Assembly (NCBI RefSeq): GCF_027257955.1
Contig: NZ_JANZNQ010000003.1
Coordinates: 124,001-188,000 of the forward strand
From: Zhongshania aquatica
GTDB lineage: Bacteria > Pseudomonadota > Gammaproteobacteria > Pseudomonadales > Spongiibacteraceae
Length of the DNA: 64,000 nucleotides
Direction: 5' to 3'
The position numbers and the translations under genes are program-made. Each line of letters opens with the position of its first letter. Position 1 is the first letter of the stretch. Shown piece by piece: positions 1 through 64,000 of this stretch. The notes below the pieces were generated by a model that saw only the letters and a program-made list of their open reading frames with translations, did no database searches and was not told the origin of the DNA.

Positions 1-234
1 TATGTGAAGGGAGACTATCGGGAAATACCCTGGTGGTCATTAGGGTCAGTGGTCACGGCGTTATTGTATATTTTACTTCCACTCGATGCGGTGCCAGACA
101 TCATCCCCATTGCGGGTTTTTTAGATGACGCCGTAGTGCTTAAGCTTTGCTTAGACTTGGTCTCTAAAGACCTAGAGAATTACAAACTTAATAAAGTGGC
201 ATCGACTCATGATGAGTCAGACGCCACCTCATAA
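1..234 (+). CDS. DUF1232 (YkvA-like) small membrane protein, 5' end outside the window
   Basis: The reading frame is open to the left edge, so the gene probably starts upstream; the GTG at position 4 is just the first possible start inside the window. The visible 77 codons hold the DUF1232 signature: a hydrophobic stretch followed by LLPLDAVPDIIPIAGFLDDAVVL, i.e. the conserved P-(L/I)-D-x-(I/V)-PD-(F/I)-IP-x-x-G-x-(L)DD pattern. Family members are small membrane-associated proteins of unknown function. The C-terminal tail is polar. It converges on bcp, with only 23 bp between the two stop codons. Confidence 0.8.
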   Translation, partial: YVKGDYREIPWWSLGSVVTALLYILLPLDAVPDIIPIAGFLDDAVVLKLCLDLVSKDLENYKLNKVASTHDESDATS

Positions 235-257
235 ACGCGATGATCTGCGGACGAAAC

Positions 258-755
258 TTATTCCACCAAACCTAATTCGTGAATCAGTTTTAACACGTCA
301 TCATGGTGCGTTTTCGTGTTGACCTTCGCCATGATGTGTTTGAGACGGCCGTCTTTACCAATGATAAACGTACTGCGCAAAATGCCGTCAAATTCCTTAC
401 CCATAAATTTCTTCGGGCCCCATGCACCGTATTTATCGGCAGTGCTGTGATCCTCATCAGACAGCAGTGTGAAGTTTAAGGGTTCTTCTTCTTTCTTGGG
501 GTTTTCTTCAAATTTCTTCAACTTAGCCACGGTATCTGGGCTGACACCAAGAACGACGGTATCTAATTTATCTAATTCTTTTTTGGTATCTCGAATACCA
601 CAGGCTTGTACCGTACAGCCCGGTGTTTTTGCTCTGGGGTAAAAATACAACACGACATTTTTCTTGTCTTTATAGTCTTTCAGGCTAACTTTTTTTCCGT
701 CTTGGTCCAGCAGCGCGAACGCTGGCGCAAGATTTCCAACTTTGGGTAAGGCCAT
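258..755 (-). CDS. bcp: Thiol peroxidase / peroxiredoxin, BCP (PrxQ) type
   Basis: This cytoplasmic peroxiredoxin reduces hydrogen peroxide and organic hydroperoxides with electrons from thioredoxin. The 165-residue product is of normal BCP length. It carries the AhpC/TSA fold core with YPRAKTPGCTVQACGIRD, giving the peroxidatic cysteine at Cys47 and the resolving cysteine at Cys52, five residues apart as in BCP/PrxQ proteins. Further on is the conserved LLSDEDHSTADKYGAW segment. The start is supported by GGAG eight bases upstream of the ATG. The lysine-rich stretch around residues 85-95 is a mild oddity. It stands alone between rmuC and the DUF1232 gene. Confidence 0.93.
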   Translation of the reverse strand: MALPKVGNLAPAFALLDQDGKKVSLKDYKDKKNVVLYFYPRAKTPGCTVQACGIRDTKKELDKLDTVVLGVSPDTVAKLKKFEENPKKEEEPLNFTLLSDEDHSTADKYGAWGPKKFMGKEFDGILRSTFIIGKDGRLKHIMAKVNTKTHHDDVLKLIHELGLVE

Positions 756-783
756 GTAAATTTCTCCTAATCTATTTGTTTAC

Positions 784-2247
784 TTATTCACTGTCAGTTA
801 CGTCGTAATCCGTCTTGTCGATATCCGCCCTATCGGTGAGCCCCACCGGCAACGTCTTTTTCACTTTGGCACCCAAGGCTTCTAAGCGGCTTACCCTCGA
901 CACCAAATTACCTTTACCTAGCGTCATTCTATTGAGGGTTTTCTCGTAGGCGTCGCGGCCTCGATCAAGGTGTTTACCGACGTCTTCTAAAGACTGCAAA
1001 ACCAGGGCAAATTGATCGTGCAATGCACCAGCCTGCTTCGCTATCTCATCTGCGTTTTGATTCTGCCGCTCATAACGCCAAATACTTTGCACTGTTCTTA
1101 GCGTAGCTAGTAGCGTCGTTGGCCCGACTACGATGATATTTTTCTCATACGCATTACGAAACAATTCTGGATCATGTTCAAACGCCGCCATAAAAGCCGC
1201 TTCAACGGGAATAAAAATAAAGACAAAATCGAGGGTTCGCAAACCTTCAATATGCTCATAACCCTTGGTACTTAAACCATTGATATGCGCTTTTACAGAC
1301 TGCGCATGTTCGCGCAGAAATGCCTGGCGTTCAGTTTCATCTTCGCTGCTGCAATAGCGTTCATAGGCAATTAACGACACTTTGGCATCGATCACGATAT
1401 CTTTATCATCGGGCAGATGGACGATAACGTCTGGCTGACGTCTTCGCCCGCTGTCGTCGGTAAAGCTAACTTGGGTTTCGTATTCGTGACCTTTGCGTAA
1501 ACCGGACTCTTCCAGTACACGCTCCAAAATAACCTCGCCCCAATTGCCCTGTGCTTTGTTGTCGCCCTTTAAGGCGCGGGTTAAGTTTTGCGCCTCTTTG
1601 CTGATACTGCGATTCATTTCCTGAAGATTTTTAAGCTGTTCTTTAAGCTCACCGCGCTCTCGATTCTCGTTGTCATAGATATGATCTACACGACCACGAA
1701 ATTCTTTTAGCTGTTCACGGAAAGGTTTTAACTGAACGTCAAGAGCATCTCTGCTATGCACCTGAAAGCGTTGACTTTTCTCATCAAAAATACGATTGGC
1801 CAGCTGTTCAAATTGCTCAGTGAGTTGCTTCTTGGCGTCACTAAGCAGCGCAATTTGCTCTGCAGTTGCAGTTTGCAAATGGGTGAACGCGCTCTCTTTA
1901 CGAGCTAAGGCATCGGCAAGTTCATGACTTTTTAGCTCTGCGCTGGCCAAATTTTGCTGCGCCGCCGCTAAGGATTCACCCTGAATGGTTAAACGCTCAC
2001 GAACAACGGCAAGCTCTCGTTCGCTGGCGACCGCTAGGCTTCGTGCCTCCTCCAGTTGGACAGCTAATTTAGCACCGACTTCAAGCTGATTGTCTAAAGC
2101 AGATTGCAAAGCCAGCGCTTTCTCTTCTTGTACACTCTGGTGTGCTCGGTTACTTCGCCCCATTAACAACGCAGATAAAACAGCGCCAAGGCACAATCCG
2201 ACAAAGGCAATTCCGGAGATCATTAATAAAAGCGGAGTATCCATCAA
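784..2247 (-). CDS. rmuC: DNA recombination protein RmuC
   Basis: RmuC limits DNA rearrangements at inverted repeats and is thought to act as a nuclease-like protein. The 487-residue product has an N-terminal membrane anchor (about residues 5-29), a long coiled coil (about 35-225, rich in A, E, Q, K), then the RmuC domain beginning near GNWGEVILERVLEESGL (residues 234-250). The core QPDVIVHLP...IVIDAKVS (residues 271-291) fits the PD-(D/E)xK-like active site of the family (Asp273, Asp287, Lys289). The acidic C-terminal tail is typical. It is transcribed in the same direction as bcp, with 28 bp between them. Confidence 0.92.
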   Translation of the reverse strand: MMDTPLLLMISGIAFVGLCLGAVLSALLMGRSNRAHQSVQEEKALALQSALDNQLEVGAKLAVQLEEARSLAVASERELAVVRERLTIQGESLAAAQQNLASAELKSHELADALARKESAFTHLQTATAEQIALLSDAKKQLTEQFEQLANRIFDEKSQRFQVHSRDALDVQLKPFREQLKEFRGRVDHIYDNENRERGELKEQLKNLQEMNRSISKEAQNLTRALKGDNKAQGNWGEVILERVLEESGLRKGHEYETQVSFTDDSGRRRQPDVIVHLPDDKDIVIDAKVSLIAYERYCSSEDETERQAFLREHAQSVKAHINGLSTKGYEHIEGLRTLDFVFIFIPVEAAFMAAFEHDPELFRNAYEKNIIVVGPTTLLATLRTVQSIWRYERQNQNADEIAKQAGALHDQFALVLQSLEDVGKHLDRGRDAYEKTLNRMTLGKGNLVSRVSRLEALGAKVKKTLPVGLTDRADIDKTDYDVTDSE

Positions 2248-2427
2248 AAAGTTAAAACCTTAGGTAGAGATAGTGAGTCAGCTGGCGCAAAGCGCAGCAC
2301 CTAGCTTTTGCTGGTAGCGAACGCGACACAGTATACAGAATACTGCCATGAAAAAGAGCGAGCAATCAGGTGCTTGCTCAGCCATTAAAACGAGCTGGCT
2401 GCTGAGCAAGTTTAGATGGGAATTAGC

Positions 2428-3360
2428 TTAGGCAGCCTGTAAGGACTTGGTGTCGGGCGCCAGAATCGTTCCCTGCGCTACAAGAACCGCGTCACCGCCG
2501 ATTCTTATTTTAAGAGCCGCAGTCACCTTTTTAACGAACTCAACTTGCAAAATACTTTGGCGACTAGCCTTGTGTCCGCGTTCGAGCCAAAAGGTGTGGG
2601 TTCCATCTGCTAATCCGCGGGTATCACACAAACTTGCGGCAAAGGCAGGGATCGCGGCACCCACTGGGGGGCTATCTTCATGGGCGATATATTGGCCAAG
2701 GATGCGCAGGTGAAAATCGGTTTGTAAAGATTCAGTTTCACTGCAGTACACCAGTATTTCGTTCACAGCAACAGATGACGCACTACTACGCGACCATGCT
2801 TCTAAGTTAAAACGTGCTCGGTAGACTGCATCCATCGAGCGCAACGGAACAATCAAATACGGCGAGTCACAACTGACAAAGAGCGTTTTTGCTTTTAGAG
2901 TTTCTATATCATTTGCGCCCAATCCTAGAACCTGCTGCAACTCTTTATTATCGGGAACGTAGCGGTCTATTTGCGGAGTCACAGACATGGATAGCTGGGT
3001 TAGTAAACGACCATTCTTTTGTGACAGAACCACGTCAAAAATTTTACGCCCCTGAGCAAAGTGAATGACACAATCGTCATCTGCGACTAACAAGGCTTTA
3101 CTATGAACCAGAGTTCGCGCCGCGGCCACAACACTATGACTTCCCACCGCGCGTTCACCTGCGGGTGAAAATACTCGTAGTTCTGCTGCCACATCACTGC
3201 TGCCAGGAAAAACAAACACCGTTTCAGGGTGATTCATCTCCTTGGCAATTAATGCCATTTGGGTATCGTCTAAACCGTCCGCCTGCGGAAATACTGATAT
3301 TTGCGCGCCGCTATAGGCAGATTGAGTAAATACGTCAACAGTGTGATAAGCATATTCCAT
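2428..3360 (-). CDS. PhzF-family epimerase/isomerase-like protein
   Basis: The 310-residue protein belongs to the PhzF superfamily, which has a two-domain diaminopimelate-epimerase-like fold and includes isomerases acting on small amino-acid-like substrates. The N-terminal YHTVDVFT opening, the EMNHPETVFVF segment with the conserved active-site glutamate (Glu46) and the GSH segment after SPAGERAV are family landmarks. The second half contains the usual G-x-x-I-A-H-ED-SPPVGAAI pattern. No phenazine pathway genes are nearby, so the substrate cannot be named. The gene is preceded by an A/T-rich spacer and is probably transcribed on its own. Confidence 0.82.
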   Translation of the reverse strand: MEYAYHTVDVFTQSAYSGAQISVFPQADGLDDTQMALIAKEMNHPETVFVFPGSSDVAAELRVFSPAGERAVGSHSVVAAARTLVHSKALLVADDDCVIHFAQGRKIFDVVLSQKNGRLLTQLSMSVTPQIDRYVPDNKELQQVLGLGANDIETLKAKTLFVSCDSPYLIVPLRSMDAVYRARFNLEAWSRSSASSVAVNEILVYCSETESLQTDFHLRILGQYIAHEDSPPVGAAIPAFAASLCDTRGLADGTHTFWLERGHKASRQSILQVEFVKKVTAALKIRIGGDAVLVAQGTILAPDTKSLQAA

Positions 3361-3495
3361 TTATTCTTCCTTATTTCGCAGGTTTTACTTGCCGAAGAAT
3401 AAAAAGCGTAGGGTGCGGGAGATTTTCTTCAGCGTGCTTAGTATTACCATAGCTCGATTTACAAAAATCACAAAAGATTCTTTTACCTGGTAAAA

Positions 3496-4071
3496 CTAAG
3501 CCTCACTATCTGACTTGGGATCCCAACCGACGTGTCGCGCCCAAGTCTTGCTTGGAATACTTACTCTTATGGGATATTCACCGCTTTTACGATCCTGAAA
3601 ATATTCAATAAGAACATCGGTCACAATCGGGAAAGCCAACTCAGACCAAGGAATTTCATCTTCAGAAAATAATTTACTTTCCAAACTTTCGGGGCCGACG
3701 CCAAAGCCACCGTCTAGCTCACCTCGGTAAAATACATAGACCTGATTAATATGGGGAATATCAAATAGGCGATAAAGAGTTTCACCTTTGACTTTCGCGG
3801 CGGCCTCTTCACGGGTTTCTCGCAAGGCGCCTTCTAACATGGTCTCGCCGTTTTCCATAAAACCGGCAGGAATAGTCCAATAACCCAACCTAGGCTCAAT
3901 AGCGCGGCGACACAGTAAGACTTGCTCTCCAGCAATAGGCAAACAGCCCACCACCACGTTGGGGTTTTGGTAGTGGATAATATTGCACTGCGGACATACA
4001 AAGCGGAGGCGATCATCTCCTGCAGGAATCTGTTTTACGATCTCAGTGCCACAATTACTACAGTATTTCAT
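3496..4071 (-). CDS. Nudix hydrolase with N-terminal zinc ribbon
   Basis: Nudix enzymes hydrolyse nucleoside diphosphates linked to another moiety. The 191-residue protein starts with a zinc ribbon (Cys4, Cys7, Cys26, Cys29), a feature shared with NADH pyrophosphatase-type and related Nudix proteins. The Nudix box starts at Gly70 (GFMENGE...REtrEE, Glu88/Glu89) and deviates only at its final glycine, which is alanine here. The segment QNPNVVVGCLP before the box is typical of this subgroup. Substrate is unknown. The next gene in the transcribed direction is the PhzF-like gene, 135 bp away. Confidence 0.85.
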   Translation of the reverse strand: MKYCSNCGTEIVKQIPAGDDRLRFVCPQCNIIHYQNPNVVVGCLPIAGEQVLLCRRAIEPRLGYWTIPAGFMENGETMLEGALRETREEAAAKVKGETLYRLFDIPHINQVYVFYRGELDGGFGVGPESLESKLFSEDEIPWSELAFPIVTDVLIEYFQDRKSGEYPIRVSIPSKTWARHVGWDPKSDSEA

Positions 4072-4093
4072 CGCCCTCCCTACTCCAGATAAC

Positions 4094-4570
4094 TTATCTT
4101 AACTCGCGATATTGGCCCGCGTGAAACACCAATGGTTTAGCACCTGGGCGGTTATCCATCTCGATGACTTTGCCAACCACGATGATATGGTCACCGCCAT
4201 CATAATGCGCCCAGGTCTCGCATTCAAAACTAGTTAACGCACCGCGTAATACTGGCGCGCCACTTTTACCTAATCGAAAATGATCATCACGCAAATCATG
4301 ATCACTTTTCTTTGAATAAAGATTAGACATCGCCATCTGATCGCTAGCCAACACATTAACCGTAAACGTCTTGGATTTATTAAATGCGTCTAGACATTCC
4401 GAATCATTACGCAAACTCCACAGAACCAGGGCGGGATCTAAGGACACCGAGGCAAATGAATTCACGGTCATGCCAAAGGGCTTGTACCCTGCAGGGTTTG
4501 CGGTAATTACACAGACGCCGGTGGAAAATTGGCCAAGGGCATTGCGAAACTCACGGGGATCTAAGCTCAT
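4094..4570 (-). CDS. Flavin reductase family protein (FMN-binding split barrel)
   Basis: The 158-residue product is a stand-alone flavin reductase-like domain of the DIM6/NTAB group, which bind FMN and often use NAD(P)H to feed reduced flavin to monooxygenases. Diagnostic segments are the opening REFRNALGQFSTGVCVIT, the MTVNSFASVSLDPALVLWSL flavin-binding strand-loop and the later DHIIVVGKV. No partner monooxygenase is encoded next to it, so its client is unknown. The gene lies 22 bp upstream of the Nudix gene on the same strand, compatible with co-transcription. Confidence 0.87.
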   Translation of the reverse strand: MSLDPREFRNALGQFSTGVCVITANPAGYKPFGMTVNSFASVSLDPALVLWSLRNDSECLDAFNKSKTFTVNVLASDQMAMSNLYSKKSDHDLRDDHFRLGKSGAPVLRGALTSFECETWAHYDGGDHIIVVGKVIEMDNRPGAKPLVFHAGQYRELR

Positions 4571-4730
4571 AAAATTTCCTAATTACACTGTTATTATGGC
4601 AGTTCAATACGTCGGCCACTTTTTGAATCGCATTGCTGCGTCACAAATAGCGGTGTGAATTGTTTGTGGCGTGGATTATACACACCGTGCGCCCGCAATT
4701 TCAGCTCGTAAGCCTACTCCGATCAGACTA

Positions 4731-5195
4731 TTAATCGTCAGAACTCCACCGATCAAGCGCCTGTGTATCTGACGCCCTCGCGTCTACCCATCTCTCTGCG
4801 CCATCCGCCCTGCGCTCTTTCTTCCAGAACGGCGCCTCCGACTTCAAAAAATCCATGATGAATTCACAAGCTGCAAAGGCGGCTTGCCGATGCATTGCGC
4901 CCACGCCGACAAATACGATTTGCGCTCCTGGTAGTAAAGCACCTACTCGATGTATCACCGTTACCGATAAAAGTGACCAACGCTGTGCTGCTCTATCGAT
5001 AATACTTTCAATACTGCGCTCAGTCATGCCTGGATAATGCTCTAACTCCATGGCCACAATGTCATCGCCCTCGTTATAGTCACGCATAACCCCAACAAAC
5101 TGGGTCACCGCCCCGCAACGACTGCTTTTCGCTAGCCCTCGGCACTCTTTACCGACATCAAAGTCTGCTTCCTGAATACTCACTCGCCGCTGCAC
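4731..5195 (-). CDS. moaE: Molybdopterin synthase catalytic (large) subunit
   Basis: MoaE, with MoaD, converts precursor Z (cyclic pyranopterin monophosphate) to molybdopterin by inserting the dithiolene sulfurs. The 154-residue protein matches family length and shows the catalytic lysines in FLKSEAPFWKKE (Lys119 and Lys125/126), plus the substrate-binding HRVGAL and MHRQAAFAAC motifs. It starts one base after the moaD stop, so the two are clearly co-translated. It is the last gene of a moaC-moaD-moaE unit. Confidence 0.95.
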   Translation of the reverse strand: MQRRVSIQEADFDVGKECRGLAKSSRCGAVTQFVGVMRDYNEGDDIVAMELEHYPGMTERSIESIIDRAAQRWSLLSVTVIHRVGALLPGAQIVFVGVGAMHRQAAFAACEFIMDFLKSEAPFWKKERRADGAERWVDARASDTQALDRWSSDD

Positions 5196-5196
5196 C

Positions 5197-5448
5197 TTAA
5201 CCTCCCGTTACTGGAGGATAAAAAGCAACTTCATCGCCATCAGTAACCAGATCGTCAGCCTTTGCTAATGTTTGGTTAACCGCACATAAGGTATTTTCAG
5301 CAAGTAAAACAGTAGCCCAATCAGCACCACCGTCAGAGATTAGCTGTTGTTTTAAATCGCTTACTGTCAGTGCCGATGTTATTTGCACATCCATACATGA
5401 CACGCCTAACTGCTCCCGATATTTTGCAAAAAACAGTACGGTAATCAC
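5197..5448 (-). CDS. moaD: Molybdopterin synthase sulfur carrier subunit
   Basis: MoaD is the ubiquitin-like sulfur carrier of molybdopterin synthase. The 83-residue product has the beta-grasp pattern and ends with the required Gly-Gly ([10 protein letters not shown]), the site that is adenylated and converted to a thiocarboxylate. Its start overlaps the end of moaC by four bases (ATGA-type junction), showing translational coupling. Confidence 0.94.
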
Positions 5449-5942
5449 GACTTCGTCTCGCTTTCCTCAGCAAACCACTCACCAGAACGACCACCTGACT
5501 TTGCCAGTAGTTTTATGTCAGACACAATCATGCCCTTATCTACCGCCTTACACATGTCATAAATGGTAAGTGCAGCCACAGACACTGCCGTTAAAGCTTC
5601 CATTTCAACGCCTGTTTGTCCCGCCAACTTGCACCGCGCCTTAATATGTACGGCATTTTTTTCATAATCTAGGGCAAACTCTAGTTTCACGGAAGACAAC
5701 ATCAATGGATGGCACAAGGGAATTAGGTCAGAGCACTTTTTAGCGCCTTGAATACCTGCAATTCTCGCCACTGCGAGCACATCGCCCTTTTTATGACCAC
5801 CGGACGCGATTAACGCTAGAGTTTCTGGCAACATTGTGACGGTGCCACTCGCCTGCGCTTCGCGCTGAGTAACCGCTTTATCGGTCACGTCCACCATCTG
5901 CGCATTACCCTGCTTATCGAAATGGCTTAACTCATTGTTCAT
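5445..5942 (-). CDS. moaC: Cyclic pyranopterin monophosphate synthase
   Basis: MoaC completes the first step of molybdenum cofactor synthesis, turning the MoaA product into cyclic pyranopterin monophosphate. The 165-residue sequence has the family landmarks [14 protein letters not shown] near the N terminus, the [17 protein letters not shown] segment, [23 protein letters not shown] and the C-terminal KSGGRSGEW. No moaA or moaB is visible in the window, so the first enzyme must be encoded elsewhere. It heads the moaCDE unit; the MBL hydrolase gene upstream ends 29 bp before it and may be part of the same transcript. Confidence 0.95.
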
Positions 5943-5971
5943 ACATTATTTCCAGATCTGTTGGTGTTATA

Positions 5972-6622
5972 TCAACCAAAGCGAGTATCAGCAACAAAGG
6001 GGTTGGTTTCTCGTTCGTGACCAAAAGTCGACGTGGGTCCATGACCAGGAATAAATGTAACGTCGTCACCGAGGGGCCACAACTTCGTTTGAATAGAGTT
6101 TACCAAGGTATCAAAATCGCCCCTGGGAAAGTCTGTGCGCCCAATAGAGCCTTGAAATAACACGTCTCCGACAATCGCTAGTCGAGCGGGCTCATGAAAA
6201 AACACCACGTGTCCGGGGGTATGACCTGGGCAAAACTTTACCGCGAGTGTTTGATTGCCAAAACTCACGCTGTCTTCATCTTCCAACCACTGATCTGGCG
6301 TGAAGGCGTCAGCGTGTGGAAAGCCCGTCATTTTGCACCAATCGGGTAATTTATCGATCCAGAAAGCATCTTCTTTCTGTGGCCCGATAATTTTTACACC
6401 GTATTTTTTGCGCATCACATCGGCAGCAGCACAGTGATCCATGTGACCATGGGTTAGATAAATAACCTCAAGCGTACCGCCTAATTCAGCAATAGCCGCT
6501 TCAATATTTTCAATATCTCCACCCGGATCAAAAATCGCCGCTTTACCGGTTTCTTCACAGACCATCACCGAGCAATTCTGCTGATAAGCCGTGACCGGCA
6601 CTATGGAACATTTAATTGTCAT
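5972..6622 (-). CDS. MBL-fold metallohydrolase, glyoxalase II-like
   Basis: The 216-residue protein has the metallo-beta-lactamase fold with the metal motif THGHMDH (His58, His60, Asp62, His63) and later CPGHTPGHVVF and FIPGHGPTSTFG histidines. Length and the N-terminal SIVPVTAYQQNCSVMVCEETGKAAIFDPGGD resemble the YcbL/type II glyoxalase-like hydrolases found across gammaproteobacteria. A role in thioester hydrolysis is likely but the substrate is not fixed by sequence. It is upstream of moaC on the same strand. Confidence 0.88.
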   Translation of the reverse strand: MTIKCSIVPVTAYQQNCSVMVCEETGKAAIFDPGGDIENIEAAIAELGGTLEVIYLTHGHMDHCAAADVMRKKYGVKIIGPQKEDAFWIDKLPDWCKMTGFPHADAFTPDQWLEDEDSVSFGNQTLAVKFCPGHTPGHVVFFHEPARLAIVGDVLFQGSIGRTDFPRGDFDTLVNSIQTKLWPLGDDVTFIPGHGPTSTFGHERETNPFVADTRFG

Positions 6623-6801
6623 ACGTCGTCGCTGTTCTTACCCGAAAACCTCAATGATAAGCAGTCACAGGCGAACTTAACAGCGCGAAGACGGATAACA
6701 TCAGAGAAAGACGATCAAACATTAAAAAGAAATAAGTAAAAGAAAGGATTACAGCGAGGGAATCGCAGCGACGTTATCGTAAATCTTGTAAATAAAGCGT
6801 G

Positions 6802-6825
6802 ACTCGGCGACTAAGGACGCCGAGT
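6802..6825 (-). terminator. Hairpin downstream of the 122-aa gene
   Basis: An 8-bp perfect stem (actcggcg / cgccgagt) with an 8-base loop lies just after the stop codon of the gene ending at 6834. The T-rich tract that follows on the minus strand is broken (GCTTTATTT), so this is a plausible but not strong intrinsic terminator. Confidence 0.5.
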
Positions 6826-6833
6826 GTCTTTTA

Positions 6834-7202
6834 CTATTTGTAGACAACTTGGCCGCGATACATCTGACGCGACTGCTGACGTTCTGAGGAAACCTGCGAA
6901 TGAGAAGGCAATTCCTTTTCACGAAAAACCTTAGTTCCTCTATAAGTCACTTCCGTGGTGTGACGTTCGGTAATATCTTCCTGTGATGACGTTGTCTTTG
7001 CCTCCAACTGAAAGGGGATTCCGCCCAACGCCATAATCTCAACCACTGTTTTTCGAGTAAACGGGTCGCGGCTCCGCTTACCCAAATCACCCAAACTCGT
7101 GAGCAAATTGGGATCCGCCAAACGAATTTTGGTCCCAAACTCAGCGAAAATACGAGCACGCAATTGCTGCAGTAGCGCTACCATTTCCGGAGAATACACC
7201 AT
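6834..7202 (-). CDS. Small conserved-looking protein of unknown function (YRG motifs)
   Basis: The 122-residue protein is not recognised. It has an amphipathic N-terminal helical region (about 5-20), a middle segment with LADPNLLTSLGDLGKRSRDPFTRKTV, and two short similar segments, TYRGTKVF and MYRGQVVY, the second at the extreme C terminus. The repeated YRG element recalls the small DUF4278-type YRG motif, but the match is too short for a family call. The coding frame is convincing: no signal peptide, balanced composition, and a stop followed directly by a hairpin. It is flanked by the MBL gene and the tRNA-Ser region. Confidence 0.65.
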   Translation of the reverse strand: MVYSPEMVALLQQLRARIFAEFGTKIRLADPNLLTSLGDLGKRSRDPFTRKTVVEIMALGGIPFQLEAKTTSSQEDITERHTTEVTYRGTKVFREKELPSHSQVSSERQQSRQMYRGQVVYK

Positions 7203-7420
7203 AGGACTCCTTTTCTAACCTGACATATCGATACAGAGCTGCATCGAACACACACGTAATCGCTACGCGGCTAATTTAAAGCAATAAGTGTTCCAAATAA
7301 CTTTCCCCAACAAGATGAATAACATAGCGCATCGCAACGAAGTTTATCGCACCAACACAGAACAGAAAATTAAGACCGCACCAACATGACGCGCGCGGGT
7401 GAAATCTATTTATTTCTCAA
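7203..7420. other. Non-coding spacer between the 122-aa gene and the tRNA-Ser region
   Basis: No coding sequence or RNA was recognised in this roughly 220-bp stretch. It must contain the promoter of the minus-strand 122-aa gene, and it ends where the candidate promoter for the tRNA-Ser cluster starts. Confidence 0.4.
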
Positions 7421-7449
7421 TTGCCATTATCACGGATATTGGTTAGAGT
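7421..7449 (+). promoter_or_regulatory. Candidate sigma-70 promoter for the tRNA-Ser cluster
   Basis: TTGCCA (7421-7426) and TAGAGT (7444-7449) are separated by exactly 17 bases and are followed by a G/C-rich discriminator (gccgccc). It precedes the first partial tRNA-Ser copy, so a transcript from here would contain the broken copies as well as the intact tRNA. Confidence 0.5.
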
Positions 7450-7492
7450 AGCCGCCCTCAAAACGCGGTAAAAGTTGTGTTGCGATAGATTT

Positions 7493-7616
7493 GATGAGGT
7501 GTCCGAGTGGCTGATTCGGAGGCTTTGCCCGGGAAAGCGCCCAACGGGCGATAACGAGCACGCAGGTGTGCGGACCTGACGCTCGTAAAACCATCTAAAA
7601 CTGTGCAGATTTAGAA
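7493..7616 (+). repeat. Broken tRNA-Ser 5' copy no. 1 with hairpin-rich spacer
   Basis: Bases 7496-7514 repeat the 5' part of the intact tRNA-Ser (acceptor end and D arm, tgaggtgtccgagtggctga). The match ends in the D arm and is replaced by a G/C-rich stretch with self-complementary parts (gcccg...cgggc, then acgagc...gctcgt). It cannot fold as a tRNA because the anticodon and T arms are absent. The unit ends with agaatttg, the sequence that also precedes the next two copies, so the units look like degenerate tandem repeats. Confidence 0.75.
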
Positions 7617-7782
7617 TTTGGTGAGGTGTCCGACAAGATTGTGCAACAATCTTGGACGTTGGCGCTTTGCGACGACGGGGCGCAGCCCCGAGCTCCGATA
7701 GGAGCGAGTCAATGGCTGAAGGAACGAGCGCTTAACGCTCGCTATTTGGGGAAACCCACTTCTAGCCTAAGACGAAGAATTT
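7617..7782 (+). repeat. Broken tRNA-Ser 5' copy no. 2 interrupted by hairpin element A
   Basis: ggtgaggtgtccga (7620-7633) repeats the tRNA-Ser 5' end. It is then interrupted by a perfect 9-bp hairpin (7634-7642 with 7646-7654), a ttggacg / gcgacga segment, a ggggc/gcccc hairpin and a gctcc/ggagc hairpin (7692-7705). After this the D-arm sequence resumes (ggctgaagga, from about 7714) and leads into another hairpin (cgagcg/cgctcg, 7725-7741). It is a tRNA-Ser copy split inside the D loop, not a functional tRNA. Confidence 0.75.
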
Positions 7783-7872
7783 GGTGAGGTGTCCGAGTGG
7801 CTGAAGGAGCACGCCTGGAAAGTGTGTAATGGGTCAAACTATTCGAGGGTTCGAATCCCTCCCTCACCGCCA
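7783..7872 (+). tRNA. tRNA-Ser (GGA anticodon)
   Basis: An intact 90-base class II tRNA with encoded CCA. The acceptor stem ggtgagg pairs with cctcacc, the D arm is tccgagtggctgaagga, the anticodon stem-loop carries tGGAaa, a variable arm follows, and the T arm is gagggTTCGAATccctc. The 5' half is almost identical to E. coli tRNA-Ser(GGA). It decodes UCC/UCU. It sits between broken copies of itself and is followed by a strong terminator. Confidence 0.97.
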
Positions 7873-7882
7873 TTAAGTAAAT

Positions 7883-7908
7883 AACCCGGCCTTTGTGCCG
7901 GGTTTTTT
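7883..7908 (+). terminator. Rho-independent terminator of tRNA-Ser
   Basis: aacccggc / gccgggtt forms an 8-bp stem with a 6-base loop (ctttgt) and is followed by a run of six T, eleven bases after the CCA end of the tRNA. Confidence 0.9.
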
Positions 7909-7920
7909 ATTTAAGCTGTT

Positions 7921-8054
7921 AGGGTCGGTGAGAACCCTCGCTGGGTTCGATAAATTGCGATCAGCAATTTAAACAAGCCGCGCTTCTCAGCGGCGCAGCC
8001 CGCAGGGGCAAATCAGCCCCTAGGATGATTTGATTTATCCCTCCCTCACCGCCA
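7921..8054 (+). repeat. Broken tRNA-Ser 3' copy with hairpin element B in the T loop
   Basis: gggttcga (7943-7950) and atccctccctcaccgcca (8037-8054) reproduce the T arm and 3' acceptor end of the tRNA-Ser, but about 86 bases are inserted in the T loop. The insert begins and ends with the inverted repeat gataaat / atttatc (7949-7955, 8033-8039) and contains three further hairpins: aaattgc/gcaattt (7952-7970), gccgc/gcggc (7977-7994) and aggggc/gcccct (8004-8021). The copied 3' end lies 182 bp after that of the intact tRNA. Confidence 0.78.
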
Positions 8055-8064
8055 TTAAATAAAT

Positions 8065-8090
8065 AACCCGGCCTTTGTGCCGGGTTTTTT
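8065..8090 (+). terminator. Second copy of the tRNA-Ser terminator
   Basis: The hairpin and T tract are the same as at 7883-7908, and the bases joining them to the tRNA 3' end differ at a single position (cattaaataa against cattaagtaa). tRNA end plus terminator were therefore duplicated as one piece. Confidence 0.85.
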
Positions 8091-8179
8091 ATTTGTACTG
8101 TTAAGGTCAGCCGAAAACCCTCACAGGGTTCTACAAATGAAGGCTATCGGTTTAATTCAGCCGCGCCAATTATTCCAAG

Positions 8180-8368
8180 CTAATCGCTCTCCTCACTACT
8201 GAAAACTTGAGTTTTCCAATCGGCACCCAATGATTGTTCAATGTAATCACGCATGAACTGGCGAATTTTTTGTGACGGGGTTACGTCTTCCCTATCGCAC
8301 AGCTGTTCAAACGCTGCTTTCTTTTGAGGGTCAACCAGTACTGTTAACCTGGCAGTACGCTTTTCCAT
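8180..8368 (-). CDS. Small ribbon-helix-helix (CopG/Arc-like) DNA-binding protein
   Basis: The 62-residue product has a basic N-terminal strand (RTARLTVLVDPQ) followed by two helices (KKAAFEQLCDREDVTPSQKIRQFMRDYIEQSL), which is the ribbon-helix-helix layout of CopG/Arc-type repressors and antitoxins. No toxin gene is adjacent, so an antitoxin role is not supported; autonomous repressor or orphan antitoxin are both possible. GAG lies about ten bases upstream of the ATG. It sits beside the duplicated tRNA-Ser end, which fits an accessory or remnant mobile context. Confidence 0.7.
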   Translation of the reverse strand: MEKRTARLTVLVDPQKKAAFEQLCDREDVTPSQKIRQFMRDYIEQSLGADWKTQVFSSEESD

Positions 8369-8432
8369 ATGATGTCGCTCTTTGTTGGCGAGGTGTTCAT
8401 GCTAATTTGATTAACACCCAAATGTATTCTGC

Positions 8433-8455
8433 CGAGCCCTAGACCCAAGGGCTCG
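8433..8455 (-). terminator. Hairpin downstream of pckA
   Basis: Perfect 8-bp stem cgagccct / agggctcg with a 7-base loop, directly after the pckA stop codon. There is no clear T tract on the minus strand, so it may be a weak terminator or an RNA 3' end stabiliser. Confidence 0.4.
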
Positions 8456-8467
8456 ACCGGGTTTAGG

Positions 8468-10090
8468 TTAACCTTTGCTCACAATCGCGGGGCCTGCACT
8501 AACTAATGATGCGCCAGCGGCGGTATCGGTAAATCGTCCAAAATTAGTGATGAATTTTCCAGCCAGCGATGTCGCTTTTTGCGTCCACTCGTCAGGATCT
8601 GCGTAGGTCTTACGTGGATCAAGCAAGTTAGCGTCCACACCGGCTAGGGTGACGGGGGTGTCCAAATTAAAGAGTGGCAATTGATTAAAGTCTGCAGTTT
8701 CGATGGAGCCGTCTAAAATTGCATCGATGATACTGCGAGTCGCCTTGATGGAAATACGATTGCCAGTTCCGTTCCATCCGGTGTTGACTAGATACGCCTG
8801 CGCACCCGAATCTTCCATCCGTTTTTTCAGCACTCCTGCATATTGGGTTGGGTGTAAGCTCAAAAACGCTGCACCGAAACAGGCGGAAAACGTGGGTGTT
8901 GGTTCAGTGATGCCACGCTCAGTGCCTGCCAGCTTTGAGGTGTACCCCGAAAGAAAATAATATTCAGCCTGCGCTTTAGTGAGCCGCGCCACAGGCGGCA
9001 GCACACCGAAGGCGTCAGCGGTAAGGAAGATCACTTTGGTCGCATGACCACCCACTGACGTTGGCTTAACGATATTCTCGATGTGGTAAAGCGGATAAGA
9101 AACACGTGTATTTTCAGTTTTTGAGTTGTCAGCGTAATCGATATTACCCGCTGCATCTACAGCCACATTTTCCAGCAAGGCGTCTCGCCTGATGGCCGCA
9201 TATATCTCAGGCTCATCCTGTTGACTGAGATTGATGGTCTTGGCGTAACACCCTCCCTCAAAATTGAACACGCCGTTATCGTCCCAGCCGTGCTCATCGT
9301 CTCCGATCAACGCCCGTTTTGGATCGGTGGACAAGGTAGTTTTTCCGGTGCCAGATAAGCCGAAAAAGATTGCGGTATCGCCCTCTTCACCTATATTGGC
9401 TGAACAGTGCATTGAAGCAATGCCTTTTTGCGGCAGCAGATAGTTCATAACAGAGAACATCCCTTTCTTCATTTCTCCGCCGTACCAGGTGCCGCCAATA
9501 AGCTGCATGCCTTCGGTCATATTAAAGGCCACAAAATTCTCGGAATTTAAGCCCTGCTCTTTCCAATTAGGATTACTGGTCTTAGCTCCGTTCAACACCA
9601 CAAAGTCCGGTTCAAAATCTTCAAGTTCTGCTTCTGTGGGACGAATAAACATATTTTTTACAAAGTGGGACTGCCACGCAACTTCGGTGACAAAACGCAC
9701 CTTCAATCGACTCGCGGGATTGGCACCACAATACAGGTCGTTCACAAATAGACGCTTACCGCTTAGTTGCTCTCCCACAAGAGACTTTAGCGATTGCCAA
9801 ATCTCCGTTGTAATCGGTCTATTGTCGTTAACACCTTGATCTGACCACCACAAAGTATCACGGGTAGTATCGTCTTTAACAAAGTACTTATCCTTGGGCG
9901 ATCGTCCCGTAAAAATACCAGTATCAACGGCTACCGCCCCACTGTTAGTTACGCGACCAGCCTCGTAGCCACTCAGTTCGGGCCGAGTTTCTTCGCGAAA
10001 TAGAGCCTCATAGCTTGGGTTGTAAAGAATTTCTAATGGATTCTGTATGCCGTATTCAGACAGTAATTCGCGTAGTTGAGACTCAATCAT
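8468..10090 (-). CDS. pckA: Phosphoenolpyruvate carboxykinase (ATP)
   Basis: PckA converts oxaloacetate and ATP to phosphoenolpyruvate, ADP and CO2, the entry step of gluconeogenesis. The 540-residue product is full length. The kinase-1a P loop [11 protein letters not shown] (residues 244-254) and the metal-binding kinase-2 motif [10 protein letters not shown] (261-270) are intact, as are the N-terminal [12 protein letters not shown] and the [10 protein letters not shown] region. AAGGA precedes the ATG by eight bases. The 350-bp spacer upstream contains its likely promoter. Together with the NADH-driven sodium pump and GAPDH in this window it suggests growth on organic acids. Confidence 0.97.
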
Positions 10091-10447
10091 TGGGCATCCT
10101 TTGGCGTTTCGTGTGTATGTAAGCGGGTGGATAATTAGATGGTAATTATATTATCATACAATGATCATAAGCCAAGACCTTGGGCTAGCGTCTAGGTCAA
10201 ACTCATATTCTTCAGGAAAGGGAATATGCTCTATCGGCAGCACCTATTCTCTTTGCAGATGGCCTTTCTATCCTCAACAAAGAAGTGGCGCATTGTGAAG
10301 AAACGTATTCCTCTGTATCGCCTGCTTGGCAGTTTTAGCCAATGAGGACATTGACCAGATCAAGCGGCAATAGCGTAAATCCGTTAAATGTCTCCTCCGC
10401 AACGCTGGATGATGCAGTGAACAATGTTTTAAAGAGAGACAAACAAG
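10091..10447. other. Intergenic region upstream of pckA and the 76-aa gene
   Basis: About 357 bp without a gene between two divergently transcribed genes. A candidate minus-strand promoter for pckA is TTGGCT - 16 bases - TAATAT on the minus strand, within about 10145-10175, in an A/T-rich patch. Nothing else was recognised. Confidence 0.35.
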
Positions 10448-10678
10448 ATGAAACTAAATGAGGCCATTGAATTGGGAAAAGAGGGGCACTGGCAAGATGC
10501 TCAGATCCGGATCAGCCCAGGCAGCCTTAACCACTGGTTTGTGATGCTGCGCGATACTCAATACAAATTTTTTGTGCTCGCAGACAATGAGGATCTATCA
10601 ATCACCACTGATCATATCAATGAGTTAGCTCAACTCATTCGATCCGTTGGCTTAAAAGAATTTACTGTGTATTTATAA
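10448..10678 (+). CDS. Small protein of unknown function (76 aa)
   Basis: The product is not recognised. It is soluble-looking, with an N-terminal amphipathic helix (MKLNEAIELGKEG), alternating beta-like stretches (NHWFVMLRDTQYKFFVLAD) and a C-terminal helix-strand (INELAQLIRSVGLKEFTVYL). AAGAGAG lies about nine bases before the ATG. It is 22 bp upstream of the PhnA-like gene on the same strand and probably forms an operon with it. Confidence 0.65.
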   Translation: MKLNEAIELGKEGHWQDAQIRISPGSLNHWFVMLRDTQYKFFVLADNEDLSITTDHINELAQLIRSVGLKEFTVYL

Positions 10679-10700
10679 TTTCAATTAGAGGATGTTATTG

Positions 10701-11048
10701 ATGTCAAGCTTACCACCGTGTCCCAAATGCGAATCTCAGTACACCTATGAAGATCGCGACCTGATGATTTGCCCTGAATGCGCTCACGAATGGAAGCCTA
10801 TGAATGGCAATCAAACTGATGATGACACAGCCAAAGTCAAAGACGCCAATGGGAACGATCTATACGAAGGCGATGGTGCCACCCTGATTAAAGATCTAAA
10901 GGTAAAGGGCAGCTCAACCGTGATAAAAATTGGCACCAAGCTCAAAATCAACCGCATCGTCGATGGCGATCACAACATCGATTGTCGAGTGGACAAGATA
11001 GGAGAAATGATGCTGAAGTCGGAGTTCGTTAAAAAATCGAACGCCTAA
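10701..11048 (+). CDS. PhnA/YjdM-family zinc-ribbon protein
   Basis: The 115-residue protein has an N-terminal zinc ribbon (Cys7-x2-Cys10, Cys24-x2-Cys27) and the C-terminal PhnA domain with [27 protein letters not shown] and the [30 protein letters not shown] ending typical of the family. The old name derives from phosphonate operons, but the family has no proven phosphonate role. I chose the ATG at 10701, nine bases after GAGG, over the ATG at 10692, which lies next to the GAGG. Confidence 0.88.
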
Positions 11049-11103
11049 TAAATTAACCATATCCTCTTAATTATTTCGGCGCTAACACCAATTCTTCGCT
11101 CAC

Positions 11104-11138
11104 AAAAAAGCCCCAGTCCTTCGACTGAGGCTCTTTAT
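11104..11138. terminator. Bidirectional terminator between the PhnA-like gene and rdgC
   Basis: agccccagtc / gactgaggct pairs around a ttc-type loop, with an A tract on the left (U tract for the minus-strand rdgC transcript) and ctctttatt on the right (plus strand). Placement between convergent genes fits a shared terminator. Confidence 0.75.
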
Positions 11139-11182
11139 TGCGCTGTAAAATGTAAGGGCGAAAATCGCCACTTACAACGGCA

Positions 11183-12121
11183 TTACGCCGCGCTTGAGAT
11201 TACGTCGCCCTGTTCGCTGGTGTCTTCGCCGCCAAAGGCGTCGAGCACTGCAGGTATAAACTTGGCGAATTCAGCAGTCATAATGGCGAAATCAACGTCG
11301 AACTGCTCGGCGGCGCTTTCCGTATTCACGTCACCAATTTTATCTTGGATTAAGTCGCCAAAATTTAAGCGTTTTATCGATAACTGATCGTCAATAATAA
11401 ATTCGATATCACCGACCCAGCGCAGTGCTATTTTGTTTACGAACATGCCGGTTTGGATGTGATTATTGATTTCCGCAGAACACAGGTTCTGGTTCTTGCA
11501 ACGGATCACCGCACTTTCATCTGCTTTATCACGCAGCTCACACTCGCCACCTAGTTCAAAACCTGCCGGCGCGCTACCCTGAGTTAACCACTCGGTCATT
11601 TGATGCTGGGCCACATTTTTCGCTTTGACAGGAATGACCGGCAAGCTGCCTAAGGACTCACGTAAAAAATTAAGCAGTTCTTCAGCGCGATTATGGGAAC
11701 CGCTGTTTACAATAAGTAAGCCCTGCTCTGGCGCTATATAGGCAAACACGCGGCTAGACCGCGTAAAGGCGCGAGGAATAAGCGAAAAGATAATTTCATC
11801 TTTAAGCTCAGCGCGCTCTTTACGGCCAGGCACGCGATCTTCCGATAATTTAATTTCTTCTAACTTGTCGGCGAGAACTTCGTTTACCACCGACGCTGGC
11901 AATATTTTGTCCTGTTTTTGGGCGCAAACCATAATGCAATTATTCGCGACATGAATATATTCACTACCCTGAGAACCAAGGGGCATTGTCCAGCCATAGC
12001 TAGCCACATCTTGACTATTGCAGGGAGTAAAACTTTTTTCGGTAAGCCTTTCGTTGACCTCTTCAGCCGTTAAGGTGAAAGGCTTGGTAAAACGATAGAT
12101 CAGAAGATTCTTAAACCACAT
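11183..12121 (-). CDS. rdgC: Recombination-associated protein RdgC
   Basis: RdgC is a ring-shaped dimer that binds double-stranded DNA and tempers RecA. The frame is open upstream, but the family starts with MWFKNLLIYR(F), and the matching ATG at 12121 gives a 312-residue protein of normal length. The N-terminal half (FTKPFTLTAEEVNERL, GWTMPLG) and the conserved E-x-GGECELRD segment are seen. The longer frame to 12223 would add 34 atypical residues and is rejected. Upstream on the same strand is the large lipoprotein gene. Confidence 0.93.
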   Translation of the reverse strand: MWFKNLLIYRFTKPFTLTAEEVNERLTEKSFTPCNSQDVASYGWTMPLGSQGSEYIHVANNCIMVCAQKQDKILPASVVNEVLADKLEEIKLSEDRVPGRKERAELKDEIIFSLIPRAFTRSSRVFAYIAPEQGLLIVNSGSHNRAEELLNFLRESLGSLPVIPVKAKNVAQHQMTEWLTQGSAPAGFELGGECELRDKADESAVIRCKNQNLCSAEINNHIQTGMFVNKIALRWVGDIEFIIDDQLSIKRLNFGDLIQDKIGDVNTESAAEQFDVDFAIMTAEFAKFIPAVLDAFGGEDTSEQGDVISSAA

Positions 12122-12241
12122 GTAAATTGCTGCCTGTACTGCTGTAAATGAAGTGACGGTTTGGCTAGGTATTGTATTACCTAAATGCATGCCGGTGCTG
12201 CCACTATCTCTGTTTAAATCCAATTTAACCGAATGTAAACA

Positions 12242-13867
12242 CTACTGACTACCCGCCTTGTTAGCAAACCTAGCGCTCATCGCGTCACATTGGGGTTTAT
12301 CTAGATAACGCTCGCAGAGAGTAACAAGTGATTGCTCAGGCTTGTTTTCGCAGCGCCAGTCAGCATAATTTAAACTCTGTCCAAGGCGGGCACAGCGCTG
12401 CGTTGCTTCATCATTGAGCAAAACACGACTTTGTTCATACCACTTCTCTAAATCGTCCAATAACTGGGATTTCATTACTGCGGCAGTTTTACCGTTGCCA
12501 GAACCCCATGTGCTGAGACGCGCCGTACTTTGACGCTGCCAACTGGCCCACAAACCAGACAAACCGGCAACCTGTCCATCTTTTGCTATAGCTTTATTTT
12601 CGTCGATATCTTGTAGCAAATTAGCTCTAAGTTCGGACAGCTGCTTAGAGGATAAAATAGTGTCAGCTAGCACCGAGGAAAACCTTAAGTTCAAACGCTG
12701 TTTATACCATTCATAGCGACTGTCAAGCTTATCAACTAAGCCGTCATCAGGCAGATCTGAAAACAGGCTTGCATCACCAAAACTAACGTATTCCGCACCG
12801 CCCTCAGTTGCCCTAATTCCAATACCAATTGGCTTACCCAACTCATACTGCGTGTAGCTCTGTAAATTGCCGTAATACATAACCTTGACGGGCCCGTGGT
12901 AAAGCCATTTGCCGTCATAAATAGCATCAACGTTTACCGATGCACGCGTTACTTCGCCATGGTGATAAATCCACAATCGACGAAATACACCCCCGTTATC
13001 AATATCCTTCGCGGAGATCTGTAACACCGACGCCGGATAATCATCACTCAAGGCGTAAAAGCGATTTGTATCGCAATCGTAAACGTAGGCTTGGAGTAGC
13101 TGCTGCGGCACAGTTAAGTTAGGTGTTAGCCCGCAATCACACACTACTTCAAGCTTAGAAAAGCTTCCCGGCTCGTAATAAAAATACTGTACCGGCTGCG
13201 ACTCGATCTGATAGTTAAAGTATTGGCGCTCGATAACTTGGAAATCCTGATTGGACATTTGCGCGCTAATTTTGACTACACCGCGAGGGAGACCCTCTTT
13301 AAATCCGACGTCCACGCGAAATGGTCCAGGCAATCCACGATGAATGATGGGATAAGATTGTGGACGATCCTTTGGGCTGATATTGCGACGATACTGCAGA
13401 TACTCATTATCACCCTCCATTGTCATTAAGGGCGGCGCTCTAAAGGGGTGAAGATCAGTATAATGAGCAAACCATTGACTCTGCTCACCATGGGCCAAAA
13501 TCTGTTCATCTGAATCAGCTATCGTAAAGGAACCCTCAAACGATAAGACACGCTGTTTCGCGTTTAATATAAAATCGCCGCTAAGCTTCAGCGAAACCAT
13601 TTCGCTATTTGCATCGTGATAATACTGAGTAAGCTCGCCTCGGCGCGGATACCCCTTACTATCAAATTTACCGTCAAACTGAGTATTTGCAGCGTCTTCG
13701 TATTCCACACTGCCTTCAAGAAAAACGTCGCGTTTGTATGAGCCGGTAAAGACCGGTGCCGTTTTACCGTCAAACTCAAAACGTTTGTTTTCAACTTGAC
13801 CGGCGCACGCACTCAGCAGCAATACACACAAGCTCAAACATGCGATGTCGCTTTGTCGCCTAGTCAT
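12242..13867 (-). CDS. Large predicted lipoprotein of unknown function
   Basis: The 541-residue product is not recognised. It has a lipoprotein signal peptide: basic start (MTRRQ), hydrophobic core and the lipobox LLSAC, with the lipidated cysteine about residue 21. The N-terminal third has repeated beta-rich stretches about a changing charge pattern (FDGKF...KGYPRRGELTQYY; YDGKWLYHGPVKVMYYGNLQSYTQYELGKPIG), which resemble MORN-type G-x-x-x-x-x-Y/F-x-N/D-G units. The C-terminal part is helical and has two close cysteine pairs. The start is ambiguous between GTG at 13873 and the ATG at 13867 chosen here. It lies 120 bp upstream of rdgC. Confidence 0.75.
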   Translation of the reverse strand: MTRRQSDIACLSLCVLLLSACAGQVENKRFEFDGKTAPVFTGSYKRDVFLEGSVEYEDAANTQFDGKFDSKGYPRRGELTQYYHDANSEMVSLKLSGDFILNAKQRVLSFEGSFTIADSDEQILAHGEQSQWFAHYTDLHPFRAPPLMTMEGDNEYLQYRRNISPKDRPQSYPIIHRGLPGPFRVDVGFKEGLPRGVVKISAQMSNQDFQVIERQYFNYQIESQPVQYFYYEPGSFSKLEVVCDCGLTPNLTVPQQLLQAYVYDCDTNRFYALSDDYPASVLQISAKDIDNGGVFRRLWIYHHGEVTRASVNVDAIYDGKWLYHGPVKVMYYGNLQSYTQYELGKPIGIGIRATEGGAEYVSFGDASLFSDLPDDGLVDKLDSRYEWYKQRLNLRFSSVLADTILSSKQLSELRANLLQDIDENKAIAKDGQVAGLSGLWASWQRQSTARLSTWGSGNGKTAAVMKSQLLDDLEKWYEQSRVLLNDEATQRCARLGQSLNYADWRCENKPEQSLVTLCERYLDKPQCDAMSARFANKAGSQ

Positions 13868-14020
13868 TCCCACCCATCTCCCTATTTGGTCGTATTTATC
13901 GCGCTAATCATACCTTAGTCGCATTAATATGAATTGATCTGCATCCCAGCTTTGACTTAAATACACTAGACATGACATTGTTTAACAGATTGATATTAAA
14001 AACATAATTGAGCATCACAC

Positions 14021-15841
14021 ATGACACTTGCTTTAGTTGGTATTTTAGTTGCCGGTATTTTTTGCCAATGGCTGGCATGGCGCTTTCGGCTCCCCGCCAT
14101 TGTGTTATTAGCGGCCTGCGGCCTCTTACTAGGCCCGATCACTGGCTGGATTCAACCCGGTGTCGACTTTGGGGACGGCCTCACGGCAGTCACCTCGCTA
14201 TTTGTCGCAATAATCCTGTTCGAGGGCGGACTTAACCTTCAGTTCCATGAATTACGAGAAACGGCGCAAGTCACCCGCAGACTGACATCTATTGGGGTAC
14301 TTCTCGCATGGGGTATCGGTTTAACCGTTGCCCACTATATTGGTGGCTTAAGCTGGGGTGTCGCCGCCCTACTCGGCGCCATACTCGTCGTCACCGGCCC
14401 CACGGTTATTATGCCCCTGCTGAAACATGCCAAGCTGAACCGTCGAACAGCGTCGTATTTAAAGTGGGAGGGAATCATCAATGATCCTATAGGGGTCTTG
14501 CTTGCCGTATTGGTATATCAATACCTACTTTATTCTGGCGAAGGCCCAGCAATACAATCTATAGTCACCAGCCTTGGTCTTGCCTTAGGCACCTCTGCGG
14601 TCCTAGGCGGGGGCATCGCATTTGGTTTGGGCCATTGCTTTCGCAGAGGTTGGATTCCCGAATACCTTAAAGCGCCGTCTATTATCGCCTGCGTATTGGC
14701 GGTTTATGCCCTATCTGACCTTGTTCAACATGAATCTGGCCTGCTAGCAACCACGCTAATGGGTGTGGTTATGGGCAATATGCGTCTGCGCAGTTTGGAC
14801 GAAATGCGGCGTTTCAAGGAATATATCACGATCATTTTAGTGTCGTTTTTATTCGTGGTTCTCACCGCATCGTTGACCAAAGCCTCGCTGCAATCCATAC
14901 ACTGGCAACTAGTCGCGATGGTATTCACCTTTGTATTTGTAGTGCGACCTCTGGCAGTGTTTTTGGCGACCATCCGCACAGATTGTAGCTGGCAAGACCG
15001 CGTGTTAATTGCATGGATCGCGCCACGCGGGGTTGTCGCGGCTGCATCCGCTGGCGCCTTTGCACCGGCGCTCATCGATGCCGGATTTGAAGACGCAAAA
15101 TACCTTGTGCCGGCGGTATTTATGCTGATTTTTGCGACGATTTTAGCCCATGGATTTTCACTGGGGCCGCTAACAAAGCTACTCAAACTTGGCTCGCCGG
15201 GTAAAGGCCGTATACTCATTGTCGGCGCCTCACCGTGGACAGTCGAGTTGGCGATCGCACTTAAGAAAATTAATCAAGAGGTTGTTATCGCCGACACCGA
15301 GTGGGGCCGACTTCAATCGGCTCGCCAACAAGGCATAGACACGTGGTTCGGTGAAGTTCTATCTGACATGGCCGACGAAGCCATGGCTCTAGACAATATT
15401 TATACCGTCTTAGCCGCCACGGGCAACAACCACTACAATTCTATGGTGTGTAACCATTTCGCCCCACACCTTGGCCGCCACCGCGTATTCCAGCCCTATG
15501 ACAGCGGCTACGAACGCAATAACCGAGTCGTCTCTGAAACCCGCCGCGGTATTACTGCGTTTTCAGGCAACATCACCTTCGCTGAATTATGGACCCGCAT
15601 GATCAAGGGCTGGATGATTCGTAAAACCATCATTACCGAAACCTATAGCGAAAAGGATTTTCTCGCCAAATTACCCGATGAGGCAGTAAGGCTGGCGATT
15701 ATTCCAGAAAATGGCAAGTTAGAATGGCTTAGTCAAAAACCACGCAAGCTTCAAACCGGCGATACCGTGATCAGCTTTGTACCGCCAGAGGCCAGCGAGC
15801 CTGAGATCGAAATAGAGATTAAACCCAATCTTCCCGCTTAA
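14021..15841 (+). CDS. CPA-type sodium(potassium)/proton antiporter with C-terminal TrkA-N (RCK) domain
   Basis: The 606-residue inner-membrane protein has about twelve hydrophobic segments over residues 1-390 and the antiporter hallmarks of the CPA family: ILFEGGLNLQF, GAILVVTGPTVIMPLL and EGIINDPIGVLLAVLVY (the ND pair is the ion-binding site) plus APRGVVAAASAGAFA. After residue about 390 a Rossmann TrkA-N domain follows (GRILIVGASPWTVELAIALKK, IADTEWGRLQSARQQGI), which usually binds nucleotide and gates transport. Fits a sodium economy together with Na+-NQR. It is followed at 21 bp by the haloalkane dehalogenase gene, so the two may be co-transcribed. Confidence 0.88.
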   Translation: MTLALVGILVAGIFCQWLAWRFRLPAIVLLAACGLLLGPITGWIQPGVDFGDGLTAVTSLFVAIILFEGGLNLQFHELRETAQVTRRLTSIGVLLAWGIGLTVAHYIGGLSWGVAALLGAILVVTGPTVIMPLLKHAKLNRRTASYLKWEGIINDPIGVLLAVLVYQYLLYSGEGPAIQSIVTSLGLALGTSAVLGGGIAFGLGHCFRRGWIPEYLKAPSIIACVLAVYALSDLVQHESGLLATTLMGVVMGNMRLRSLDEMRRFKEYITIILVSFLFVVLTASLTKASLQSIHWQLVAMVFTFVFVVRPLAVFLATIRTDCSWQDRVLIAWIAPRGVVAAASAGAFAPALIDAGFEDAKYLVPAVFMLIFATILAHGFSLGPLTKLLKLGSPGKGRILIVGASPWTVELAIALKKINQEVVIADTEWGRLQSARQQGIDTWFGEVLSDMADEAMALDNIYTVLAATGNNHYNSMVCNHFAPHLGRHRVFQPYDSGYERNNRVVSETRRGITAFSGNITFAELWTRMIKGWMIRKTIITETYSEKDFLAKLPDEAVRLAIIPENGKLEWLSQKPRKLQTGDTVISFVPPEASEPEIEIEIKPNLPA

Positions 15842-15862
15842 AATAACAATAGGAAACCGCCC

Positions 15863-16774
15863 ATGACGCCGCTTCGCACCCCTGACTCCCGCTTTGAACA
15901 TTTGCGGGACTATCCCTTCTTACCAAACTACCTAAACGTTGACGACACCGAGGGCGGCACGTTGCGCCTGCACTTCGTTGACGAAGGGTCAAAAGATGCC
16001 CCCGTGATCTTACTGATGCATGGCGAACCTACGTGGAGCTATTTGTATCGTCATATGATTACGCCATTGGCGTCGGCTGGCTATCGCGTTATTGCACCAG
16101 ATCTAATCGGCTTTGGCCGCTCAGATAAGCCTAGCGAGCGCAGCGATTACACCTATCAGCGTCATGTAGACTGGATCAAATCACTACTGACCCAGCTCGA
16201 TTTAAACGACATCACCTTATTTTGCCAAGACTGGGGTGGATTAATCGGCCTACGCTTGCTGGCAGAGGAACAACAACGCTTCACCAGAACCATTGCGGCT
16301 AATACGATGCTTCCCACGGGCGACCATCATCCCGGCGATGCGTTTATACAATGGCAGCAACTATCTCAAAATATTCCTGTGTTTTCTGTGGGCAAAATCA
16401 TTGCCGGTGCCTGCGTAAAGCCGGTGTCTGCCGACACCATTAACGCCTATGACGCACCCTTCCCTGAGGAACGTTTTAAAGCCGGTGCAAGACAATTCCC
16501 TATGCTGGTGCCAATCTCACCTAATGATCCGGCGGCCGAGGCCAATCGCGCGGCGTGGGATATTTTAAGTAACATGGAAAAACCATTTTTAACCGCATTT
16601 AGTGACAAGGACCCAATAACTGCTTCAGGCGAAGCGGTATTCCGCAAACTGATTCCCGGCACAAAGGGACAAAACCACACAACAATTATCGATGGAGGGC
16701 ATTTTTTACAAGAAGACCAAAGCAGCAAGCTGGTCGAGGTGATTTTAAAATTTATAGCGGATACCACCGAGTAG
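15863..16774 (+). CDS. Haloalkane dehalogenase (HLD-I type, DhlA/DhmA-like)
   Basis: Alpha/beta-hydrolase that releases halide from haloalkanes, giving alcohols. The 303-residue protein shows the full set expected for subfamily HLD-I: oxyanion/halide region HGEPTWSYLYR, nucleophile Asp123 followed by Trp124 (FCQDWGG), acid Asp250 (FSDKDPIT) and base His280 (GGHFLQ). Trp164 in the cap (FIQWQQL) is the likely second halide-binding tryptophan, as in DhlA. AGGA lies nine bases before the ATG. The true substrate is not fixed by sequence; related proteins are common in marine bacteria and some have weak dehalogenase activity. Confidence 0.88.
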   Translation: MTPLRTPDSRFEHLRDYPFLPNYLNVDDTEGGTLRLHFVDEGSKDAPVILLMHGEPTWSYLYRHMITPLASAGYRVIAPDLIGFGRSDKPSERSDYTYQRHVDWIKSLLTQLDLNDITLFCQDWGGLIGLRLLAEEQQRFTRTIAANTMLPTGDHHPGDAFIQWQQLSQNIPVFSVGKIIAGACVKPVSADTINAYDAPFPEERFKAGARQFPMLVPISPNDPAAEANRAAWDILSNMEKPFLTAFSDKDPITASGEAVFRKLIPGTKGQNHTTIIDGGHFLQEDQSSKLVEVILKFIADTTE

Positions 16775-16785
16775 TAACCCGGAGG

Positions 16786-16820
16786 GCGTGGCGCGAGAAT
16801 TAACTAAGCGCCACGCTTTA
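16786..16820. terminator. Terminator between convergent genes
   Basis: A perfect 9-bp stem, gcgtggcgc / gcgccacgc (16786-16794, 16808-16816), with a 13-base loop and tttataa after it, lies between the dehalogenase gene and the convergent NTF2-like gene. Confidence 0.7.
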
Positions 16821-16835
16821 TAATTTATGAGCGAG

Positions 16836-17279
16836 CTATAAATTCATAAAATCAGGCACATTAAACACCCAGCTTTTTTGTTCTTTGCGACTGCTAATTC
16901 GCCACCCCTCTGGCGTTCGTCGATAAGTATCCACATACCAAAGACCGAGCATAAACACCTGTTTGTCTTTGCCTATTGGCATTTCCATGGGATTAAAGCA
17001 CATCACCCGTCCGCTAGCCGTATCTCCATCTACAGTAATTTGAACATTCGCATTTAAGTGTTGGGAGGCGCTAAAGGCAGGCAAGGCCTCTTTTAAAAAC
17101 GCCAACGTCGAAGACCGGTCACCCACCGTACCGCCGAAGGCACTGTAATCAATATGTGCGTCAGCGGTAAAAATATCGTTAAGCTCATCAACCGCCTTGC
17201 GATCAATAATGTCTGCATACAGGTACAACATATCCTGAATTTCAAAGCGATCAGACATTTCTTGCAGACTTAAAGGCAT
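16836..17279 (-). CDS. NTF2-like / SnoaL-like domain protein
   Basis: The 147-residue product fits the SnoaL-like NTF2 fold: helical start (MSDRFEIQDMLYLYADIIDRKAVDELNDIFTADAHIDYSAFGG), then beta strands with HLNANVQITVDGDTASGRVMCF and a C-terminal LGLWYVDTYRRTPEGWRISSRKE. Members bind small hydrophobic ligands or act as dehydratases/isomerases. The Asp/His pair in FTADAHIDY is compatible with catalysis but proves nothing. It follows the amidohydrolase-like gene on the same strand at 83 bp. Confidence 0.82.
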   Translation of the reverse strand: MPLSLQEMSDRFEIQDMLYLYADIIDRKAVDELNDIFTADAHIDYSAFGGTVGDRSSTLAFLKEALPAFSASQHLNANVQITVDGDTASGRVMCFNPMEMPIGKDKQVFMLGLWYVDTYRRTPEGWRISSRKEQKSWVFNVPDFMNL

Positions 17280-17362
17280 TATCTATCTCCATTATTATTG
17301 TATTTACTATGCCAAAATGACGCGCAGCCCTGCTCTAGCAACAGCTTGGCGCGCATTCATTT

Positions 17363-18232
17363 TTAATCTAGCTTGAAGACCTTGCGCGCGTTTTCGCGAA
17401 GGAATTTTGGCCAGACTTCATCTTTAAACGGCACATTTGGCATGTCTTTGAAAATGCGATCCAGTGATAAGCCCATGGGGAAATACCCCGCGTACATTAC
17501 CTTATCGGCACCACGGCTGTTCGCAAATTTCACAATCTCTTCAGGGTAATGCTTGGGCGCAAATGCACTGGTCATGTAATAAAGATTGGGGTATTTAAGC
17601 ATGAGTTTCCACGCCAATTTCTCCCAGGGCTCTGCACCGTGACGCATAACCACTTTTAACTCAGGGAAGAACCAGCAAACTTCATCCAATAGCTCAACTT
17701 TCTGCGGGGCCATTGGCAAACGTGGGCCGGGAACGCCAACGCAGGGACAAAACGGAATATCTAATTCAACGCACTTGGCATAAATCGGATACCATTTTTT
17801 ATCGTTGTAAGGCACCTGCGGACACAGACCAGAGGCAAAGCCAGTAATCGCTTTGATACCGTAATCTTTGTGCAATCGCACAATTTTGCGGACTTCGTCC
17901 ATGCCGTTGTTCGGATTCACTTCTAAGCTAGCAAAAAAACGGTCGGGGTGGCGCGCCAGCGCTTCCTTCGCTATTTCATTGTGATCATCAATACCCAGCA
18001 TCGCGCGCTCGATATTGTGTTTATCCATCTGCTCAATGGTATAGGCAATATAATCTTCTTTCTTGCCGCTTTCCGGTATGTCTTTAAACATGTACTGCGC
18101 CGGCATTTTGAACATATTGCGACTTTCTTCGTCCATCAGCAGCGGCTTCATAAATTCGTACCACTGGCTATTGTCTTCACCCGGCACGCTGAGCATCAAA
18201 TCAATGACCTTAATGTCGTTTGGCATAGTCAT
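17363..18232 (-). CDS. Amidohydrolase-like TIM-barrel protein lacking the N-terminal HxH
   Basis: The 289-residue protein resembles the amidohydrolase 2 (ACMSD-like) family: a strand at KVIDLMLSVPG, an ALARHPDRFFASLEVNPN strand-turn, GIKAITGFASGL, and VVMRHGAEPWEKLAWKLMLKYPNLYY near the C terminus. However the usual metal-binding D-x-H-x-H after the first strand is replaced by DLMLSVPG, so the canonical metal site is incomplete; His200-type residues remain (RHGAEP). It could be a metal-poor decarboxylase or a non-enzymatic relative. Co-directional with the NTF2-like gene, suggesting joint action on an organic acid, which is inference. Confidence 0.72.
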   Translation of the reverse strand: MTMPNDIKVIDLMLSVPGEDNSQWYEFMKPLLMDEESRNMFKMPAQYMFKDIPESGKKEDYIAYTIEQMDKHNIERAMLGIDDHNEIAKEALARHPDRFFASLEVNPNNGMDEVRKIVRLHKDYGIKAITGFASGLCPQVPYNDKKWYPIYAKCVELDIPFCPCVGVPGPRLPMAPQKVELLDEVCWFFPELKVVMRHGAEPWEKLAWKLMLKYPNLYYMTSAFAPKHYPEEIVKFANSRGADKVMYAGYFPMGLSLDRIFKDMPNVPFKDEVWPKFLRENARKVFKLD

Positions 18233-18390
18233 GCAGTCGGCTCCTAAAAATTATTATGTAATCACAATGCCACACGGCATTTACTAAGCGTCATTTTTGA
18301 CGATATAAGACCCCGCCACAATAACAATAGGCGTCATCACAATAAGCAAAATCGGTCAGTGCAATCTACTGAAATCTGCGTGTATGCAGC
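18233..18390. other. Spacer between HIT gene and amidohydrolase-like gene
   Basis: No gene, RNA or clear hairpin was recognised here; it holds the promoter of the amidohydrolase-like gene and the 3' end of the MBL-HIT unit. Confidence 0.3.
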
Positions 18391-18834
18391 TTATTTAAGT
18401 GCAGCGCGTAAGCGCTCAGCCATTTCAGCTAACGCGGTTTGTGGTGCGGGACGACGTCCGTGAATTTGCATGGGTTTGCCATGGAAACAAGGGATAAGGT
18501 GGGTATGGTAATGAAAAACCGTTTGGCCAGCGGCGCGACCATTCAACTGATGAACACCTAAACCGTCGGCACCAGTTACACGTTTAACAATGGGGGCTAA
18601 ACGCCGAGACTGGATAGCCAAGGTGGTCACTTCGTCTTCGTTTAAAGTGAAAATATTATCGTGATGCTTTATCGGAATAATCAGGGTATGTCCCATTGAC
18701 ACAGGCGCGATGTCTAAAAAGCACAACACCTGTTCGTCGCGATAAAGAATATGCCCCGGCGCTTTACCTGCAATAATCTTGCAGAAAATACAATTTTCCG
18801 TTGCCGTTTCATCGCCAAATAATCCGCTCTGCAC
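18391..18834 (-). CDS. HIT-family nucleotide hydrolase/transferase
   Basis: The 147-residue protein has the histidine-triad motif FHYHTHLIPC (His-x-His-x-His) near residue 110, preceded by GLGVHQLNGRAAGQTV, and the N-terminal CIFCKIIAGKAPGHILYRDEQVLCFLD segment typical of HIT hydrolases. Substrates of the family are purine nucleotides linked to amines or other groups. It begins two bases after the stop of the MBL gene, so they are coupled. Confidence 0.92.
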   Translation of the reverse strand: MQSGLFGDETATENCIFCKIIAGKAPGHILYRDEQVLCFLDIAPVSMGHTLIIPIKHHDNIFTLNEDEVTTLAIQSRRLAPIVKRVTGADGLGVHQLNGRAAGQTVFHYHTHLIPCFHGKPMQIHGRRPAPQTALAEMAERLRAALK

Positions 18835-18836
18835 TA

Positions 18837-19937
18837 TTAGACCTCCATCGGCCCAGTGTCTAATTCATGAACGCCTTGATAGGGGCAATTCTCAACATCG
18901 ATAGTTTTATAGCGATACACCCCTGCGTCATCTAATTCGCGTCTCATTCGGCCCTCAGCGCATAGGTAATGTAAATGGGCGATAGCTTCACCCAAGGCCA
19001 AACCTAGTTGAGACATTTCAATTTTGCGGGCGAATAGTACGCTGAACAAGTCGACAGCAACCTGCGGTTCAACACACGCTTTCTCAATAGCGGCGAGATG
19101 CCCTTCGTGATGGGCAATCAGATAATCTAGCCTTTCGTGTACCCCGTAAAATGGCGCATTGTGGGCAGGCATAACTAAGGTATCAGCATCTAGATCCTGC
19201 CTAAACCGCCGCAATGCATCAAACCATTCCTGCAGGGGATTCGCCTCAGGCTCAGAAGCCATTACACTGACGTTGGACGTGATACGCGGAATAATCTGAT
19301 CGCCGGAGAGCATTAATTTATCCGCCGCGCAATATAGCGACACGTGCTCTGGAGAGTGACCTGCCCCTGTCATCACACGCCAATCGCGGCCGCCTATCGT
19401 TAATATCTGGCCATCTATTAAACGGTTAAATGCAAACGGCAACGGCTCGACCACCGAACCAAACCCGCGCATTTTGGCATCCTCGCTTTCCAAGTACTCC
19501 TCAACCACACCCGCTCGCCGGTAATATTGCTCGGCGGTCCAGCTCATCTCACCCTTTGGAATTGTAGTGAAGGTCCGTGCAGACATATATTCAAGAGCGC
19601 TCATATACAAAGGCACCCTCAAGCTATTGCACAGCCAACCAGCTTGGCCGCAATGATCGGGATGCATATGCGTGCAAATGACGCCCAGCACGGGTTTAGA
19701 CGCCATTTGATTCGCCAGCAGTAATTCCCAGCGCTCGCGGGAATCACCAATCTTCATTCCGGTGTCTACAATCCACCAACCTTTATCATCTTCCAACACA
19801 TAAAGATTAATGTGATCTAATGCCATAGGCAGTGCCATTTGGAGCCAAAATACACCCTTGGCGACCTCTATCCATTCTCCTTTTTGCGGTACATCGGCAA
19901 AGGGATAACGAATTTCGTTCTCAGAAATAGCACTCAT
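18837..19937 (-). CDS. MBL-fold metallohydrolase with C-terminal winged-helix-like tail
   Basis: The 366-residue protein carries the metallo-beta-lactamase metal motif CTHMHPDHCGQAG and the later GAGHSPEHVSLYC and VMPAHNAPFYGVHER histidine sites. The residues after about 275 (LIAHHEGHLAAIEKACVEP...LGLALGEAIAHLHYLCAEGRMRRE) resemble the helical extension found in LACTB2/glyoxalase II-like hydrolases and in related oxidative-catabolism proteins. Coupled to the HIT gene. Function is a hydrolysis of an ester or thioester at best guess. Confidence 0.83.
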   Translation of the reverse strand: MSAISENEIRYPFADVPQKGEWIEVAKGVFWLQMALPMALDHINLYVLEDDKGWWIVDTGMKIGDSRERWELLLANQMASKPVLGVICTHMHPDHCGQAGWLCNSLRVPLYMSALEYMSARTFTTIPKGEMSWTAEQYYRRAGVVEEYLESEDAKMRGFGSVVEPLPFAFNRLIDGQILTIGGRDWRVMTGAGHSPEHVSLYCAADKLMLSGDQIIPRITSNVSVMASEPEANPLQEWFDALRRFRQDLDADTLVMPAHNAPFYGVHERLDYLIAHHEGHLAAIEKACVEPQVAVDLFSVLFARKIEMSQLGLALGEAIAHLHYLCAEGRMRRELDDAGVYRYKTIDVENCPYQGVHELDTGPMEV

Positions 19938-20047
19938 AAAAGCTCAGTATGGAATATTAAAATACATGTAAAACAATAAATTACATAACTTATGGAACAA
20001 GCCACATTAAGGTAAATTAAGCGACACGAAACTGTGTCGCAAAATAA

Positions 20048-22225
20048 TTACGCCAATCTTAGCGGCAATTGTCGCAGACGCTGGCCTGTCGCGGCAAATA
20101 CCGCATTCGCCAATGCCGGAGCCAGTGGCGGTACGCCCGGCTCACCCACCCCCGTCGGTGGTTCAGCACTTTCAATAATGTGCACTTCAATTTCTGGCGT
20201 TTCGTTCAAGCGCAGCATTTCATAATTATGAAAATTACTTTGCTGAACAGCGCCATCAACTACGGTAATCTCACCTTTAAGGGCGGCGGTGAGCGCAAAG
20301 ATGACGCCCCCTTCCATTTGCGCAACCACAATATCAGGATTGACCGCTAATCCACACTCGACCACACAGACGACCTTGTGCACCTTGATCTTTGTCCCTT
20401 CTACCGATATCGACACAACTTGAGCAACCATCGATTTGAAGGATTCGTGCACCGCTATTCCCTGAAACTGACCAGGCTCGGGGCTGCCCCACGACGCACG
20501 TTTGGCCACTTCTTCAAGTACTCGGCGCTGCTTCGAATCTGCTGGTAAATGACTTAAACGGAATTGCAGCGGATCTTGTTCTGTACGCCGCGCCAGTTCA
20601 TCAACAAAACTTTCCAAGAAAAACGCATTTTGGGAATGCCCTACTGAGCGCCAATAACCAATTGGAATAGTCGTTTCCTGCATCACATAATCGGTTCGCT
20701 TGTACGGAAACTGATACTCGCTGGAGATTAGACCCTCGGTGGCCGCAGGGTCAGAACTCGCTGCCAAACCGGCAAGCGTATTATGAAGGCCATTGGGAAC
20801 CCACTCTGGCATCAGGGTATTACTCACTGCGCCCACGAATTGCCCCATGATGCTAGGCGCAACCACCTTAGACTGCAGGCTAGTGACATTATTGCCATCG
20901 ATAGTGGCAGACATTCTTACCGTCGAATTTGGTCGATAAAAATCGTTTTGCATGTCGTCCTCACGACTCCACACAAGCTTAATGGGATAGCCACTAAGTT
21001 GCGCAACCCGTGCCGCCTCGACTAAATAATCCGATAATATTCGACGTCCAAATCCGCCGCCCAACATTTGATTGTGAATACGGACCTGCTCGCGCTTATA
21101 TCCCGTCGCATCGGCAATAGCTGACAAAGCAATATCAGGCGATTGATTCCCGGTCCAAACTTCAATGGATTCTGGCCCAACCACTGCCACCGCGTTCATT
21201 GGCTCCATCGTGGCATGGGCTAGATACGGCACATCGTAAATTTCTTCTATTGTATCGCCCGTGGCGGCACCGACTTCGCCTACTTCTTCAACGTTCTTAC
21301 CTGACTCACTATCAAGTAAGTCATAGCGCTCGGTGCGCAGCGACTCGCTACTTACATTCGCTAGCGGGCCTTTGTCCCATTCAACCGTTACCGCCGACGC
21401 GGCCTGACGGGCCTGCCAGTAGGTATCTGCGACCACGGCAATAGCGCCATCGACATCTAATACCGAGCGCACCCCTGATTTTGCCAGCGCCGCGATAGCA
21501 TCAAAACTTTTTGCCTTGCCCCCTAAGTGAGGAGAACGTATTAGCACCGCAGTCATTGCTTTGGGATATTGCACATCAATACCAAACTGCGAACTGCCCG
21601 TCACCTTGGCGAGCGCATCTAGGCGCCCATTAAAGTGGCCGATATATTGAAAATCTTGGGGCGAGGTCAAAGTGACCAACTCAGGCACAGGCACCGAGCG
21701 CGCAGTGGCTATTACATCTGCGAAGGCAATTTCACCACCGGCATGAACAAGTTTGCCATCGCGCAGGCTAATTGATGATTCAGCAACATTTAACTGCTGT
21801 GCAGCGGCTGATTTTAAAATTGCGGCAAGTGTCGCTGCCGCCTCGCGCACTGTGTCATAACTCAATCTGATCGATGAACTACCACCAGTAATCATCACAT
21901 AAAATTCGGGATCACGAAAATCTGGGTGGAACTCTGCATGCTGAACCGTAATCAGCGCGGGGCTCATTTTTAATTCTTCCGCCGCCAGCGTTGTCAAGCC
22001 GGTATAGACCCCCTGCCCCATCTCGGACTTATGGAGTTGCAGAATCACCTCTCCCTCAGCGGTCACCTGCAAGAACGCATTGGTCTGGAGTGACGTTGGA
22101 TTCATGTTCGGATACGGTGGCGTCTTGGAACAGCCGCTAAGATTAAAGCCAATAGCTAGACCACCACCAAGTAATGCGGTGCTTTTAATAAAATTACGGC
22201 GAGACAAATTAGAGGTCAAACTCAT
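20048..22225 (-). CDS. Xanthine dehydrogenase-family molybdenum-binding subunit (isoquinoline 1-oxidoreductase beta-like)
   Basis: The 725-residue subunit starts with a Tat signal peptide ([25 protein letters not shown]; twin arginine, hydrophobic core, final Cys), so it is likely exported and possibly lipid-anchored. The body matches the aldehyde/isoquinoline oxidoreductase large subunits: [26 protein letters not shown] for the cofactor, and the catalytic glutamate in GVGEPGVPP (about Glu695). The small subunit gene overlaps it by four bases at its start. It needs molybdopterin, for which moaCDE is at 4.7-5.9 kb. A c-type cytochrome partner, usual in this group, is not seen adjacent. Confidence 0.88.
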
Positions 22226-22728
22226 GATTCGGCCTCCGCGTTAGTTACCGGCTGATAATATTGCACCGACAATTCAGCGGCGCGATGAATAGCCTTACGA
22301 ATTCGCGGATAAGTACCACAGCGGCAGATATTGCCAGACATGGCAGCATCGATGTCTGCATCGTTTGGCGATTGATTCGTCGCTAACAACGCCACCGCAG
22401 ACATAATTTGCCCAGACTGGCAGTAGCCACACTGGGGCACGTTCATTTCCAGCCACGCCTGCTGTACAGGATGCAACGTGTCATCCTTAGCCGCCAAGCC
22501 TTCTATTGTCGTTATATGTCGACCACTTACGAATTCAGCGGGATAACTGCAACTTCTAATGGGGTTACCATCCAGATGAACAGTACACGCACCGCACAAG
22601 CCCATACCGCAACCAAACTTAGTGCCGGTCATGGCCAAATGCTCACGTAAAACCCAAAGTAAAGGGGTTCCTGAATCAACGGTTAACGACTGCGCTTGAC
22701 CGTTTAATGTAAAACTTAATTCCGCCAT
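22222..22728 (-). CDS. (2Fe-2S)-binding subunit of molybdenum hydroxylase (IorA-like)
   Basis: The 168-residue electron-transfer subunit of the enzyme encoded next to it. A plant-type 2Fe-2S site is in [22 protein letters not shown] and a second in CGYCQSGQI...[12 protein letters not shown], the pattern of the small subunits of XDH-family oxidoreductases. The start at 22728 has GGAG five bases upstream (GGAGTAAACATG); the longer frame to 22794 lacks such support. Its stop overlaps the start of the large-subunit gene by four bases. Confidence 0.92.
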
Positions 22729-22896
22729 GTTTACTCCGACAACACTCGCAATGGGCATACTATACCGACACCGAAAAACAATGTCCTGCCGCACAACCTA
22801 CAAAGGGAGTGATTATGACGAAGGAGCGACCGCAATCTTATTAAATCTTGTCCATAAACAGATTTAGATCAGGGCTGATCAAACTGGTCTGTATAA

Positions 22897-22934
22897 GAAA
22901 AAACCCTAGCGGCAGAACACCGATAAGGTTTTTA
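22897..22934 (-). terminator. Weak terminator downstream of the outer-membrane protein gene
   Basis: aaaaacc / ggttttt (22899-22905, 22927-22933) with an inner ccg/cgg pairing and a T-rich end on the minus strand (AAAAAA on the plus strand). The stem is imperfect in the middle. Confidence 0.45.
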
Positions 22935-22965
22935 GCTTGCGGTCTAACGGTAATGAATAGCGTTT

Positions 22966-23637
22966 TTAAAAGCGGAATACCAAATCTACCGACAAAGTGT
23001 CTGCCGACATTTTTATCGACTCATCATCGTCAAGCATGTAGTGATCATAAGCTAGAGTCACACTGGCATTTTCAGCCAAGGCCAAGCGCAAGCCCGCTCC
23101 GACGTAGGGATCTGTGCCCTCCACGGTAAACTCACCGCTACGGCTGCTGTCTTCAACCGTGCCGTCTAGCTCCCAACTGTAAACACCGAAGCGAGCAAAT
23201 AGCCCCACCTGTTCCCGATTCGGTGTATGAACATTAATACCTAAGAAAACGCCGTCGGCGTCGGCATCCATATCGACACGGCCAGCACTGTAACCGTTAT
23301 TGAGCACCTGAGATCCACTTGATATCGCGCTTCCGCTCAGCGACCCAAGCGAGGCATAACCAAACTCAAGCCCTAGCTCAGGGCTAAAATCAAAGCCAAC
23401 ACCAAAACGGCCACCGCCAGATTCAGTATCGGTCTTGATATTAGACAGCGAACCATCGCCAAAACTGTAGCGAAAATCAGAGCGATCAAAATCATAGGAC
23501 GAGGTGCTTAAGCCGCCAAATATATACATCGCAGGCTCGCTGCGATAACTCCCGCTGCTGCGGCGAAGATGGTCAGCCTCTGCCAACATTGGAAACAAAG
23601 AAACCGCGACAAGGGTAATTACAGAAAGCTTCTTCAT
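22966..23637 (-). CDS. Outer-membrane beta-barrel protein, OmpA/OmpW-like size
   Basis: The 223-residue protein has a clear signal peptide (MKKLSVITLVAVSLFPMLAEA, cleavage after AEA) and alternating hydrophobic/polar strands ending in VDLVFRF with a terminal Phe, the outer-membrane signature. Strand segments such as YIFGGLSTSSYDFDRSDFRYSFGDGS and GLFARFGVYSWELDG are consistent with an 8-stranded barrel. The start was moved from 23724 to the ATG at 23637, which has GGAG seven bases upstream. Function unknown. Confidence 0.85.
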   Translation of the reverse strand: MKKLSVITLVAVSLFPMLAEADHLRRSSGSYRSEPAMYIFGGLSTSSYDFDRSDFRYSFGDGSLSNIKTDTESGGGRFGVGFDFSPELGLEFGYASLGSLSGSAISSGSQVLNNGYSAGRVDMDADADGVFLGINVHTPNREQVGLFARFGVYSWELDGTVEDSSRSGEFTVEGTDPYVGAGLRLALAENASVTLAYDHYMLDDDESIKMSADTLSVDLVFRF

Positions 23638-24083
23638 GGCCGAACTCCATATCAAGTAAGGCTGCAGTATGTGCGTCCTTAACTTAATCAAGGCTGAACG
23701 GAGAAAGCCAATGCATAACATCATGACATTGAACGCCTAATTCACCGCCAACATCGCACAAAGTTAACGCCACGCGATCAAGATTGGTGCGCCCATCTAA
23801 TCAACAAGTACTGCAACTAGAGAAACAACAAGCTAGACGAATACTTACTGGATCGATTGACTGAAAAAAAACACAGACCAAGGTAGCGAAGCGGCACCCT
23901 AAAGGTCTGATTCTCACACTACACTCGCATCAAGATATTGGCGTAGTTGATGCATTAATTATATTTGCAACGAAGTGACCATATCCGCTGTCACACTAGG
24001 GTCAAAGAATTCCGCTAGGCTAGCAAATCAAGTCTGCACATCTATTCGGGCCTTACCGAATAGCCTTTAAGAGGTGTACGTTC
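23638..24083. promoter_or_regulatory. Divergent intergenic region between the barrel gene and the acyl-CoA reductase gene
   Basis: 446 bp with no gene. On the plus strand TTGGCG (23938-23943), 16 bases, TATATT (23960-23965) is a reasonable sigma-70 promoter for the reductase. The other promoter, for the barrel gene, was not pinned down. A run of eight A at 23866-23874 is the only other visible feature. Confidence 0.4.
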
Positions 24084-25619
24084 ATGGATACAAACAAGGA
24101 AGTCTCACAAACTCTAACACTCCTCAAAGGTAAACATATCCTTATCACCGGCACCACGGGGTTTGTCGGTAAGGTAATGCTAGAAAAAATCATGCGTACC
24201 GTTCCAGAGGTTGGTGGCGTTTACCTTCTGATTCGAGGCACACGAAAACACGCCAACGCCGGAAGTCGCTTCGCCAACGAAATTGCGTCTTCCTCGGTAT
24301 TCGAATTTTTAAAGCTAAATGCACCCGACTACTTCAACGATTTTTGCCACACCAAAATTCATTGCGTCAGTGGAGAAATCACCGAACATCAATTTGGCCT
24401 ACCCCGCGAGGAGTTTCGCAAACTGGCGGGAAACATAGACGCCATCGTCAATTGCGCCGCCAGCGTTAACTTCCGCGAAGAACTAGACCGCGCGCTTTCC
24501 ATCAACACCCATAGCTTGCGCAATATTGTTGAGCTATCTGAGCTGGGCGGAAACATCCCCGTCATTCAAGTATCAACCTGCTATGTAAATGGCTTTAATC
24601 AAGGGCATATACACGAATCTACCTCAGTGCCAGCGGGCGGCGAAATCCCCCGCCACAGAGACGGATATTTCGAAGTCGGCAACGTAATTGAAGAACTCGA
24701 ACACAAAATTGCCCAAACGCAGCAACAGTTCGAGGGCAGAGAATTAAAAAATCAGCTCGTAGAACTCGGCATTCGCGAGGCGAACGCCTACGGCTGGAAT
24801 GACACCTACACGTTCACCAAGTGGCTAGGCGAGCAGCTACTACTAAAATCACTGCGCGGCTATTCACTTACACTACTCAGGCCCTCCATTGTAGAAAGTA
24901 CCCTGCGTGAACCCTCACCAGGCTGGATAGAAGGAGTCAAAGTCGCTGATGCAATTTTACTGGCCTATGCAAAGGAAAAAGTGACGTTTTTTCCCGGTAA
25001 GCGCAGCGGCGTTATCGACGTTATTCCAGCAGACTTAGTGGCCAATAGTATTTTGCTGTCACTGGCAGAACAGTTTAAAAAACCCGGCGGTCATCATGTT
25101 TACCAATGCTGCAGCGGATCGGCAAATCCTCTCACTTTGGGGACGTTCATTGATCACCTAATGACCGAAGCGAAGGAAAATCACGGCAGCTACGACAAAT
25201 TGTTTGCCCGGCGGCCGCGCAAACCCTTTATTGCAGTAAACCGGCAATTGTTCACTGCGGTTGCGCTCTGCCTAAACGCGGTGCTGTCAGTAGTCAACAC
25301 CACGCTTCTCAAACTAGGCTTCAAGCGCGGGCTCAAAGCGAAACGAAATCTCGATGCGGCGATGGCACTGTCGACCATCTTCTCGTTTTATACCGAGCCA
25401 GAGTACATCTTCCACAACGACAAACTACTCAACCTTGCAAAACGCATGGGTAAAGCTGATCAAGTCTTATTTCCGGTTGATGCCAGCGCCATAGACTGGG
25501 AAACCTATCTGCGCAAAATCCACATGGCAGGCTTAAATTGCTATGCGCTTAAGGGACGTAAGCAGCCACTCAACAAAGCACCACAGAATATTAGTGCTGC
25601 GCAAAAGCAAGTGGCTTAA
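24084..25619 (+). CDS. Fatty acyl-CoA/ACP reductase, alcohol-forming type
   Basis: This enzyme reduces fatty acyl thioesters to fatty alcohols with NADPH, the first step of wax-ester or long-chain alcohol synthesis. The 511-residue protein closely follows the Marinobacter acyl-CoA reductase (Maqu_2220 type) as I remember it. The Rossmann motif GTTGFVG is at residues 23-29, STCYVNG at 164-170, the catalytic Tyr242-x3-Lys246 at YTFTK, and the C-terminal sterile-type NAD4 region includes RPSIVEST and the PDYIF-like PEYIFHN. The start has AAGAGGTG eight bases upstream. The partner wax synthase is not in the window. Confidence 0.92.
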   Translation: MDTNKEVSQTLTLLKGKHILITGTTGFVGKVMLEKIMRTVPEVGGVYLLIRGTRKHANAGSRFANEIASSSVFEFLKLNAPDYFNDFCHTKIHCVSGEITEHQFGLPREEFRKLAGNIDAIVNCAASVNFREELDRALSINTHSLRNIVELSELGGNIPVIQVSTCYVNGFNQGHIHESTSVPAGGEIPRHRDGYFEVGNVIEELEHKIAQTQQQFEGRELKNQLVELGIREANAYGWNDTYTFTKWLGEQLLLKSLRGYSLTLLRPSIVESTLREPSPGWIEGVKVADAILLAYAKEKVTFFPGKRSGVIDVIPADLVANSILLSLAEQFKKPGGHHVYQCCSGSANPLTLGTFIDHLMTEAKENHGSYDKLFARRPRKPFIAVNRQLFTAVALCLNAVLSVVNTTLLKLGFKRGLKAKRNLDAAMALSTIFSFYTEPEYIFHNDKLLNLAKRMGKADQVLFPVDASAIDWETYLRKIHMAGLNCYALKGRKQPLNKAPQNISAAQKQVA

Positions 25620-25634
25620 TTTTTGGATCACTTC

Positions 25635-25678
25635 ATCACTGTGCTAGAGGATTTACACCGCAATTCAAGCACAGTGAT
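25635..25678. terminator. Long inverted repeat downstream of the acyl-CoA reductase gene
   Basis: A perfect 11-bp inverted repeat, atcactgtgct / agcacagtgat, with a 22-base spacer lies 16 bp after the stop codon. There is no strong T tract, so it may be a weak terminator, an mRNA 3' stabiliser, or a dimeric protein-binding site. Confidence 0.5.
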
Positions 25679-25850
25679 CTTGCACTTTCGGCAAGGCCTT
25701 TAATTCCGCCGCAGCGTTCCAACTGTCCGCAAATCCACAACCTCGTGCTGTTTACGGGTCTCATCACTCAAGTGTCGCGCGCTTTTGGCATAACGCGTAC
25801 CGTGCCCTCGGGAGCAATCTCGAAGATTCCACCGACAGACAAATTTCATT

Positions 25851-26057
25851 TTGCTTTGTTTAACCGCGTTGCAAGACAGCATTTTGCGACAGCTACGCGG
25901 TCAAGAAACTGTTATAGCTAGCTGCCATCCAATACGATATCGCGATGTAGAAACTATTGGCCAGTATGCAAGCTCACTTATTGCGGAAGTACTGGGTACT
26001 TACGAATCTGACGAAGACGAGGAAAAACCTTTTTGGTTTGATGCGGAAGCAATTTGA
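25851..26057 (+). CDS. Doubtful short reading frame (68 aa), TTG start
   Basis: The only start is TTG and no clear ribosome site precedes it. The C-terminal part has a protein-like composition (IGQYASSLIAEVLGTYESDEDEEKPFWFDAEAI, acidic), which may be the tail of a degraded gene. I do not recognise it. A minus-strand frame overlaps part of it. Treat as a possible remnant. Confidence 0.25.
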   Translation: MLCLTALQDSILRQLRGQETVIASCHPIRYRDVETIGQYASSLIAEVLGTYESDEDEEKPFWFDAEAI

Positions 26058-26383
26058 AGTCAATTAACTATGCCGGCAATTCCGGCCGGTATAGTCACTA
26101 AGCTAATATTCCCATCTCGACCTTGAGTCACTTATGTCTTGCTACCTCATATGGGCGGGAGGCTCTAGTCAAAATCGCGCTGTTCAATTCTATGAGGCTG
26201 TGGCCAAGTGATTGAAATACTTTGAGATGGGGCTATTATCCCTAACTATCGATATTTAGAATTTTGATCTCGGGTATGCCTGACAGGTAATCTCAAGACG
26301 CACCACTTACAGCAAATTGAAATATAGAATCTTAGAGCCGCCGCTAAACCTTCGAGTAAAAAGCGGTTTAAGTACTATGCGGC
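26058..26383. other. Non-coding stretch before the TIR gene
   Basis: 326 bp without a recognisable gene or RNA, A/T-rich, with short self-complementary bits (for example ccggcaattccgg near 26072, and aaacc...ggttt at 26346-26370). The promoter of the TIR gene is presumably here but was not identified. Confidence 0.3.
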
Positions 26384-27349
26384 ATGAATACTTATAGTGC
26401 CGTTAAATCAATTACATACAGGATTAGACTATTGGACGTATTTATAAGCTGGTCGGGTAAGAGAAGTAAAGAAATTGCTGAGGTAATTAGAGAGTGGATT
26501 CCATGTGTAATACAGGCCGTAAAACCGTATTTTACACCAGAGGACATTAACAAAGGCCAAAGGTGGGGTTCTGAAATTTCCAGTAAACTGGAATCTTCAA
26601 AAATAGGGATCATCATTTTAACACCATCTAATCTAGCGGCCCCTTGGCTTATGTTTGAAGCAGGCGCCATATCAAAAAGTGTCGATGCATCAAGAGTATG
26701 TCCGCTATTATTTGGTGTAACGCCAACCGAAGTAAAGGGACCACTCGTTCAATTTCAATGCTCAGTTTTCGGCAAATCTGAGATATTCAAATTACTTCGC
26801 TCCATTAACAACGAACTTGAAGATACAAAACTCGAAGAGAAGACTTTAACCTCTGTTTTTGAAGTTTTCTGGCCAAAATTGAATCAACAGATTGAGGCAA
26901 TACTAAATCTGCCTGAGTCACCAGAGGAACCTGAAACTAAACGTACGGACAGAGATATCTTAGAAGAAGTCTTACGCCTATCTAGGAAATTTGCTTTCGA
27001 CCATGTAAGGACACCCTCACGCAGTAGCATTTTTGAAAAATTCGATGGCAAAAAACCGGTCACATTTGACCCGGAATCTGAGAGCATTTCTTTTTGGAGT
27101 AACAATTCAAAAGTCTACGACTTCAGAATAGATAGATTAACCTCTGGCTCTGAGGTTCTAGACTGGTTCTTTCAAATAGCGAATAAGGGCTGGTGTACTG
27201 GTGAGCATTTGACGGCTTTTCTCAAATGTCTCGAACAAATATCTCAGCTGTACTTCGATAATAATGCTCAGGGCGTTTTTTGCCCAGGTGGAATGAATTT
27301 AGAGATCGAATGGCCGAAAACTCTGCCACCCAAAACCGATGACCTTTAA
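26384..27349 (+). CDS. TIR-domain protein with unrecognised C-terminal domain
   Basis: The 321-residue product has an N-terminal TIR fold: VFISWSG (residues 19-25), a helix EIAEVIREWIPCVIQAVKPYF, DINKGQRWGSEI, then GIIILTPSNLAAPWLMFEAGAISK, where Glu92 aligns with the catalytic glutamate of NAD-cleaving TIR domains. Residues about 180-321 form a second domain I do not recognise. The frame starts with ATG at 26384, but the in-frame TTG at 26432 has AGGA eight bases upstream and would give LDVFISWSG at the start; either is possible. The gene is A/T-rich relative to its neighbours and stands alone between chromosomal genes, which suggests transfer. TIR proteins of this kind are often antiphage effectors; here that is inference. 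Confidence 0.82.
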   Translation: MNTYSAVKSITYRIRLLDVFISWSGKRSKEIAEVIREWIPCVIQAVKPYFTPEDINKGQRWGSEISSKLESSKIGIIILTPSNLAAPWLMFEAGAISKSVDASRVCPLLFGVTPTEVKGPLVQFQCSVFGKSEIFKLLRSINNELEDTKLEEKTLTSVFEVFWPKLNQQIEAILNLPESPEEPETKRTDRDILEEVLRLSRKFAFDHVRTPSRSSIFEKFDGKKPVTFDPESESISFWSNNSKVYDFRIDRLTSGSEVLDWFFQIANKGWCTGEHLTAFLKCLEQISQLYFDNNAQGVFCPGGMNLEIEWPKTLPPKTDDL

Positions 27350-27434
27350 TTGCGCCCAATGTTAAAAGTGTTGGGGCAATTCCCTACTCAGTAGGCTGAG
27401 CCCTTAATTAGACTAAAGCGCTAATCGAAATGCC

Positions 27435-27460
27435 AGAGAACCCCATACCGGGGTTCTTTT
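27435..27460 (+). terminator. Terminator of the TIR gene
   Basis: An 8-bp stem, agaacccc / ggggttct (27437-27444, 27450-27457) with a 5-base loop and TTTT, 86 bp after the stop codon. Confidence 0.75.
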
Positions 27461-27681
27461 CAAAAGCCAACCTATCTCTCCTACCTACCCAATGCGCTTA
27501 CTGACCATTGGTAAGATTATGTTTTGTATGAGCCCCAGCTGTTGCTTTGTCGACAATTTGGAATACGCATCCATTAGATGAACTCTTGAACACGGAGTCT
27601 GACCGTCTACTATACGTCTACTATGAGTTTTTTAGATCTTAGGCTCGAGCGACTTAATTGATGTAAGTCATTGATTTTTAT
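27461..27681. other. Spacer between the TIR gene terminator and the tRNA-Leu fragment
   Basis: No gene or RNA was recognised. It includes a short direct repeat, gtctactat at 27605-27613 and 27618-27626. Confidence 0.3.
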
Positions 27682-27787
27682 TGGTGCCCGGGGCCGGAGT
27701 AAATAAAAACAGCCATAGGGCTGTTTTCACCCCTTCGGGGCTTCGTCGCTTCGCTCCTCGTCCAAATTGCATGCGCAATTTGTGAAC
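27682..27787 (-). repeat. Partial tRNA-Leu 3' copy split in the T loop by hairpin element C
   Basis: tggtgcccggggccgga (27682-27698) is identical to the 3' end of the intact tRNA-Leu (27862-27878) and lies 180 bp from it. The match stops in the T loop; 84 bases follow that fold into aaaacagcc/ggctgtttt (27706-27727), cccc/gggg (27730-27740) and caaattgc/gcaatttg (27763-27782), and then gaacc resumes. On the tRNA strand it reads ggttcacaaattgc...ttggacgagg...gcgacgaagcccc. This is the same layout as element B near tRNA-Ser. Confidence 0.75.
27704..27727 (-). terminator. Terminator-like hairpin for tRNA-Leu inside element C
   Basis: On the minus strand AACAGCC and GGCTGTT pair around a four-base loop and are followed by TTTTTATTT, a good intrinsic terminator, 135 bases past the tRNA 3' end. 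Confidence 0.7.
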
Positions 27788-27861
27788 CTTTCCGATTCAA
27801 GCCCCCGGAGGATTAAGATTTCTATTGGAGTTGGGTAGCGGTACTACTTTCTGTGCGTAGG

Positions 27862-27948
27862 TGGTGCCCGGGGCCGGACTTGAACCGGCACGACATTGCT
27901 GTCGGGAGATTTTAAGTCTCCTGTGTCTACCGATTTCACCACCCGGGC
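27862..27948 (-). tRNA. leuZ: tRNA-Leu (TAA anticodon)
   Basis: An intact 87-base class II tRNA with encoded CCA. The acceptor stem gcccggg pairs with cccgggc, the anticodon loop has ctTAAaa, the variable arm is long, and the T arm has ggTTCAAgt. It decodes UUA/UUG. In E. coli the equivalent gene follows glyW and cysT directly; here it is about 3.2 kb further on and has its own promoter. Confidence 0.96.
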
Positions 27949-28037
27949 TAAGGGGTTTGGCGCGAGCCAATTGTGATATGCAGGACGCGAAGTGATACAT
28001 CGGAACTGCTTATGCGGTAGTGCTAAAAAGCGTTCGC

Positions 28038-28066
28038 AGTCTACTTATACCACCCAAAAAAATCAA
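28038..28066 (-). promoter_or_regulatory. Candidate sigma-70 promoter for tRNA-Leu
   Basis: On the minus strand TTGATT (28066-28061), 17 bases, TAGACT (28043-28038). A TATAAG hexamer lies in the spacer. It lies between the S8 peptidase stop and the tRNA, about 90 bp upstream of the tRNA. Confidence 0.55.
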
Positions 28067-28090
28067 CGGCTTAGAGCAGTTAATTACTGA

Positions 28091-30439
28091 TTAAGTTACT
28101 ACTTTACACTGCAAAGCTTGGCGCGAATAACGGCGACGTATTGAAATAAGCAGTGCAGAGCCTAATAACAGCATTGCAGCTAAGGGATATTTTAATCCAT
28201 ACACCAAGGGACTTAGCCCGATCCGAGTAACTAGGCGCAGTGACTCGGAGCTTGCAATACGGTCTGCGATAGGTGGTGAGTAATGATAATACGCGGCCAC
28301 AAACTTCTGCCCCCACTTATACGGCAGCAATACTTTGTCGCGAAAATCCCGCAGAATTTTAACGTCCGGTGCCAAGTAGCTCCCGTAAGCAGCGGTAGCA
28401 ATAAAGCATGCGCCTCCTCCACCGCCACCCCCGCCACCTGAGGACGGTTGCGGTGTCACTGGCACGGGATCGGCTCCAACGGCTGTCGCCAGCGCACCCG
28501 CCGCTGCCTCAGCGTTGATCAAGCCACTGCCGGTGACATCATCCATTCCTATATTTGCTCGCTGCCCCTTTATATCGATAGCCGTGTTTTGCACCGCAGC
28601 AATTAATTGCGCGGGTGTCGCGGTAGGATAGGCTTCTTTCAAAAGTGCAAAGACGGCGGCCGCATTTGGCGCGGCTGCAGAGGTCCCGTAAAAATTAAAG
28701 ATTCCGTCCAGCTCTCCGTCCTCCGGCGCGGCAACATCATTACCCAGAACAGTGTTGTTATTACCGTCTATCGCCGCAAATTGGGGCGTCGACCGGGTTT
28801 GCGTCATGTACTGGCCATTGCTATCGAATTGCAGAGTTTGGTTTCCACCCCGGGAGCTAAAGGCTTCTGGATCAATCTCTATGCTGTCGTAGCCTTCTGG
28901 CCGATACTCTGGTGACTCCCACCACGCTACAGCAGCAACCCCTGCTACTCCCTGTGCCATCGAGTGCCCCCAAACGGCTACGCCGTTGTAGGGGTATTCA
29001 ACGCTCGTCACTTGATCGCCGGTAAATAAAATTCTGAATTCTAATGGCACGCCTGCTTGCTGAGGTATATCACCCTGACTGCCATCGAAATGCTCAACGG
29101 CTAGATAAAATGTCTTGCTCGATGAACCAGACTCCAGTGTCACTATCTCCGAGGCATCACCCTTTGGGGCACCGGTTACACCCTGCTCATTGCTACCCCG
29201 CGCATAAAAGTTCGCTGACGCAGGATTGAGTGCCGCCAAACTTTCCACGGTCGTTGCATACAAATCTAGATCTATTTGCGAACCAGCGCCCGGACTAATG
29301 GAGTTATACGGTTGATTCCAATTTAGCACCACAAACACTGTGGCGTTAGCGGGAATGGTAATTGCTAAAAATGGATCGCTTCCGTTTGCGCTCCAATTAT
29401 GTAAATCATTACCTGTCGGGAAGGGACTTAAGCCTGCTTCGTCAACCGCTGTTATCGAGTCTTTATAAACATAGCGATAGGCCTGATTGCCGTCGTTGCC
29501 CGCCGCCGATAAATAGGGTTTACCTGAATTGACGCATGCCGTGGCCGCCAAGGCCGGCACGTCATCCTGATAAACACTTTCATTAAGGAATAGAATATCG
29601 TCTACGACAATATCAGCGCGCCCAGGCTCACATAGCTTACTGATGGCGTCCGCCATTTCAGCACGGCTTTGGCCTGCAGCATGAAAAATCAGCGGTGAAC
29701 CCGGCGCAACGTCGTGAATTAACTCGGCCATCGCTGCCCCTTCGTCAGTTCCGTCAGCCACATCGTCTCGCAATATACTTACCGAATCTGGCAGATCGCC
29801 GTTGTCCTGCTGCCGACTTCCCTGCAACTGGCCAGCAACAAACTTGGCTGGCGTGGTATTCCCATCGCGCACGGCAGCGGTCTGCGCAAAACTGTCGGAT
29901 ACAATACCAATGGTCTGACCACTACCTGTCACGCTGAGTGTGCTTGCCGCCGCATCAGCGCGCATTGCCTTACCGGCCCTGCTTGTAACTGACCCCACCC
30001 TTACCAACGGCGGTGGCAAATACCGTACTTCACTAATATTGACGTTATCTGATAGGGCCACCAAATCCTGAGTGCCACGCACTAACACCGTTGCTCTAGT
30101 CTCTTCTTTTGACAAAAATCGCAGGAGAATGCCCTGCTCATTTAAAAACTGACGCAATCCCTTCGCGGTCACTAAAAACAACTCAACTGGCACACCCTTT
30201 GAACTCATGTCTTTAGCAAGACGCGTTTGCAGCGGGCCCTCACTACTTGTAGACACACGATTTAACTCGCTACTCTCTGCCACCGACAACAAACCTTGCA
30301 AATGACTATCGAATTTAGCGACAGCTGGTCTACTTATTGCTGCCGCCTGCTTAATATTTTGCTCTGCAAGACTTAATTCAGTGTGCGTGATGAGTAGAGA
30401 AGCATAGGAAAGCACTGCCAGTTTATTTTTGAAGCTCAT
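28091..30439 (-). CDS. S8-family serine peptidase with non-canonical triad and CFI-box C terminus
   Basis: The 782-residue product has a signal peptide ([25 protein letters not shown]), a propeptide-like region up to about residue 150 and a subtilase catalytic domain. Asp182 lies in GIVSDSF, the oxyanion Asn315 in SAAGNDG, and the nucleophile Ser587 in YGTSAAAPN. In place of the HGT histidine motif it has [18 protein letters not shown], giving Glu233. A nine-glycine linker (668-676) leads to the C-terminal segment [26 protein letters not shown] (the CFI-box CTERM type, Cys678), a hydrophobic stretch (about 750-766) and a basic tail, as in sorted surface proteins. It overlaps the preceding lipoprotein gene by 17 bases. 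Substrate unknown. Confidence 0.82.
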
Positions 30440-30905
30440 CGAAAACCCTTATCGCTGTATGCATCTTCGGCGCAAAACGGCTAATAGATACCGCACTCAC
30501 TCCATTGATTTTAGCTAAGCCTGCCAATTGTGCAGGATTTTTTACCCAGACAAAAATTCGCTGATTTGTAGGATTAATATAGTCTACGTGCGCACCTAAC
30601 TGTAGGATCTTTTTAACGACAACATCGGTTGCTTCTTCCCAGTATCGAACGTCAAGCAGCAGCCCGTCGTCACCATCCGTAAAGTAATCAGGGTTTTTTA
30701 GGGCTTTCTGCCACAAAGCAGGATCAAAGCCGATGAATGCATCTAAGGGCTTCTGATAGACAACGCGCTGTATGATTGCCGATTCCTGCATGGCAGACTG
30801 ACGGCCGGATTCTTGATTACTACACGCAAAAAGCAGCCCACCGAATGCAACTGCAATCAGCGCGACATCTACAATCGCTATCAAGTATCTTTTAAATTTA
30901 GTCAT
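30423..30905 (-). CDS. Small lipoprotein with I9-like module, coupled to the S8 peptidase
   Basis: The 160-residue product has a basic start (MTKFKRY), a hydrophobic segment and lipobox-like LLFACSNQ (Cys28). The second half, [42 protein letters not shown], has the spacing of peptidase-inhibitor I9/subtilisin propeptide modules (G-V...V-x-V...L-x-x-L-x-x-x-x-x-V). A similar stretch is found in the peptidase itself near residues 95-140. The last 17 bases overlap the peptidase start. It may be an inhibitor or a chaperone-like propeptide acting in trans; this is inference, and I do not recognise the exact family. Confidence 0.65.
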
Positions 30906-31120
30906 ACCACCCCGCGAAAATCCAGCACATTAATGCCAACAACTAGCTTATCGGTTAACGCTCAGTAACAGAGTAAGGGATTTACCTAGTGGGATTACGT
31001 AACAGCGCACATGGACAAGGCACTTGTTATTAGCGGAGACCTTGGAAATAACAAACGAAGTAACTATATTGGGATTTTGTTTGGGTGGGGGTTAAAAGAT
31101 CGCTTAACATCGCTTTAAAA
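30906..31120. other. Spacer between tRNA-Cys and the lipoprotein gene
   Basis: 215 bp, no gene. It contains the region after the tRNA-Cys 3' end and the promoter of the lipoprotein-peptidase pair. A short repeat (gcgatgttaagcgatctttta on the minus strand) might be a weak terminator for the tRNA operon. Confidence 0.3.
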
Positions 31121-31194
31121 TGGAGGCGCGGGTCGGAATCGAACCGGCGTACACGGAGTTGCAGTCCGCTGCATGACCACTCTGCCACCGCGCC
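31121..31194 (-). tRNA. cysT: tRNA-Cys (GCA anticodon)
   Basis: 74-base tRNA with encoded CCA. The acceptor stem ggcgcgg pairs with ccgcgcc, the anticodon loop is ctGCAac, and the T arm is ggTTCGATtcc. Orientation and order after tRNA-Gly match the E. coli glyW-cysT arrangement. Confidence 0.97.
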
Positions 31195-31341
31195 TAAAAT
31201 CACTTTTTGTACACTGCTCACGTGTACACCGGTTGATTACCGGCCTTGTTCTATTCCGCCGTAGAAGCTACGGGCTTGAATTCTGCTATCGCTGTCAATG
31301 CGAAAGCTGCAATGCAGAAGATCTACTTTGCAATGATATAT

Positions 31342-31417
31342 TGGAGCGGGAAAGGAGGCTCGAACTCCCGACCTCAACCTTGGCAAGGTTGCGCTCTACC
31401 AACTGAGCTATTCCCGC
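31342..31417 (-). tRNA. glyW: tRNA-Gly (GCC anticodon)
   Basis: 76-base tRNA with encoded CCA, with acceptor gcgggaa, D arm agctcagttggtagagc, anticodon loop ttGCCaa and T arm gagTTCGAGcctc. Nearly the same as E. coli tRNA-Gly(GCC). It is first in the tRNA cluster, behind a strong promoter. Confidence 0.97.
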
Positions 31418-31495
31418 GTCGCACTATATCTAGACTTTTTACTTGATCTATCAAGCCTGAATAACAACATTGAGCTGTGCTTCAAGAAGGCGCCT

Positions 31496-31523
31496 ATTCT
31501 AGTGAGAGATAATTTCCTGTCAA
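31496..31523 (-). promoter_or_regulatory. Strong sigma-70 promoter for tRNA-Gly / tRNA-Cys
   Basis: On the minus strand TTGACA (31523-31518, consensus), 16 bases, TAGAAT (31501-31496), followed by the G/C-rich discriminator aggcgcc, as at stringently controlled tRNA promoters. Located between pgsA and tRNA-Gly. Confidence 0.8.
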
Positions 31524-31553
31524 GGAAAGTCGCTGATTTAACGCAATTTTTTT

Positions 31554-32114
31554 CTAATCACCGGACGTCTCACGCAAATCTGGCCATGCAGCATGTAGAT
31601 ATATCACCATTGACCATAAAGTGAGCAATGCCGCTGTGTAAAGCAACACAATATTGGCGTTGTACAACATTCCGTTGCTTTCTGGCGACACTAGTAGCCA
31701 ACCAAAAATGGCCACCATTTGCGCGGTCGTTTTGACTTTTCCTAAATACGAAACGGCCACGCTTGTGCGTTTACCCAATTCCGCCATCCACTCACGTAAT
31801 GCTGAAATCACAATTTCGCGACCAATAATGATCACGGCGGGAATAGTAAACCACGCTGCGTCATAGCGCTCGATTAGCAACGCCAGAGCTACCGCGACCA
31901 TGAGCTTGTCAGCCACTGGATCAAGAAACGCGCCGAGCGGCGTACTTTGCCCTAACTTACGAGCTAAATAGCCGTCGAGCCAATCAGTCACTGCAGCTAC
32001 CGCAAACACCACTGCAGTTAAAAAATAGGTGTGAGCTTCGGGCCAATAAAATAACGCGACGAGCACCGGAATAAGAACAATCCGGAACAAAGTTAGCGAA
32101 TTTGGAATATTCAT
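31554..32114 (-). CDS. pgsA: CDP-diacylglycerol-glycerol-3-phosphate 3-phosphatidyltransferase
   Basis: This inner-membrane enzyme makes phosphatidylglycerol phosphate. The 186-residue product carries the CDP-alcohol phosphotransferase signature D-x2-D-G-x2-A-R-x8-G-x3-D-x3-D ([28 protein letters not shown]) and about five hydrophobic segments. The start [19 protein letters not shown] is typical. It follows uvrC at 41 bp, as in E. coli. Confidence 0.95.
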
Positions 32115-32155
32115 AAAGATCTCATTGCGTTAGTCGTACCTATTCTATTCGTTTT

Positions 32156-34030
32156 CTAGGCACTGCGCAGGCCTTCATGGATTTGAAGTGCAATTTTCTC
32201 ACTAATACCCGGCACCCGTCGCAAATCTTCCACACTTGCCTGACGTACGCCCTGCAAACCACCAAAATGCCGCAGTAGCTCTCGACGTCGCTTGGCACCA
32301 ACACCGGGGATTTCTTCAAGGGTAGACTGTTTTCGCGCTTTGTCTCGGCGGGCTTTATGGCCGGTAATGGCGAAACGGTGGGACTCATCTCGGATATGCT
32401 GAATAAGATGCAGCGCCGGGCTATTGTCTGGCAGGTTAATCTCGCGGCCATTATCACCACGAATCAACACTTCAAGGCCTGCTCGCCGATCTGAACCCTT
32501 GGCGACACCCACCATAAACAAGCCTTCAATACCCAGCTCGGCCATCACCTGCTTAGCCTGAGTAAGCTGCCCTTTGCCGCCATCAATAAATAAAATATCC
32601 GGCATAACGATTTCGCCCGCTTTTATGCGTTTGTAGCGGCGGCTGAGGGCCTGATGCATCGCGGCGTAGTCATCCCCCCCAGCAATGCCATCGATATTCA
32701 TTTTTCGGTAATCGGATTTCAGTGGGCCATTGCCATCAAATACCACACAGGACGCCACCGTTGCCTCACCACTGCTATGACTGATGTCGAAGCACTCCAT
32801 GCGCTCAGGCTTAGCTTCTAACTCTAATACCGCCTGCAGCGCTTTAAACCGCTTTAAAGTACTCGCCGACGACGCGATGCGGTTTGCCAGATTTTGTTCT
32901 GCCGCCGTCATCGCCAAACTCAGCCATTTCGCGCGATGGCTGCGCACATTGTGACTGATACTCACCAGCCGCCCAGCTTGCTCGCTCAAGCCACCGGCGA
33001 GCAATGCTGCATCATCAAGGGCAATATTGGTAACTATCTCCCGAGGCATGTCGACACCACCGGTGCCAATTAAATAGTGCTGAGCAACGAAGGCTTCGAG
33101 TTGAGATACCAAGGGCTCTTCAAGCTGACTTTTGGGGAAGTAACTCCGACTGCCCAACACCCGCCCACCGCGAACGCAAAGCAGCTGCACGCAGACCAAA
33201 CCGCCATCCATCACCCCAGCAACAATATCGATATCGCCGGTCTCGCCCTCTATACATTGGCTGGCCTGAACCTGCTGCAAATGACCAATCCGGTCTCTGA
33301 GTTCGGCGGCTTTTTCAAATTCTAACTGGCCAGCACAGCGCTCCATTTCGTCGGCCAACTCCCGGCTAATCTCCCCACTCTTTCCCTGTAAAAACAATTG
33401 AGTATGATGTACATCTAAAGCATATTCTTCATCAGTAATAGCACTAACACAGGGTGCGGAACAGCGGCCAATTTGGTATTGCAGGCATGGTCGACTCCTA
33501 CCCCGATAATAGCTATCTTCACACTGACGAACCCGAAACACTTTCTGCAGCCAACTCAAGCTTTCCCGCACCGCCGAGGCACTTGGGTAAGGTCCAAAAT
33601 AAGTGCCCTTACCTTTTTTAGTGCCACGATGAATACTAAGACGGGGATGCTTGTGATCGGTGCTCAAGTATATATAGGGGTAAGATTTGTCGTCACGCAG
33701 CAGGATGTTATAGGGCGGCTTGTACTGCTTAATGAGATTTTGCTCGAGCAGTAACGCTTCCCGCTCACTGGCGGTCACTGTCACTTCAATCTGCTGAATT
33801 CGTGAAACCAAAGCAACCGTTTTACTGGTAAGTCCACTGGCGCGAAAATAGCTGCTTAATCGATTACGGAGATTCTTGGCCTTCCCCACATAAAGCACTT
33901 CCGCCTTGGTATTCAGCATGACGTAAACGCCGGCTTTCGCGGTGACATTTTTTAGGAAAGTCTTGGAATCAAACACCGCTAGGGCAGAGTCGACGGCGGC
34001 GCTGCTAGCTTTTGTATGTTTACTGCTCAT
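32156..34030 (-). CDS. uvrC: Excinuclease ABC subunit C
   Basis: UvrC makes the 3' and 5' incisions in nucleotide-excision repair. The 624-residue protein has the N-terminal GIY-YIG domain (AGVYVMLNTKAEVLYVGKAKNLRNRL), a cysteine region with CLQYQIGRCSAPC, the UVR helix (MERCAGQLEFEKAAELRDRI), the RNase H-like endonuclease core (FDISHSSGEATVASCVVFDGN) and a C-terminal helix-hairpin-helix pair (IPGVGAKRRRELLRHFG, VPGISEKIALQIHEGL). It follows uvrY at 20 bp. Confidence 0.97.
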   Translation of the reverse strand: MSSKHTKASSAAVDSALAVFDSKTFLKNVTAKAGVYVMLNTKAEVLYVGKAKNLRNRLSSYFRASGLTSKTVALVSRIQQIEVTVTASEREALLLEQNLIKQYKPPYNILLRDDKSYPYIYLSTDHKHPRLSIHRGTKKGKGTYFGPYPSASAVRESLSWLQKVFRVRQCEDSYYRGRSRPCLQYQIGRCSAPCVSAITDEEYALDVHHTQLFLQGKSGEISRELADEMERCAGQLEFEKAAELRDRIGHLQQVQASQCIEGETGDIDIVAGVMDGGLVCVQLLCVRGGRVLGSRSYFPKSQLEEPLVSQLEAFVAQHYLIGTGGVDMPREIVTNIALDDAALLAGGLSEQAGRLVSISHNVRSHRAKWLSLAMTAAEQNLANRIASSASTLKRFKALQAVLELEAKPERMECFDISHSSGEATVASCVVFDGNGPLKSDYRKMNIDGIAGGDDYAAMHQALSRRYKRIKAGEIVMPDILFIDGGKGQLTQAKQVMAELGIEGLFMVGVAKGSDRRAGLEVLIRGDNGREINLPDNSPALHLIQHIRDESHRFAITGHKARRDKARKQSTLEEIPGVGAKRRRELLRHFGGLQGVRQASVEDLRRVPGISEKIALQIHEGLRSA

Positions 34031-34049
34031 AACTATCGTAGGCTGCCGA

Positions 34050-34694
34050 CTAGGCTTCTGGGGCGTCTATTAGACCATGCCGCATCGCCAACAACGTCAG
34101 CTCAACATCGCCGCTAATATCTAATTTTTCAAAAACGCGGTAGCGGTAGCTATTTACAGTCTTAGCTGAAATATGCAGATTATCAGCGATGTCTTGCACC
34201 TTTTGGCAGTTGGCTATCATCAGGCTAATTTGCATCTCTCGCTCTGAGAGTGAGCCAAAGGGCGATCCCTCACCACCATTCAACTGCTTTAACGCCATAG
34301 CTTGAGCAACACAAGGACTTATATAGCGCTGCCCTTTGGCTACTTGACGAACCGCGAGCACCATCTCCTGCTCCGACGCGCCTTTGGTAACATAGGCTGA
34401 GGCGCCGGCTTTGAGTAATAAACTCGGCATAGGCTCTTGATCATAAGCGCTGAGTGCGATAACGCGGGTGTCAGGTGAGATTTGTTTTAATTTACGCGTC
34501 GCTTCAAGCCCACCAATGCCTGGCATACGCACATCCATTAACACCACATGGGGACGGAGAGTACGGCAGCAGCTAATCGCCTCCTCGCCGCTAGCGGCTT
34601 GGGCAATAACCGAAATACCATCCGCATCGTCTAACATACGGACTATTCCGGCACGCACCATAGCGTGATCATCGGCCACTAACACTGTGATCAT
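34050..34694 (-). CDS. uvrY: Response regulator, UvrY/GacA family
   Basis: UvrY/GacA is the partner of the BarA/GacS sensor kinase and activates small RNAs of the Csr/Rsm system. The 214-residue protein has a receiver domain (phosphoacceptor Asp54 in VVLMDVRMPG, Lys near YVTKG) and a C-terminal LuxR-type HTH (LSEREMQISLMIANCQKVQDIADNLHISAKTVNSYRYRVFEKL). The ATG at 34694 (GGGG six bases upstream) is preferred over the GTG at 34706. Upstream of uvrC as in E. coli. Confidence 0.93.
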   Translation of the reverse strand: MITVLVADDHAMVRAGIVRMLDDADGISVIAQAASGEEAISCCRTLRPHVVLMDVRMPGIGGLEATRKLKQISPDTRVIALSAYDQEPMPSLLLKAGASAYVTKGASEQEMVLAVRQVAKGQRYISPCVAQAMALKQLNGGEGSPFGSLSEREMQISLMIANCQKVQDIADNLHISAKTVNSYRYRVFEKLDISGDVELTLLAMRHGLIDAPEA

Positions 34695-34760
34695 GTACAA
34701 CCCCACAAAGAATGACCAAACGATACCATTGTGAACATAAGCTAACCAGCCTACTGAGGC

Positions 34761-35381
34761 TTATTTTATCTCGCTAGACGCTAATTCATTGCCAGTAGTC
34801 ACTAAGTTTCTAAAAGTGATATTAATGCGCCCTTGGACCACACCACGACGTACCGGCAAGGCATGCTGCCAGTGCTGCTGTGTTGGGGGCAACATCACAA
34901 GCAGTGACCCCGAACCAAGACAAAGCTTCTGCATTTTACCCCCGCCGACTTTTGGCTTAAAACAAAAGTCGCGCTCCGCCCCCAAACTGACAGAGGCGAT
35001 ACAGGGTGACACTCCCAACTCAGGTTCATCATCGCTGTGATAACCCATACAGTCATTGCCGTCGCGGTAATAATTTAATAGCGCGCAATTAAAATCGTAA
35101 GCGGTATCGCGCTGTACCTGATCCCTTAGGCATTGTAGCGAGTCAGGCCAAGGCTCGGTGGCATGACTTAGTCCACTATATTGATAACGTAAACCGGGAT
35201 TACCGACAAAACTCACCAAGCGAGGCGTGACATGTTGGCGGCCATAAACCGTAACTAATGGTTGCTGCCAGTTGATGCCGTCACGAAGCGCGGCAAAAAG
35301 TACCTCTGGGTGTGGCACGTATTCAGAATAATAATCTAGACCACCGCCTTCCAATGGGATATGTTGAACACCCGCAAACAT
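34761..35381 (-). CDS. AlkB-like 2-oxoglutarate/Fe(II) DNA repair dioxygenase
   Basis: AlkB-type proteins oxidatively remove alkyl groups from nucleic-acid bases. The start at 35381 gives 206 residues; the upstream frame is the murB antisense-frame run-on. The iron ligands are His115-x-Asp117 (YHSDDEP) and His173 (HALP), and the 2-oxoglutarate arginines are Arg185 and Arg191 (GRINITFRNL). The ATG shares one base with the murB stop codon (TGATG), so translation is coupled. Closer to the short AlkB/ALKBH2-like group than to E. coli AlkB by its N-terminal layout. Confidence 0.9.
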   Translation of the reverse strand: MFAGVQHIPLEGGGLDYYSEYVPHPEVLFAALRDGINWQQPLVTVYGRQHVTPRLVSFVGNPGLRYQYSGLSHATEPWPDSLQCLRDQVQRDTAYDFNCALLNYYRDGNDCMGYHSDDEPELGVSPCIASVSLGAERDFCFKPKVGGGKMQKLCLGSGSLLVMLPPTQQHWQHALPVRRGVVQGRINITFRNLVTTGNELASSEIK

Positions 35382-36388
35382 CAGTAAACCCGGGGTTCTA
35401 TTTCTAAATTCACACCGTAATTGGCAAACACATCGGCTTGAATCTGCGCGGCAAAATGCAAAATATCTGCGCCACTGCGGCCATCGTAATTCACGAGCAC
35501 AATCGCCTGATTCGGATGAATACCCACACCATCGGCGCGCCGCCCTTTCCAACCAGATTGATCAACCAACCACGCTGCGGCAAGCTTCACCTGACCATTT
35601 GGCATTTGCCAATGCGCCAAAGCGGGATACTGCCTGAGTAAATCGCTCGCTTTTTCTGCAGAGATCAGGGGGTTTTTAAAGAAACTACCGGCGTTCGGAT
35701 CACGGCGATAATCAGGTAACTTTTGAGCACGAATCGCAGCGACGGTCTCTGCTATCTGCTCTGGTGTTGCGCGCTCTGCATCCGTCAACTCAGCCCGAAG
35801 GGCCGGATAACTCAATTCAGGTTTGGGAATAACACTTAAACGCAGAGACACGGAGGTAATAATAAAACGGTCTTTGAGGGCATGCTTAAACACGCTATCG
35901 CGGTAGCCTAGCTCGCAATCTTCCGCGCTTAATCTTCGAATGACACCATGCTGACAATCCCAGCCGGACACCGACTCAAGTACGTTAGAAAGCTCGACGC
36001 CATAGGCGCCTATATTCTGAATGGGCGCAGCGCCGACCGAACCGGGAATAGAAATCAAATTTTCCAAACCGTACCACCCCTGAGCAAGGCAATAGCACAC
36101 CAGTTCATTCCAATTTTCGCCAGCCGCAGCTTCGACAATTCTGTCATTGCCATCCACTGAACACGCGATTCCACGCATTGCCAAACGGATGAGCAGACTA
36201 TCTATATCACCAGTAAAGACCGTGTTACTGCCGCCCCCAAGAATAATCGGCGCTTGGCCTCGTGCCCGAGCGAACTCTAAGGCATTCTGCAATTCCTCAA
36301 TATTGGTAACATCAGCGAAATACTTGGCAGTAGCGGGAATACCCAAGGTATTAAAACTACGTAAGTCTACATCCTGCAATAACTTCAC
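35381..36388 (-). CDS. murB: UDP-N-acetylenolpyruvoylglucosamine reductase
   Basis: MurB reduces the enolpyruvyl group to make UDP-N-acetylmuramate for peptidoglycan. The 335-residue type I protein has the FAD-binding LGGGSNTVF near residue 50, the GYRDSVFKHAL segment and YRRDPNAGSFFKNP with the catalytic serine, and the C-terminal NYGVNLEIEPRVY. It overlaps the phosphatase gene upstream by four bases and the alkB gene downstream by one. Confidence 0.96.
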   Translation of the reverse strand: MKLLQDVDLRSFNTLGIPATAKYFADVTNIEELQNALEFARARGQAPIILGGGSNTVFTGDIDSLLIRLAMRGIACSVDGNDRIVEAAAGENWNELVCYCLAQGWYGLENLISIPGSVGAAPIQNIGAYGVELSNVLESVSGWDCQHGVIRRLSAEDCELGYRDSVFKHALKDRFIITSVSLRLSVIPKPELSYPALRAELTDAERATPEQIAETVAAIRAQKLPDYRRDPNAGSFFKNPLISAEKASDLLRQYPALAHWQMPNGQVKLAAAWLVDQSGWKGRRADGVGIHPNQAIVLVNYDGRSGADILHFAAQIQADVFANYGVNLEIEPRVY

Positions 36389-36870
36389 TGCTCCGAGACT
36401 CCGGCACCTTTGATGGTCTCTAACAGGCCACGGGCACCATCTTCAACTAACTCCAACACCGTTTCAAAGCCGTCTTCGCCACCGTAATATGGATCGGGCA
36501 CTTCTCGCTTCCACGACGATTCCGCAAAATCCAAAAACAGTGAAACATGACAGTTGGACTTGTCACCTGCCATAGAACGCAAATCTTTGAGATTGCTCTT
36601 GTCCATGGCTAATACGTAATCAAAATCGTGAAAGTCCGCACCGGTTACCTGACGCGCGCGCAAATGGGATAAGTCGTAACCCCGCTGCTTGGCCGCTCGC
36701 TGGGTGCGCTCATCCGGTGGACGACCAATATGCCAGTCGCCGGTGCCCGCAGAATCGATTTCTATTTTGTCTTGCAGACCTGCATCCGCAACCAGCTTTT
36801 CAAAGACGCCGTGGGCGGTCGGTGACCGACAAATATTACCTAGACACACAAATAGAACCTTGGTTGTCAT
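36385..36870 (-). CDS. Low-molecular-weight protein-tyrosine phosphatase
   Basis: The 161-residue protein has the P loop CLGNICRSP (nucleophile Cys9, Arg15) and the general acid in DPYYGGEDGFE. Such proteins dephosphorylate tyrosine kinases of the envelope and exopolysaccharide systems. It sits between kdsB and murB exactly as in Pseudomonas. Overlaps both neighbours by 1-4 bases. Confidence 0.93.
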   Translation of the reverse strand: MTTKVLFVCLGNICRSPTAHGVFEKLVADAGLQDKIEIDSAGTGDWHIGRPPDERTQRAAKQRGYDLSHLRARQVTGADFHDFDYVLAMDKSNLKDLRSMAGDKSNCHVSLFLDFAESSWKREVPDPYYGGEDGFETVLELVEDGARGLLETIKGAGVSEQ

Positions 36871-37658
36871 CAGGCTTTGCCTGCCAAATAGGCTCGCACG
36901 GCATTTAAGTCTGCCTCGGTGTCTACACCACCGGGAATATCAACACAGGCCGTTTGTATGTGGATACGCACGCCATTTTCCATCGCGCGCAGTTGCTCAA
37001 GTTTTTCAACACGCTCTAACATGCCCATAGGCCACGTGACGAACTGATGCAGAAAACCAACTCGATAGGCGTAGATACCAATGTGCCGCATAAATGGGGC
37101 ATGCGACGGCAGCAGATCTTCGCTATTTGTATCGCCATTACCTTGGTCATCCGCCCATTCATCTCGGCACCACGGCATGGGCGCGCGACTAAAATAGAGC
37201 GCATAGCCTGCGAGGTCCGATACAGCTTTTACGGCATTGGGATTAAATACTGTTGTCTTGTCGGTAATGGCTTCGCCAAGGGTAGCAATGCCCGCCTGTG
37301 AGTTCAGCGCGAGATTGTTCGCTACTTGGCCGATGGCTTCTTTGGGGATTAATGGCTCATCGCCCTGCACATTTACAACAATAGCATCATCTGCCAAACC
37401 AAGCTTTGTCACTACCTCCTGCAAGCGGTCTGTGCCAGATTCATGGGTCGCCAAAGTCATCACGACTTCTGCACCAAAACCGAGGCAAGCATCGAAAACC
37501 CGCTGGTCTTCAGTCGCGATCACCACCCGTGACGCGTCGCTTTCTTTAGCCCGCTCCCAGACATGCTGAATCATCGGCTTACCGGCAATATCCATAAGGG
37601 GTTTGCCAGGTAAACGACTAGATGCGTAGCGGGCGGGAATGATAACGGTGTACGACAT
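36870..37658 (-). CDS. kdsB: 3-deoxy-manno-octulosonate cytidylyltransferase
   Basis: KdsB activates KDO with CTP for lipid A core synthesis. The 262-residue product has the [14 protein letters not shown] nucleotide-binding start, the NVQGDEPLI core and the [15 protein letters not shown] segment. It shares one base with the phosphatase gene. Confidence 0.96.
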
Positions 37659-37731
37659 ACAAACTCCGAGCGAATCGTCGTGCTTAGCGTGAATTAAATT
37701 ACGTCAGCAGAATTAATAGTGTTGGATTAGA

Positions 37732-38715
37732 TCAAGGCGCGGGCAGACGCTCAAGTAGTTTTGCAAATTCAGCGAAGAATGCCGTATCAATATCGGCATC
37801 GACAGGCAGCGACCACGTATTTTCTAATGCAAATGGCGCGCATTTTACCGCATCTTTCTCTGTCATTATTACTGGATGAGTATCGTCAAAACTCACGTCT
37901 ACAGATCTAAAGGCATGGTGGTCAGCAAAGGGATGCTCAATAACATCAAATCCCTTGTTACGCAGCGCGGTAAAAAACCGTGATGGGTTACCAATACCTG
38001 CCACAGCGTGAATACGTCGCTGACTCTCCGGCCAATCGCATAAATCGCATTTTTCGCCGCTGACCAAGTTCAGCGCGGTGTCACCCGTCAGCGTCATGGT
38101 GTAACCCACGAGTGTATCGCTGCCACCATTGATAATGGTGAGATCAACCGTGCTCGCTCGCTCAATTGGCTCGCGCAATGGGCCGACGGGCAAACAATAG
38201 CCATTGCCAAAGCCGCGCTGACCATCAACTAATAAAACTTCGATGTCCCGCGCCAAACGATAATGCTGCAAGCCGTCATCGCTAATAATGATGTCGCATT
38301 GCTGCTGTTCAACAAGTAACGTTGCCGCCGCAAGACGGTCTGGGGCAATTGCCACCGGCAGGCCACTGCGACGTGATATCAGACAAGGTTCATCGCCTGC
38401 CATACTTGGAGTGGAATTTTCATCGAGTAGATAGGGATAATATGGCGCTTTACCGCCGTAGCCACGACTTACAATGCCGACGCGGAAACCACGATTCCGG
38501 CAAAACTCAGCCAATGCCAGCACTGCGGGGGTTTTACCGCTGCCGCCAACACTGATATTACCCACCACAATGACTGGAGCACCGCAGGACCGAGACGTAA
38601 TGACGTAACGCCGTAAACTAGCAACGACGCGAAACAAGACCATGAGTGGCAATAACAGTAGCAGCCACGCTGGACGGCCGTACCAAGCAGCATTAATCCG
38701 CTGCTCTACTGACAT
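37732..38715 (-). CDS. lpxK: Tetraacyldisaccharide 4'-kinase
   Basis: LpxK phosphorylates the lipid A precursor at the 4' position on the inner membrane. The 327-residue protein has an N-terminal hydrophobic anchor (about 15-35), the P loop GNISVGGSGKTP (about 52-63) and IIISDDGLQHYRLARD with the catalytic Asp. It begins directly after the msbA stop (0 bp). Confidence 0.95.
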   Translation of the reverse strand: MSVEQRINAAWYGRPAWLLLLLPLMVLFRVVASLRRYVITSRSCGAPVIVVGNISVGGSGKTPAVLALAEFCRNRGFRVGIVSRGYGGKAPYYPYLLDENSTPSMAGDEPCLISRRSGLPVAIAPDRLAAATLLVEQQQCDIIISDDGLQHYRLARDIEVLLVDGQRGFGNGYCLPVGPLREPIERASTVDLTIINGGSDTLVGYTMTLTGDTALNLVSGEKCDLCDWPESQRRIHAVAGIGNPSRFFTALRNKGFDVIEHPFADHHAFRSVDVSFDDTHPVIMTEKDAVKCAPFALENTWSLPVDADIDTAFFAEFAKLLERLPAP

Positions 38716-40518
38716 TTACTGCTCCTCAAAATTCTTGTTATAAAGTTGAGCATAACGCTTATTCAGGGCGAGCAACTCCTGATGATTCCCCTGCTCCATC
38801 ACCCGTCCCGATTCCATTACAACAATATGATCGGCATTCTCAATAGTAGAGAGACGATGCGCAATAACAATGGTCGTTCTGCCTTTCATTACCTGCTCCA
38901 TCGCTTGCTGAATATGATTTTCAGCTCGATTATCTAAGGCAGAAGTTGCTTCGTCGAAGATAAGTATCGGGGCGTCTTTCAAAAACGCTCTCGCAATCGC
39001 TAAGCGCTGGCGCTGGCCACCCGACAACATAACGCCGTCTTCACCAATCATGGTATCTAAACCATTCGGTAATTGGTCTATAAATTCAATCGCATGGGCT
39101 GCTTCCGCCGCCGCCCTCACCTGCTCACGACTTGAACCGGCCATTTTCCCGTAGGCAATATTATTAAACACCGTATCGTTAAAGAGTGTGACCTGCTGGG
39201 TAACCAAGGCCATTTTCCCGCGAAGGTTTTCAAGTGTGTAATCCCTAACGTCAACGCCGTCTAAAAGAATATCGCCCTCGGTATGATCATAAAATCGAGA
39301 AATCAAACTCACCAATGTCGATTTACCCGAACCCGACAAGCCGACAAGTGCCAGAGATTTACCCGCCCCCACACTCAAACTCACGTCGCGCAACACTTTT
39401 TCGCCGCCTTCTGCGTAGGCGAAACTCAAGCCCTTTATCTCGATATCGCCCTTGGTCGTTTCACTGACATAGGTGCCGGTATCTTTTTCTTGATCTGTAT
39501 CGATGAAGTCGAAAATATCCTCAGCGGCAGCCAAGCCTTTTTGTATAGTGCTACTCACATCGGCAAGTTGACGCATTGGCTTGGGCAAAAACAGGGCGGC
39601 AGACAAATACGCAACAAAGGCGCCCGGTGACATTTCGCCACCTAATCCAAGGGCAATCCAAACGAGTACGCCAGTAGCCAGTACAACCGGAAATTGTATA
39701 ACGGACGGGCTAATCGCGTTATAAAACGCCATTTTAATGTTCTGTGAGCGGTTCCGACTGCTAGCCTCATTAAAGCGTTTATTCTCGTAACTGATACCAT
39801 CGTATAAGCGAATTTCACGATAAGCACTTATGGATTCATTGGTAACCTGATTCACGTCACCCATGGCATTTTGGATCTTTTTACTTATTTTGCGGAATCG
39901 TTTGCCTACCCAGTACACAATCAACGCAATGATTGGCAAGGCGAGGAAAAACACCATGGTGAGTTTCCAGTTGCTATAAAGTAAAAACATAATTAAACCA
40001 ATGGCGAAAGTTCCTTCACGCAAAACCACTTTCGTCGCATTCACGGCTGCGCCGGTCACCTGCTCAACGTTAAAGGTGATTTTAGAAATCATTACGCCAC
40101 TGGAGTTTTGATCATAGTACGTGCTGGGCATATACAGCATTTTTTGAAAAAGCTCGCACCGCAAGTTGTGCACTAAACTATGCGAGACGATGGCAATGAA
40201 ATAGTTACCAGCGAAATACCCGAGACCTCGAACAACACCGAGGATGACCATCATAACGACAATCCAAAGACGCGCATCACTCAGTACAAAGTCATCGCCG
40301 CCCAACGCCCACATAAACTTGGCGGACAGACCACCATCGCCTTTCGCCATATTGCCGCCAATATAGTCGACAATTAGCTGCATCATATCGGCAAGTAAAA
40401 CCTGCACACCTGAAAAAACAGAGAAGCCTAATACGCTAAACAAAAACATCGCCCACATCGGCAATACATACTTTAGTAGCCGTCCGTATATCGCGAGATC
40501 CGACTTATCATTACTCAT
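38716..40518 (-). CDS. msbA: Lipid A export ABC transporter, permease/ATPase
   Basis: MsbA flips lipid A-core across the inner membrane. The 600-residue half-transporter has an N-terminal transmembrane region of about six helices and a C-terminal ATPase with Walker A GLSGSGKST, the signature LSGGQRQRLAIARA and Walker B ILIFDEATSAL. It lies immediately upstream of lpxK, the usual arrangement. It lies 28 bp downstream of exbD on the same strand. Confidence 0.94.
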   Translation of the reverse strand: MSNDKSDLAIYGRLLKYVLPMWAMFLFSVLGFSVFSGVQVLLADMMQLIVDYIGGNMAKGDGGLSAKFMWALGGDDFVLSDARLWIVVMMVILGVVRGLGYFAGNYFIAIVSHSLVHNLRCELFQKMLYMPSTYYDQNSSGVMISKITFNVEQVTGAAVNATKVVLREGTFAIGLIMFLLYSNWKLTMVFFLALPIIALIVYWVGKRFRKISKKIQNAMGDVNQVTNESISAYREIRLYDGISYENKRFNEASSRNRSQNIKMAFYNAISPSVIQFPVVLATGVLVWIALGLGGEMSPGAFVAYLSAALFLPKPMRQLADVSSTIQKGLAAAEDIFDFIDTDQEKDTGTYVSETTKGDIEIKGLSFAYAEGGEKVLRDVSLSVGAGKSLALVGLSGSGKSTLVSLISRFYDHTEGDILLDGVDVRDYTLENLRGKMALVTQQVTLFNDTVFNNIAYGKMAGSSREQVRAAAEAAHAIEFIDQLPNGLDTMIGEDGVMLSGGQRQRLAIARAFLKDAPILIFDEATSALDNRAENHIQQAMEQVMKGRTTIVIAHRLSTIENADHIVVMESGRVMEQGNHQELLALNKRYAQLYNKNFEEQ

Positions 40519-40546
40519 AATGCTAGGGGTGTCCTGATACTAATAA

Positions 40547-40978
40547 TTACTGATCAACAGAATTTGTTTCTGGATCTTGGGTGCTGAGACTAAGTTTTGC
40601 AAAGCCAAGTCTTCCGGCTGCATCCATTGCAGTAATCACAGATTGATGAGGGCTTTTTGCATCTGCTGTAATAATGACGGGTAAGTCACTATTTTCCGTC
40701 GCCACATCACGCATTGCGGCCATCAACGCTTCAATGGTATGCACAGCCAGAGGACGTTCATTAACACGATAATGCCCAGATGCATCGACCACGACCTCTA
40801 ACACATCTCCTTCTTGCACCGCAGGTTCACCCTGAGCGTTTGGGAGTTCAAGGTTCAGACGGCTTTCTTTGGTGAAGGTTGTCGACACCATAAAAAATAT
40901 TAGAAGTAAGAAAACCACATCGATCAGCGGCGTTAAATTTATTCCGCCATCGTCTACCCTCTGCCGTTTGAATTTCAC
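40547..40978 (-). CDS. exbD: ExbD/TolR-family biopolymer transport protein
   Basis: The 143-residue protein has one N-terminal transmembrane segment with the conserved aspartate (NLTPLIDVVFLLLIFFMVSTTF) and a periplasmic domain. It couples the proton motive force, with ExbB, to outer-membrane processes. The start overlaps the end of exbB by four bases. No tonB is adjacent. Confidence 0.92.
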   Translation of the reverse strand: MKFKRQRVDDGGINLTPLIDVVFLLLIFFMVSTTFTKESRLNLELPNAQGEPAVQEGDVLEVVVDASGHYRVNERPLAVHTIEALMAAMRDVATENSDLPVIITADAKSPHQSVITAMDAAGRLGFAKLSLSTQDPETNSVDQ

Positions 40979-41628
40979 GACCCTTTCCCTGCCGACGTAT
41001 CTTTTATTTGGACTTCGCCGTGCATCGCATTAATCAGTTTGATCGCGTCTTGCTCCATCGTGACCACGATTTCGTCAATTCGACGTAGGAAATAGCGATG
41101 CATTACCAGCGCGGGAATAGCAACGCAAAGACCTGACGCCGTGGTAATAAGCGCCTCGGATATACCGCCCGCGAGTACACCAGCATTTCCTGTGCCCTGC
41201 ACCATGATTTCAGTAAAGACCCGAATCATACCTAAAACCGTACCCAGCAAGCCCAACAAGGGCGCAACGGCGGCAATAGTGCCCAGAGCGTTTAAGTAGC
41301 GTTCCAAATCATGAATTATGTGAGAGGCCGTATCTTCAATACTCTCTTTCATTATTTCGCGGCCGTGTTTCGCATTCGCTAAGCCGGCGGCTAAAATCCG
41401 TGCCAGTGGTGAGCCTCTGCGCAATTCCCGCAGTTTCTCCGCATCTAGCTGTTTATTTTGCAACCAACCCCAGACTTGATTAAGTAAGCTTCTGGGCGCG
41501 ACTTTATCGGGATTCAGTTTAAGAAAGCGATCAACGCAGATAGCCATCGCGATAATCGACGACACAATAATGGGCAACATTAGCCAGCCGCCAGCCTTCA
41601 CCAATTCCAGCACATTCAATCCCTTCAA
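40975..41628 (-). CDS. exbB: MotA/TolQ/ExbB-family proton channel protein
   Basis: The 217-residue protein has three transmembrane helices, the typical conserved APLLGLLGTVLGMIRVF and GISEALITTASGLCVAIPALV segments and a cytoplasmic domain between helices 1 and 2. It works with the coupled exbD. The order comEC-exbB-exbD-lpxK is the same as in Pseudomonas. Confidence 0.93.
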   Translation of the reverse strand: MKGLNVLELVKAGGWLMLPIIVSSIIAMAICVDRFLKLNPDKVAPRSLLNQVWGWLQNKQLDAEKLRELRRGSPLARILAAGLANAKHGREIMKESIEDTASHIIHDLERYLNALGTIAAVAPLLGLLGTVLGMIRVFTEIMVQGTGNAGVLAGGISEALITTASGLCVAIPALVMHRYFLRRIDEIVVTMEQDAIKLINAMHGEVQIKDTSAGKGS

Positions 41629-41677
41629 TTTTTATGTGGGAGCATTATACGTAGTGAATGCCAGCGTAAGAAGTGAA

Positions 41678-44047
41678 TCAACGCCTTGAATTCAAATTGC
41701 TGCAATTTTCCTTGCTAGAATCCGGCGAACTTGACCCATCATTCCAGTAATAACGCCTACCGCCCCATATTCGATCGAGTTCAACACCCTCTTCACCCAA
41801 GCGAAATCGAATAGACCCATGCTGGGCCGTAGACCAGCATCTTGCTCCCGCCTGCTGATAGCGTTGGGTTATAGCGCCAGTGGGATGACCATAGTGATTA
41901 TTCATGCCCGCAGAAAAGACAACATGCTCTGGCGCTACCGCTTTTATAAATTCCATGTTCGAAGATGTATTACTTCCATGATGGGGCGCGATGAGCAACG
42001 CTGCTCTTATGGGCTGACCGCTGGCAACAAGATAGCGCTCAACATCATCTTCAATATCTCCTGTCAACAAAACGGATGTACCACCGGCTGATACCTGCAA
42101 AACACATGAGGCGTTGTTTCCGCGTAATTGATTTAATTCAGAGCCATCAGCCTGATTGTGTAAAAACTCAAAGCGCACGCCGTCCCATTCCCAAGCGCTA
42201 AAGGTATTGCATGGTAAGGCATACGGGAAATCGACAATCGCCTCTCCTAACCGCAATTCATCCGCTTCAATTTCTTTTAGCAGAGCATCAGCGGCGCCAG
42301 CGTGGTCGCGGTCGGCATGACTTAGCACCAGCATATCTAATGTTGCTAATCCGAATCGACGCAACGCAGGTACGACCACTGCATCTGCGGTATTAAAACC
42401 ACTATCAAAATCGGGACCGACGTCGTACAAAAGTGTTCTTGTTTTGGTCTCAATCAAAACCGACAAGCCCTGTCCAACGTCTAATGTAGTTACCCAAACA
42501 CTCCCCTCACGGGGTCTCGGTATAGGGGCCATCATAATTGCGATCAACAGGGGTAAAGCAAGCCATTTGGCTGGCATACCACGCGGCAACATCATCACTA
42601 ATATCGCGACACTTCCTAGCACTAGGCCAATGGGCGACATAGCAATAAATAGCTGTGGAAAAATATCAGCTGCGAATGACAGCCCCTTCAGCAACACTTC
42701 CAGAACCACGTCAGCTGCATGCCAGCAAAGATCTGAGAGAGCTGCTGAAACGCCATTTAGCAGTAGTCCGCAAAACAATAGCGGCAAAACGAGCATAGTG
42801 ACGAGTGGAATTGCAATTAAGTTCACAGGGAAGCTAATAGGATTTAAGCCATAACCCCACACCATCAGTAAAGGCATTAAGCCGAGTAAAACTAAGCACT
42901 GAGAATGAAATATGCCCGAGTAAAAATGACGATAGCGGCGCCCCTGCAGGGCAAACAGCAATACACCAACCGCAGCAAAGGACAAACTAAATCCCGCGCG
43001 ATGAGGTGCCAGTGGGTCGATGATTAATACCAACAACATCGCCATCGCGTAAATCAACCAGACGGACACCGTTCGGCGCATACAAAAAGCCAATGACGCC
43101 ACTATCGCCATCACCAACGCGCGCTGAGTCGGGACGGAAAACCCAGCCAAGGCGGCGTACCCCGTAGCGAAAATCACACCCAAACCCGCGCCGATAAAAA
43201 GACTGTTACGGCCTGGTAAAAACACGCCAATGAAGCGTCCGAACAAGAAGCCCCACGCCAGTACAATACCAATATGCATACCAGAGATTGCCATTAAATG
43301 GCTCGTTCCGGTGCGTGAAAAAATCTGCCATTGCTGACGATCAATACCACTTCGATCGGCAAACAGCAGCGCTTTCATTATATTGTTGTGCCGATATACT
43401 TTTAATTCCTCGGCCAAACGCGCAAGCAGATGTTGACGTAGTCCGAAGGTAGGCAACGCAGACTGGCGCTGCAAATAGTCAAGCTGACCCACATTACGAA
43501 CATAACCGGCGGCGGAATAGCCGCTGGCAAACATCCACCTACCGTAATCAAACGCCCCGGGAGACTGATAACCATGAGGCCGACGAAGACGCAGTGTGCC
43601 GAGAAACACATCACCGAGCTGAGGCGGTGATTCGTCGTACCAATTCAACTGAATTAGACCGCGCCGAAGATATGAATCTGGAATAATGCAGGCATTTTCC
43701 GACTGATCATTGCTGCAACGCAAATCTGACATGACTGCGTCGAAACGATAGTATGTTGAAAAGCCCTGCCTTTGTTCTGGAATAGTTTTTACCGTCACCA
43801 CAGCGATGAAATCACCACCACTCATCGTGATTGGCAGTTGTTGCGCCACCCGCCAATGTCCGTAAAAACTCGCATAGCAAAGTGCAATAACAAACGCCAA
43901 AATTGTACTACTGCTGCGCGAGCGCAGAGCAAAATGAAGCGATAAAGCAAAACCAATTAGAGTGGCAATCGTAAAAAAGCTTGGTAGTACAGGTGAAAAC
44001 GCGAGCGCAATAAACCCGACTATCGCTGCCGTCATCCGTGACAACAT
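41678..44047 (-). CDS. comEC: DNA internalization-related competence protein ComEC/Rec2
   Basis: ComEC forms the inner-membrane channel for single-stranded DNA uptake. The 789-residue protein has an N-terminal DUF4131/OB-like part, the competence membrane domain (about 210-480, HLMAISGMHIGIVL, LSFAAVGVLLFALQ) and a C-terminal MBL-fold domain with LDVGQGLSVLIETKTRTLLYDVGPDF and SHADRDHAGAADALL. Full length. The downstream exbB gene starts 49 bp after it on the same strand. Other competence genes are not in the window. Confidence 0.93.
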   Translation of the reverse strand: MLSRMTAAIVGFIALAFSPVLPSFFTIATLIGFALSLHFALRSRSSSTILAFVIALCYASFYGHWRVAQQLPITMSGGDFIAVVTVKTIPEQRQGFSTYYRFDAVMSDLRCSNDQSENACIIPDSYLRRGLIQLNWYDESPPQLGDVFLGTLRLRRPHGYQSPGAFDYGRWMFASGYSAAGYVRNVGQLDYLQRQSALPTFGLRQHLLARLAEELKVYRHNNIMKALLFADRSGIDRQQWQIFSRTGTSHLMAISGMHIGIVLAWGFLFGRFIGVFLPGRNSLFIGAGLGVIFATGYAALAGFSVPTQRALVMAIVASLAFCMRRTVSVWLIYAMAMLLVLIIDPLAPHRAGFSLSFAAVGVLLFALQGRRYRHFYSGIFHSQCLVLLGLMPLLMVWGYGLNPISFPVNLIAIPLVTMLVLPLLFCGLLLNGVSAALSDLCWHAADVVLEVLLKGLSFAADIFPQLFIAMSPIGLVLGSVAILVMMLPRGMPAKWLALPLLIAIMMAPIPRPREGSVWVTTLDVGQGLSVLIETKTRTLLYDVGPDFDSGFNTADAVVVPALRRFGLATLDMLVLSHADRDHAGAADALLKEIEADELRLGEAIVDFPYALPCNTFSAWEWDGVRFEFLHNQADGSELNQLRGNNASCVLQVSAGGTSVLLTGDIEDDVERYLVASGQPIRAALLIAPHHGSNTSSNMEFIKAVAPEHVVFSAGMNNHYGHPTGAITQRYQQAGARCWSTAQHGSIRFRLGEEGVELDRIWGGRRYYWNDGSSSPDSSKENCSNLNSRR

Positions 44048-44153
44048 GCTGGAGTACCCCGGTAGAACCGTGCATAATGGCCGCCGCCCGTACCTTACCG
44101 GACCACGGAACGCTAATTTTTATCTGTCACAATCGTAAATTAGAATTGAACGG

Positions 44154-44681
44154 ATGGCTCGTAAACTCTTAAAACGCTGGCTTCCAACGCCCGAAAAAAT
44201 GCGCGAGCACCCCTCAGTTCGTGTTTTTGGCAGTCTGCTGCACGAGCCAAACCTCTGGCACCTCAATAGACGCTCGGTTACCTTGGCGTTCTTCCTTGGG
44301 CTGTTCATAGCATTTGTGCCAATTCCCACCCAAATGCTACTCGCCGCACTGGCAGCCATTGTATTTCGCGCGAACCTTCCCATCGCGGTCATGCTAGTTT
44401 GGATTACCAACCCAGTCACTATGCCTGCAATATTTTACTTCACCTATAAACTCGGCGCGCTGGCGATGGGGATCCCTCCGAATTCCTTCCATTTTGAATT
44501 ATCTTGGACGTGGCTAGCGGAAGAATTCACCTATCTATGGCGGCCATTAGTCCTCGGCTGTTTCCTTACCGGCCTGCTTTCTGGCCTCGTTGGCGCGGCC
44601 AGCATACATGTGCTGTGGCGAGTAAACGTTATTCGTCGCTGGAGAAAACGCCAGCAATCTCGTCTCGCCAGAAAACACTGA
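44154..44681 (+). CDS. DUF2062 membrane protein
   Basis: The 175-residue protein has a cationic start (MARKLLKRWLPTPEKMREHPSV), the signature SVTLAFFLGLFIAFVPIPTQMLLAALAA and two or three hydrophobic segments. Function of the family is unknown. It is divergent from comEC and converges with lolE (4 bp apart), matching the neighbourhood in Pseudomonas. Confidence 0.9.
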   Translation: MARKLLKRWLPTPEKMREHPSVRVFGSLLHEPNLWHLNRRSVTLAFFLGLFIAFVPIPTQMLLAALAAIVFRANLPIAVMLVWITNPVTMPAIFYFTYKLGALAMGIPPNSFHFELSWTWLAEEFTYLWRPLVLGCFLTGLLSGLVGAASIHVLWRVNVIRRWRKRQQSRLARKH

Positions 44682-44685
44682 TACC

Positions 44686-45912
44686 TCAACTACTTCGTAA
44701 GGCCTCGGCCGGCGCCATTCGAGATGCTCGCCACGCAGGATATATTGTCGCCAACAAACTCATGAAATAGGCCGTGGCGCAGACCGTCAACACATCCGGC
44801 ACTCGCACGTCGGACGGTAAATAATTAATAGGATAGACGTCACTTTGCAATAATTTCAAATTAAATACGCTTTCGATACCGGCAACCAAATCACTCACCC
44901 CAAGAGCCAACAGTACGCCGACGACACCCCCAGCAGTCGCACCGACGGCACCGATCACCGCACCGTAGGTCAAAAAAATGCGTAAAATATCTCCTTGGCT
45001 CGCGCCCTGACTGCGCAAAATACCAATGTCAGCACGCTTATCGTTAACCACCATAACTAAGGTCGACACCACGTTGAATACTGCGACAGCGACCACAGCT
45101 AGCAACATAATCACCACTAATTTGCGCGACATCTGAATAGCGTGATACATATTACCGAATTGCTGACTCCAGTCCTTCAGCAGGTACTCTCTGCCGTGCA
45201 CAGACGCTAATTCCCACGCAATTTGCGGCGCTTCAAAAACATCGTCAACCGATACTCTAAGCGACACGGGGGGCGCGTTCGCAAACAAGGATCGCGCCTC
45301 GTCGATATGCATTAGCATAAGCTGTTGATCTAATTCTGTACCTGTCGCAACGATAGCGGCAACATTCATTTGTACGAAACGAACATTTTGCCGCCCATCT
45401 GTCTGCGGGATGCCTAAGGTTAGGCGGCCACCAACATCGACATTCAACCTATCTGCTAAGGCTTTACCCAAAATAAGACCCGAACTGTCTTCATTTAAGA
45501 TGTCTAAATTCACGTATTCTTGAATGCGAGAAACTCGTTTTTCAGCATCTGGATCGATACCAAAAAACACACTAGGCTCAACCGCCGCGCCTTTTATTAG
45601 CATGGCGTTACCCTGCACAAACGGTGCGGTGGCAAGCACACGTGGATGGCGTTCAACATCGGCCTGTAATTGCTGCCAATCACTTGACGATTGTTGGTTA
45701 TACCAAGGCTGCAACGTGATATGCGGAACCAACGCCAATATGCGATTACGCATTTCACGGTCAAAGCCATTCATCACCGACAGCACGACAACGAGCAGTG
45801 CCACACCGAGAATCAAACCAACCATAGATAAACGCGATAAAAACGATACGAGCTGATTGCCAGAGCGGTCTGCGCTGTAACGAAAACCGATGTATGTGGC
45901 TAGCGAGCGCAT
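44686..45912 (-). CDS. lolE: Lipoprotein-releasing system permease LolE
   Basis: LolE, with LolC and LolD, releases outer-membrane-destined lipoproteins from the inner membrane to LolA. The 408-residue protein has an N-terminal TM (YRFSA...FLSRLSMVGLILGVALLVVVLSVMNGF), a large periplasmic domain and three TMs of FtsX type (about 270-400). It ends with MAPAEALRSS. It shares one base with lolD. Confidence 0.93.
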   Translation of the reverse strand: MRSLATYIGFRYSADRSGNQLVSFLSRLSMVGLILGVALLVVVLSVMNGFDREMRNRILALVPHITLQPWYNQQSSSDWQQLQADVERHPRVLATAPFVQGNAMLIKGAAVEPSVFFGIDPDAEKRVSRIQEYVNLDILNEDSSGLILGKALADRLNVDVGGRLTLGIPQTDGRQNVRFVQMNVAAIVATGTELDQQLMLMHIDEARSLFANAPPVSLRVSVDDVFEAPQIAWELASVHGREYLLKDWSQQFGNMYHAIQMSRKLVVIMLLAVVAVAVFNVVSTLVMVVNDKRADIGILRSQGASQGDILRIFLTYGAVIGAVGATAGGVVGVLLALGVSDLVAGIESVFNLKLLQSDVYPINYLPSDVRVPDVLTVCATAYFMSLLATIYPAWRASRMAPAEALRSS

Positions 45913-46646
45913 TAGGCCGTCGCCTCACAAAGGTGACCGTTTTGTAAATTAAGCACCCTATCCATTCGTCCGGCCAAGGTTAAGTCATGGGTGACGATGA
46001 CTAGGCTAATAGCCAGCTCTTTATTCAGTTCTAGCAACAGAGCTTGCACGGCTTCGGCATTGTCACCATCAAGGTTGCCTGTTGGCTCATCAAGTAATAC
46101 ACAGGCGGGCTCATTGACTAAGGCTCTCGCGATCGCAACACGCTGACGCTCACCACCCGATAGCTGTGCTGGCCGATGTTTTAGGCGGTGTCCTAAGCCG
46201 ACACGATCTAAAAGTGTGGCAGCGCGCTCAAAGGCTATCACCCGCTTCTCTCCGCCAATAAGCAGCGGCATGGCAGCGTTTTCCAAGGCCGAGAACTCAT
46301 TCAAAAGATGATGAAATTGATACACAAAACCAAGTTCACGGTTACGCAAACGACTGCGGTCACGGTCATTCATTGCTGCAATGTCACAACCGCGAACAAG
46401 GACGCGCCCCTGCGAAGGCACATCTAAACCACCAAGCATGTGCAGCAAGGTTGTCTTACCCGCGCCGGACGGGCCGACTATAGATATTCGCTCACCGCTG
46501 CCGATATCCAAATCAATATCATTTAAAATGGTGAGTTGCTCAGAACCCTGAATATAGAACTTACGTAATTTTCGGCAAGCCAGCACGGAGTCAGCTGGTA
46601 TCGTATCCACAGAAACGGAATCTGGCATTACAGCTCCACTAGACAT
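45912..46646 (-). CDS. lolD: Lipoprotein-releasing system ATPase LolD
   Basis: The 244-residue ATPase energises LolCE. Walker A is GPSGAGKTT, the signature is LSGGERQRVAIARAL, and Walker B is CVLLDEPTGNLD with the LolD/MacB-type GNLD ending. The gene lies between lolC and lolE. Confidence 0.95.
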   Translation of the reverse strand: MSSGAVMPDSVSVDTIPADSVLACRKLRKFYIQGSEQLTILNDIDLDIGSGERISIVGPSGAGKTTLLHMLGGLDVPSQGRVLVRGCDIAAMNDRDRSRLRNRELGFVYQFHHLLNEFSALENAAMPLLIGGEKRVIAFERAATLLDRVGLGHRLKHRPAQLSGGERQRVAIARALVNEPACVLLDEPTGNLDGDNAEAVQALLLELNKELAISLVIVTHDLTLAGRMDRVLNLQNGHLCEATA

Positions 46647-46658
46647 AAAAAATACTCA

Positions 46659-47906
46659 CTATTCATAGCGCAGCGCCTCGGCAGGTTGCACCCGCGACGC
46701 TTGCCATGCTGGATACAGGGTTGCCAAAAGACTTAACAGCAAAGCAAAACCGCTCACAACTGCCACGTCAGACCATTGTAAAAAAGAAGGTAAATGGGTA
46801 ATGAAATACACATCTGGATTAAATATTTTCAACCCACTTAACTGTTCTAGCCATGCCACCACATCACCCACTCTCATCGCCAGTGGCACGCCAATAATCA
46901 AACCGAGGCAAATACCAATAATACCCGTAGCCATACCGTAAACCATAAACGTGGCCATAATGGTTGCTGGCGTTGCGCCCATCGTGCGAAGTACTGCGAT
47001 GGAACCACGCTTACCTGACACGGCCATACTGAGGATGGAAACAATATTAAAGGCCGCAATGAGCACAATAAAAAGCAAAAGCAGCCTTACCATTTGCTTC
47101 TCCATTTTGACAGCATGAAAAAGACTTCCCTGGCTCTCGCCCCAGGTAACCGCCACACTCCCCGCCGGCATCAATGCGGCAAGCTGGGGAAGTAAATCCG
47201 GGGCCGCAAACATGTCATCGAGCTGAATTCGCAGCCCCTCAACGTCATCGCCAAGCTGGTAAAGCCGCTGAGCATCGGCAATATGAATAAAAGCACTGCT
47301 GGCATCGAGTTGAGCGCCCGCACTAAACACGCCGACTACGCGAAACTGTTTTTCACGGGGGAATAAGCCGAAGGGAGTGACGGTCACCTTTGGGAGAATA
47401 ACGGTTAGATCGTCGCCGACATTCACCCCGAGCTGACGAGCCAGAATATCGCCGAGAATAATCTCATACTCGCCGGCCGTGTCGCCGAGATAGTCACCGG
47501 CAACCATATGCTCTGCGACTGCCGACACAGAACGCTCTTGGGTAGGTTCAATACCGTATAAAGCCACACCCCGAAGACGCTTAAACGCCGACAACATAGC
47601 TTTACCACCCACATACGGCGCAACGCCTTTTACGCCATCGTTCTGGCTTAGCGCAGAAACGTATTCCTGCCACGCGGTTAAGCGCCGTTGCGGGCCTTCA
47701 ATGTAGCCATGGGGAACTACCGATAATACACGCTGCTGTAGCTCTCTCTCAAAGCCATTCATCACCGACATCACAACAATCAGCGACACTGTGCCAATCA
47801 GCATACCGAGCAAGGAAAACCACGATACCAGCGACAGAAATCGATCATTGCCGGAAGCGCGATAAAAATAGCGAATACCAATACGTAAAAAAAGCGGAAC
47901 TGCCAT
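46659..47906 (-). CDS. lolC: Lipoprotein-releasing system permease LolC
   Basis: The 415-residue permease is similar in layout to LolE: N-terminal TM with FLSLVSWFSLLGMLIGTVSLIVVMSVMNGFERELQQR, a periplasmic domain and three C-terminal TMs, ending with VQPAEALRYE. It is the first gene of lolCDE. Divergent from the DAHP synthase gene. Which of the two FtsX-type proteins is LolC and which LolE rests on gene order. Confidence 0.9.
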   Translation of the reverse strand: MAVPLFLRIGIRYFYRASGNDRFLSLVSWFSLLGMLIGTVSLIVVMSVMNGFERELQQRVLSVVPHGYIEGPQRRLTAWQEYVSALSQNDGVKGVAPYVGGKAMLSAFKRLRGVALYGIEPTQERSVSAVAEHMVAGDYLGDTAGEYEIILGDILARQLGVNVGDDLTVILPKVTVTPFGLFPREKQFRVVGVFSAGAQLDASSAFIHIADAQRLYQLGDDVEGLRIQLDDMFAAPDLLPQLAALMPAGSVAVTWGESQGSLFHAVKMEKQMVRLLLLFIVLIAAFNIVSILSMAVSGKRGSIAVLRTMGATPATIMATFMVYGMATGIIGICLGLIIGVPLAMRVGDVVAWLEQLSGLKIFNPDVYFITHLPSFLQWSDVAVVSGFALLLSLLATLYPAWQASRVQPAEALRYE

Positions 47907-48045
47907 AGTGCTGATTACAAACGCCCAAGTTGTAAAACTGCGCCTATACTATCACTCAGGGCTTAAATTTTGCGCTGTGATCTTTACAATTATTCTACTG
48001 GAGCCGCGCACCCCAAATTACATCATTATTAGAGAGGACCAAGTA

Positions 48046-49167
48046 ATGCTTTTGATACTCCATCCCGATATTCAGGAAAACGATCCAGCTTACGTTAAAA
48101 CCCTCGCACATCTTAAGCAAATTTCTGGCGTTAGTTTAAAACACCATCAAGTTAACGGCCAAGAGCAGTTGCTCCACGAAATCTACCTGCTCGGAAATAC
48201 CCACGCCATCAATATAGAAGATATCGAGGCGCTACCCGCCGTTGAAAAAGTCATCAGAATTTCTGAAGAATACCGTATTTTAGGGCGCCACAAAGATTTA
48301 CAGCGCAAAACAGGATTTCATTACAAAGGACTCAATTTTGACCAAGACTCACTCCATATTTTTGCCGGCCTCTGCGCGGTAGACAACCCCAAACACGTAG
48401 AAGAAATGATGGTTGCACTGAAGGCCAACGGCCTTAACTGCACCCGAATGGGCGCCTATAAACCGCGCACCAATCCCTACGCCTTCCAAGGCCACGGCAA
48501 AGACTGCTTACCTTGGGTATTTGATTTAGCCGGTAAATACGGCATAAAAGTTATTGCCATGGAAGTGACCCACGAGAGCCACATGGCGGAAATAGACCAA
48601 GCCCTTCGCGACGCGGGTAATCCCTGCGGCGTCATTATGCAGATAGGGACACGAAATACCCAAAATTTCGAACTCCTTAAAGCCATTGGCAAGCAGAGTG
48701 AATACCCCGCGCTACTGAAACGCGGCTTCGGTATTACCCTCAGCGAATCTCTAAATGCCGCCGAATATCTGGCCAGCGAAGGCAATAGCCAGGTGATATT
48801 TTGTCTGCGCGGAATGAAGAGTGAATTCGGCGCACCGCACCGCAATATGGTGGATTTTGCTCAGGTGCCAACGGTGAAACGGCTAACTAGAATGCCAGTG
48901 TGCATTGACCCTTCACATTCGGTGGGCAGCCGAGACGTCGCGCCAGACGGCGTTCTTGAACTTTGCCACGCCACAGCACAAGGGGTTTTAGCCGGCGCAA
49001 ATATGGTTTTGGTAGACTTCCATCCTGCACCACAAAAAGCACTGGTGGACGGCCCGCAAGCGCTAACCTTAAATGAATTGGATATTTTTCTAAAGGATAT
49101 GGAGATTGCCAGAACAGCGTATTTGGCGAGGGTAAATGCGTGGAAAAATCACAGCGCTAAGGCGTAG
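48046..49167 (+). CDS. DAHP synthase, type I-beta (AroA(G)/KDO8PS-like)
   Basis: 3-Deoxy-D-arabino-heptulosonate-7-phosphate synthase makes the first compound of the shikimate pathway. The 373-residue protein starts at the ATG at 48046 (GAGAGG upstream), not at the earlier ATG at 47908. It has an N-terminal ferredoxin-like regulatory part (about 1-85) and the I-beta barrel: IFAGLCAVDNPKHVEEMM, RMGAYKPRTNPYAFQG (substrate-binding Lys/Arg), GIKVIAMEVTHE, IMQIGTRNTQNFELL and CIDPSHSVG. Most gammaproteobacteria use the longer-known type I-alpha (AroF/G/H), so this type is worth noting. Confidence 0.88.
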   Translation: MLLILHPDIQENDPAYVKTLAHLKQISGVSLKHHQVNGQEQLLHEIYLLGNTHAINIEDIEALPAVEKVIRISEEYRILGRHKDLQRKTGFHYKGLNFDQDSLHIFAGLCAVDNPKHVEEMMVALKANGLNCTRMGAYKPRTNPYAFQGHGKDCLPWVFDLAGKYGIKVIAMEVTHESHMAEIDQALRDAGNPCGVIMQIGTRNTQNFELLKAIGKQSEYPALLKRGFGITLSESLNAAEYLASEGNSQVIFCLRGMKSEFGAPHRNMVDFAQVPTVKRLTRMPVCIDPSHSVGSRDVAPDGVLELCHATAQGVLAGANMVLVDFHPAPQKALVDGPQALTLNELDIFLKDMEIARTAYLARVNAWKNHSAKA

Positions 49168-49204
49168 GAGAAAAGACGATAAGAAGTAAAAACAGAAAAT
49201 CACC

Positions 49205-49223
49205 GGCGGGCCAAAAGCCCGCC
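49205..49223. terminator. Terminator between the DAHP synthase gene and nqrM
   Basis: A perfect 7-bp stem ggcgggc / gcccgcc with loop caaaa lies between convergent genes; no long T tract on either side. Confidence 0.6.
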
Positions 49224-49230
49224 AATTAAA

Positions 49231-49464
49231 TCAACTGGCATCGTAAAACTCAGTTTTTTTGCTCACCTGCCGAGACTTCTCACTTTCTTCGACACACTTG
49301 TTGGGGTCATTGCCGCAAAGATCACAAATATAGTCAGGGTCATTCAACGCCGCACCGACACCACCGCATGAACCCGCAATGGGTTTCCGCCCCATCAATA
49401 CACCGATAGACATCGCGCCAACGATAAGGAGCATGACAATAATTGCTGCAAATATGGTAGCCAT
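49231..49464 (-). CDS. nqrM: Na+-NQR maturation protein NqrM
   Basis: NqrM is needed to mature the iron centre of the sodium-pumping NADH:quinone reductase. The 77-residue product has one N-terminal TM (about 2-22) and the cysteine motif GSCGGVGAALNDPDYICDLCGNDPNKC. The start at 49464 has GGAGA seven bases upstream; the frame to 49497 is rejected. Last gene of the nqr cluster, starting one base after the apbE stop codon. Confidence 0.93.
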   Translation of the reverse strand: MATIFAAIIVMLLIVGAMSIGVLMGRKPIAGSCGGVGAALNDPDYICDLCGNDPNKCVEESEKSRQVSKKTEFYDAS

Positions 49465-49465
49465 A

Positions 49466-50503
49466 CTATTTCTCCGCTTGTTCCAAGTAAGGAGCAAAAG
49501 ACGAGCTATAGCGACTGCTAAACCCGCTCTCCGTCTTTTCGATTAGGTAAACTGGGATATCTAATTGCTCAGCAAGTTCTATTGTTCTGTCGCCGCCGAG
49601 TACTGAAAAGGCCGTTGCCATAGCATCGGCAAATGCGCATGACGGATCAAGTACCGTCACCGACGCAAGATTATGGGTAATCGGTCGACCGGTACGGGGA
49701 TCAATAGTATGCGAATACCGAACGCCATTTTCCTCAAAGTAATTGCGGTAATCGCCAGAGGTAGCCACACCAATATTGCCGAGTAAAATCGGCGTGGTTT
49801 TATCCATTTCTAGATCTGGACTTTCGACACCAATACGCCATTGATCCCCGCGAGGGCTCAGACCGGCAACCCGCATTTCACCGCCGATCTCAACCAAATA
49901 ATCCGCGCTTCCCAAGGATTCTAACCACAGAGCAACTGCATCAACGCCATACCCTTTTGCCACGGCGGAGAGGTCTATTCGTAATGGCGCGCCCTTTCTC
50001 AATCTATGGTCAGTTAAATCAAGCTCGATACGATCAAAACCCACCTCTTCCAAGGCATGTTTAACCGCATTTTCATCGGGTTTACCATCGTGCTTTTCAG
50101 GGCCAAAGCCCCATAGATCTACCAGTGGGCCCACGGTGACATCAAAGGCGCCATTACTCAACCAACTCACCTCAACTGACAACACCAATATATCGAATAA
50201 CATTGGAGTAATCTGACGCCACTCGCCCGCAGGCATCGCATTTAGTCGGCTAAGTTCAGAGTCAGGAATGTAGGTAGACGCAATTTGATTAAACGCCGCA
50301 AGACGTTCATCCAAAGCTTCCTTTAAGGCAGGCTCCGTCCAATCACCGGGATTACGCAGGGTGATATGGTAACTGGTACCCATGGTCATGCCACTGATGC
50401 GCAGAAACTCCTGCGGCGCAGGAGAACAGGCACTCAAAAGGAACAAAAGCAGCACTAAGGCTGCTTTTATTGGATAGCGAGACAAATTACCCACCGAAAT
50501 CAT
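49466..50503 (-). CDS. apbE: FAD:protein FMN transferase ApbE
   Basis: ApbE attaches FMN to threonine residues of NqrB and NqrC. The product (346 residues from the ATG at 50503) has a lipoprotein signal with lipobox LLSACS and the ApbE landmarks [35 protein letters not shown] and DPRTGRPI. The start is ambiguous (GTG at 50530 is also possible). It overlaps nqrF by 17 bases, so translation is probably coupled. Confidence 0.93.
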
Positions 50504-51710
50504 CGAGGAGAATATTATCTTGCTCAACACCGAGATCTTCCAGCATTTTGATTACTGCTGAGTTCATCATTGGTGGCCCACACATGTAGAATTCACAGTC
50601 CTCAGGCGCATCGTGATCCTTCAGATAGTTTTCATACAAGACCTGATGAATAAAGCCTGTTTTACCTGTCCAATTATCTTCAGGTTGCGGATCTGACAAC
50701 GCTAAATGCCACTCAAAGTTTTCATTTTCGGCAGCTAGCTTGTCGTACTCTTCAACATAAAAAGCTTCACGCATTGACCGTGCGCCGTACCAAAAGCTAA
50801 TTTTACGCTTGGAGCTAAGACGCTTAAGCTGATCAAAAATGTGTGAACGCATTGGTGCCATACCGGCGCCACCGCCAACAAACACCATTTCCGCATCGGT
50901 TTCTTTGGCAAAAAACTCACCGAAAGGACCATATACTTTAACTTTATCGCCAGGCTTAAGACTGAACACCCAAGATGACATTTGCCCAGCCGGTAGCGAC
51001 AAATTGTTCGGTGGCGGCGTCGCTGCACGAATATTGAATTTAACAATACCGCGCTCTTCCGGGTAGTTCGCCATAGAATATGCACGAATTACCGTCTCTT
51101 CCACTTTTGACTCTACATTCAAGAAGCCGAAACGTTCCCAGTCGCCTTTGTATTCCGCAGGAATATCAAAGTCAGAATATTTTACATGATGTGGCGGGCA
51201 CTCTAACTGAACATAACCACCAGCGCGGAAATTTACATTTTCGCCTTCGGGTAATTTCAGCGTGAGTTCTTTAATAAATGTCGCAACATTGGGATTAGAC
51301 TGAACGGTACATTCCCACTGTTTAACGCCGAACACATCTTCTGGCACCTCTATTTTCATGTCCTGCTTAACCGGAGTCTGGCAGGATAAACGCCAACCTT
51401 CGCGGGCCTCACGGGGGCTGAAATGCGCCTCCTCTGTGGCCAGCATAGACCCGCCGCCATCGCTAACGATACATTTACACTGTGCGCAGCTACCGCCACC
51501 ACCACAGGCAGAGGCTAAAAATATGCCCTGCCCTGACAAGGTGCTAAGCAACTTGTCGCCAGCAGCAACGGTAATCGTTTTTTCGCCATTGATCTCAATA
51601 GTGACATTGCCGCTGCTTACCAGCCGCGAGCGTGCAAACAAAATTATGCACACCAGCGATAATACAATCGCGGTGAACATCGCCACACCGAGAATAACTA
51701 CTGTATTCAT
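50487..51710 (-). CDS. nqrF: Na+-translocating NADH:quinone reductase subunit F
   Basis: NqrF is the NADH-oxidising subunit with FAD and a 2Fe-2S centre. The 407-residue protein has an N-terminal TM (about 3-27), ferredoxin motif [12 protein letters not shown] (Cys69, Cys75, Cys78 and Cys110) and the FAD/NADH module with RAYSMANYP and [19 protein letters not shown], ending in [22 protein letters not shown]. The last gene of the nqrA-F run. Confidence 0.96.
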
Positions 51711-51734
51711 TACAAGTTCTCCAGTTCGTCTCGG

Positions 51735-52343
51735 TTATAGATCAATGCCGCCGAAGGACATAAAGCCTAAGGACATTAATCCCACAGTAATAAATGTAAT
51801 GCCCAAGCCGCGTAAGCCTTCTGGCACATCACTGTACTTCAACTTTTCGCGAATACCTGCCAAAGCAACGATTGCTAACGCCCAGCCAGTACCCGCACCG
51901 GCGCCATATACCACCGACTCCGAGAAATTGTAATCGCGCTCAACCATGAACAGCGAGCCACCCATAATTGCGCAGTTAACGGTTATCAGGGGTAGAAAAA
52001 CGCCAAGCGCGTTATAGAGCGCAGGAACGTACTTATCTAGTACCATTTCCATGATTTGAACAATAGCGGCGATAACACCGATGTAGCTCAGTAAGCCAAG
52101 GAAACTTAAATCGACGTCAGGATAACCGGCCCACGCCAATGCGCCTTCGCGCAACAAGTGGTTATAAATAAGACTGTTTACCGGTACGGTCAGCGCCATA
52201 ACTACAATCACCGCAATACCCAAGCCTATCGCAGCTTGAATCTTTTTAGAGATCGCCATAAAGGTACACATACCGAGGAAAAAGCTCAGCGCCATATTTT
52301 CCAGAAATACCGAGCGCACGAACAGGCTAATATAATGTTCCAT
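51735..52343 (-). CDS. nqrE: Na+-NQR subunit E
   Basis: The 202-residue integral-membrane subunit has about six TMs and the NqrE pattern ([27 protein letters not shown]...[11 protein letters not shown]). The conserved cysteines (Cys26 region and Cys in NCAIM) coordinate the intramembrane iron. It shares one base with nqrD. Confidence 0.96.
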
Positions 52344-53008
52344 TAAAAGGCCTCCTTAACACTGCGGCTATTCTTGGTGATCTTAAATTCAGCTTTTTCA
52401 ACTTGCTCTTTTTTCACTGAGCGTAGTACCCAGATAAAAACACCAATCAAGAAGAAGGCACTTGGCGGTAGTAGCAACAAGCCGTTTGGTACGTACCAAC
52501 CACCGTCGGTGACGACAGGCAGAATCTCATAGCCGAATAATTTACCTGAGCCAAATAATTCACGAACTACTGCAATACTAAACAGTACAACGCTGTAGCC
52601 AAGGCCGTTACCAATACCATCGACAAAACTCGCCACTGGCGGGTTCTTCATGGCAAAGCCTTCAGCTCGCCCCATAACGATACAGTTAGTAATAATCAAA
52701 CCGACAAACACCGACAACTGCTTGCTGATGGCAAAGGCGTACGCCTTAAGCAACTGGTCAACCACAATAACCAGTGACGCAATAATGACCATCTGCACGA
52801 TGATACGTATGCTGCCAGGAATCTGATTTCGAATCAGCGATACGCAGAAACTTGAACAGGCGGTAACCAAGGTCACCGAGATACACATTACTAGCGTAAC
52901 TTTGAGGCTTGATGTGACCGCCAATGCAGAGCAAATACCCAGTATCTGCAGTGCAATGGGGTTATTTTGAAGAATCGGCTTAGTTAAGGCTTCTCTCATC
53001 ATCGACAT
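52343..53008 (-). CDS. nqrD: Na+-NQR subunit D
   Basis: The 221-residue membrane subunit has about six TMs and the matching conserved [13 protein letters not shown] and [13 protein letters not shown] segments, with cysteines that pair with NqrE. Starts at 53008 (ATG, a second ATG is three codons later). Overlaps nqrE by one base. Confidence 0.96.
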
Positions 53009-53011
53009 GGC

Positions 53012-53779
53012 TTATGCCTCCCCTGAGCGCAAATTGCTTAAGAATTTTTCGTAACCCAGCTCGCCCATCCAAAACCGCAATAGGTTGCTGACACCACGAC
53101 TGGTTAAGGTTGCACCGGACAACGCATCTACTTTGTTAACGGCACCAGGCGTAGAGGCATCAACATTGCCTTTAACCAATTGAATAGCAACTTCACCATC
53201 GTCGTAAATTTCTTTACCCGGCCACAATGCCTTCCATTTTGGGTTATCGACTTCACCACCCAAACCGGGCGTTTCACCGTGTTCGTAAAACCCTAAACCG
53301 GCAACGGTATTAAAGTCGTTTTCCAGCGCTAAGAAACCGTACAAGGTCGACCATAGGCCATAACCGCGAACTGGCAGGATAACTTTATCGAAGTGACCTT
53401 CTTTGCCAATAAGATACACCATCGCGTAATCTTCACGACGTTTAATCTTAGCCAAGTCATCATCGCCCAAGGCAATCGACGTATCCGTGTCTTTCGCAAC
53501 TTTAGATTGCTCGAAACCTTTCACAGGGATGTCATCGGTGAACTTGCCTGTGCGTAAATCAACGATTTTTGTCGTTACCTGTTCAAACTGCGTTTCAATG
53601 CTTTCGCCTGGAACCAAAAGGCCTGCTGCAGCCAAAATATTCGCTTTACGATCTAGCGCCTTATTAGCGACCTGCGCTGGTTTAAGCATTACTGCGGCAC
53701 TGGCGACAACCAGCGCGCACACGATACAGAGTACTACGGCAACCAGCAGCGTTCTCTGTGTACTGTCGTTATTAGCCAC
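53012..53779 (-). CDS. nqrC: Na+-NQR subunit C
   Basis: The 255-residue subunit has an N-terminal TM (about 11-33) and a periplasmic flavoprotein domain. The FMN attachment site is the threonine in SGAT (Thr224, [13 protein letters not shown]), which ApbE modifies. Overlaps the end of nqrB by eight bases. Confidence 0.96.
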
Positions 53780-54971
53780 GTGCCAACCTCCGCTTAATAT
53801 TCGCTTGCACTACAAAATGATCTATCAACGGCGCGAACAGATTGGCGAACAGAATTGCCAACATCATGCCTTCTGGGAAAGCTGGATTCACGACACGAAT
53901 CAACACCACCATGGCACCTATTAGCGCGCCATATACCCATTTGCCGGTATTGGTCATCGAGGCTGAAACAGGATCAGTCGCCATAAACATCATGCCGAAA
54001 GCGAAGCCACCCAACACCAAATGCCAATGCCAAGGCATTGCCATCATAAGATTGCTACCGCTAGCCACAGAATTAAACAGTGTAGACAGCGCGAACATAC
54101 CGATCAGTACACCCGCAACAATGCGCCAAGACGCAATACCCGTCCACAGCAATACCGCGCCGCCGATAAAGATCGCCAATGTGGAAACTTCGCCCATAGA
54201 GCCGTGCATATTGCCAACAAAGGCATCCATCCACGTCATTTTCTGTTGCAGTACGGCCATACCGTCGCTCGCCACAACTGATAAAGGCGTTGCACCGGTG
54301 TAGCCATCAACCGCAGTCCAAACTGCGTCGCCAGACAATTGCGCCGGGTAGGCAAAGAATAAGAAAGCACGCCCCGCCAAGGCTGGGTTAAGGAAGTTTT
54401 TGCCCGTTCCGCCAAATACTTCTTTACCAATAACAACACCGAAACTAATACCAAGCGCAACTTGCCACAAAGGAATACTAGGTGGGCAAATCAGCGCGAA
54501 TAAAATAGAAGTAACAAAGAAACCTTCGTTAACTTCATGTCCGCGCTTCATCGCGAATAAGACTTCCCAGAAACCGCCGACGACGAACGTCACCGCGTAT
54601 ACCGGAATGAAATACCAGAAACCGTGCCAAAAATTATCCCAAAGGCTGGTCGGATCGTAACCCGCCATCATGGAAATCATCACGTGACGCCAGCCGTCAC
54701 CCGCTGCCAAACCAGTATCAAGCATGATCTGATTGGCCTGAAAACCAATATTCCACATTCCGTAGAACATTGCCGGGAAAGCACAGAACCAGACGGTGAT
54801 CATGATTCGTTTAAGGTCAACACCATCACGAACGTGGGCGTTTGCCTTTGTTACCGACGACGGCGAATAAAAAATAGTGTCTGCCGCTTCATAGAGCGCA
54901 TACCATTTTTCAAAGCGACCACCTTTTTCAAAATTCGGCTCGATATCATCGAGAAATTTTCTCAGGCCCAT
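53772..54971 (-). CDS. nqrB: Na+-NQR subunit B
   Basis: The 399-residue membrane subunit has around ten TMs, a central sodium-translocating core and the FMN site GYTGATPLS (Thr228). It is also the quinone/riboflavin-binding subunit by family knowledge. Starts three bases after the nqrA stop. Confidence 0.96.
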
Positions 54972-54974
54972 GAT

Positions 54975-56315
54975 TTAACCCTCTTTCTCTATGCGGCTTA
55001 AATTGTCGCGGAGGATCGGCCCGAACTCATATTTGCCGGGGCAAACATAGGTACACAGCGCGAGGTCTTCCTCATCCAACTCTAAACAACCCAGTGTTTG
55101 AGCAACTTGGGTATCACCTACAATTAACGAGCGTAGTAATTGCGTTGGTAAAATATCCAACGGCATCACTTTTTCGTAAGCCCCTACCGGCACCATAGCC
55201 CGCTCGCTGCCGTTGGTATTGGTGGTATAGGGAATACGTTTCTTAAAAAACTGCGACAAATAAATACGTAGCGAAGAGTGCTTATTCGCGCCGGGCGATA
55301 ACCAGCCCATAAACTCGCGATGATTACCCTCTTCTAGCACGGTAACCTGATTATGGTAACGGCCTAGAAACGCACCCGCGCCTCTTGCTGTTCTACCACC
55401 GAGCACCGAGCCTGAAATAACGCGATTATTTCCCGGTTTAATTTGTCCGGCACAAAGCTCTTCAAGGCTGACGCCAAGACGAGTTTCAATCAAACGTGGC
55501 CTCTCAACCTGCGGACCAGCCAGCGCCACAACGCGCTCAGTGCTCAGTTTGCCAGTGGTGAATAATTTACCGAAGGCAATGACGTCTTGATAGCCGATAG
55601 ACCAAACGATCTTCGTCGCGCTTGCACCTTCCAAGAAATGGATATGCGTGCCAGCCAAACCCGCCGGATGAACTCCGCCAAACTCGGTTACGTGAAGTTG
55701 ATCGTTATCTAAACTCGGAATATTGCTATTAGCAGCAACACACAGATGGACTTTACCGCTGGTTAAACGACACAGCAGTTCAAGGCCATTGGTAAAGTCA
55801 GCTTCTGAACGCGCAATAATAAGCGCAGGGTCAGCCGCCAATGGATGGGTATCAATAGCCGTGACAAAAATTGCAGCGGGGCTAGAACCGATTGTAGGAA
55901 CTCGGCTAAAGGGGCGAGCACGCAAGGCCGTCCACAAACCAGACGCGACAAGATTTTCAGCAACCTGCTCAGACGTGAGCGTAGAGAGAGCCGACGCATC
56001 ATACTTTGCAAAGGTTTCGTACTCATCTTCTTCAACATCGATGACCACTGACTGTAAAACGCGCTTCTCACCGCGATTAATCGCAGAAACAAGCCCCGTC
56101 GCAGGCGAGGTATACCGCACACCTTCGTTTTTCTTGTCAGTAAACAATACTTGACCGGTTTTAACCCGATCACCTGTTTTGACAGCCATGGTCGGCTTCA
56201 TACCGTTGTAATCGAAACCAACCACCGCGACCGAACGAACTTTTGAGCCTGACTCGATACGCTGATCGGGTAAACCCGATATGGGCAAATCGAGACCCTT
56301 GGTAATTTTGATCAT
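54975..56315 (-). CDS. nqrA: Na+-NQR subunit A
   Basis: The 446-residue soluble quinone-interacting subunit, same length as in Vibrio. Start [14 protein letters not shown] at 56315 fits the family; the GTG at 56330 is less likely. Contains the conserved [22 protein letters not shown] and [28 protein letters not shown] segments. First gene of the operon; the 230-bp upstream spacer contains a TATACT hexamer but no clear -35 box. Confidence 0.96.
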
Positions 56316-56546
56316 AAGGTTGCCTAACACTCTTATGGTTAAACGCGAAATTGCAAATCTGCGTAAATGGGGCGCGAAAGCACTCCGGAAATTCGTGGCA
56401 ACTGAAACTGCAGCTGCACACTAAAAAACTGCGGCAAGTATAAAGACTCACCGAACTGCTTGCTACAGCAAGACCTACGATTAAGGCCAACTTAGCAAAC
56501 AATTACGGTCAGGTCAGCTTGAGCTGCCCCAAACTGACCTAACAAC

Positions 56547-58013
56547 TTACTCCTGAGGGTAAACCGCGTAATCGACGCCGGCCATCTGCTCTAGAATTCG
56601 GTGTACCTGACAGCTGTACCCAAACTCATTGTCATACCAGCAGTACAACACCGCACTTTTGCCGTTAACGATAGTCGCTTCGCTGTCGAATACACAGGCG
56701 TGACGTGAACCAACAAAATCACTGGACACAACTTCCGGAGAGTTAGAGTAATCGATTTGCTTACGCAGCGGCGAATGCAATGCCACGCGGCGCATAAACT
56801 CATTCAACTCTTCTACTGTCGTTTCAGTTTTTAAGTTCAGTTTCAAAATCGCCAATGACACATTCGGTGTAGGCACTCGAATTGCGTTGCCGCTTAACTT
56901 GCCCAGCAATTGAGGAAGTACTTTGCCAACCGCCTTCGCCGCACCAGTTTCAGAAATAACCATGTTCAATGGCGCACTGCGGCCGCGACGATCGCCTTTA
57001 TGGTAATTGTCGATCAAGTTTTGGTCGTTGGTGTAAGAGTGGACGGTTTCTACATGGCCGCCCTCAACACCAAACTTATCGTCCAACACCTTCAGGGGTG
57101 GTGCGATTGCGTTGGTTGTGCAACTAGCTGCCGAGATGATTGTATCTGTCGGCAGAATTTCGTGGCTATTTACGCCGTGAACGATATTTTTCATATCGCC
57201 CTTGCCCGGTGCAGTCAAAATGACTTTAGAAATGCCGGGGCAGGCCAAATGTACCGACAAACCCTCTGAGTCACGCCACTTGCCCGTGTTATCAACGAGG
57301 ATAGCATCGTTGATCCCGTACGCAGTGTAATCAACTTCGGATGGCGAATTAGAGTAAATCACCTTAACTTCAACACCGTTGGCCACAAAGGACTGACGAT
57401 CTTCGTCTACACGGATCGTGCCGTTGAAGGGACCATGTACCGAGTCGCGGCGCAGCAGACTTACCCGTTTCACTAGGTCGTTCTCAGCACCACCGTGACG
57501 AACAACAACCGCTTTAAGGCGTAAATTTTCGCCGCCGCCCGCCTTTTCAATCAATAAGCGAGCAACCAAACGACCAATACGACCGAAACCGTACAGTACT
57601 ACGTCACGCGGTGGACGAACCGGCTCCTTCGAGACGCCAATCAAGCCGCCTACTTGGCTGCGCACAAACTCTTCTACTGACTTGCCTTCCGCCTTGCCGG
57701 TTTCTTCATAGGCAACAGCAATACGACCCGCATCAATGTGCGCGGTACCGAGGTCTAACGTAGCTAATGCTTGAATAACGGGGAAGGTTTCGAACTCAGA
57801 CAGTTCGTTTTGCTCTACCTGACGGACAAAGCGGTGGGCTTGCATAATGTCCAGAACCGAAAGATTTACCAGATTCTTTCCATAGATATAGGTTTTAACG
57901 TTGTTGCTGCGGTACAACTTACCAATTAGGGGAATCATCCCCTCTGCTAATGCTTCACGTTCTTTCCAGTCTGCGAAGTAATCATCAGGACGCTCACGTC
58001 TTCTTTCAGTCAC
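56547..58013 (-). CDS. Glyceraldehyde-3-phosphate dehydrogenase, long form
   Basis: The 488-residue protein has a ~135-residue N-terminal extension of helical character, then the Rossmann motif YGFGRIGR (residues 141-148), the catalytic Cys298 in SAASCTTN and the C-terminal CWYDNEFGYS. It catalyses the reversible NAD(P)-linked oxidation of glyceraldehyde-3-phosphate. The long form next to nqr and mfd is the one known from Pseudomonas and Vibrio and is usually considered gluconeogenic, which fits pckA elsewhere in the window. Confidence 0.93.
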   Translation of the reverse strand: MTERRRERPDDYFADWKEREALAEGMIPLIGKLYRSNNVKTYIYGKNLVNLSVLDIMQAHRFVRQVEQNELSEFETFPVIQALATLDLGTAHIDAGRIAVAYEETGKAEGKSVEEFVRSQVGGLIGVSKEPVRPPRDVVLYGFGRIGRLVARLLIEKAGGGENLRLKAVVVRHGGAENDLVKRVSLLRRDSVHGPFNGTIRVDEDRQSFVANGVEVKVIYSNSPSEVDYTAYGINDAILVDNTGKWRDSEGLSVHLACPGISKVILTAPGKGDMKNIVHGVNSHEILPTDTIISAASCTTNAIAPPLKVLDDKFGVEGGHVETVHSYTNDQNLIDNYHKGDRRGRSAPLNMVISETGAAKAVGKVLPQLLGKLSGNAIRVPTPNVSLAILKLNLKTETTVEELNEFMRRVALHSPLRKQIDYSNSPEVVSSDFVGSRHACVFDSEATIVNGKSAVLYCWYDNEFGYSCQVHRILEQMAGVDYAVYPQE

Positions 58014-58171
58014 GGTAGGATACCCTTTGCTTACGGGGAGAAAATTAGAGCGCGTATTATCTTTATTACTGCCTCTGAGTTCAACTGCTCAAGTCATTTC
58101 TAGCAATGTAATAACTACCACTTGCAGGTTACAATGCCCCGTTAACCTCTTAAAGAAGCTGAATCTCGACT

Positions 58172-61100
58172 GTGATTGAATTACCCGTCATCGTAAAACC
58201 ACCTAAGGGCGGAACCCTTCATTGGGGTAAAGCGCCGGCCGCCAGCCACAGCTTAATTGCCGCAGAGTTAGCCAGAGCGTTAAATACGCCTGTTTTGCTA
58301 TTGACGGTAGATACTGCCTCCGCCTACCAGCTTGAGCAAAACATACGCTTCTTTGCAGGGGATCTACCGGTAAAGTTATTGCCCGACTGGGAAACACTGC
58401 CCTACGATAATTTTTCTCCCCACGAAGACATTGTTTCTGAACGACTGCGCACCTTAAGTGAGCTTACCACTATGCGCAGGGGTATATTGGTCGCGCCGAT
58501 CAGTACCTTAATGCAACGAATTGCACCGCCGGACTATGTCAGCAAGCACAGTTTACTGCTCGACGTTGGCCAAACCCTCGATATAGATCTATTTCGCCAA
58601 CAATTGGAAAAAAGCGGTTATCGACACGTCGATACCGTTTATCAGCATGGCGAATACGCCAGCCGCGGCGCCATTATCGACGTGTTCCCCATGGGCAGCG
58701 AACTCCCCTACCGCATCGATTTACTCGATGAAGAAATCGACAGTTTGCGAAGTTTTGATCCAGAAACCCAACGCGGGATAGATTCGGTTAAACAAATCCG
58801 ACTGCTACCAGGCAAAGAATTACCACTTGATGAAGATGGGATCGCCCTTTTCAGGCGTCATTGGCATGAACGTTTCAACGTTGATCATCGCAAATGCCCC
58901 ATTTATCAAGATGTCAGCGATGGTATTGCACCCGCGGGAATAGAATACTACTTACCGCTATTTTTCGAACAAACCGGCACCCTATTCGACTACCTGCCAA
59001 GCAATAGCTGGCTGCTAAGTAATGCGGGCATCGAATCTGCCGCTGAACATTATTGGCAAGACATCCAACAACGTTATGAACAGCGCATTGGCGACATCCG
59101 TCGCCCTGTGCTTAGTCCATCTACGGTATTCCAAACCGTACCAGAGATATTTTCGCGCCTTAAGGACTATCCGCGAGTCACCATTAGTGAGGCGTCGCTA
59201 CCCGAGTCTGCAGGCACGTTTAACTTCGGCGTTGCCACTGGGCCAGCGTTGACGATCGATAGCAAACAATCCGACCCTATTGCAGCACTTCGTGACTACT
59301 GCGCCGATCGCCGAGTATTGTTTTGCGCCGAATCTGCTGGCCGCCGCGAAGCACTCATTGAGCTTCTAAACCGCCACAAATTAAAAGCTAAATCCGTGGA
59401 CGGATGGCGAGAATTTAGCAAAAGCAGAGACAGCATTAACATCACTGTTGCGCCGCTCGATGAAGGGATTTCAGTAACGCTGCCAACACCCTTCGCCCTG
59501 ATCGCAGAGTCGCAGTTATTCGGGAAACGGGTATCCCAAAGTCGGCGGCGCAAAAAAGCCACCAATACCGCAGAAAATGTGGTTAAAAACCTGGCCGAAT
59601 TGCGCATTGGCGCGCCCGTAGTACACGCCGACCACGGCGTTGGCCGATATTTGGGATTGCAAACGCTAAATATCGACAATCAGGCCAATGAATTCCTCAG
59701 TCTCGAATACGCAGACGGGGCAAAATTATACGTGCCGGTCACGTCCTTGCAGCTCATAAGTCGCTACAGCGGCGCCGATGACGAACTTGCCCCACTTCAC
59801 CGGCTTGGTACCGAGCAGTGGAGTAAAGCGAAGCGTAAGGCCGCTGAAAAAATCCGCGATGTAGCCGCTGAGTTACTTGATATTTACGCACGCCGCGAAG
59901 CACGTCAGGGTCGATCCTTCGAGCTTAGTGATGAAGATTATTATGAGTTCGCCAATGCCTTTCCCTTCGAGGAAACACCGGATCAACAAACCGCGATTGA
60001 AGCGGTTATCGCAGATTTAAAGTCCATCAAGCCGATGGACAGACTAGTCTGCGGTGACGTTGGCTTTGGCAAAACAGAAGTCGCTGTGCGCGCGGCATTT
60101 GTGGCCGTACAAAATAATACCCAAGTCGCCATTTTGGTACCGACCACTCTACTCGCCCAACAACATTTTGAATCTTTCCGCGATCGCTTTGCTGAGTTAC
60201 CGGTAAACATAGAGGTGTTATCGCGTTTTCGCGGCGCTGCGGAACAAAAAAGCGTTATCGCAGACCTCGCCGTAGGCAAAGTCGATATCTTAATTGGCAC
60301 ACACAAACTGCTTAGCAACGACATCGTCTATAAGAATCTTGGCTTGGTTATTATTGATGAGGAGCATCGCTTCGGCGTCCGCCAAAAAGAAGCCCTAAAA
60401 AACATCCGCGCCGAGGTTGACGTACTAACACTGACTGCGACGCCAATACCGCGAACGTTAAATATGTCGATGGCCGGCATCCGCGATCTTTCCATTATCG
60501 CCACACCGCCAGCCCGACGACTTTCTGTTAAAACCTTTGTTCGCGAATCCGACCCGGCCTTAATTAAAGAATCCATACTCAGAGAAATTCTGCGCGGCGG
60601 TCAGGTTTACTATCTTCATAACGAAGTAAAAACGATTGAGAAAACCGCACGGGATTTGCAAGACATGATTCCCGAGCTGCGAATTGGCGTCGGCCACGGC
60701 CAAATGCGCGAGCGCGAACTCGAACAAGTTATGAGCGATTTTTATCATAAACGTCACAATGTTTTGGTGTGCTCAACCATTATTGAAACAGGTATTGACG
60801 TTCCCAACGCGAATACTATTATTATCGACCGCGCTGACAAATTTGGTCTCGCCCAACTACACCAGTTGCGTGGCCGCGTTGGTCGCTCTCACCACCAAGC
60901 TTACGCCTATTTATTAACTCCGCCGGCCAAGCAATTAACCGGTGACGCAGAAAAACGCTTAACCGCTATCAGCGAGGCAGATGACCTTGGCGCAGGCTTT
61001 ACTCTTGCCACCCAAGACATGGAAATTCGTGGCGCTGGTGAACTGCTCGGCGAAGGCCAAAGCGGTCAAATACACACCATCGGCTTCACGCTGTATATGG

Positions 61101-61618
61101 ATATGCTAGACCGCGCCGTGCAGGCGATAAAAGCGGGTAAGAAAATTGATTTAGAACGCAGTGATGCCGACCACATTGAAGTAAACTTACGCTTACCCGC
61201 ACTCATACCAGACGATTATCTGCCTGACGTGCAAAGCCGTCTCATGCTCTACAAACGTATTGCCGGAGCAAACAGCGAGAATGCGTTGCGTGAGCTACAA
61301 GTAGAAATGATTGATAGGTTTGGTTTGCTGCCTAATCAAGTGAAAAACCTGTTTCGCTGCGCCGATCTTCGTTTGCAGGCGGTAGAACTCGGACTAAGTA
61401 AAATTGAAGCATCGTCGATATCCGGCCGTATCGAATTCGCCGAAGACACCAAAGTGGAACCCTTAAGCTTGGTCAAGATGGTACAGTCTGCCCCCGCGAC
61501 CTACCAACTCGACGGCGCAACGGCACTGAAATTTAAACAGCCGATGGAAGACCCGATAGCGAGATTTGAATTTATCGAATCACTGCTAGTGAAACTAGCG
61601 CCAACTCGAAAGAATTGA
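58172..61618 (+). CDS. mfd: Transcription-repair coupling factor
   Basis: Mfd removes stalled RNA polymerase at lesions and recruits UvrA. The 1148-residue protein has the UvrB-homology N-terminal region (about 20-330), the RNA-polymerase-interacting CarD-like domain (GAPVVHADHGVGRYLGL, about residue 480), the RecG-like translocase with GDVGFGKTEVAVRAAF (about 628) and DEEHRFGVRQKE, GRVGRSHHQAYAYLL, and the C-terminal TRCF domain. The start codon is GTG. Divergent from the GAPDH gene. Confidence 0.97.
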   Translation: MIELPVIVKPPKGGTLHWGKAPAASHSLIAAELARALNTPVLLLTVDTASAYQLEQNIRFFAGDLPVKLLPDWETLPYDNFSPHEDIVSERLRTLSELTTMRRGILVAPISTLMQRIAPPDYVSKHSLLLDVGQTLDIDLFRQQLEKSGYRHVDTVYQHGEYASRGAIIDVFPMGSELPYRIDLLDEEIDSLRSFDPETQRGIDSVKQIRLLPGKELPLDEDGIALFRRHWHERFNVDHRKCPIYQDVSDGIAPAGIEYYLPLFFEQTGTLFDYLPSNSWLLSNAGIESAAEHYWQDIQQRYEQRIGDIRRPVLSPSTVFQTVPEIFSRLKDYPRVTISEASLPESAGTFNFGVATGPALTIDSKQSDPIAALRDYCADRRVLFCAESAGRREALIELLNRHKLKAKSVDGWREFSKSRDSINITVAPLDEGISVTLPTPFALIAESQLFGKRVSQSRRRKKATNTAENVVKNLAELRIGAPVVHADHGVGRYLGLQTLNIDNQANEFLSLEYADGAKLYVPVTSLQLISRYSGADDELAPLHRLGTEQWSKAKRKAAEKIRDVAAELLDIYARREARQGRSFELSDEDYYEFANAFPFEETPDQQTAIEAVIADLKSIKPMDRLVCGDVGFGKTEVAVRAAFVAVQNNTQVAILVPTTLLAQQHFESFRDRFAELPVNIEVLSRFRGAAEQKSVIADLAVGKVDILIGTHKLLSNDIVYKNLGLVIIDEEHRFGVRQKEALKNIRAEVDVLTLTATPIPRTLNMSMAGIRDLSIIATPPARRLSVKTFVRESDPALIKESILREILRGGQVYYLHNEVKTIEKTARDLQDMIPELRIGVGHGQMRERELEQVMSDFYHKRHNVLVCSTIIETGIDVPNANTIIIDRADKFGLAQLHQLRGRVGRSHHQAYAYLLTPPAKQLTGDAEKRLTAISEADDLGAGFTLATQDMEIRGAGELLGEGQSGQIHTIGFTLYMDMLDRAVQAIKAGKKIDLERSDADHIEVNLRLPALIPDDYLPDVQSRLMLYKRIAGANSENALRELQVEMIDRFGLLPNQVKNLFRCADLRLQAVELGLSKIEASSISGRIEFAEDTKVEPLSLVKMVQSAPATYQLDGATALKFKQPMEDPIARFEFIESLLVKLAPTRKN

Positions 61619-61677
61619 GATAGTCTGCCGTTACAATTACATAGCAACGCAGCGACAAAAAGATTAGAGATATAAAT

Positions 61678-62502
61678 ATGAACACACTGCATCGCCGACG
61701 CCGTCGTTACCACACAGTTGCCAGCTTGCTAGCAGTATTACTGCTCAGCTTCAGTGGTGTCGCCTTAAGTCAAAACGATAACCGCTTTCATATAGACCTA
61801 GTTGTATTTGCAAATAACGATCAAGCCAGTCGCTACGAAGAAGACTGGCCTGACAATCTGCATCTGCGCTACCCCCGCAACTGGGTACGTATCAACAATG
61901 GCGGCAGCACTTTACAAAAAGTTGACTACATGGACCCCGAGTTTGAGAAAACACTGAACTCTCTGAAACTGTCTTCACGCTACAAGCCCTTGTTGAAAGC
62001 AAGCTGGCAGCAAGATTTAAGTTCACGAAAAAAGGCGCCCGCCATACTCGTACAAGGGGGCAAACAATACGGCAACCACTACGAGCTAGAGGGATATATT
62101 CGCGTTGCCGTTGAGCGCTACCTACACGTAGACACCAATTTATGGCTGAGTACTTTTGGTGATCGCGGCGGCAATTTCTATCTTCCGAAGCAGCCATTGA
62201 GCTTTAATGAGCCAGAAGAAGAGGAAACTTCTTTTGTCGACGAAGAATTTGAATCCAGCCCAGAATACGCAGAATTCTTAAGGCAAAACCCTGGATACTC
62301 GCCACAAACAAACCAAGCTCAAACGCAATCCAACGATTACCCTATTGATCAAATCGTAGTGATGAAACAGCAAAGACGGATGCGCAGCGATGAGCTACAT
62401 TTTATCGATCACCCGCGTTTTGGCGTCATTATTAAAATCACTAAAATAAAAGAAATACCCGCCAGTTCTATTGAGCCGACAGCAGAAAACGCGGCTCAAT
62501 AA
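61678..62502 (+). CDS. csiV: CsiV-family peptidoglycan-binding-like protein
   Basis: The 274-residue protein has a signal peptide (MNTLHRRRRRYHTVASLLAVLLLSFSGVALS) and the CsiV core: FHIDLVVFANND, LKLSSRYKPLLKASWQQ, ILVQGGKQYGNHYELEGYIRVAVERYLHVDTNLWL and MRSDELHFIDHPRFGVIIKI. CsiV is a periplasmic protein that binds peptidoglycan and acts in cell-shape/oxidative stress in Vibrio (by family knowledge). It follows mfd at 59 bp and converges with the phosphorylase gene with a 7-bp overlap. Confidence 0.85.
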   Translation: MNTLHRRRRRYHTVASLLAVLLLSFSGVALSQNDNRFHIDLVVFANNDQASRYEEDWPDNLHLRYPRNWVRINNGGSTLQKVDYMDPEFEKTLNSLKLSSRYKPLLKASWQQDLSSRKKAPAILVQGGKQYGNHYELEGYIRVAVERYLHVDTNLWLSTFGDRGGNFYLPKQPLSFNEPEEEETSFVDEEFESSPEYAEFLRQNPGYSPQTNQAQTQSNDYPIDQIVVMKQQRRMRSDELHFIDHPRFGVIIKITKIKEIPASSIEPTAENAAQ

Positions 62503-63239
62503 GCCGCGATGCAATGCGCTAAAATGGACTTCACCTGCAACATGCCGGTATCAATGACGGTCTGAATATCTTCCATTGTAATAATGGTGTCCGTCAGACC
62601 AGCACCGGGATTAACTACCAAGGCAATAGACGCGTACTCAATACCAGCTTCGCGAGCCAAACTCGCCTCAGGCATCGCCGTCATACCGACAATATCATTA
62701 CCATCACGCCCTAAACGGCGAATTTCCGCTGCCGTCTCCAAGCGCGGCCCCTGTGTTACTGCGTATACGCCGTAGTCCTCAAAGGCAATATCGGCATCTA
62801 CTGCAGCATTAGCAAGTCTAGAACGAAGATCCTGACTATAGGGATAGCTAAAATCCACATGCTCCACCTTGCCATTGCTGCCATCAAAAAACGTGTGTTC
62901 TCGGCCCCAAGTGTAATCGTTGATTTGATCAGGTATTGCTATGACACCCGCTACAAACCGCTCACTAATGCCGCCAACCGCGTTAACTGAAACCAAGGCA
63001 TCTACACCAACCTGCTTTAGCGCGGCAATATTCGCACGATAGTTAATTGAATGGGGTGGAATTTGGTGGCCCTTCCCGTGCCTTGCTAGGAACAAAAACT
63101 CCGCGCCCTCATAGCGAATCCGCTGCAACATTGCACTGGGTTCGCCATAAGTTGTTTGCACTGCCTTTTCGTCGAGGACTTCGGCTCCCGGCCAATCGCA
63201 CAATCCCGTGCCGCCAATGACCGCAATAGTTTTACTCAT
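62496..63239 (-). CDS. S-methyl-5'-thioinosine phosphorylase (MTAP-like)
   Basis: Phosphorolyses methylthioinosine (or methylthioadenosine) to recover the sulfur sugar. The 247-residue protein starts at the ATG at 63239 (GGAG ten bases upstream) with KTIAVIGGTGLCDWPG, has the phosphate loop FLARHGKGHQIPPHSINYRANI and the purine-binding YAVTQGPRLETAAEIRRLGRDGNDIVGMTAMPEASLAREAG. Position after mfd-csiV matches the Pseudomonas methylthioinosine phosphorylase locus, which is why I call it that; substrate preference is not proven by sequence. Confidence 0.85.
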   Translation of the reverse strand: MSKTIAVIGGTGLCDWPGAEVLDEKAVQTTYGEPSAMLQRIRYEGAEFLFLARHGKGHQIPPHSINYRANIAALKQVGVDALVSVNAVGGISERFVAGVIAIPDQINDYTWGREHTFFDGSNGKVEHVDFSYPYSQDLRSRLANAAVDADIAFEDYGVYAVTQGPRLETAAEIRRLGRDGNDIVGMTAMPEASLAREAGIEYASIALVVNPGAGLTDTIITMEDIQTVIDTGMLQVKSILAHCIAAY

Positions 63240-63243
63240 GTAA

Positions 63244-64000
63244 TTACTGCTCCGTTTCACGCGTTTGCGCATGCTGAATAGAAATAGGATCTAGCTTTAC
63301 TGTCGTCGTTGGGAAGGCAACATCTGCACCCAAACCATGAATAATATCGAGAATTTTCAGTAGTACATCTTGTTTGATACCGTGGTATTCAACCCAGTTT
63401 GTGGTTTTGGTAAAGGTGTATACGAAGAAGTCTAAGGACGAGGCATTATACTGATTAAAATTGACGATCAAGGTCTTACCTAAATCGATATCCGCGTGAT
63501 CTTCCAGCATTGCCTTAACTTGGATAATGATTTCTGGCACCACCGCAGCGTCTTGGTAGCGCACACCGATAGTTTCGTATATTCGGCGATTTGACATCCG
63601 CGATGGGTTTTCTACTGAAATTTGAGAAAACGTAGCGTTCGGTACGTAGAGCGGACGCTGATCAAAGGTGCGAATACGCGTTTGGCGCCAGCCAATATTT
63701 TCGACCGTGCCCTCAATATTTTTATCTGGAGAACGAATCCAATCGCCTACGGAAAATGGCCGATCTAGGTATACCATCAAGCCACCGAAAAAGTTCGCCA
63801 GCAAATCCTTGGCCGCAAACCCCACCGCAATACCGCCGATACCGCCGAAAGCCAAGACGCCTGAAATACTGTAGCCCAAGTTCTGCAATACCATTAGCGC
63901 TGACACAATTATGATCGCCGAGCGTACCAACTTACCCAACGCCATGACCGTCGTTTGATCAATTGGCTCATCTTTAGCGGTGTAGTCGTCAGATAACAAA
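63244..64000 (-). CDS. MscS-family mechanosensitive channel, 5' end outside the window
   Basis: The visible 252 codons are the C-terminal part of an MscS-type channel: a pore helix GIGGIAVGFAAKDLLANFFGGLMVYLDRPFSVGDWI (gating helix TM3 in MscS), the upper beta domain with IEGTVENIGWRQTRIRTFDQRPLYVPNATFSQISVENPSR and the cytoplasmic domain ending AFPTTTVKLD. The frame is open to the right edge, so the N-terminal TMs lie outside. It ends four bases from the phosphorylase start and is likely cotranscribed with it. Confidence 0.88.
   Translation of the reverse strand, partial: LLSDDYTAKDEPIDQTTVMALGKLVRSAIIIVSALMVLQNLGYSISGVLAFGGIGGIAVGFAAKDLLANFFGGLMVYLDRPFSVGDWIRSPDKNIEGTVENIGWRQTRIRTFDQRPLYVPNATFSQISVENPSRMSNRRIYETIGVRYQDAAVVPEIIIQVKAMLEDHADIDLGKTLIVNFNQYNASSLDFFVYTFTKTTNWVEYHGIKQDVLLKILDIIHGLGADVAFPTTTVKLDPISIQHAQTRETEQ

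Follow-up and report, generated by a model that had tools for sequence, protein, structure and literature searches.

How does a single tRNA-Ser(GGA) gene come to stand among broken copies of its own two ends, with hairpin-rich sequence in between? The locus that raises this question lies on the forward strand of a 64,000-nucleotide stretch of DNA from Zhongshania aquatica, the whole of which was analysed and is called the window here. A first-pass annotation, made from the sequence alone, had described one intact gene in the middle of an array of partial copies, and this layout held: ARAGORN and Rfam (RF00005, 53.3 bits) placed the sole intact tRNA-Ser(GGA) of the mosaic at 7783-7872, between two copies of the 5' end and one copy of the 3' end. 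The 5' end was indeed present three times (at 7493, 7620 and 7783), although the first copy, which reads GATGAGG with one change, begins at 7493 and not at about 7496 as had been stated. The 3' end and its terminator occur twice, 182 bp apart (7855-7926 and 8037-8108), as a 72-nt repeat that is 93% identical, a length and identity that rule out chance repeats. Both extra 5' copies end in the D arm, as described, with breaks in the D-loop: the copy at 7493 is identical to the tRNA for 22 nt (to ..GGCTGA) and the copy at 7620 for 14 nt (to ..CCGA). The extra 3' copy (8037-8054) consists of the final 18 nt of the tRNA (ATCCCTCCCTCACCGCCA) and, because the match covers just these nucleotides, has its break in the T-loop. 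In the 5' copies an insert comes after the break and in the 3' copy before it, with lengths of 40-87 nt, and the earlier description of these inserts as hairpin-rich was borne out by comparison with dinucleotide shuffles, relative to which stronger folds were predicted for the 3' unit (7926-8058; z = -5.1, 0 of 200 shuffles as good) and for the two 5' units, type A (z = -3.1, 2 of 200) and type B (z = -3.1, 0 of 200).

Read 5' to 3', the array is preceded by a promoter-like site (TTGCCA-17-TAGAGT, 7421-7449) upstream of all units, whose putative activity is suggested by a pattern scan of 16 same-genus Ser-GGA loci: in 15 of them a counterpart precedes the tRNA and its units; in the sixteenth (L035) the promoter pattern found no fit. 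The type A unit (7493-7619) is made up of the 22-nt tRNA 5' piece (7493-7514), a 40-nt D-loop insert (7515-7554) and, to its 3' side, an anticodon-arm remnant and spacer reaching to 7619. Type B (7620-7782), which is present too in the same-genus genomes G001, G008 and G011, has a 14-nt 5' piece (7620-7633), a 78-nt insert after CCGA (7634-7711) and then a D-loop and anticodon remnant to 7782. Beyond the intact gene lie a first intrinsic terminator, read from the sequence as a hairpin and T run (7885-7908), the left arm of the 3' unit (7927-7940), a direct copy of the 5' half of the T-arm (GGGTTCGA, 7943-7950), a multi-hairpin T-loop insert with a core resembling the RNA family RtT (7951-8036), the second copy of the tRNA's last 18 nt and a second intrinsic terminator, read in the same way (8067-8090). 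Within the left arm, GAACCCTCG (7932-7940) is the reverse complement of the T-arm sequence CGAGGGTTC.

The locus stretch was searched in 57 genomes, that of the window (G000) included, and a match was obtained in all 57, which the conservation of the tRNA would lead one to expect. Among the 17 same-genus relatives, at least 13 carried full or partial extra units at Ser-GGA, two carried none and two (G003 and G013) stand outside this count, which was read by eye. Type A ranged from zero to three copies per same-genus Ser-GGA locus, some of them partial (none in, for example, G016 and G002; one in G000, G017 and G010; a partial copy in G008; two in G015; two and a partial copy in G007; three in G009). 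Type B ranged from zero to four plus a partial copy (one each in G000, G001 and G008; four in tandem and a partial one in G011), and the 3' unit from zero to two, some partial (present in G000, G008, G005, G004 and G014; partly in G012 and G006, contig edge). No 3' unit was seen at Ser-GGA in G001, G002, G007, G009, G010, G011, G015, G016 or G017. Repeated recombination at the tRNA, one of the two mechanisms proposed earlier, thus gains support from a copy number that varies between species from none to four units, and from the near-identity of unit copies inside one genome. An assembly artefact, which would leave relatives with the intact tRNA alone, was ruled out because the units occur on independent assemblies, including single-contig ones (G004, G010 and G014). 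On the minus strand of L010, at about 1840-2300 and downstream of the tRNA-Ser of G011, other palindromic repeats (CTCGTCATACCGGCTTTAAGCCGG...) were seen twice.

RtT is a little-understood RNA beside the E. coli tyrosine tRNA gene (rtT, tyrT operon). The 3' unit of the window aligned with the RtT model (RF00391) over its full length (7908-8054, model positions 1-130). The score of 23.5 bits (E = 0.045, 801 bases searched) falls short of the Rfam gathering cut-off of 45 bits, and a search of the window at gathering cut-offs returned tRNAs alone and no RtT. This match is weak, since in the 801-base search unrelated families reached lower E-values (RF04351, 0.00048; sX4, 0.0036; PsrR1, 0.015; isrO, 0.018; SorX, 0.025; MicX, 0.037), matches that we read as tRNA and terminator matches. 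In placement the unit agrees with RtT: it comes immediately after a tRNA gene and closes with a copy of that gene's 3' end, and the RtT motifs (GAUGAGAACC..GGUUCGA, GCCCGnAGGG and AUCC plus the 3' end) have their counterparts in it (GGUGAGAACC and GCCCGCAGGG); at the DNA level the two share GATGAGAACC..GGTTCGA, the GCCCGnAGGG hairpin and an end of ATCC plus the tRNA 3' end. Loci that match RtT likewise have a 17-19 nt repeat of the tRNA 3' end and tandem units. Unlike RtT, the window has a longer insert and adds 5'-side D-loop units that are absent from the Rfam model. Among 20 related loci, RtT was matched at E <= 1 in two, L011 (36.9 and 35.2 bits) and L012 (27.8 bits), all below 45. Judged from its alignment, its place and relatives at 35-37 bits, the unit looks like a divergent relative of RtT; because the cut-off is not reached we treat it as an RtT-like variant and not as a strict member, and file the mosaic as such a variant with an added 5' (D-loop) counterpart.

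Units of this kind were widespread. A class-wide search at E 0.01 recovered RtT matches in 61 of 274 genomes (53 of 222 genera), 18 genomes being above the cut-off; among 14 control genomes E. coli alone matched, and with the stricter filters of this search (E 0.01) G000 itself had no RtT match. Model R2, built from 17 units of which several came from genomes later searched, matched in 18 of 21 genomes at E 0.05, G000 included. In that genome its matches lay behind Ser-GGA, Arg-CCG (two), Met-CAT (two) and Leu-TAA; all six at E < 0.01 were behind tRNA genes, and a seventh, weak one was on contig C65 (E = 0.036). R2 also matched type B weakly (E = 0.0105 in G011 and 0.015 in G001). The Leu-TAA match is a second RtT-like unit of the window (27697-27803, or 151697-151803 of contig C41, on which the window spans 124001-188000; minus strand; R2, 69.4 bits; fold z = -3.5) behind tRNA-Leu(TAA) at 27862-27948; it was observed to contain a Leu-type T-arm half (GGTTCA) and a repeated Leu 3' end. 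Tandem RtT-like units, two each, were noted in the same genome at L004 (1579-1909, C18) and L006 (1506-1798, C19), behind tRNA-Arg(CCG) and tRNA-Met(CAT), and a tandem row of five, spaced about 192 bp apart, behind tRNA-Met in G008 (C1:1274693-1275564, partly L042). Behind tRNA-Ser(GCT) at L041 (G008 C9, minus strand) the insert alone appeared, by eye, to be repeated in tandem at about 120 bp, with no tRNA ends between copies.

The association with tRNA genes was assessed on 110 matches (70 to RtT, one per cluster of the class-wide search, and 40 to R2), of which 90 followed a same-strand tRNA and 88 began within 87 nt of the tRNA 3' end. Among the 20 matches with no upstream tRNA call, several were at contig edges, one (L221) was behind a tRNA-Leu by eye, and L144, L146, L165, L226 and L227 resemble relics that lie apart from any intact tRNA. 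In this set the link between hairpin spacers and tRNAs that had been claimed for the locus extends beyond it, most copies being associated with a tRNA. The units resemble REP/BIME elements in being short hairpin repeats, and excerpts of PMC2965389 report rtT-like sequences inside BIMEs; those elements, however, are dispersed between protein genes, whereas the copies here are mostly tied to tRNAs. Nor do the R2 matches of G000 and the DNA matches to an insert of G318 (below) fit palindromes dispersed beside protein genes, the relics away from tRNAs being exceptions.

Breaks were scanned in 196 distinct tRNA contexts in the collected loci, with counts that are biased as to presence because the collecting models contain tRNA ends; these models do not prescribe where exactly the break falls in the cognate tRNA. 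Downstream, 87 copies of the 3' end were found in 70 of the 196 contexts, and 76 of them are 17-19 nt long (56 of 19 nt, 17 of 18 nt and 3 of 17 nt) and therefore start in the T-loop. Upstream, 41 copies of the 5' end were found in 30 contexts, stopping at nt 22 in 14 cases, at nt 21 in 2, at nt 14 in 4, at nt 13 in 3 and at nt 57, in the T-loop, in 3, with the other 15 of the 41 stopping elsewhere. Nine contexts contained both kinds of copy, including Ser-GGA of the window, G008 and G177, and D-loop copies ending at nt 22 were present outside the genus in G098, G177, G318, G366, G378 and G401. In these loci the breaks demonstrably cluster at a few loop positions. We take A14, A21 and A58 to be the positions concerned in standard tRNA numbering.

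Insert lengths were not uniform: 60-107 nt (n = 52) with 37 of 52 at 71-87 nt, by a search pattern that found inserts in 36 of 52 loci and allowed little outside 60-107 nt. In G318 a copy of tRNA-Ser(GCT) contains one D-loop and one T-loop insert, and these two are alike (Smith-Waterman score 70, against a mean of 16.2 and a maximum of 23 in 100 shuffles). The T-loop insert of this copy is, furthermore, identical at 74 of 79 positions to the insert in a tRNA-Arg-like copy with different tRNA flanks (Arg by eye, with no ARAGORN call). This single case is the best evidence that an insert has moved, although mobility is not thereby proven; the next pair of inserts with different flanks stood at 0.71 versus 0.90. 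Insertion of palindromic elements into duplicated tRNA arms, the other mechanism put forward in the first-pass annotation, is supported by the position of the inserts at loop breaks and by this insert shared between two tRNAs. DNA matches to the G318 insert numbered 19 in 6 genomes; 14 of these loci contain an ARAGORN tRNA somewhere along their length, and four of the remaining five end in tRNA-like sequence by eye, the fifth, L255, being ambiguous. In G177, the T-loop alone holds an insert in three tandem, near-full-length tRNA-Gln copies, and the Ser-GGA gene of that genome stands between a D-loop unit on its 5' side and an RtT-type unit on its 3' side.

Not all inserts of the window could be joined to this group. 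The 40-nt type A insert showed no similarity to five T-loop inserts in pairwise alignment (z from -1.7 to 0.3) and therefore joins the family by position only. Its model, R1, matched 19 of 194 genomes at E 0.01; where a tRNA was in the locus the matches were mostly upstream of Ser-GGA, other families included, while L185 and L186 had no tRNA nearby and L178, L179 and L193, at contig ends, had none called. The type B insert resembled the T-loop insert of G318 (0 of 100 shuffles as good), resembled the window's own T-loop insert weakly (3 of 100) and had no similarity to the Met insert of G008 (50 of 100). Its model, R3, gave weak matches beside other tRNAs and elsewhere. Two of these (L201 and L213, in G014) were on the opposite strand to tRNA-Leu(GAG), near its 3' end, which may be explained by palindromic inserts matching on either strand.

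RtT-type units typically follow an order of terminator, inverted piece of the own tRNA's 3' half, GGTTCGA (the direct T-arm half), hairpin-rich insert, and (A)ATCC followed by the tRNA 3' end. The inverted arm tracks the tRNA beside it, reading GAACCCTC by Ser, GAACCGCC by Met and GAACCCCCC by the Ser-GCT of G014, whose T-stem is GGGGG. Scored against the cognate tRNA in 90 units, the inverted match averaged 23.8, compared with 16.5 (sd 0.37) after permutation (0 of 5000 as high), and a direct-orientation control, also at 0 of 5000, gave a far smaller margin (15.7 versus 14.3, sd 0.19). The cognate topped all tRNAs of other isoacceptors in 38 of the 90 units and at least 90% of them in 58. Taken as a set, and at the level of sequence matching, the left arms are thus shown to be inverted copies of the own tRNA; some units, such as the tRNA-Gln copies of G177 (L102, by eye), have no inverted arm.

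Equilibrium folding predicted that this arm invades its own tRNA in read-through transcripts. For the window tRNA and its 3' unit in one transcript, the predicted cloverleaf value was 0.04; shuffling the left arm alone raised it to a mean of 0.41 (60 of 60 shuffles at or above the natural value) and shuffling arm and insert together to 0.33 (57 of 60), while shuffling the insert alone gave 0.06 (29 of 60). In a swap test on 60 units drawn at random from 74 usable among 90 rows, with four swaps each, predicted native acceptor and T-stem pairing stood at 0.92 for the tRNA alone; it dropped to 0.10 with the natural unit and to 0.42 when the left arm came from a unit of another tRNA, the natural unit being below the swapped one in 52 of 60 (Wilcoxon, 1.2e-8). 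The upstream units alone are not predicted to invade the tRNA (0.56, versus 0.62 for the tRNA alone), and with 5' and 3' units together the window cloverleaf was predicted at 0.13. We also considered that the inserts insulate the tRNA fold from the extra ends and found no support for this, as the 5' units were little distinguished from shuffles (0.56 versus 0.42, sd 0.15; 13 of 60 as good) and the 3' unit acts oppositely.

We think it somewhat probable that the mosaic consists of a tRNA-Ser(GGA) gene with tandem tRNA-half units on either side, and that a mobile palindromic module has filled the loops of these units. Each unit would represent one tRNA end, with a small hairpin-rich insert lodged in the D-loop of the 5' units and in the T-loop of the 3' unit. 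The palindromic module, mobile or copyable, would enter tRNA loops, mostly after GA; recombination between the repeated ends would multiply or remove units; selection would demand just that one intact gene be left; and, in transcripts extending beyond terminator 1, the tRNA could be unfolded by the inverted arm of the 3' unit. That the arrangement recurs at many tRNA genes and that unit number varies between species is shown by the genome comparisons above, while the mobility of the module and its function are unproven. Both mechanisms proposed at the outset accordingly find support, and the first-pass annotation had overlooked the concentration of most breaks at a few loop positions, the RtT-like nature of the 3' unit, its inverted own-tRNA piece and the recurrence at other tRNAs and in other families.

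The cognate match of the arms and their predicted effect could alternatively mean that RtT-type units form a functional cis-antisense RNA system, in which the anti-tRNA arm pairs with the 3' half of its own tRNA in transcription past terminator 1 and destroys or delays that tRNA. Such a tuning of tRNA supply may be connected with the stringent response, as has been suggested for E. coli rtT. Excerpts of PMC4986893, which treat RtT as a known family near tRNA genes, agree with this in reporting that Northern blots from Actinobacillus show RtT and in attributing to it, with reference to Bosl and Kersten 1991, a part in the stringent response; they place their two RtT RNAs, however, upstream of tRNA genes. 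Loss of RtT in an E. coli mutant is mentioned in excerpts of PMC12584984. Any inverted copy yields the same prediction, the tRNA unfolding because the copy is present whether or not the cell uses it, and the prediction is one of equilibrium folding, whereas folding and processing of a nascent tRNA can be complete before the unit has been transcribed. Moreover, an intrinsic terminator separates tRNA and unit, several species have no 3' unit at Ser-GGA, and the predicted unfolding is milder when both sets of units are present and is not caused by the upstream units alone. We regard this regulatory function as unlikely.

Less likely still is that the array is pure mutational debris: with no mobile module involved, tRNA hairpins would have undergone template switching or tandem inversion duplication, the palindromes having been perfected by template-switch correction and the copies laid down in direct-inverted-direct order. 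RtT-type units do have that order of tRNA pieces, their inserts are strings of hairpins and insert length varies widely, but the clustered breaks, an insert layout common to distant families and the insert shared, at 74 of 79 positions, by two different tRNA copies all speak against it. We consider it very improbable that the repeats are scars of integrative elements, that is, attachment sites left by a tyrosine recombinase. A block of 18-19 nt from the T-loop to CCA is typical of tRNA attachment cores, and the identity block of the 3' repeats has just this extent, as a direct repeat of the tRNA 3' end. Units of about 180 bp are nevertheless too short for a recombinase gene and leave no room for an element between the repeats, a structured insert of the same layout occurs class-wide and in tandem arrays, equivalent, mirrored 5' copies are broken in the D-loop, and an inverted T-arm is not expected.

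Starting from the favoured reading of tRNA-half units filled by a palindromic module, we tentatively suggest a wider one, which we hold to be possible and nothing firmer: RtT and the D-loop units may belong to a single class of hairpin elements, devoid of genes, whose specific targets are tRNA loops (nt 14 or 22 around the D-loop, or the T-loop close to A58) and which sit beside an intact tRNA; the RtT-type members would carry a cis-antisense copy of their own tRNA, able to unfold it when transcription reads through. The literature covered, which included few subscription journals and is thus weak evidence of absence, yielded no report of D- or T-loop insert elements and no earlier report of a 5' (D-loop) counterpart of RtT; excerpts of PMC4986893, PMC2965389 and PMC12584984 make no mention of D-loop units, loop break points or a cognate inverted arm. 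The arrangement ties RtT, which is poorly understood, to a recurrent architecture with preferred breaks in tRNA loops, accounts for a class of tRNA fragments that cause confusion when genomes are annotated, and makes the testable prediction that read-through units are anti-tRNAs matched to their own tRNA. If the wider reading is true, it would mean that a tRNA-specific selfish or regulatory element has spread through the Gammaproteobacteria.
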